DNA from: a virus | Virus record (IMG/VR): IMGVR_UViG_3300030329_000303 | Location: 1 to 22,883 of that record | DNA: 22,883 bases | Reading direction: 5' to 3' (one strand) | Part shown: positions 1 through 22,883 of the stretch, piece after piece | How the letters are laid out: each line of letters opens with the position of its first letter | Position numbering within the stretch: the stretch's first letter is position 1 | Notes under the pieces: generated by a model | What the model was told of the DNA's origin: nothing | What the model saw: the letters and a program-made list of their open reading frames with translations, nothing else | The model's database searches: none | Program-made: the position numbers and the translations under genes

Positions 1-1
1 G

Positions 2-154
2 GCTGATGATCCAGCCACGCCGGATGTCAATGAGGCGTTTGTCCAGACGGAGGTGCCGGATTTGGTTGCGACTGAGCGTGAAGCGCAGAGGACAAAGCCT
101 CCTGGCGTGCGTTCTTCTTTTCGGCGTTTGGGCGGTAAACTGGTTGAGATTTGA
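2..154 (+). CDS. C-terminal end of an unidentified protein (partial)
   Basis: An open frame runs in from the left edge and gives about 50 residues before a TGA. The visible part is polar, with an acidic stretch followed by a basic, proline-containing tail that ends in KLVEI. I do not recognise a family. Its stop overlaps the TTG start of the next gene (TTGA), so the two are probably translationally coupled. The position just upstream of the dioxygenase-like gene and large terminase would suit a small terminase or another packaging gene, but nothing in the visible residues shows this. Confidence 0.6.
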   Translation, partial: ADDPATPDVNEAFVQTEVPDLVATEREAQRTKPPGVRSSFRRLGGKLVEI

Positions 155-582
155 GGTGGTACTTTGAGGGTGTTTTAAGCCCTGAAGGCGCTGAAGATCT
201 TGCATCTGATCCAAAATATTTGGATTTCAGCCATGAATTGGTTGCGCCTTTGGTGGACCTCGTTCACGGCGTGGCTGATATATCTACGAACTCGCCTTCG
301 TATTGCCGCGTGGAATGTCGGTCAGCGGGTCATCCGTGGCATATCGACACTGGTACGAAGGGACACATGGCGTGGTGTTCGTTTTCGGCGTCTTTACTGC
401 TTACGCCGCCTGATCGGTTTAGTGGGGGCGGGTTTTATTTCGCTGATGCGCCGGATGCGCCGGTTTTTCACTATTTGGACCTCTTGATTTACGACGACGA
501 TGTTAAGAACCGTCACTGTGTGACGCGGAGCAGCGGGGGCCGGTCTGTTTTGCTGATGTTCTTCGGGAGAGGGAATGTCTGA
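151..582 (+). CDS. 2-oxoglutarate/Fe(II)-dependent dioxygenase-like protein
   Basis: This 143-residue protein has the core signature of the 2OG-Fe(II) oxygenase fold. Residues 64-66 are HID (the HxD iron ligands), a glycine-rich FSGGGFYF strand at 90-97 corresponds to the FxGGxxxF strand of prolyl-4-hydroxylase and PKHD-type enzymes, H122 fits the distal iron ligand, and R131 nine residues later fits the 2OG carboxylate-binding Arg. Family members hydroxylate or demethylate protein, nucleic acid or small substrates using Fe(II), O2 and 2OG; the substrate here is unknown. The N-terminus (RWYFEGVLSPE) matches the usual family start. No ATG occurs before residue 73, so the TTG overlapping the previous stop is the likely start. 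The end overlaps the terminase start by 8 bases. The fold assignment is strong, the activity is inferred. Confidence 0.82.
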   Translation: MRWYFEGVLSPEGAEDLASDPKYLDFSHELVAPLVDLVHGVADISTNSPSYCRVECRSAGHPWHIDTGTKGHMAWCSFSASLLLTPPDRFSGGGFYFADAPDAPVFHYLDLLIYDDDVKNRHCVTRSSGGRSVLLMFFGRGNV

Positions 583-1903
583 TACACAAAAGATTGTTAT
601 TCCTTATAAGCCGCGGCCTTTGCAGGCCAAGTTTGATGCCAATCGGCGGCGTTTCAATGTGGCTTCGTGTCATAGGCGCTTTGGCAAGACGGTCATGGCG
701 ATCAATTGGTTGTTGAAGGAGGTTTTGAGCTCCAAGCATCCTAGAGCACAGGGGGCGTATATAGCGCCAACCTATGGTGCGGCGAAGCGAATTGCGTGGG
801 TGATGTTGCGTGATTACGCCGGGGTTATCCCTGGCGTAAAGTTTAATGAGGCTGAATTGCGTTGTGATTTGCCGGATGGCAAGCGCATTTGGCTTTTAGG
901 GGCGGAAAATCCTGATTCGCTTCGAGGTCTTCGCCTTGACGCTTGCTGCATGGACGAATATGCGGATATGAATAGCCGTTTATTCCCTGAAGTTGTTCGT
1001 CCTGCTTTGTCGGATTATGGGGATGGTCGCGCCTTGTGGATTGGGACGCCACGGGGTGCGAATCAGTTTAAGGAAATTTTTGACCATGCTTTGGAGCGCA
1101 TGGAGGCTGGTGACAATGAATGGTTTGCCATGCGTTTCCCGGCGTCAGAGACGGGCATTATTCCTGAAAAGGAACTGGAAGCTGCCCGTGCGACGATGGA
1201 CCCCAGCCAGTATGAGCAGGAATTTGAGGTATCGTGGAGTGCGGCCCTTGTTGGATCGTATTTTGCCCAGCAGTTAGACAGTATTGATTTAAATGGGCAG
1301 ATCGGGCCTGTCCCATGGGATGCGAATTTACCTGTTGTGACAAGTTGGGATCTTGGAATTTCCGACGCCACGGCGATTTGGATGTTTCAGGTTTTACCGC
1401 GGGAAAACATTATACGGGTTATTGATTATTACGAGGAAACGGGTGAAGGTCTTCATCATTACATTAAGGAATTGAGGGCAAGGCCGTATACTTATGAGCG
1501 GCATCTCTTTCCCCATGATGTCATGGTGAGGGAGCTTGGTAGCGGCAACAGCCGTTATGAAATGTTAATGGGTTTGGGGATTCGCCCAACCGTTGTACCA
1601 AAATTATCCGTCCAAGACGGAATTGAAGCGATACGGGCGACAATCCCCAAATGCTTTTTTGACCGTGGTAATTGTGCCGTTGGTTTAAAGGCGTTGCGGC
1701 ATTACCACCGTCAATTTAATGATCGAACAAACGATTGGAAGGACCGCCCCAACCACGATTGGTCTTCACATGCTGTTGATTCTTTCAGGTATGCCTGTGT
1801 TGGTATGCGTGACGGTTCTTCGCCTGACCTTTCTATAGCGGCAAAGACGGGGCGTCTTGCTGGCGGCGGTTCGGTTATTTCGCCTGCCGCTGATATGTTT
1901 TGA
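575..1903 (+). CDS. terL: Terminase large subunit
   Basis: This 442-residue protein is the ATP-driven DNA packaging motor and nuclease that fills the procapsid through the portal. The N-terminal ATPase has an adenine-binding region (KPRPLQAKF, 12-20), a Walker A variant CHRRFGKT at 32-39, Walker B ending in MDE at 126-128 and the coupling motif WIGTPRG at 154-160. The C-terminal RNase H-like nuclease has SWDLG at 256-260 (first acidic ligand D258), a central HD at 313-314 and HAVDSFRYA at 398-406 (D401), the usual three acidic positions. Length is normal for podovirus terminases. A GGGAGAGGG ribosome site lies directly upstream of the ATG, and the start overlaps the dioxygenase gene by 8 bases. 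No truncation is seen. Confidence 0.97.
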   Translation: MSDTQKIVIPYKPRPLQAKFDANRRRFNVASCHRRFGKTVMAINWLLKEVLSSKHPRAQGAYIAPTYGAAKRIAWVMLRDYAGVIPGVKFNEAELRCDLPDGKRIWLLGAENPDSLRGLRLDACCMDEYADMNSRLFPEVVRPALSDYGDGRALWIGTPRGANQFKEIFDHALERMEAGDNEWFAMRFPASETGIIPEKELEAARATMDPSQYEQEFEVSWSAALVGSYFAQQLDSIDLNGQIGPVPWDANLPVVTSWDLGISDATAIWMFQVLPRENIIRVIDYYEETGEGLHHYIKELRARPYTYERHLFPHDVMVRELGSGNSRYEMLMGLGIRPTVVPKLSVQDGIEAIRATIPKCFFDRGNCAVGLKALRHYHRQFNDRTNDWKDRPNHDWSSHAVDSFRYACVGMRDGSSPDLSIAAKTGRLAGGGSVISPAADMF

Positions 1904-2469
1904 TGTCGGTATCTTTGGTCCCGGCGATCTATGCTGATGTTGTTTTTATTGCGCGTCGAATGCGGAAACTCGATGCGGAAGAAATTTTTCCTTTAACGTG
2001 GACGAGCAGGCCGGAAGACCTGGCGGTATCGTGTGTCGCTGGCGGTATCTCGACAGTTGCGCTTTCTGGGGATGTGCCTGTCGCCGCATGGGGCGCGAGA
2101 GAAAGTCGCCCTTGTTTCTGGAATGTTTGGATGTTTGCAACGGACAGGTGGCCGGAAGTGGCTCTGTCTGTGACCCGGCATATCAACCGGGAGATGATGC
2201 CAGCCATGATTGATGCTGGTGCGGTACGCGCTGATTGTTGGTCTATGGAGGGCCATGATGTGGCGCATCGATGGCTGGAACTGCTTGGCGCTGTGCGTGA
2301 AGCCTCTCTGGAGGACTATGGCGCAGGACGCAAGGTTTTCCATTGTTATTCGTGGACAAAGTCGAGATTGGAGAAAGATGATGTGTGTTGGTCCCTTGGC
2401 ACCAAAAATGCCGAAAATGCCCGCGCCGCCACCCCCGCCGGAACCGATAGCCCCGCCAACGCGAGATGA
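1903..2469 (+). CDS. GNAT-like virion protein of T7 gp13 type (DUF2833-like)
   Basis: This 188-residue product begins at the ATG of a TGATG junction with the terminase stop; a TTG three bases upstream is possible. The core (about 10-151) has the layout of the DUF2833/T7 gp13 family, a degenerate GNAT acetyltransferase-like fold: an N-terminal helix with RRMRKLD (19-25), a strand ending in AAWGA (61-65), FWNVWMFATDRWPE (72-85) and the late GNAT-like segment HDVAHRWLELLGAVRE (118-133) running to CYSW at 148-151. T7 gp13 is about 138 residues and is needed for normal virion assembly. The extra tail (152-188) overlaps the next gene in another frame by 89 bases and looks non-conserved. Whether it acetylates anything is unknown. 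Lying between terminase and portal differs from T7 order. Confidence 0.75.
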   Translation: MSVSLVPAIYADVVFIARRMRKLDAEEIFPLTWTSRPEDLAVSCVAGGISTVALSGDVPVAAWGARESRPCFWNVWMFATDRWPEVALSVTRHINREMMPAMIDAGAVRADCWSMEGHDVAHRWLELLGAVREASLEDYGAGRKVFHCYSWTKSRLEKDDVCWSLGTKNAENARAATPAGTDSPANAR

Positions 2470-2605
2470 CCCAGCGGTAAATGCGGCAGCGTCAGCGGAA
2501 AGACGGCGGCGTCTCGCCATGAAGGGCCGCAGGTCTACAATTCTAACCGGCTCAAGTGGTGACACGTCAGAAGCCAATGTCGGCAAAACTTTGTTGGGGA
2601 ACTGA
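2381..2605 (+). CDS. Small proline-rich phage protein
   Basis: This 74-residue protein starts within the previous gene, where GGAGA at 2370-2374 precedes two adjacent ATGs; the second (2381) has the better spacing. The N-terminal third is Pro/Met-rich (KMPKMPAPPPPPEP), followed by a basic stretch (RRRRLAMKGRRSTILTG) and a C-terminal KTLLG. The pattern of a proline run, then a basic GR-STILTG motif, then KTLLG recurs in small proteins of unknown function encoded beside podovirus portal genes; I recognise it from general familiarity, not from a search. It has no membrane segment. The stop is two bases from the next ATG, so it is part of the operon. Function is unknown; a role in head assembly is a guess from position. 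Confidence 0.72.
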   Translation: MCVGPLAPKMPKMPAPPPPPEPIAPPTRDDPAVNAAASAERRRRLAMKGRRSTILTGSSGDTSEANVGKTLLGN

Positions 2606-2606
2606 T

Positions 2607-2915
2607 ATGTGTGTTGGATCAGACAGCGACGCTAGCAACACCATTGAGCGTGAAACCAAAGTTGATACGTTTGCTAACACGCGCAATGTCGGCACTGTTA
2701 GCGGTGCTGGCCACAGTGGGTTGTCCACCAGAGAAGCAGCAGACATTGCGCTAAACCCGGCGTCAAGTATGTCAACGCCATTTGAAAAGGGCTTGGCGAC
2801 AGCCCAGCTTGCCGCGCCAGGGGGTCTTATCCTTGGCGGATTACGCACCCTTAATCTTCGTTCACACGGCAGCTTGCTTGGCGGCGGCAGAGGCAAAGGT
2901 TTATTAGGAGGATAA
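2607..2915 (+). CDS. Small Ser/Gly-rich hypothetical protein
   Basis: This 102-residue protein has a GGGGA ribosome site ending six bases before its ATG, one base after the preceding stop. Its first four residues (MCVG) are the same as those of the upstream small gene. It is polar and Ser/Thr-rich to about residue 60, then has a mildly hydrophobic Gly/Leu segment (AAPGGLILGGLRTL) and a Gly-rich end (LLGGGRGKGLLGG). I do not recognise a family. The segment around 68-82 is too short and glycine-rich to call a membrane helix with confidence. Its place between terminase and portal makes a minor virion or assembly role possible, but that is inference. Confidence 0.65.
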   Translation: MCVGSDSDASNTIERETKVDTFANTRNVGTVSGAGHSGLSTREAADIALNPASSMSTPFEKGLATAQLAAPGGLILGGLRTLNLRSHGSLLGGGRGKGLLGG

Positions 2916-2916
2916 T

Positions 2917-2994
2917 ATGCCAAAAGGCAAGGGAACATACGGAAGTAAGCGCGGGAGACCGCCAAAGAAGCCAAGTAAACCCAAGGGCAAGTGA
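2917..2994 (+). CDS. 25-residue basic peptide with AT-hook-like core
   Basis: A perfect AGGAGG ribosome site lies five bases before the ATG of this tiny gene. The product carries GTYGSKRGRPPKK followed by KPSKPKGK. R-GRP flanked by lysines is the core of the AT-hook, which binds the minor groove of AT-rich DNA. Similar tiny proteins with GTYGSKRGRPPKK are, to my knowledge, common next to phage portal genes though usually unnamed. More than a third of the residues are Lys or Arg and there is no hydrophobic core, so it should be unfolded alone. The strong ribosome site and tight packing (the next GTG overlaps the stop) support real expression. A DNA-binding or capsid-interior role is inferred. 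Confidence 0.8.
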   Translation: MPKGKGTYGSKRGRPPKKPSKPKGK

Positions 2995-3197
2995 ACGTGT
3001 GTGCGCCTGGGGTTTACAAGCAGTCAGGCGGTAAGAGGCTGGCGCCTACTTCGATGGGTGCGCGTTTGGACAAGGCCCAGCGTGATGCAGCCTCTGCCAG
3101 CGGCGGCGGGACATATGGTGGTGGGACTATTCTTTCCGGGGTTCCAAGGAATACGGACGTTGATGCACAACGCAAGATCACGCTTTTAGGGGTCTAA
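2991..3197 (+). CDS. Small hypothetical protein preceding the portal
   Basis: This 68-residue frame begins at a GTG overlapping the preceding TGA (GTGA); a second in-frame GTG lies two codons later, and there is no good ribosome site, which suggests coupled translation. The product is polar, with KRLAPTSMGARLDKAQRDAAS in the middle (cited as a region, residues 15-35) and a Gly-rich SGGGTYGGGTILSG stretch after it. I do not recognise a named family. The stop is one base from the portal ATG. The compact spacing on both sides is the main reason to accept it as a gene. No membrane segment or motif with a known function is visible. Confidence 0.62.
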   Translation: MNVCAPGVYKQSGGKRLAPTSMGARLDKAQRDAASASGGGTYGGGTILSGVPRNTDVDAQRKITLLGV

Positions 3198-3198
3198 T

Positions 3199-4821
3199 AT
3201 GGACACTGATGAACTCTTTAAACGCTTTGAATCACTCAAGCGGTCGCGTGGCATATGGGAAAGCCATTGGGAAGAAATTGCGGAGCGCGTTCTTCCTAAG
3301 TCGGCTGAATTCGTGGGTGAGCGCACTCCTGGTGATAAGCGTACTCAAAAATTGTATGACGCAACGGCGGCACTCGCCTTGGAGCGTTTTTCTTCTGCTG
3401 TCGAGAGTTTGCTGACGCCGCGGGGAGCCAAATGGCACACGCTGCGCTCAACCAATCCTGAATTGAATAAGCTTGATGAGGTTCGGGCGTGGTTCGACCA
3501 GGTTGAAAGCACAATGTTTGCTTGCCGTTATTCCCCGAAGGCAAAGTTCGCTGATCAGACCCATGAAGTTTATATGTCTTTGGGTGCATTTGGCACGGGC
3601 GGCATGTTTGTTGATGAAGCGCCGGTGCGCGGCTGCATTTATCGAGGCGTTCATTTGGCTGATATGTTTATCAGTGAAGATGAGCATGGTCGGATTGATA
3701 CGGTGTTTCGTCAGTTTGAAGTGTCGGCGCGTCAGGCATTACGCATGTTTGAAGATGGTAATCTGTCAGATGATCTGAAAAAGATCGCATCCGATAAGCC
3801 TGATACACGGGTAAAGCTGTTGCATGTTGTGATGCCGCGGACAGACCGTGACCCGACACGCCGGGACCGCAAGAACCTCAAATTCTTCTCTGGTTATTTC
3901 GAGGTCAAGGAGCGCCATCTCATTGAAGAAGGCGGCTTTGATACCTTCCCGTACATTGTGTCGAGGTACAACACGGGTCCGCGAGAAACATACGGGCGTT
4001 CTCCGGCGATGACGATCCTCCCCGACATTAAGATGATTAACGAAATGAGCCGCACGGTTATTCGTGCAGGTCAGAAGGTCGTTGATCCTCCCCTGCTTGT
4101 CGCTGATGAGGGAGTTATCTTTCCCATCAACACAAACCCTGGTTCTGCAACGTTTGCGAGGATGGACGGACGCAACCAAGCGCCCGTTCAGCCACTTCAA
4201 ACAGGGGCGCGTGTTGATATTGGCTTTGAGATGATGGAGCAGAGGCGCAAGGTCATCAACGATGCTTTCCTTGTGACTTTGTTTCAGATCCTTGTCGATA
4301 GCCCGACAATGACGGCGACGGAAGTTTTGCAACGCGCCCAGGAGAAAGGTGCGCTGTTGGCCCCCACGATTGGCCGTCAGCAGGGTGAAATGCTGGGACC
4401 ATTGATTGAGCGTGAATTTGACGTCCTTGACGCACAAGGCATGTTGCCGCCCATCCCTGATGTCTTGGTTGAGGCGCAAGAAGAATATGAAATTGAATAT
4501 GTGTCGCCTCTGAGCCGTGCGATGAGAGCGGAAGAAGGCGTTGGCATTCTCCGTACTCTTGAAATGGTTCAACCAATTGCGGCTGTTGATCCCGGTGTTA
4601 TGGACAATTTCAATACGGATGAAATTACCCGCATTCTTGCTGAAACAAACGGAGCTCCACAGCGCATCCTGCGCGGTGATGATGAGGTTGCCGCTATGCG
4701 TGATCAGCGCAATCAGGCTGAATCGGTGCAGGCTGGCCTGTCTGCCGCCCCGCAGGCTGCTGATGCGGCATTGAAGGTCGCGCAGATTGCCGACATGGGA
4801 CAATTGGCTCCACCGCAATAG
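3199..4821 (+). CDS. Portal protein (head-to-tail connector)
   Basis: This 540-residue protein is the podovirus-type portal, related to T7 gp8 (head-tail connector family, Pfam Head-tail_con). It forms the ring at one capsid vertex that nucleates assembly, conducts DNA and docks the terminase and later the tail adaptor. Diagnostic stretches are the N-terminal R-IWESHWEEIAERVLP (about 17-32), LYDATAALALERFSSAVES (51-69) leading into LLTPRGAKWHTL, and MSLGAFGTGGMFVDE (125-139). The C-terminal third has the helical barrel-like region with TMTATEVLQRAQEKG. Length is typical (about 500-550). AGGGG precedes the ATG at good spacing. The gene lies one base after a small gene and is followed by the Bbp19-like and scaffold genes, a normal head order. 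Confidence 0.96.
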   Translation: MDTDELFKRFESLKRSRGIWESHWEEIAERVLPKSAEFVGERTPGDKRTQKLYDATAALALERFSSAVESLLTPRGAKWHTLRSTNPELNKLDEVRAWFDQVESTMFACRYSPKAKFADQTHEVYMSLGAFGTGGMFVDEAPVRGCIYRGVHLADMFISEDEHGRIDTVFRQFEVSARQALRMFEDGNLSDDLKKIASDKPDTRVKLLHVVMPRTDRDPTRRDRKNLKFFSGYFEVKERHLIEEGGFDTFPYIVSRYNTGPRETYGRSPAMTILPDIKMINEMSRTVIRAGQKVVDPPLLVADEGVIFPINTNPGSATFARMDGRNQAPVQPLQTGARVDIGFEMMEQRRKVINDAFLVTLFQILVDSPTMTATEVLQRAQEKGALLAPTIGRQQGEMLGPLIEREFDVLDAQGMLPPIPDVLVEAQEEYEIEYVSPLSRAMRAEEGVGILRTLEMVQPIAAVDPGVMDNFNTDEITRILAETNGAPQRILRGDDEVAAMRDQRNQAESVQAGLSAAPQAADAALKVAQIADMGQLAPPQ

Positions 4822-4830
4822 GGGAAAATT

Positions 4831-5091
4831 TTGCCAGAACAACACAAGGTGCAGGCTGAAATCCTGCAAGCCTATAGGGACATTTTCTTACACACGCCAC
4901 AGGGACAAATAATTTTTAAGGATTTGATGAAGGTGTCTGGTTTGTACCAGACAACCGGCATCAGGCCCGACAGTGAGCTCCAGCATATGGAGGGTGGTCG
5001 GGACATGGTGAGACGGATCATTCAGATCCTGTCTCTTGAAGAAGAACAAGTCACACAAATAGCATTAGGAGATTTTATCGATGCCGAATGA
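4831..5091 (+). CDS. Bbp19-like small phage protein
   Basis: This 86-residue protein uses a TTG start placed six bases after the GGGGA site that begins at the portal stop. It has the features of the Bbp19-like phage family: a helical N-terminus with a TPQG motif (HTPQGQIIFKDL, 21-32) and, after a spacer, HMEGGRDMVRRIIQIL (52-67), where EG-R followed by hydrophobic positions is the shared signature. In BPP-1 the homologue lies in the head gene cluster; no biochemical role is firmly established to my knowledge. The last 11 bases overlap the scaffold start. No signal peptide or membrane segment is seen. An assembly role next to portal and scaffold is inferred from position. Confidence 0.8.
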   Translation: MPEQHKVQAEILQAYRDIFLHTPQGQIIFKDLMKVSGLYQTTGIRPDSELQHMEGGRDMVRRIIQILSLEEEQVTQIALGDFIDAE

Positions 5092-5902
5092 CGCAGAAGG
5101 GTCCGTTTTAACGGGCAACCCAGAAGCAGACGCAGAAAGTTGGGCGGCTGGTCTGGATGACTATAGTGAGGTTATCGAAGCCAAGGGCTGGCAATCCAAC
5201 GCTGATGTTCTCAAGAGTTATGTGAACCTTGAGCGTCAGGTCGGTGCCGATAAGGTCGTTTTGCCTGGTGAGGGTACGGATCTCACTGAGTGGGAAGGCT
5301 GGCAAAAGCTAGGAACGCCTGAGAACGCAGAAGACTACCAATTGGCGGCTCCTGAAGGTTTTGACAATTATGACCAGGGGCTTTCGGATTGGTTTCGTGA
5401 GGCCGCACATTCGGCGCGTATGCCAGCAGAACAGGCGCAGCGCCTGCATGATGCGTTTGTTGAACGCATGATTAACAATTCCCAGGATCAGGTTGCAGCG
5501 GCACAGCAGCAACAAGATGGTTGGGAGGCCGATTTAAAGAAGGAATATGGCACCGCTTTCGATGAGCGCGTGGCCGCAGCAAGATCGGCACTGCGGGAAT
5601 TTGGAACTCCTGAACTACAAGAGATTATTGATGGGTCTGGTCTTGGTTCCCATCCCGAAGTTGTCAAAGCCTTTGCTAAAATAGGCATGGCTCTGGGCAA
5701 AGGCCCACAGGGCAAGGGTCTCGGTGAGGAGTCCGGCCAGTTCGGAACGACACCTGAAATGGCGAAGGAACAGATAGCCAAGATCAGAAGCAACCCGGCG
5801 TTACAGGATAAGACGCATCCTGAACATGCCGTTTTGAATGCCAAACTTACGCAATTATATGAATTGGCCTACGGAAATGAACTCGTAGCCAAAGCGGGAT
5901 AA
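5081..5902 (+). CDS. Capsid assembly scaffolding protein
   Basis: This 273-residue acidic protein fits a podovirus scaffold by position (portal, then scaffold, then capsid), composition and helical content. It has an acidic N-terminus with many Ala/Glu/Asp, a conserved-looking LGTPENAEDYQL segment (76-87) often seen in phage scaffolds, a long Gln/Ala-rich helix (about 125-160) likely to form a coiled coil, and a C-terminal helix with LNAKLTQLYELAYG where scaffolds usually contact the coat. GGAG precedes the ATG. The scaffold directs coat assembly and leaves before DNA packaging. Its first codons contain one copy of a hairpin-forming sequence that recurs just after its stop. Scaffolds diverge quickly, so the assignment rests partly on context. 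Confidence 0.85.
   Translation: MPNDAEGSVLTGNPEADAESWAAGLDDYSEVIEAKGWQSNADVLKSYVNLERQVGADKVVLPGEGTDLTEWEGWQKLGTPENAEDYQLAAPEGFDNYDQGLSDWFREAAHSARMPAEQAQRLHDAFVERMINNSQDQVAAAQQQQDGWEADLKKEYGTAFDERVAAARSALREFGTPELQEIIDGSGLGSHPEVVKAFAKIGMALGKGPQGKGLGEESGQFGTTPEMAKEQIAKIRSNPALQDKTHPEHAVLNAKLTQLYELAYGNELVAKAG
5090..5121 (+). repeat. Hairpin-forming imperfect repeat, copy 1 (inside scaffold start)
   Basis: GACGCA, two bases, AGGGTCCGTTT, TAA, CGGGCAACCC. The same blocks recur at 5937-5964 with the TAA missing and one base fewer after GACGCA. As RNA, GGGT can pair with ACCC and CCGTT with AACGG around a two-base loop. Here it is read in frame within scaffold codons 4-14. Confidence 0.7.
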
Positions 5903-5923
5903 CCTTTCGGCCTCGCACAGACT

Positions 5924-5939
5924 GTCGGGATAGACCGAC
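5924..5939 (+). promoter_or_regulatory. Small hairpin in the capsid leader
   Basis: GTCGG and CCGAC enclose a six-base loop in the 103-base gap between scaffold stop and capsid ATG. It is directly followed by the second repeat hairpin. No T-run follows, so it is not a typical terminator. A transcript-processing or stability role is a guess. Confidence 0.4.
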
Positions 5940-5964
5940 GCACAGGGTCCGTTTCGGGCAACCC
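5937..5964 (+). repeat. Hairpin-forming imperfect repeat, copy 2 (capsid leader)
   Basis: GACGCA, one base, AGGGTCCGTTT, CGGGCAACCC: 27 of 28 bases align with copy 1 at 5090-5121 apart from small gaps. The stem GGGT/ACCC is kept and the inner stem is CCG/CGG around TTT. It lies untranslated about 40 bases before the capsid start and is followed by TTTAACCCCTT, not a clean T-run. Start overlaps the preceding small hairpin by three bases. Confidence 0.7.
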
Positions 5965-6005
5965 TTTAACCCCTTACTTTTAATCTAGCAAAGGAGAATT
6001 GGCTT

Positions 6006-6887
6006 ATGTCAGTTCAAATTACTACTGCCTTTGTAGAACAGTATAAGGGCACCGTCGAACATCTTGTTCAGCAACAGGGTTCGCGCCTTCGGGACTGTGT
6101 CAGCGTTGAGACAGTCACGGGCAAGAATGCTTTTTTTGAACAGATCGGTGCCACCGCTGCTCAACAAAGAACCTCGCGTCATGCGGATACTCCGAGGATG
6201 GATACTCCTCACTCCCGCAGGCGCGTTTCTCTAACCGACTATGATTGGGCCGACCTCATTGACGACGAGGACCGGGTCAGAATGTTGATCGACCCCACAA
6301 GTGAGTACGCAAAAAATTGTGCAAACGCTATGGGTCGCAGCATTGATGATGTAATCATAGCCGCTGCTGACGGCACCGCCTACACGGGTGTAGCCGGTGG
6401 CACCTCGACAGCTTACGACAGTTCTATGACTGTTGACGTTCAGGTTGGAATTAGCCCTGCGGCTGATACGGGCCTAAACGTTGGCAAGCTCCGGGCTGCA
6501 AAGCAAAACCTCGACGCGAATGAGGCCGAGGACGGTGATCGGTACATGATCATCAATGCGAAGCAACTGCAAAACCTTCTGGCTGAGACGGAAGTAACTT
6601 CGAGCGACTTCAATGTTATCAAAGCGTTAGTCGCTGGAGAAGTTTCATCCTTCATGGGCTTCACTATGAAAAGAACGGAGCGCATTGGGACTGATTCCAA
6701 TTCGGATCACAAGGTTCTGTACTGGCAACGGGCTGGCATGAAATTGGCCGTAGGCAAAGAGCCTACTGTCAAGATCAGCGAACGCGCTGATAAGAACTAT
6801 GCCACCCAGGTTTTCACGTCGATGGCAATCGGTGCAACCCGCATGCAAGAAGAGCTTGTTGGTTACATTGAATGTGATCCAACCTAG
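6006..6887 (+). CDS. Major capsid protein
   Basis: This 293-residue protein is the likely coat subunit, of the short Bbp17-like class found in BPP-1-type podoviruses, presumed to have the HK97 fold. Supporting features are its place directly after the scaffold, a very good ribosome site (AAAGGAGA at spacing 9), the N-terminal helix region VEQYKGTVEHLVQQQGSRLRD (cited as residues 10-29), the HSRRRVSLTDYDWADLIDDED region (69-89), which resembles the extended-loop area of such coats, and the C-terminal YATQVFTSMAIGATRMQEELV typical of coats ending in a beta strand. The long upstream leader with two hairpins may tune its high expression. The cement gene follows within 13 bases. I see no truncation. 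Confidence 0.92.
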   Translation: MSVQITTAFVEQYKGTVEHLVQQQGSRLRDCVSVETVTGKNAFFEQIGATAAQQRTSRHADTPRMDTPHSRRRVSLTDYDWADLIDDEDRVRMLIDPTSEYAKNCANAMGRSIDDVIIAAADGTAYTGVAGGTSTAYDSSMTVDVQVGISPAADTGLNVGKLRAAKQNLDANEAEDGDRYMIINAKQLQNLLAETEVTSSDFNVIKALVAGEVSSFMGFTMKRTERIGTDSNSDHKVLYWQRAGMKLAVGKEPTVKISERADKNYATQVFTSMAIGATRMQEELVGYIECDPT

Positions 6888-6899
6888 GAGGGATGATCA

Positions 6900-7379
6900 A
6901 TGGGTACTAAAAACACCGATCTGGTCACAAATTTTGAGGCCACTCCTCCGACGTTGAACGATGTTGCTGAATTGCATGGCCGTGTGCGAATTGCACAAGG
7001 CACTGTGGCTCTTGCGGCAGGGGACAGCGATGACGATGATGTCGTTATGCTGGCTCCCATTCCGTCGAATGCAACAGTCCCGCATCTCTATATCGGGTCT
7101 GATACGTTTGGTGGAAGCTGCACGTTCAATGTCGGCATCTACACCACGGCTGGCGTAGTCAAAGACGAAGACGTTTTTGCTACGGCAGTCGCTGATGCTG
7201 CTGCACTTGCTGATGTTCGCCACGAAGCGGCTGACATTAACACTTGTGGTCAGAAAATGTACGAATTGGCTGGTGATTCAACTGATCCAGGCGGCTTCTA
7301 CTACATCGCAGCTACTATGTCTGCGGCTGGTGGAACCGGTGGTGATATGAGCTTCATCATTCATTACATTGTCGACTAA
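6900..7379 (+). CDS. Bbp16-like capsid cement (decoration) protein
   Basis: This 159-residue protein follows the coat gene with a GGAGG site before its ATG. It is Ala/Gly/Asp-rich and predicted to be nearly all beta strand, for example PHLYIGSDTFGGSCTFNVGIYT and the C-terminal GGTGGDMSFIIHYIVD. This matches Bbp16 of BPP-1, a jelly-roll cement protein that forms trimers or clamps on the outer shell and stabilises it after expansion. The gene order coat then cement is the same. The reading stops shortly before a strong terminator, marking the end of the head module. Identification is by pattern and synteny and could not be tested by structure prediction here. Confidence 0.8.
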   Translation: MGTKNTDLVTNFEATPPTLNDVAELHGRVRIAQGTVALAAGDSDDDDVVMLAPIPSNATVPHLYIGSDTFGGSCTFNVGIYTTAGVVKDEDVFATAVADAAALADVRHEAADINTCGQKMYELAGDSTDPGGFYYIAATMSAAGGTGGDMSFIIHYIVD

Positions 7380-7386
7380 CGGAATT

Positions 7387-7415
7387 GGGGAGGCTTCGGC
7401 CTCCCCTCTTCTTTT
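7387..7415 (+). terminator. Intrinsic terminator after the cement gene
   Basis: GGGGAGGC (7387-7394) and GCCTCCCC (7399-7406) form a perfect 8-bp stem capped by TTCG, the extra-stable UUCG tetraloop, followed by TCTTCTTTT. It lies just after the cement stop and before the tail adaptor ribosome site, so it would favour capsid and cement transcripts over tail transcripts, as partial terminators after coat genes do in other podoviruses. Confidence 0.93.
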
Positions 7416-7425
7416 GAGGTGAAAT

Positions 7426-7980
7426 ATGGCAACATCTTTTGTTCAGATTGCTAACCGCGCATTGACCTACCTGGGGGCCTCAACCATCACGGCATTAAGT
7501 GATGACACGAAGGAGGCCCGTGCCTGCAACCGCTTATATGAGCAGACACGCGACCAGTTATTGCGTGATCATCCTTGGAACTTCGCAATATTTCGCGCCT
7601 CTTTGGCAGCGAACACAACTGCCCCTGTTTTTGAATATACCAATGCTTTTGATTTCCCAGACCAAACACTCCGAATTATTGAGGTCAACACCACGGAGGA
7701 ATGGGCCGTTGAGGGACGGCAGATTGTGACGGATGCCGCTGCGCCTTTGGAGATTGTTTATGTTAAGCAGATCACAGACCCGACACAGTTCGACGCCAAG
7801 TTTGTTGAGGCGTATTCGCTTCGACTAGCCGCTGACATTGCGTATGACATAACGGCGAACCAGACGGTTGCCGCAACGGCTGAACAGAAATTTTCAGTAT
7901 TGTTGAAGGAAGCGCGTTTGGTTGATGCACAGGAAAGCCTGTCAGCTAGTGAGCAATCCTGGCTAGACGCAAGGGTCTAG
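7426..7980 (+). CDS. Tail adaptor, tail tubular protein A (T7 gp11-like)
   Basis: This 184-residue protein matches the gp11-like adaptor family: FVQIANRALTYLGASTITAL (5-24) near the N-terminus, ACNRLYEQTRDQLLRDHPWNFA (33-54), where the R-LLR-HPWNFA block is the most diagnostic, and FVEAYSLRLAADIAYDIT (125-142). Twelve copies bind under the portal ring and connect it to the nozzle. GAGGTGA lies six bases before the ATG. It begins directly after the terminator and ends four bases before the nozzle gene. Length agrees with T7 gp11 (196 residues). Confidence is high. Confidence 0.94.
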   Translation: MATSFVQIANRALTYLGASTITALSDDTKEARACNRLYEQTRDQLLRDHPWNFAIFRASLAANTTAPVFEYTNAFDFPDQTLRIIEVNTTEEWAVEGRQIVTDAAAPLEIVYVKQITDPTQFDAKFVEAYSLRLAADIAYDITANQTVAATAEQKFSVLLKEARLVDAQESLSASEQSWLDARV

Positions 7981-7983
7981 CGC

Positions 7984-10773
7984 ATGTCTCGCGTCTCCGT
8001 AATCTCCACCAATTTTACAGCAGGTGAGTTATCGGAGGATTTGTTTGGGCGCGTTGATATTTCAAAATATAACAACGGCGCAGCGACACTGGAAAATTTC
8101 ATTGTCCAACCTCATGGGGGAATCACGCGGCGATCTGGGACGCGGTTCGTCAAAGAAGTCAAAACGTCAAGCGCAAAAACGCGGCTGATCCCTTTTGAAT
8201 TTTCAACGACACAAGCCTACGTCATTGAGTTCGGCAATTTATACGTTCGTTTCTACAAGGATCAGGGCTCAATACTCGAAGCGAATGTCAATATCAGTGC
8301 CGCCACAAGGGCCAACCCTTGTGTCGTAACTGCCAATAGCCATGGCTATTCAAACGGCGACGAAATTTATATTGCGTCTGTCGTCGGCATGACGGAGTTA
8401 AACGGCAAATATTACAAGGTTAAGAACAAGACGACGAACACCGTCGAACTGACCGACGTTGACGACAACAACATTAACTCTAGCAGTTTTACCGCGTATT
8501 CATCAGGCGGTACGACGGCACGGGTCTACACGGTTACGACTACTTATGCCACGGCAGACCTGTTTGATCTTCAGTTCGCTCAATCTGCTGACGTTCTCTA
8601 TATCGCGCATCCCAGCTATACGCCACGCAAGTTGACACGCACTGGTCATACATCATGGACGATTTCCGATATAACTTTTACGGATGGGCCGTATCAGGAT
8701 GAAAACCTAACAACCACAACCCTGACACCTAGTCACACATCTGGGTCATCGAGAACTATAACAGCGAGTGCGGTTGATGGCATCAATGGCGGTGACGGGT
8801 TTCAGACTACAGATGTTGGGCGCATCATATCAATTGGTCATCAGGCCGCAGAGTGGGCCGCAAGCACAAGCTATTCTGTCGGTGATGTTAAGCGAAACAG
8901 CGGCAATGTTTATGAGTGTATAAAGGCAGGAACGTCTGACGGTTCGGGTGGGCCGTCAGGCGAAGGCGACGAGATTGTTGACAATAACTGCACCTGGAAG
9001 TTTTTGAGAGATGGCGGCATTCAGTGGGGCTATGCGACGGTTACGGGCCGTACCAGTACGACAGAGGTAACAGTTACCGTTAATGCCACCTTTGGTGGAA
9101 CTTCTGGGGAGACAAAATGGCGTCTGGGCGCATGGTCAGGAACTTCTGGTTATCCCGCTGCTGTTGCTTTTTATGAACAAAGATTATTTTGGGCAGGGTC
9201 AACGGAACAGCCACAGACGTTGTGGGGATCAAAGAGTGGTGATTATGAAAACCACACGCCGGGAACGTTAGACGATGATCCTGTCATTTATACGCTGGCC
9301 ACAGATCAGGTTAATGCAATTCGCTGGCTGTCTCCGGGTAAGGTCATGGCTGTCGGTACAGTCGGCGGTGAATTTATTATTTCGGGATCGACCACAGCAG
9401 ATCCGCTGACACCGACAAATGTCAGGGTTGTTAGAGAAGGAACCAGGGGTAGCGCAAATCACAGGCCGTTGCGTATTGATAACGTGGTTCTTTTTATTCA
9501 GCGTCAGCAGCGCAAACTTCGGGAGTTTGTGTATCAGTTTGAAGCGGACAGCTTTCAATCTCCCGATTTAACAATTCTTTCCAACCAGGTTGCTAAAGGC
9601 GGCATTTCAGAGATTGCTTATCAGCAGGAGCCTTCCACTGTTGTTTGGGGCGTAAAAGCTGATGGACAACTCGTTGGCATGACCTACTTGCGCGACCAAC
9701 AGGTAATCGCTTGGCACCGCCACAAGCTTGGCGGTTATAGCGGTACCTGCACAGTGACGCTGACAGATTATGCCAACCTGCCAACGGGCTCGACGGTGAC
9801 GTTTACTAAAAGTGACGGCACCACGGTTACTTATACATCTGAAGCGTCTGGCGGATCTGCCCCTTCGGACACCACTTACGGGTGGAGAAATAACACAGAT
9901 AACAATACAAGCGCCGATAATTTGTATACGAGAATTGCGGCCTCAAGCTCGACAACAGGTTTAACAACTTCAAACCCTGCTGCGAATGTTTTAACAGTGA
10001 CGGAGACAGTTCGCCAAGGGGCGGCTCCCCTAACTGTCACCTCAAGTGACGCCACACGTCTCGCAACAACTGATCAGGCAATCCCCATTGTGGAAAGTCT
10101 GTCTGTTATTCCGTCCTCGTCAAACGGTGAAGAAGAGCTCTGGATGATCGTGCAGAGGACAATCAACGGAACAACCCGGCGTTATATAGAATTCATGGAA
10201 GCGCGGTTTGATGTTGAAGAAAGTAGCACTAAGACAAATGCGTTCTTTGTTGACTGCGGTTTGACATATGGGAGCACGGCGACTGCATCGATTATCGGGT
10301 TGGATCATTTGGAGAGCGAGACGGTCAACATCTTAGGCGATGGGAGTGTTTACTCCAATCAGGCTGTTTCTTCTGAAAGTGCTGGTGAGGTCGGCATATC
10401 GAGTTTGTCTCCGACTGTTTCAAATGCCCAGATCGGTCTTGGTTATGACTCAACGGTCAAGACCTTGCGCCCGGAAGCTGGTGCCGACGATGGCACGGCT
10501 CAAGGCAAGATAAAGCGTATATTTGAGGTCATTGTCCGGTTTCGCAACACATTGGGCGCAAAGGTTGGACCGAATACAACCGACCTTGATGAGGTTCAGT
10601 TTCGCAGTGGATCTGATCCTATGGACTCCTCCCCTCCTCTTTTCAGTGGAGACAAGACCATTCAGTTCCGAGGTTCTTGGGAAACAGAAGGCTTCGTTGT
10701 GGTCAAGCAGGACCAGCCGTTACCCATGCACATAACGGCAATCATCAAACGTCTAGTCACAAACGATGGGTAA
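7984..10773 (+). CDS. Tail nozzle, tail tubular protein B-like, with inserted modules
   Basis: This 929-residue protein is the podovirus tail nozzle that extends the adaptor. The start (STNFTAGELSEDLFGRVD, 8-25; NFIVQPHGGITRRSGTRFV, 38-56) and the central VIAWHRHKLGG (574-584) with VESLSVIPS and ELWMIVQRTINGTTRRYIEFME after it are family hallmarks. Three extra modules break the nozzle core. Residues about 104-180 resemble the E1 FCCH beta domain seen in phage tails (HGYSNGDEIYI, GMTELNGKYYKV). Residues 290-345 have a W-Y-VGD-V-Y-C-W pattern like small carbohydrate-binding modules. Residues 585-699 are a Thr/Ser-rich beta insert splitting HRHKLGG from VESLSVIPS. The gene is longer than T7 gp12 (794 residues). 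The inserts probably face outward and contact the cell surface or fibres. Confidence 0.93.
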   Translation: MSRVSVISTNFTAGELSEDLFGRVDISKYNNGAATLENFIVQPHGGITRRSGTRFVKEVKTSSAKTRLIPFEFSTTQAYVIEFGNLYVRFYKDQGSILEANVNISAATRANPCVVTANSHGYSNGDEIYIASVVGMTELNGKYYKVKNKTTNTVELTDVDDNNINSSSFTAYSSGGTTARVYTVTTTYATADLFDLQFAQSADVLYIAHPSYTPRKLTRTGHTSWTISDITFTDGPYQDENLTTTTLTPSHTSGSSRTITASAVDGINGGDGFQTTDVGRIISIGHQAAEWAASTSYSVGDVKRNSGNVYECIKAGTSDGSGGPSGEGDEIVDNNCTWKFLRDGGIQWGYATVTGRTSTTEVTVTVNATFGGTSGETKWRLGAWSGTSGYPAAVAFYEQRLFWAGSTEQPQTLWGSKSGDYENHTPGTLDDDPVIYTLATDQVNAIRWLSPGKVMAVGTVGGEFIISGSTTADPLTPTNVRVVREGTRGSANHRPLRIDNVVLFIQRQQRKLREFVYQFEADSFQSPDLTILSNQVAKGGISEIAYQQEPSTVVWGVKADGQLVGMTYLRDQQVIAWHRHKLGGYSGTCTVTLTDYANLPTGSTVTFTKSDGTTVTYTSEASGGSAPSDTTYGWRNNTDNNTSADNLYTRIAASSSTTGLTTSNPAANVLTVTETVRQGAAPLTVTSSDATRLATTDQAIPIVESLSVIPSSSNGEEELWMIVQRTINGTTRRYIEFMEARFDVEESSTKTNAFFVDCGLTYGSTATASIIGLDHLESETVNILGDGSVYSNQAVSSESAGEVGISSLSPTVSNAQIGLGYDSTVKTLRPEAGADDGTAQGKIKRIFEVIVRFRNTLGAKVGPNTTDLDEVQFRSGSDPMDSSPPLFSGDKTIQFRGSWETEGFVVVKQDQPLPMHITAIIKRLVTNDG

Positions 10774-10778
10774 AAAAT

Positions 10779-11450
10779 ATGTGTGATCCTGTGACATTGT
10801 TTGGAGCGTCAGCAGCGGGTATAGCTGGCGGTGGTGCGGCTGTTGGTGGCATTCAAACGATTGGTCTATTAGGGGCCAATGGGGTTTTTGCGCCTCTTTC
10901 GGGCTCAATCGCCACAGGCATTGGAAGCGCCTTCTCTGGTATGGGAGCGGGAGGCGCATTTAATCTTTTCAGCCTTGGTTCCAGCCTTTATGGCACAGCG
11001 CAATCAACAGCCGTGCAGCAGGCTAATCTGGAATATCAGGCACAGATGCAGGAGTACAATCGGAAGGTTGCAGAAAATAATGCCGGAATGGCAAGGGAGT
11101 CTGCGCGTTATGACGCCGACACTTATGAGCAACGTTTGAGAGCGTTAAAATCAAGCCAGAATGTTCGGTTTTCAAAAAGCGGTGTCGTCATCAATCAGGA
11201 CACCCCTCTTGATGTCGCCGCAGATACGGCAGCAGACGGTGAACTTGAACGCCTTGCAATCTTGTATCGAGGTGAAACTGAGGCTGGTGCTTATATGGCA
11301 CAGGCAGCGGGTAATACTTCAGCCGCCGCAAGGTTGCGTGCCAATGCTGATGCAGCAGCAGCATCTAGGAACATTTCAATGATTAAAGACGTTGGACAGG
11401 CAGGATACCGTCAATACCGCAACACCCCTGGCACAAGTTTATTGAGTTAA
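10779..11450 (+). CDS. Internal virion (ejection) protein, T7 gp14-like
   Basis: This 223-residue protein has a hydrophobic Gly/Ala-rich N-terminal half (about 5-75) able to insert into membrane, then a charged helical half. The second half shows the pattern of podovirus gp14-type proteins: Tyr/Ala/Gln-rich helices with many Arg/Glu (YNRKVAENNAGMARESARYD, 97-116), RFSKSGVVINQDTPLDVAADTA (129-150), where SGV-....TP-DV is the common block, and a following helix. In T7, gp14 is ejected into the outer membrane and starts the DNA conduit. The ATG at 10779 lies five bases after the nozzle stop with only a weak ribosome site. The next three genes are also presumed ejection proteins. Confidence 0.78.
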   Translation: MCDPVTLFGASAAGIAGGGAAVGGIQTIGLLGANGVFAPLSGSIATGIGSAFSGMGAGGAFNLFSLGSSLYGTAQSTAVQQANLEYQAQMQEYNRKVAENNAGMARESARYDADTYEQRLRALKSSQNVRFSKSGVVINQDTPLDVAADTAADGELERLAILYRGETEAGAYMAQAAGNTSAAARLRANADAAAASRNISMIKDVGQAGYRQYRNTPGTSLLS

Positions 11451-11453
11451 ATC

Positions 11454-13163
11454 ATGGCGACAATACCAACACTGCAAAGACAGCAGAGACTGCCGAAACA
11501 AAGCGGAGTAGGCGCACAGCCACAGGTTCTTATTCAAGACAACTCTGGCCAGGCTATGCAGCAGGTTGGCCAGACATTTGGCGCAATTTCGGAAAACCTG
11601 TTTGCAGCCCAAGCCAAAGATCATGTCACTCAGGCAACTTTGAATGCCACGTTGAAACTGAACCAACTAACGACTGATCTGGCTAAAGAAGATTCCGCGA
11701 CGGCATTATCGACATACAAGGACAGGGCTGATGCTGTCTATAGCGATGTCGCTTCGGGAATGTCCGTTGCGGCAAGAGAAGCATTCGACTCTCAGTGGGC
11801 GACGATGTCTGCTCAAGCGCAGATCAATGTCCAGGCTAGTGCGATCAAGCGCGGCAAACAGCAACTTTTGGGGAATCTGGACACGGCACTTGATGGGTTT
11901 GGCCGCGGCGTTGCGATAGACGGGTCAGAAATTACGCTACTGAGGGCAGAACGTGAAGGCGTTAAGGCTATACAAAATGCCATTACGCATAACATCATTG
12001 ATGCCGACGATGGCGCAAAACGCATAATCAAGTTTCGCAACGATATAGCGAAGAACGCGATAACTGGTTGGATTGGTAGGACACCAAAGGCCAGATTGAT
12101 GGAAGTTTACGATCAGTTAAATAGTGGCGATTTCAGCGACACAATTGAAGGACTTACGCTTCAACGTCATTGGAAGCAGTTAGACAATAATGAGAGACTC
12201 ACAGAGCTCAACAAGCTGTCACGCCATATGCGCGACCTTCAGTCCAAAGAGGACAAAATTGACAAGGAAGAGGAAGACGCGGCGAAGCTAGTGCGGGAAC
12301 AAACAGCAGGCAAATTGTTCGCTCAAATAGTTCGCGTCCAGCGTGGAGATCTTGGCGCAGAAGCATTGCCGACGCCAGAGCTCCTTCGTGAAATGATGGA
12401 ACTACGGAAAATTGAGCCAAGCGATCAAATAATGCTCACCAGACAGCTTCTGTCTTTGGAAGAGCCTGAAACATCTCCTGTTGATTTGTTGAGTCTTCGC
12501 GAAAGAATTTATGCGCTAGACAATGTTGCAGAAAAAGACCGGCCTGATGCGGCCAAAGGAATATTGAGCGATATTAAGTCTCTTGCTGCCGATAACCGTC
12601 TTGAAAACAGTCATGCCGCATCACTTACTGGTCTGCTTGATAAGGTTCAGCAGCGTGAATTTAAGAATAGCGCACAAAAACGCGCACGGGTTTCGCTGAA
12701 AAGAATGTTAGGAGCACAAGACCCTGAGTTTCAAATTGCAAACATTAACGAAGACCCTCGGAGGGGGGTAAGGGTTCAGAATGCTTTAAACGAATATGAT
12801 GCAAGAATTGATGAAATGGCGATCACAGGCGAAACCCCGTGGGAAATACATCAAGATTTGTTAGAGCGGTCTACAGTTGAACTTCCAGATTTGAAGTCAT
12901 TTGTTCGCCCTAAATTTAGCACTCAGACCCGTGTTGAAGATTTTGAATCTAAAGATGTGACAGAAACGCAACTAAGGACCGTTGCCGCGTTTAGAAAGGG
13001 AGAAATTAAGAAAGGCGCGTTTAACCGCGAGATGGAAAGGTTGTCGAGGATTGCCGCAATCCTTTCTCAGAAAAAATTGAATGAGAATGCCAAAAAAGAA
13101 GTGGACGGTAAATCCGGCGGCAAAGGATCAGATGACGAAGAGTTGGAGCGGAGGAAGAGATAA
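11454..13163 (+). CDS. Putative internal virion protein (gp15-like position)
   Basis: This 569-residue protein is almost entirely helical and polar, with Gln/Ala-rich N-terminal segments, strongly charged coiled-coil stretches (about 245-290, LSRHMRDLQSKEDKIDKEEE cited as residues 257-276) and a Lys/Glu-rich C-terminus. I see no enzyme motif or membrane segment. Its place between the gp14-like gene and two very large ejection-like genes matches the position of T7 gp15, part of the internal core that forms the periplasmic tunnel during DNA entry. Start ATG follows the previous stop by three bases with a weak site; the stop overlaps the next ATG (TAATG). Family identity is by context rather than sequence motif. 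Confidence 0.7.
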   Translation: MATIPTLQRQQRLPKQSGVGAQPQVLIQDNSGQAMQQVGQTFGAISENLFAAQAKDHVTQATLNATLKLNQLTTDLAKEDSATALSTYKDRADAVYSDVASGMSVAAREAFDSQWATMSAQAQINVQASAIKRGKQQLLGNLDTALDGFGRGVAIDGSEITLLRAEREGVKAIQNAITHNIIDADDGAKRIIKFRNDIAKNAITGWIGRTPKARLMEVYDQLNSGDFSDTIEGLTLQRHWKQLDNNERLTELNKLSRHMRDLQSKEDKIDKEEEDAAKLVREQTAGKLFAQIVRVQRGDLGAEALPTPELLREMMELRKIEPSDQIMLTRQLLSLEEPETSPVDLLSLRERIYALDNVAEKDRPDAAKGILSDIKSLAADNRLENSHAASLTGLLDKVQQREFKNSAQKRARVSLKRMLGAQDPEFQIANINEDPRRGVRVQNALNEYDARIDEMAITGETPWEIHQDLLERSTVELPDLKSFVRPKFSTQTRVEDFESKDVTETQLRTVAAFRKGEIKKGAFNREMERLSRIAAILSQKKLNENAKKEVDGKSGGKGSDDEELERRKR

Positions 13164-16100
13164 TGGCTGAGATCGTTACCGGCGACCTCCCCAACGCTGA
13201 CCAACTTCCAGAGGTCAACCTTCCTGAATCCCCAATACAGGAAAGCGATGACCGCGGGCTGGTTATTACAATTTCACCTCCTAGAGAAGATGACGACATA
13301 AGCGCAGGTTATTTGAGTGCGCGTAAGGACATGAACGCCATGTCTCATCCTGCTTGGCAGGGTGCTATGGACGCTGGCATTGATCCTGGCGACACTGTCG
13401 CAGACAAGCCTATGTTTGATCGGGTAGAGACGCGCACAGACGGTGAAAGCAAATATCACGTTGGCGTTAATGACGATGATCCTTCGACCAATGTTGTCCT
13501 TATGGTTGAAGATTTTGTTGGAGATGTTGCTGCTGGAATTGGGAAAGGAGCCGTTTCTGGTTTACAGGAGGCCGGTGAGCAGATCGGTGATACGCTGACG
13601 GGTGGCTTCTGGTCGGAAAGCATAGCGCCGTGGCTGCGGGAAAATATTCCTTATCTGCCGGAAGCTAATGTCGCCACCCAAGAAATGCTGAAACCAGAAG
13701 GCACGGTGCAGGAGGTTACAGCAACCATTGCAAGCCCTCTTGCCCAGGTTGTGGCTCCCGGTTCTCTGCTGTCTAGGACGTTTCGTGCGGCGGGGATTGG
13801 TAATAGATACTTGTCAGAGGCTTTGGGTTATGGCGTGGCAGATGTTGCTGCTGTTGACCCCAAAGACACGACATTACTTGAATTAGGTATTCAGCTAATT
13901 GATGACTCATCTGAAATTAGGGAAATGCTTGAAACGAGTTTGGGCGCACAGGAAGACGAGAATGCTTTTATTGAGCGTCTCAAAAATGCTCCCAGGCGTT
14001 TCCTTGAAGGCGGTCCTGTCGGTCTGGTGTTTGAACGCGCCATCGAAGGGTTGGGCATGGCATACCGGGCTATCAAGAACAGTCCAAAATATAGGGGTGC
14101 CATCGACGTGTTTAACGAGACAGCGAAAGCGGCTCAACAAGGCACGTTCTTCAGCGGCATACCAACGCGCCCAGACGTGCCAGCTTCTGTTGGACAAATT
14201 GATGAAGCAAATAGGGTCATCGCTGACGATCTAGTCAATCGCCCAGAATTGTGGGGAGAGGATGCGCTTGACATCAACGAACGCCGTGAAATGGTTGACG
14301 CGATGTTGCGTGGTGAACGTTTTGAAGGTGATGAATGGGTGGCGCAGCTATTTAATGACCATGCAGAAAGACTAAGCATCGAACAAGCAGAACCAGCCCC
14401 AGTTTTCTATTCCGCCGTTGCCAATGCCGTTGATGCCCTGCCAATGGACAAGGGCAACGCTTCGCAGATGCGCGCCATGATTGCCAAGTCGGCAGAGGTC
14501 AAGCCAGAGGAGATGGCGTGGATCGGCCTCGATGATTTCTTAGCTGGCAAGAAGTCTGTGTCCAAGCAAGAGATCAAAGAGTTTGTTGATGCCAATCAGG
14601 TGCGAGTTGAGGAAGTGGTAAAATCGGATGATGCTTCTATTTTTGAATTCGCTAAGGGCAGTACGGCTGATGAAATACAATTAGTCGTTAATAATGATGA
14701 ACAATTATACCAAAGCGCCAATGTAATTAATCCATTAATTGAGAAACTCAGAAATGCACCATCTGAAAGATATGATGATGTTGCGACTGAATTAGGAGAT
14801 GCTCTTGTTGATGCTGGAATTGACCCAACAATGGCGCAGAAGATGGTTTTTGATGATTTTGAATTTAACGTACAACACGGCATAAGAAATCAGAAAGGAG
14901 AAACAAAGTTCTCCGACTACACCCTCCCCGGCGGCGAGAACTACCGTGAAGTCCTGTTGCGGTTGCCAGACACAGAAATTCCAAGTTATACGCCAGATGA
15001 TGTTATTCCAATTCGCGCTGGCGAAGATATGTATGCAACTGATCCAGAAAGGTTTTGGTATTTCAAAACACCTGACAATGTTTTCCAAATATTAAAGTCG
15101 GAACATCCAACGGAACTTTCAGCGCAACAATATATTTTGAAAACAAAACAGCCTTCTATGGGAAAATATTTATCTCAAAACTTTACAGGCGGCCACTATG
15201 ACGAGTCCAACGTCCTCGCCCATATGCGCTTGAATGACCGCACTGGTCCTGACGGCGAAAAGATATTGTTCGTTGAGGAGATACAGAGCGATTGGCATCA
15301 GAAAGGGCGCAAGCAAGGTTATCGTGACGAAAAAGCTGTAAATGAGTTTGAACAGTACAGCCGTGAATTAGCAGAAAAATACAATCTGAACCCTAATCAC
15401 AATCTCGCAATGCACAGAACCCTGTCAGGGATGGATGACGCTGAAGTAGCGAAGTATGAAGAATTGCAACAGCGTGTGTATCAAAGCACTGGCAATGCTG
15501 GCGTACCAGACGCCCCCCTCAAAAAGACATGGCATGAGATGTCCTTCCGCCGCATAGCGCGGATGGCAGCAGAAGAAGGCTATGACGCGATTGCGTGGAC
15601 ACCCGGCAAGTTGCAAGCGGAGCGGTATGATTTGAGTAAGCAGATTAGTCGAATTGAATTGCGCTCAACCAGCGGCGGCGTTGGGAAAGCATCTGAAAAC
15701 GTTGGCGATGCAACAATGCTTGTAGCTAACGACATAAATGGCAACCGGGTTTTGCAAGAAATGATTAATGATCCAGAAGACCTTGCAGAACACATAGGCA
15801 AAGAAGCTGCCGACAAACTATTAAACGCCGACGGAGTTCACACAGACATAGCCGGTATGGGCAGCTTCGTCAGATCACTTGAAGGCAATAACCTTTCAAT
15901 CGGCGGCGAAGGCATGAAAGGCTTTTATGACAAGATGCTGAAGGGCTATGCCTCAAAGTGGGGCAAGAAGTTCGGGGCCAAGGTTGGGGTGACTGACCTT
16001 GTTTCAACGCAACGGGTGCAGGGCGAAGCAATAAACACAGGCGTGGCTCCAAACGACATGACTGATGGTCAGCTTTTGGATGAGTTAGGTTATTCGGAAA

Positions 16101-16246
16101 CAGCAGAAGTTAAAACGAAAGTCTGGACCCTGCCCGTCACCAAGAAGATGCGCGACAGTGTGCTAGGAAAAGGCGTTGCAACATTCGGCGCGGCTGGCGT
16201 TGCGGCTGGTTTAAACAATCAAGAGGCTCAACTTAATGGCAACTGA
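13163..16246 (+). CDS. Large ejection protein with polyvalent-protein-type domain
   Basis: This 1027-residue protein has an acidic disordered N-terminus, a helical middle (about 110-470) and a composite C-terminal domain. Blocks in order are FSDYTLPGGENYREVLLRLP (583-602), YDESNVLAHMRLNDRTGP (681-698), FVEEIQSDWHQKGRKQGY (703-720), TWHEMSFRRIARMAAEEGYD (789-808) with AIAWTPGKLQAERYDLS, and the closing LPVTKKMRDSVL. This series is widespread in large polyvalent-type proteins of phages and mobile elements; its reaction is unknown to me, though E-IQSDWHQ with conserved polar residues looks catalytic. Position suggests delivery into the host with DNA. GGAGG precedes the ATG. DNA around 14620-15190 is clearly AT-richer than its surroundings. 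Structural versus early-acting effector role is open. Confidence 0.75.
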   Translation: MAEIVTGDLPNADQLPEVNLPESPIQESDDRGLVITISPPREDDDISAGYLSARKDMNAMSHPAWQGAMDAGIDPGDTVADKPMFDRVETRTDGESKYHVGVNDDDPSTNVVLMVEDFVGDVAAGIGKGAVSGLQEAGEQIGDTLTGGFWSESIAPWLRENIPYLPEANVATQEMLKPEGTVQEVTATIASPLAQVVAPGSLLSRTFRAAGIGNRYLSEALGYGVADVAAVDPKDTTLLELGIQLIDDSSEIREMLETSLGAQEDENAFIERLKNAPRRFLEGGPVGLVFERAIEGLGMAYRAIKNSPKYRGAIDVFNETAKAAQQGTFFSGIPTRPDVPASVGQIDEANRVIADDLVNRPELWGEDALDINERREMVDAMLRGERFEGDEWVAQLFNDHAERLSIEQAEPAPVFYSAVANAVDALPMDKGNASQMRAMIAKSAEVKPEEMAWIGLDDFLAGKKSVSKQEIKEFVDANQVRVEEVVKSDDASIFEFAKGSTADEIQLVVNNDEQLYQSANVINPLIEKLRNAPSERYDDVATELGDALVDAGIDPTMAQKMVFDDFEFNVQHGIRNQKGETKFSDYTLPGGENYREVLLRLPDTEIPSYTPDDVIPIRAGEDMYATDPERFWYFKTPDNVFQILKSEHPTELSAQQYILKTKQPSMGKYLSQNFTGGHYDESNVLAHMRLNDRTGPDGEKILFVEEIQSDWHQKGRKQGYRDEKAVNEFEQYSRELAEKYNLNPNHNLAMHRTLSGMDDAEVAKYEELQQRVYQSTGNAGVPDAPLKKTWHEMSFRRIARMAAEEGYDAIAWTPGKLQAERYDLSKQISRIELRSTSGGVGKASENVGDATMLVANDINGNRVLQEMINDPEDLAEHIGKEAADKLLNADGVHTDIAGMGSFVRSLEGNNLSIGGEGMKGFYDKMLKGYASKWGKKFGAKVGVTDLVSTQRVQGEAINTGVAPNDMTDGQLLDELGYSETAEVKTKVWTLPVTKKMRDSVLGKGVATFGAAGVAAGLNNQEAQLNGN

Positions 16247-19055
16247 TCCCCTTGCACTTGCATCCACTCCAACGGAAACCCCAGCCCCGGCCTTACAACC
16301 GGGGTTTTTTGATGGGCAACTGGTAGCACCGCCGACGCCTCCTGGCGCAGTGACAGAAGGCCCGATTGAGGAAGTTGAGGTCGCCGGTTGGGGTAAAGCC
16401 ATTAAAAGCACTCTGGATGCTATAGATATAATTAAAAAGCATGAAGAGTCACAGGCGGGTAAAGCGCCAGAAGATATAGAGCCGTTTAAGCGCTCCACGC
16501 CAAGGAAGCGCGAGCAAAAACCAAACGTCATTGATGAGGACGCACCAGAGCCTGTGGAGGTCGATCCAGCTACGGCGCAGGTTGTTCAGACCCCAGAAGG
16601 CGCGACAGCCGCACAGGTGCCTGTTGACGCGGCGAAGATTGCGGACACGTTTGAACAGTATCAGCGGTTCACAACAGATACGCCTTTCTCTGCGCTTGAC
16701 GATTTTAATGCTCACAAGATCGGCAGCGAACAGGATGTCCTTGCTGTCATAGCCGCGCATTCAGAAAAGTACCGTGGTCAGATTGATGACGCCACAGGTG
16801 GTGTTATCAGTCAGAAGGTCACTCGACACATGGCTGATCTGGTTGGCATGAACCAGGGCAAGCTTATGAAGCGCCTCATTTCTGGCAACCTTTTACGCAA
16901 TACAAGCCCTGGCGAACTAAGCGCAAACATGCTTGCGGCTAGGGATCTACTACTATCATCAGCGCAGGAAAGCGACAGGCTTGCCCGTCTGGTTGCGGAC
17001 GGGAACTCTCAGGCAATCGCAGATGCGGGTTTTGAGAGTGCGGAAGAAGTTGCTGTTGCTATGCAAAGACAATTTGCTTTGCACGCAATGATCCAAGCGC
17101 AGGTCAAAGGGGCGCAGACTGAAATAGCCAGAACGCTCGCCAGCTTTAACGTTCCCGCTGCTGGTGATGCGTTACGGAATAAGGCTATGGGTGACATTCT
17201 CAACGCTCAAAGAGATACGCCTTCAGCCAAGTTACAGGCGGCGATGTATTTGGAAATTGATGACCCGATACAACGGTTACGGTTTCTGGATAAAAGTTTT
17301 GGAGCCAAAACCCATGAAGCAATTTATGAGGGATGGATCAATGCGCTGCTTTCGAGCCCCGTAACGCATACGGTCAATCTTGTCGGGAACCTTATGTATT
17401 CTGCCGGTCAAATCCCGACGCGCACGATGGCGGCGATGATGGGACACATGCGCCGTCAAGGTATTCTTAAAGGTGGCGATGATCGAGGCGTGATGTTGGG
17501 TGACGATGCTGCCGCCATGATGGGATATGTCATGTCCATGAAGGATGCTTTTAAACTCGCAGGAAAAGCGTTTCTTGACCCGTCTGGAGAAATTGTTGCC
17601 AAGCTAGAGCCTGGGAAGAAGTTCCGGCCCAACGCCTTTTCCGCCGAGCAGTTTCAGGCAAGGGGCATGATGGGTCACATTGTTGATTATGCAGGCCACG
17701 CTTTCACGCTTGGTCGGCTTCCCACGCGCTCTCTGGTCTTTGGGGATGTGTTCTTCAAAGTAATGACGCAACGGATGAACCTCTATTCTCAGGCGTTCTC
17801 CAGGGCGTCACGCGAAGGCATTTCAGATAACCGTGAATTTGCAGAAGCGGTTGCCGACTACATCACAAACCCAACCAAGGAAATGCAGGAGGCGGCGATT
17901 GATGAGGGACGCCTTGTCACGTTCCAGAGTGATCTGGGTGAATATGGCAAATCAATCCAGACGCTTGGTACACATCCTGTTATTCGTTGGTTCCTGCCGT
18001 TTGTTAAGACGCCTGCCAACATTATCAACCGAGCATGGGATCATACGCCGTTTTCTATGGTCTGGGGAGATTATAAGGCGGCAATAAAAGCAGGCGGCGA
18101 AAAGGCTGACATGGCAAGGGCAAGAGTTGCTATGGGAACAGCAGCAATGGGTGGCGTTGCGCTTGCCGCGCATAATGGATTGATCACCGGGGGCGGTCCT
18201 TCGGACCCCAAGCTAAGAGCAAACCTGGAGCGCCAAGGCTGGCAACCCTACTCGATCAAGTTCGGTGACACTTATGTCAGCATTAAAAGGCTTGAACCGT
18301 TTAGCACCATCATAGGTCTTGCGGCTGATCTTACAGAGATTGCCACGCAAGGAGATGAGACAAAGACAGCAGAAGCCGCCGCGGCTTTAGGTATGGCGTT
18401 CTCCAAGAACGTAACATCAAAGACGTGGATGACGGGCTTGTCCAATCTGCTTGAGGCAATTGAAAACCCAGATCGTTATGGCGCGAAAACGATTGAAAGT
18501 TTGGTTCGCACAATTATCCCGCGTGGCCTTGCCCAAGTGGAGAAGATGAAAGACCCGAAGAAACGATATATAAGAGATCTGGTTGACGCCATTAAGCAGG
18601 ACGTGCCGGGTTGGTCATCAAGTTTGCCAGCGAAATTGAACACCTGGGGCGAGCCCGTGGTTTTTCAATCAACGAGTTTGATCAACCCATTTTACACATC
18701 TGAATGGAAGCCTAATCCCCTCGATACGGAACTGGACCGCCTAAAGACGGGGTTTTCTCCTTTGCCAGAAACGATACCGGGTTCAGGAGGCCAGTTGCTT
18801 CTTGACCCATGGGAATATCACGATTTTGCAGAGCTAGCAGGAAAGACTGCCAAGGCTGATCTCGAGAAGGAAATCAAAGAAGATAAGTACAAGAAAAGCA
18901 ATGACCTCGTAAGAGAGATGCGAATTAAATCAGTTTATAACGCCGCCAAGGCAAAGGCGTGGAGTTTCATATTAAATAAGTCTAGCCATTCAGAAGGTCT
19001 AAAAGACGTTCTCAGAAAGATGAAACGACAACGTAAGCAGGAGTTATCGCAATGA
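16236..19055 (+). CDS. Large internal virion protein (gp16-like position)
   Basis: This 939-residue protein begins with a proline-rich, probably disordered segment (to about 125), followed by a helical body. Recognisable blocks common to large podovirus ejection proteins are INALLSSPVTHTVNLVGN (369-386), VFFKVMTQRMNLYSQAFSRA (505-524), WFLPFVKTPANIINRAWD (584-601) and WQPYSIKFGDTYVSIKRLEPF (668-688). A small-residue hydrophobic stretch (about 629-650) could span a membrane. The order suggests the T7 gp16 role in lining the DNA channel, but I see no transglycosylase motif. GAGG lies before the ATG and the start overlaps the previous gene by 11 bases. A terminator-like hairpin lies inside codons 17-25, and no later in-frame start is credible. 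Confidence 0.75.
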   Translation: MATDPLALASTPTETPAPALQPGFFDGQLVAPPTPPGAVTEGPIEEVEVAGWGKAIKSTLDAIDIIKKHEESQAGKAPEDIEPFKRSTPRKREQKPNVIDEDAPEPVEVDPATAQVVQTPEGATAAQVPVDAAKIADTFEQYQRFTTDTPFSALDDFNAHKIGSEQDVLAVIAAHSEKYRGQIDDATGGVISQKVTRHMADLVGMNQGKLMKRLISGNLLRNTSPGELSANMLAARDLLLSSAQESDRLARLVADGNSQAIADAGFESAEEVAVAMQRQFALHAMIQAQVKGAQTEIARTLASFNVPAAGDALRNKAMGDILNAQRDTPSAKLQAAMYLEIDDPIQRLRFLDKSFGAKTHEAIYEGWINALLSSPVTHTVNLVGNLMYSAGQIPTRTMAAMMGHMRRQGILKGGDDRGVMLGDDAAAMMGYVMSMKDAFKLAGKAFLDPSGEIVAKLEPGKKFRPNAFSAEQFQARGMMGHIVDYAGHAFTLGRLPTRSLVFGDVFFKVMTQRMNLYSQAFSRASREGISDNREFAEAVADYITNPTKEMQEAAIDEGRLVTFQSDLGEYGKSIQTLGTHPVIRWFLPFVKTPANIINRAWDHTPFSMVWGDYKAAIKAGGEKADMARARVAMGTAAMGGVALAAHNGLITGGGPSDPKLRANLERQGWQPYSIKFGDTYVSIKRLEPFSTIIGLAADLTEIATQGDETKTAEAAAALGMAFSKNVTSKTWMTGLSNLLEAIENPDRYGAKTIESLVRTIIPRGLAQVEKMKDPKKRYIRDLVDAIKQDVPGWSSSLPAKLNTWGEPVVFQSTSLINPFYTSEWKPNPLDTELDRLKTGFSPLPETIPGSGGQLLLDPWEYHDFAELAGKTAKADLEKEIKEDKYKKSNDLVREMRIKSVYNAAKAKAWSFILNKSSHSEGLKDVLRKMKRQRKQELSQ
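16285..16310 (+). terminator. Intragenic intrinsic-terminator-like hairpin
   Basis: CCCCGG (16285-16290) and CCGGGG (16299-16304) pair around an eight-base loop and are followed at once by six T (16305-16310). This is about 50 bases inside the last ejection gene and about 40 bases past the preceding stop. It could terminate part of the transcripts of the upstream gene. Translation by ribosomes starting at 16236 would be expected to suppress it. Confidence 0.65.
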
Positions 19056-19750
19056 CCCTTTCATCGACCACAACATCCGTCAGCTATACCGGCAACGGAT
19101 CGACAACAAGTTTTGCGGTGACTTTTCCGTTCCTTGGTACGGGCTCAACGGCAGAGCTCACGGTTGTTGAGCGCACGATTGCGACAGGCGCAGAGGTTAC
19201 AAAGGATTACAGCACCCATTACACGGTGACGGGTGGCAGTGGAAGCACGGGAACTGTGGTTGCTGGATCTGCGCCAGCCGACACTGTGCAATGGCATATT
19301 AGAAGAAACACAACGACGACCCAGACTGTTGACTATGTCACAAACGATCCCTTTCCTGCCGACACACATGAAATAGCCTTGGATCGTTTAGCCATGGCCG
19401 CGCAGGAGCGTGATGGAGACATAGCGCAGACGTTCAAATACCCCGATACTTACACCGGTGGCGCATCGAACCTAATGCCAGAGCCTTCTGCATCAAAAAT
19501 TTTAGCCTGGAACTCTGACGCTAACGCGCTGGAAAACACAGACGGCAGGGTTGTAAGCACAAGCGCGACAGCCAGTGGCTTGAGTGCCGGTGCAAGTCCT
19601 ACAGTCAGCGTTAGTTTTACTGCATCAAGCGGTGCCCTGGCATTTACCTTTGGTATTCCAGCCGGTGCAACCGGCAGTACCGGCGCGGCTGGCAGTGATG
19701 GTGAAGTATCTGAAGCGACAGCGGTTGCGCTTGCCATAGCGTTAGGCTGA
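19052..19750 (+). CDS. Short tail fibre with T7-type N-terminal domain and collagen-like end
   Basis: This 232-residue protein carries the virion-attachment domain of T7 gp17-like fibres (Phage_T7_tail family). SVSYTGNGSTTSFAVTFPF (9-27), a TVTGGSG turn, VQWHIRRNTTTTQTVDY and the helical block FPADTHEIALDRLAMAAQER (102-121) are the hallmarks. A beta region follows, then four G-X-Y collagen-like triplets (GATGSTGAAGSDGE, about 207-220) and a short hydrophobic end (EATAVALAIALG). T7 gp17 has 553 residues, so this is a base-only fibre without a receptor-binding shaft and tip. The collagen triplets may zip the trimer or link to the proteins encoded next. AGGAG precedes the ATG, which overlaps the previous stop (ATGA). 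Confidence 0.87.
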   Translation: MTLSSTTTSVSYTGNGSTTSFAVTFPFLGTGSTAELTVVERTIATGAEVTKDYSTHYTVTGGSGSTGTVVAGSAPADTVQWHIRRNTTTTQTVDYVTNDPFPADTHEIALDRLAMAAQERDGDIAQTFKYPDTYTGGASNLMPEPSASKILAWNSDANALENTDGRVVSTSATASGLSAGASPTVSVSFTASSGALAFTFGIPAGATGSTGAAGSDGEVSEATAVALAIALG

Positions 19751-19755
19751 TCAGG

Positions 19756-19769
19756 GGGGAAGCATCCCC
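19756..19769 (+). promoter_or_regulatory. Short GGGG/CCCC hairpin before a ribosome site
   Basis: GGGG and CCCC enclose AAGCAT in the 33-base gap after the fibre gene, just upstream of the AAAGGAG site for the next gene. No T-run follows. It may shape translation initiation or be incidental. Confidence 0.35.
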
Positions 19770-19783
19770 GAAAGGAGTAGAAA

Positions 19784-20134
19784 ATGGCAAACACGTTTAA
19801 AGTAGCAACAAGGGCATCAGTCGATCATAGCAGCGCCGACACGATCTACACCGTGCCGTCGAGTACAACTACGGTGATTCTTGGCATGACTATCTGCAAC
19901 CGACACAGCGCGGCAACGGACATCGATGTGATCCTTGTGTCAGACACGGCTGGCGGCAATCCAAACACAAACGCCAATGTTTATCTTTTAAAGGACACGT
20001 CGATCCCTGCCGGTTCAACGCTGGAGGTTTTTGCTGGGCAGAAGATCGTCTTGCAAACGACGGATAGCATCACCGCTCAAGCGGCTGCGAATGACTATAT
20101 CGACATCAGCCTGAGTTTCATGGAGATTACCTGA
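19784..20134 (+). CDS. Small beta-rich virion-associated protein
   Basis: This 116-residue protein has alternating polar and hydrophobic strands and no charged helices: TIYTVPSSTTTVILGMTICNR (26-46), TDIDVILVSD, ANVYLLKDTSIPAGSTLEVF and DYIDISLSFMEIT at the end. The layout is that of a compact beta sandwich such as those on phage fibres or decorating virions. I recall similar small proteins near tail-fibre genes in marine phages but cannot name a family. AAAGGAG lies at good spacing, and the stop is one base from the next ATG. The likely role is a tail-fibre or head-surface component, inferred from fold pattern and position. Confidence 0.75.
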   Translation: MANTFKVATRASVDHSSADTIYTVPSSTTTVILGMTICNRHSAATDIDVILVSDTAGGNPNTNANVYLLKDTSIPAGSTLEVFAGQKIVLQTTDSITAQAAANDYIDISLSFMEIT

Positions 20135-20135
20135 T

Positions 20136-20867
20136 ATGCCATTTTTAGGATCACAAAAAAGAATGATAGGGGGCTTGGTCGGGACCACAGACATCGATGA
20201 TCTGGCCATCACGTCGGCAAAATTAGCTAGTGCCGTGTCTTTCGGCTTGAAGTCACAGCAGGTTTTTACCTCGTCAGGCACTTGGACGAAGCCATCAGGA
20301 ATAACTAAAGTCAAGGTGATTGTCGTCGGTGGCGGTGGCGGTGCAGGCGGTTGTCAGTCCGTCAGCACCTATAATCCGGGTTCAGGCGGTGGCGGTGGCG
20401 GTGGCACTGCAATCGAGGTTATTGATGTCTCAAGCACATCGTCTGAAACCGTAACTGTTGGCGCTGGCGGAGCTGGTGGCGCAAGCGGCACCAACGACGG
20501 CGCGGCTGGCGGCACAAGTTCGTTTGGCTCTTTTTGTTCGGCCACTGGCGGCAGCGGCGGCGAATATGGCCGCGATACTAGCTGGGCTACCGTCCATGAC
20601 GGCGGCGCTGGCGGTGCAGGCTCTGGTGGCGACGTCAACATTGACGGACAAACTGGCGGCGATGCAAACAGTTCGTCTGGAGCGGACGTTGAGTACGGGC
20701 ATGGAGGAGGATCTTTCATGGGGCCGGGCGCTGCGCGGCCATCGTATAACCAAGGCACCGGAATCCATGCTGCCGTTTACGGCGGTGGAGGAAGCGGCAT
20801 TCGGAAGTCGTCTTCTGCGGGCGGCAACGGCCACGCTGGAATCGTAATCGTAGAGGAGTATGCGTGA
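20136..20867 (+). CDS. Glycine-rich tail adhesin (receptor-binding candidate)
   Basis: This 243-residue protein has a non-glycine N-terminal part (1-40) with TTDIDDLAITSAKLASAVS, a motif seen in fibre proteins and likely the anchor. It continues into FTSSGTWTKPSGITKVKVIVVGGGGG (cited as residues 44-69), the entry strand of glycine-rich phage adhesins. Between about 65 and 235 it holds repeated GGGG, GAGG and SGGG runs separated by short variable loops, ending with HAGIVIVEEYA. This resembles the polyglycine-sandwich adhesins of T-even-type phages (S16 gp38), where loops between polyglycine helices bind receptors. It is encoded separately from the short fibre. Two copies of a 17-base CGGTGG-type sequence lie 60 bases apart in frame. 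Confidence 0.85.
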   Translation: MPFLGSQKRMIGGLVGTTDIDDLAITSAKLASAVSFGLKSQQVFTSSGTWTKPSGITKVKVIVVGGGGGAGGCQSVSTYNPGSGGGGGGGTAIEVIDVSSTSSETVTVGAGGAGGASGTNDGAAGGTSSFGSFCSATGGSGGEYGRDTSWATVHDGGAGGAGSGGDVNIDGQTGGDANSSSGADVEYGHGGGSFMGPGAARPSYNQGTGIHAAVYGGGGSGIRKSSSAGGNGHAGIVIVEEYA

Positions 20868-21196
20868 TGAAGGCACTTATCCAAGGCACTCGCATCTGCG
20901 ATCTGGTCGATGACGATAAAACTTTTGAGGTTCACGCTGATCTCAAATGGGTAGATGTTGCCGATGGGACTACGCAGCAAGATACGTATGTCGATGGGGC
21001 TGTTGTAAAGAAGCCAGACCCGCCAACCCCGACGACATCAGAGGCCGCGATGGCCCAAATTGATTTGCTCGAAGCGCAGGTCACCCAGCGCCGTATTCGT
21101 GATGCTGGGTCTGATGATGCTGGTGGATCACAGGCCGGGCGCGATTGGATGAAAGCCCAGGAAGCGAAAATCGCCACAGAGCGTGACAAGCTCTAG
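20867..21196 (+). CDS. Putative tail-fibre accessory or assembly protein
   Basis: This 109-residue protein starts at the ATG of a TGATG junction, with GAGGAG eight bases upstream; that site is why I choose 20867 over a GTG three bases earlier. The N-terminal part (MKALIQGTRICDLVDDDKTF, then FEVHADLKWVDV) follows the pattern of small phage proteins encoded after fibre genes, in which a short beta domain ends with a helix. The C-terminal part (EAAMAQIDLLEAQVTQRRIRDA) resembles the helix-plus-RR-R pattern of tail-fibre assembly-type proteins. Similarity is by pattern only. Chaperone versus minor virion component cannot be decided. Its amber stop is in the same frame as the next gene. Confidence 0.68.
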   Translation: MKALIQGTRICDLVDDDKTFEVHADLKWVDVADGTTQQDTYVDGAVVKKPDPPTPTTSEAAMAQIDLLEAQVTQRRIRDAGSDDAGGSQAGRDWMKAQEAKIATERDKL

Positions 21197-21208
21197 GGCA
21201 GGTGTGCT

Positions 21209-21745
21209 ATTGATCCCCTCACCGTCGCCGCTGCCATAGCCGCCACAAAAACGCTGGTGAAGTCGGCGCGTGGAGTTCAAGAAATTGCCCACGGGATCGA
21301 TGGGCTGTTCCATGCCAAGGAGCAACACGATCAGAACAAAGACCATGAAGCCGGAAACTCCATTGGCAAAAAAAATAAGTCAATTCTTCAGAAACGTGCG
21401 GCTGACGACGGCTCCGAAACTTCAATGTCGGCCAGTGCTGCGGCGATCATTGAACAGAAGCAGTTGGATCAGCAGCTTGACGATCTCAAGACAGAAATTA
21501 ACGCAAAGTGGCCGTCGAAACCCGGCGAAAAATCTACCTGGGATCAGATCCTAGAAGAGCGCGAAAAGCGCATCGCGGAAAAGAAGGAACGTGAAAAACG
21601 GGAAAAGATTGAAGCCGAAGAACGCGCAGAGCGCCGAAAGGCGATGCTGATTGAAATCGCCAAGGGCCTGGCTGTTGCAGCCATAGCCGGGGGCATTGGG
21701 TGGTTTCTCTGGTGGGCGGCAACAAGCGGGCCAGCAGTCAGATGA
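21209..21745 (+). CDS. Membrane-anchored coiled-coil phage protein, probable ATT start
   Basis: No ATG, GTG or TTG exists in frame between the previous TAG and a GTG at 21257. Residues encoded from ATT at 21209 (as Met: MDPLTVAAAIAATKTLVKSA) fit the start of a familiar phage protein family that begins M-(I)DP-T-A-A, and AGGGCAGG lies about six bases before ATT. From there the product is 178 residues: an N-terminal helix, a polar linker, a long charged coiled coil (about 95-150; KWPSKPGEKSTWDQILEERE is the conserved-looking centre), and a C-terminal membrane segment (AKGLAVAAIAGGIGWFLWWA). A shorter form from GTG 21257 (162 residues) or amber readthrough from the previous gene are alternatives. 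A lysis or virion membrane role is a guess. Confidence 0.72.
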   Translation: MDPLTVAAAIAATKTLVKSARGVQEIAHGIDGLFHAKEQHDQNKDHEAGNSIGKKNKSILQKRAADDGSETSMSASAAAIIEQKQLDQQLDDLKTEINAKWPSKPGEKSTWDQILEEREKRIAEKKEREKREKIEAEERAERRKAMLIEIAKGLAVAAIAGGIGWFLWWAATSGPAVR

Positions 21746-22164
21746 CCACGAAGATCAGCGACACGACCAACGTTCAGATGCCCATGAAGACTGTCATTAG
21801 TCTGATTGCGCTGGTCGGCATGGGCGTCTACAGCTACTTCATAATTCAAGAACGATTAAACCGCCTGGAAACTTCTGAACAGCTAGTGAAGAAGGATCTT
21901 GAAACCAGCGTTGCATCTTTAAAACTTGACATCGACAAGAACACAACCTTCCGCATCGAACGCCCACAGTCGCCAGCAGTGAAAGAGGCGTTCATGTTGA
22001 TAGAACATATCAGCGGTCAATTAGAAAAGCTGACAGCAAAGGTCGAAGACCGTTCAAATAACAGCGTCAACATCACACGCTTGCAGACCGACATGATGGA
22101 AGTTCGCAGCGCCGTCGAGAAGTTAAAAGACGCGCAGCGACACTTACAAATTACCGGCAAGTGA
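21742..22164 (+). CDS. Small N-terminally anchored membrane protein
   Basis: This 140-residue protein starts at an ATG overlapping the previous stop (ATGA). Residues about 16-34 (TVISLIALVGMGVYSYFII) form one membrane helix. The rest is a charged helix with coiled-coil character (ERLNRLETSEQLVKKDLE and VEKLKDAQRHLQ at the end) interrupted by KNTTFRIERPQSPAVKEAFMLIEHI, cited as residues 72-96. That KNT-FRI-P...FMLIEH pattern recurs in small proteins of marine phages that I recall as hypothetical. It may be a virion-structure, spanin-like or holin-like protein; none is established. Confidence 0.78.
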   Translation: MTTKISDTTNVQMPMKTVISLIALVGMGVYSYFIIQERLNRLETSEQLVKKDLETSVASLKLDIDKNTTFRIERPQSPAVKEAFMLIEHISGQLEKLTAKVEDRSNNSVNITRLQTDMMEVRSAVEKLKDAQRHLQITGK

Positions 22165-22165
22165 C

Positions 22166-22384
22166 ATGGAAACTTTTGTCGGGTTTATCCTCCACCTGTA
22201 CACCACGGCAGGGTCACTTTTAGAGTTTACCCCTCGCGACAGTTTATCTGATTGCTTGAAGGCCAAGCGAGTTATCGAGCGGACTGACCCTCACAAAGAA
22301 CGATGGGTTTGCCGCAAAGGCAAGCTGTTACTCAAGACTGTGGACGGCAAGCAATACCCCGTCAAAATTATAATGGATGATTGA
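22166..22384 (+). CDS. Small hypothetical phage protein
   Basis: This 72-residue protein begins one base after the previous stop. Its N-terminal 20 residues are mildly hydrophobic (FVGFILHLYTTAG) but contain His and Tyr and are not a clear membrane helix. After that, DCLKAKRVIER and ERWVCRKGKLLLKT contain two cysteines (C30 and C49), a pattern recalled from small two-cysteine phage proteins of unknown role. A periplasmic disulfide is possible but not shown. Its stop overlaps a TTG of the next frame. Confidence 0.62.
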   Translation: METFVGFILHLYTTAGSLLEFTPRDSLSDCLKAKRVIERTDPHKERWVCRKGKLLLKTVDGKQYPVKIIMDD

Positions 22385-22386
22385 CT

Positions 22387-22749
22387 ATGGAAGTGGACGC
22401 CAAGTTAGGTATGCAGCTTGCGATCATGCTTGCCACTGTGGCTGGCGGCTATGCCGTTGTTAAAAGCCAGTTGGCGCGGGTGATGGAAGACCTGGGAAAT
22501 TTTATCAAGCGATACGAAAAGTCAAAGGCCGCATTTGACCAGCGGCTTGATGAAGCCGAAAGCCAACGGGCCGTGTTTACAAGCCAGATCGACGTATTAA
22601 AAGAAATCAACAGCGTCCCTGCGCTGGAACACCGCAACCGGGAAATGGCAACGATCCAGGCCCACCTTAAAGTAATGCAATCGCAGATTGATCACCTCGC
22701 TGCGATCCATAACGGAAAACATCCGCGCATTGATGGCGGAGGTTCGTGA
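22387..22749 (+). CDS. Small membrane coiled-coil protein, i-spanin-like candidate
   Basis: This 120-residue protein (ATG 22387; a TTG at 22381 that overlaps the previous stop is an alternative) has one N-terminal membrane segment (about 7-25, LGMQLAIMLATVAGGYAVV) and a long charged coiled coil (FIKRYEKSKAAFDQRLDEAE, then IQAHLKVMQSQIDHLAAI). This is the layout of an inner-membrane spanin, which links to an outer-membrane lipoprotein during lysis of Gram-negative hosts. The next gene, joined by TGATG, encodes a lipoprotein. A coiled-coil virion or holin-type protein is also possible, and the topology is not clear from charge. Confidence 0.68.
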   Translation: MEVDAKLGMQLAIMLATVAGGYAVVKSQLARVMEDLGNFIKRYEKSKAAFDQRLDEAESQRAVFTSQIDVLKEINSVPALEHRNREMATIQAHLKVMQSQIDHLAAIHNGKHPRIDGGGS

Positions 22750-22883
22750 TGGCGAAAATATTAATTCTGGCCCTCGCGTTTTTCTTGGCGGCTTGCCAGA
22801 CAGATCAAGCAGTACATCCAACTGACCTAATGAGGTCGCAAGCTGACCTTGTGCGAGAAGAAATGGAAACAACGCCGCCTCTC
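22749..22883 (+). CDS. Lipoprotein, o-spanin-like candidate (partial)
   Basis: Only the first 45 codons are in the window. The start MAKILILALAFFLAAC is a lipoprotein signal: a basic residue, a hydrophobic core and a lipobox LAAC at 13-16, with C16 the lipidated cysteine. Q17 rather than Asp follows, compatible with outer-membrane sorting. The visible mature part is polar and charged. The ATG overlaps the stop of the preceding membrane coiled-coil gene. An outer-membrane spanin subunit is the simplest reading; a superinfection-exclusion lipoprotein is an alternative. Confidence 0.75.
   Translation, partial: MAKILILALAFFLAACQTDQAVHPTDLMRSQADLVREEMETTPPL

Follow-up and report, generated by a model that had tools for sequence, protein, structure and literature searches.

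The stretch of DNA analyzed here (22,883 nucleotides at full length, hereinafter the window) is a 22.9-kb virus record that represents a podovirus contig related to the HTVC010P-type pelagiphages. The capsid protein encoded in the window is 53-59% identical to the capsid proteins of Pelagibacter phages, e.g. HTVC010P and Baldr, and the pelagiphage homologs of its scaffold ORF bear the name 'capsid assembly protein'. The head-gene region contains the following features, with positions given in window coordinates.

5081..5902, + strand: scaffold / capsid assembly protein gene, 273 aa (match to phrog_3742, and to the protease family phrog_458)
5099..5121, + strand: scaffold-start module in the order A-loop-B, GGG-U-CCGU-uuua-ACGG-G-CAA-CCC (descriptor scan; codon bias; consensus fold of 16 relatives)
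5894..5916, + strand: H1, the permuted module B-loop-A, GCGGG-A-UAA-CC-uuuc-GG-C-CUCGC (covariation in helices 1-2 of alignment A5)
5924..5939, + strand: H2, a plain hairpin, GUCGG-GAUAGA-CCGAC (covariation in A5 helix 3)
5944..5965, + strand: H3, A-loop-B, AGGG-U-CCG-uuu-CGG-G-CAA-CCCU, equal to copy 2 of the repeat (covariation in A5 helices 5-6)
5895..5964, + strand: the entire capsid-leader element H1-H2-H3 (covariance models R1 and R2)
5966..5997, + strand: weakly structured U/A-rich stretch with the Shine-Dalgarno sequence AAAGGAGA, from H3 to the capsid ATG (sequence; folding z +1.3)
6006..6887, + strand: major capsid protein gene, 293 aa (match to phrog_3437)

A small conserved ORF with weak relatives in HTVC010P (4831-5091) occupies the gap between the portal and scaffold genes and overlaps the scaffold start. 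Downstream, 3' of the gene that follows the capsid gene, there is an intrinsic-terminator-like hairpin, GGGGAGGCUUCGGCCUCCCC followed by UCUUCUUUU (7387-7406), the position of which recalls that of T-phi in T7.

The original prediction held that a hairpin-forming repeat brackets the scaffold gene. The blocks GACGCA, AGGGTCCGTTT and CGGGCAACCC indeed occur in the same order at 5090-5121, within scaffold codons 4-14 (ORF 5081-5902), and at 5937-5964, where the second copy precedes the capsid ATG (6006) by 41 nt; the bracketing arrangement was seen again in relatives. When copy 1 was aligned locally, with gaps allowed, to the remainder of the window, the repeat scored 20 and the next-best place 11, compared with a mean of 11.4 and a maximum of 14 in 100 Markov-shuffled windows. 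Given that the copies contain gaps, the repeat is overlooked by an ungapped repeat finder. No sigma-70 promoter site was found at the copies, and the possibility that AGGGTCCGTTT is a phage-promoter repeat was discarded: it does not recur exactly elsewhere in the window, and near matches are no more frequent than expected by chance. When the two segments were folded as single sequences, the energies were unremarkable (z about -1 and 0), so single-sequence folding would not have revealed the structure described below.

The two copies are instances of a single recurrent RNA module found in the late mRNA of a large group of podoviruses, marine and other, that comprises the HTVC010P type and its relatives. 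Searching IMG/VR for the exact motif yielded 13 stretches; a relaxed motif scan of all fetched loci showed that the same two places are occupied in many relatives, and inspection of 60-odd capsid leaders indicated that the repeat as first seen represents one form of a broader module. In this module, a 4x1 internal loop, [G/A]YA[A/C/G] opposite [U/C], connects two helices. The first base of the loop pairs in a wobble-like manner with the single base across from it, and this pair switches jointly between G.U and A.C, as it can because the two wobbles are isosteric, and the remaining three bases, YA[A/C/G], form a bulge adjoining this pair. Writing the pair as w1.w2, strand B comprises helix X, w1, three bases and helix Y, and strand A comprises helix Y', w2 and helix X'. 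The strands occur in two orders, A-loop-B at the scaffold start and in H3 of the window, and the circularly permuted B-loop-A in H1, and the stem positions in relatives use all four Watson-Crick pairs. Accordingly, the GGGU/ACCC stem that had been proposed to be retained in both copies holds in part: GGG/CCC is conserved among relatives together with the 4x1 loop closed by G.U or A.C, whereas the fourth outer pair, U-A, is not. The strand-permuted third copy (5894-5916) was absent from that account.

In the capsid leader, the apical loop of H1 is on the side opposite to that of H3, with H2 located in between. H2 is a plain hairpin and varies among relatives, with the hexaloop GANAGA in many, a GGAA tetraloop in some, and loss of the hairpin in some clades; leaders L014, L015, L025, L027, L030 and L063 contain an extra hairpin between H2 and H3. 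In the window, the scaffold gene terminates with a UAA (5900-5902) that also forms the 3-nt bulge of H1. The same holds for 15 of 60 relatives, in which a terminating ribosome would therefore sit on H1; at this frequency, the stop codon was not retained as an integral part of H1.

Among 74 distinct leaders, the module descriptor identified H1 in 57, H3 in 59, and both in 50, against expectations of 2.2, 1.3 and 0.15, respectively, from Markov-simulated leaders. The descriptor fixes some letters, whereas a second test fixed none and admitted all internal-loop sizes from 0x0 to 7x3. Under this letter-free test, 4x1 was by far the most common size (67/73 for H1 and 58/73 for H3), followed by its register neighbor 5x2 (47 and 30), with all remaining sizes at 28 or less. 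The closing bases, unconstrained in the 4x1 matches, were A.C or G.U in 54 of 68 cases for H1 (44 A.C, 10 G.U) and in 53 of 61 for H3 (34 A.C, 19 G.U).

A covariance model, R1, was built from seven leaders and run with cmsearch over 566 kb. The top 32 matches (E <= 0.06) all lie on the + strand directly 5' of a capsid gene, the placement expected of an RNA family in its own right; they include the window leader (64.5 bits, E 6e-16, itself a seed sequence) and divergent relatives in which the element was located at the same place and on the same strand. A second version of the model puts the leader of Vibrio phage VP2 at the right spot, with an E-value of only 0.11. In the alignment of the 32 matches (A5), which was fitted to the model and is thus biased towards the structure, 99.0% of the cells are paired, compared with 77.8% after shuffling, and changes on both sides were found at 14 of the 16 pairs, spread over all three leader hairpins. 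Covariation scores 0.50 in this alignment, compared with 0.126 in shuffled alignments (none of 500 reached the observed value) and at most 0.082 with slid partners. The automatic alignments A1-A3, in which H3 is misregistered, were left out of these counts. This covariation in related phages, which had been named as a check, strongly supports the proposed selection at the RNA level, as do the codon bias and the positional conservation described below; pairing-breaking changes, named beforehand as grounds for rejection, are not what the relatives show, given that the fold has been kept.

The same comparison bears on the suggestion that the repeat arose by chance or by recombination, either through duplication of part of the scaffold start or as a scar able to excise the scaffold gene. 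The copies in the window align almost without mismatches, as such an origin would imply, but an excision site should comprise two copies of high identity, and in many relatives the two share only chance-level sequence (local scores 6-9) while both still fold. Together with the strong covariation, this makes an origin of this kind extremely improbable.

The third bulge base is the same in H1 and H3 in 64 of 67 genomes (AA 40, CC 21, GG 3), an agreement that fits a partner shared by the two hairpins. On the capsid tree, this base changes about 10 times in H1, and the joint H1-H3 state changes 13 times, with too few supported independent pairs. Shared ancestry, or recombination that moved the 70-nt leader as a block, may partly account for the agreement.

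At the scaffold start, the window module extends from +18 to +40 relative to the scaffold ATG (A = 0) and encodes GSVLTGNP. Across the clade of the window, it starts 11-18 nt after the ATG (11 in the HTVC010P-type phages) and encodes GS...GNP, with loop and inner stem lengths that differ by whole codons. The codons of this motif are highly biased: in counts that ignore kinship, glycine is encoded by GGG in 32 of 33 motif proteins (14% elsewhere in the same genes), serine by TCC in 28 of 33 (17% elsewhere) and asparagine by AAC in 30 of 31 (56% elsewhere). In L024 and L030, the bulge is CAC, such that threonine replaces asparagine, and the third base of the leader H3 is likewise C. Four phages, HTVC010P, HTVC035P, Greip and HTVC100P, carry the permuted order at this place, e.g. 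ACAG-A-UAA-CACAG-gaaa-CUGUG-C-CUGU, with compensatory changes among them, and encode QITQETVPV or similar in place of GSVLTGNP. Thus, the module and its place are kept across the window and HTVC010P types, whereas the amino acids and the strand order are not. By eye, the module is also retained with long loops in L002 (CCGCA/UGCGG), L060, L064 and L077. In L080 and L123 (Baldr), a possible B-loop-A form with an A-U closing pair in place of A.C and a long loop can be seen by eye, and H1 and H3 in the leaders of these two are likewise atypical. The copy was not found at the scaffold start in several clades that retain H1 and H3, e.g. L035 and L045, and accordingly is not essential.

H1 and/or H3 were detected in cultured Pelagibacter phages, as well as in contigs that had been binned with Phyllobacterium, Ensifer, Magnetococcales and Desulfobacterales; Yersinia phage YeP4 has H3, and Vibrio phages VP2 and K292 have H1 and H3 with the bulge UAG in both (assigned partly by eye). 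The descriptor scan found neither H1 nor H3 in MEP301, Vibrio 1.257.O, Dunaliella virus SI2 and one Acinetobacter phage. The leaders L135 (HTVC028P) and L136 (Skadi-11), both of the HTVC010P type, have no clear modules by descriptor, with a degenerate H1 in L136. The epsilon15/BPP-1/Tr60 lineage, which shares the protease-like gene, was considered and set aside: with about 10-20 nt before the capsid gene, there is no room for the leader. Other high-scoring module matches across the whole of HTVC010P, VP2 and the window are few and at the level of shuffled sequences. A cluster of matches at +1200 from the capsid gene, confined to coding sequence of a closely related group and with the bulge CAG, is probably due to chance.

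Given that the internal loop is conserved whereas the apical loop and the strand order are not, we infer that protein binding is the best mechanism for the module; recognition is probably of the internal loop itself, since the module works in either strand order. The copies are conserved, covary, and lie on the coding strand at the scaffold and capsid genes. We tentatively favor, at somewhat less than an even chance, a scenario in which a shared trans-acting protein binds the copies, thereby repressing initiation at the scaffold gene and also acting on the capsid leader. The binder, one for all sites, could come from the phage, as a head-assembly protein, or from the host, as a conserved RNA-binding protein. 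The window, HTVC010P and VP2 have in common the terminase, portal, scaffold, capsid, tail tube and a tail-fiber gene, as well as the small portal-scaffold gene (with weak similarity), whereas no early regulator or accessory gene common to the three was detected. Given that the shared genes are essentially those for packaging, head and tail, a morphogenesis or host protein is the likely partner. The hairpin of the scaffold-start module is conserved and keeps a fixed distance to a start codon, and its place just past the ATG, at the edge of the initiation footprint, fits a translational operator; a protein occupying +11 to +45 of the scaffold ORF would block ribosome loading. H1 and H3 are located upstream of the open A/U-rich capsid ribosome site and leave it uncovered, so direct blocking is not expected of this pair, which should instead act through stability, through standby binding or through titration, and a protein bound to it would affect the stability of the capsid message or its initiation. 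A single regulator could thereby set the scaffold-to-capsid ratio.

At its 3' end, the capsid leader has a ribosome site that is A/U-rich and weakly structured, as does the T7 gene 10 leader, and in several relatives the U/A-rich stretch (window counterpart 5966-5997, with a strong Shine-Dalgarno sequence) contains UAACUUUUAAUGGAGG, which closely resembles the enhancer of the gene 10 leader. These hairpins might accordingly serve only mRNA stability or insulation, holding the capsid ribosome site open and slowing decay without any specific partner. We regard this as improbable: plain stems would suffice for such a role, whereas the conserved 4x1 loop, with its switch between isosteric G.U and A.C pairs, and the bulge base on which H1 and H3 agree point to recognition, and the copy within the scaffold ORF would be left unexplained.

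If, instead of a regulator, a phage or host endoribonuclease recognized the internal loop, the modules would be processing sites that separate scaffold from capsid; a cut in the leader would yield a hairpin-protected capsid message and one at the start of the scaffold gene would shut off its translation, so that a single activity would account for contrary effects on scaffold and capsid. A putative ribonuclease has been reported in the genomic islands of HTVC010P-like phages (PMC6487183), which counts in favor of this option. However, no early or accessory gene common to the window, HTVC010P and VP2 was found, and hence no shared nuclease, and the stems comprise only 6-9 pairs. RNase III, for which cleavage had been suggested, needs about two helical turns of near-continuous duplex, and 6-9 pairs are too short. 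Processing by RNase III thus appears unlikely, and we consider processing in general to be an unlikely explanation.

The RNA could also function without a dedicated phage protein, as a put-like antiterminator acting on the host RNA polymerase, a tandem riboswitch or an RNA tertiary motif. The phages with this element infect alpha- and gammaproteobacteria, which fits a conserved host target, and the two like modules of the leader face each other and could dock. Against this, the lone module within the scaffold ORF, with its fixed spacing to the ATG, is more in keeping with a role in translation; an antiterminator would override the terminator-like hairpin shortly downstream in the window (7387-7406); and no expression platform was seen for a riboswitch. 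A protein-free function therefore appears rather unlikely.

The module is apparently undescribed. No Rfam 15 family matched the window at the gathering score, region 5040-6020 gave just two matches, both far below the cut-off, and 13 relatives including HTVC010P and VP2 gave none at E <= 0.5; no description was found in the open literature, subscription journals being mostly outside the search. The closest parallels in design are the MS2, PP7 and Q-beta coat-protein operators and the T4 gp32, gp43 and RegA operators, which likewise are short hairpins with a defined bulge near a start codon, lie in a structural or replication operon, and allow repression by a phage protein, as the module would. 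Unlike the RNA-phage operators, the module is found in dsDNA podoviruses and has a 4x1 loop with G.U/A.C rather than a single bulged A; unlike these and the T4 operators, it occurs in three copies and two strand orders. The P22 scaffolding gene is subject to post-transcriptional autoregulation, which by description resembles the scheme proposed here in controlling scaffold synthesis within the head operon of a dsDNA phage; we know of no defined RNA site for it. The cis-acting put RNAs of HK022, which consist of two stem-loops with conserved bulges, are located in early operons and act on terminators via the host RNA polymerase; compared by description only, they share with the leader the cis-acting phage RNA with two bulged stem-loops, but the module is located in late structural genes, with one copy within an ORF, and to our knowledge put does not occur in late ORFs. 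The T7 gene 10 leader, with one plain stem, an A/U-rich stretch and a strong Shine-Dalgarno sequence, also serves a podovirus capsid gene and shares with the H3 leader the succession of hairpin, A/U-rich stretch, Shine-Dalgarno and capsid, but lacks the internal-loop module. Candidate structured RNAs of marine phages, among them manA and wcaG, have been reported (PMC2864571); these too are structured mRNA leaders identified by comparative genomics, but they are associated with metabolic genes, and capsid goes unmentioned in the paper's text.

Phages of the HTVC010P type rank with the most abundant pelagiphages known (PMC12753301), and almost nothing is known of their late-gene control, while the setting of the scaffold-to-capsid ratio in DNA phages is a long-standing question. 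The element offers a compact, mutable site with a clear prediction, present in cultured phages, and a case of natural strand permutation of one internal-loop module in both a coding region and a leader; should the partner be found, the module could become a new protein-RNA tether. It is conceivable, if on present evidence doubtful, that this is an undescribed RNA recognition module that, in either strand order, lets the phage's own head-assembly protein feed back on the scaffold and capsid messages. If so, it would be the DNA-phage counterpart of the RNA-phage coat operator, in phages of the HTVC010P type and in their relatives that infect other hosts.
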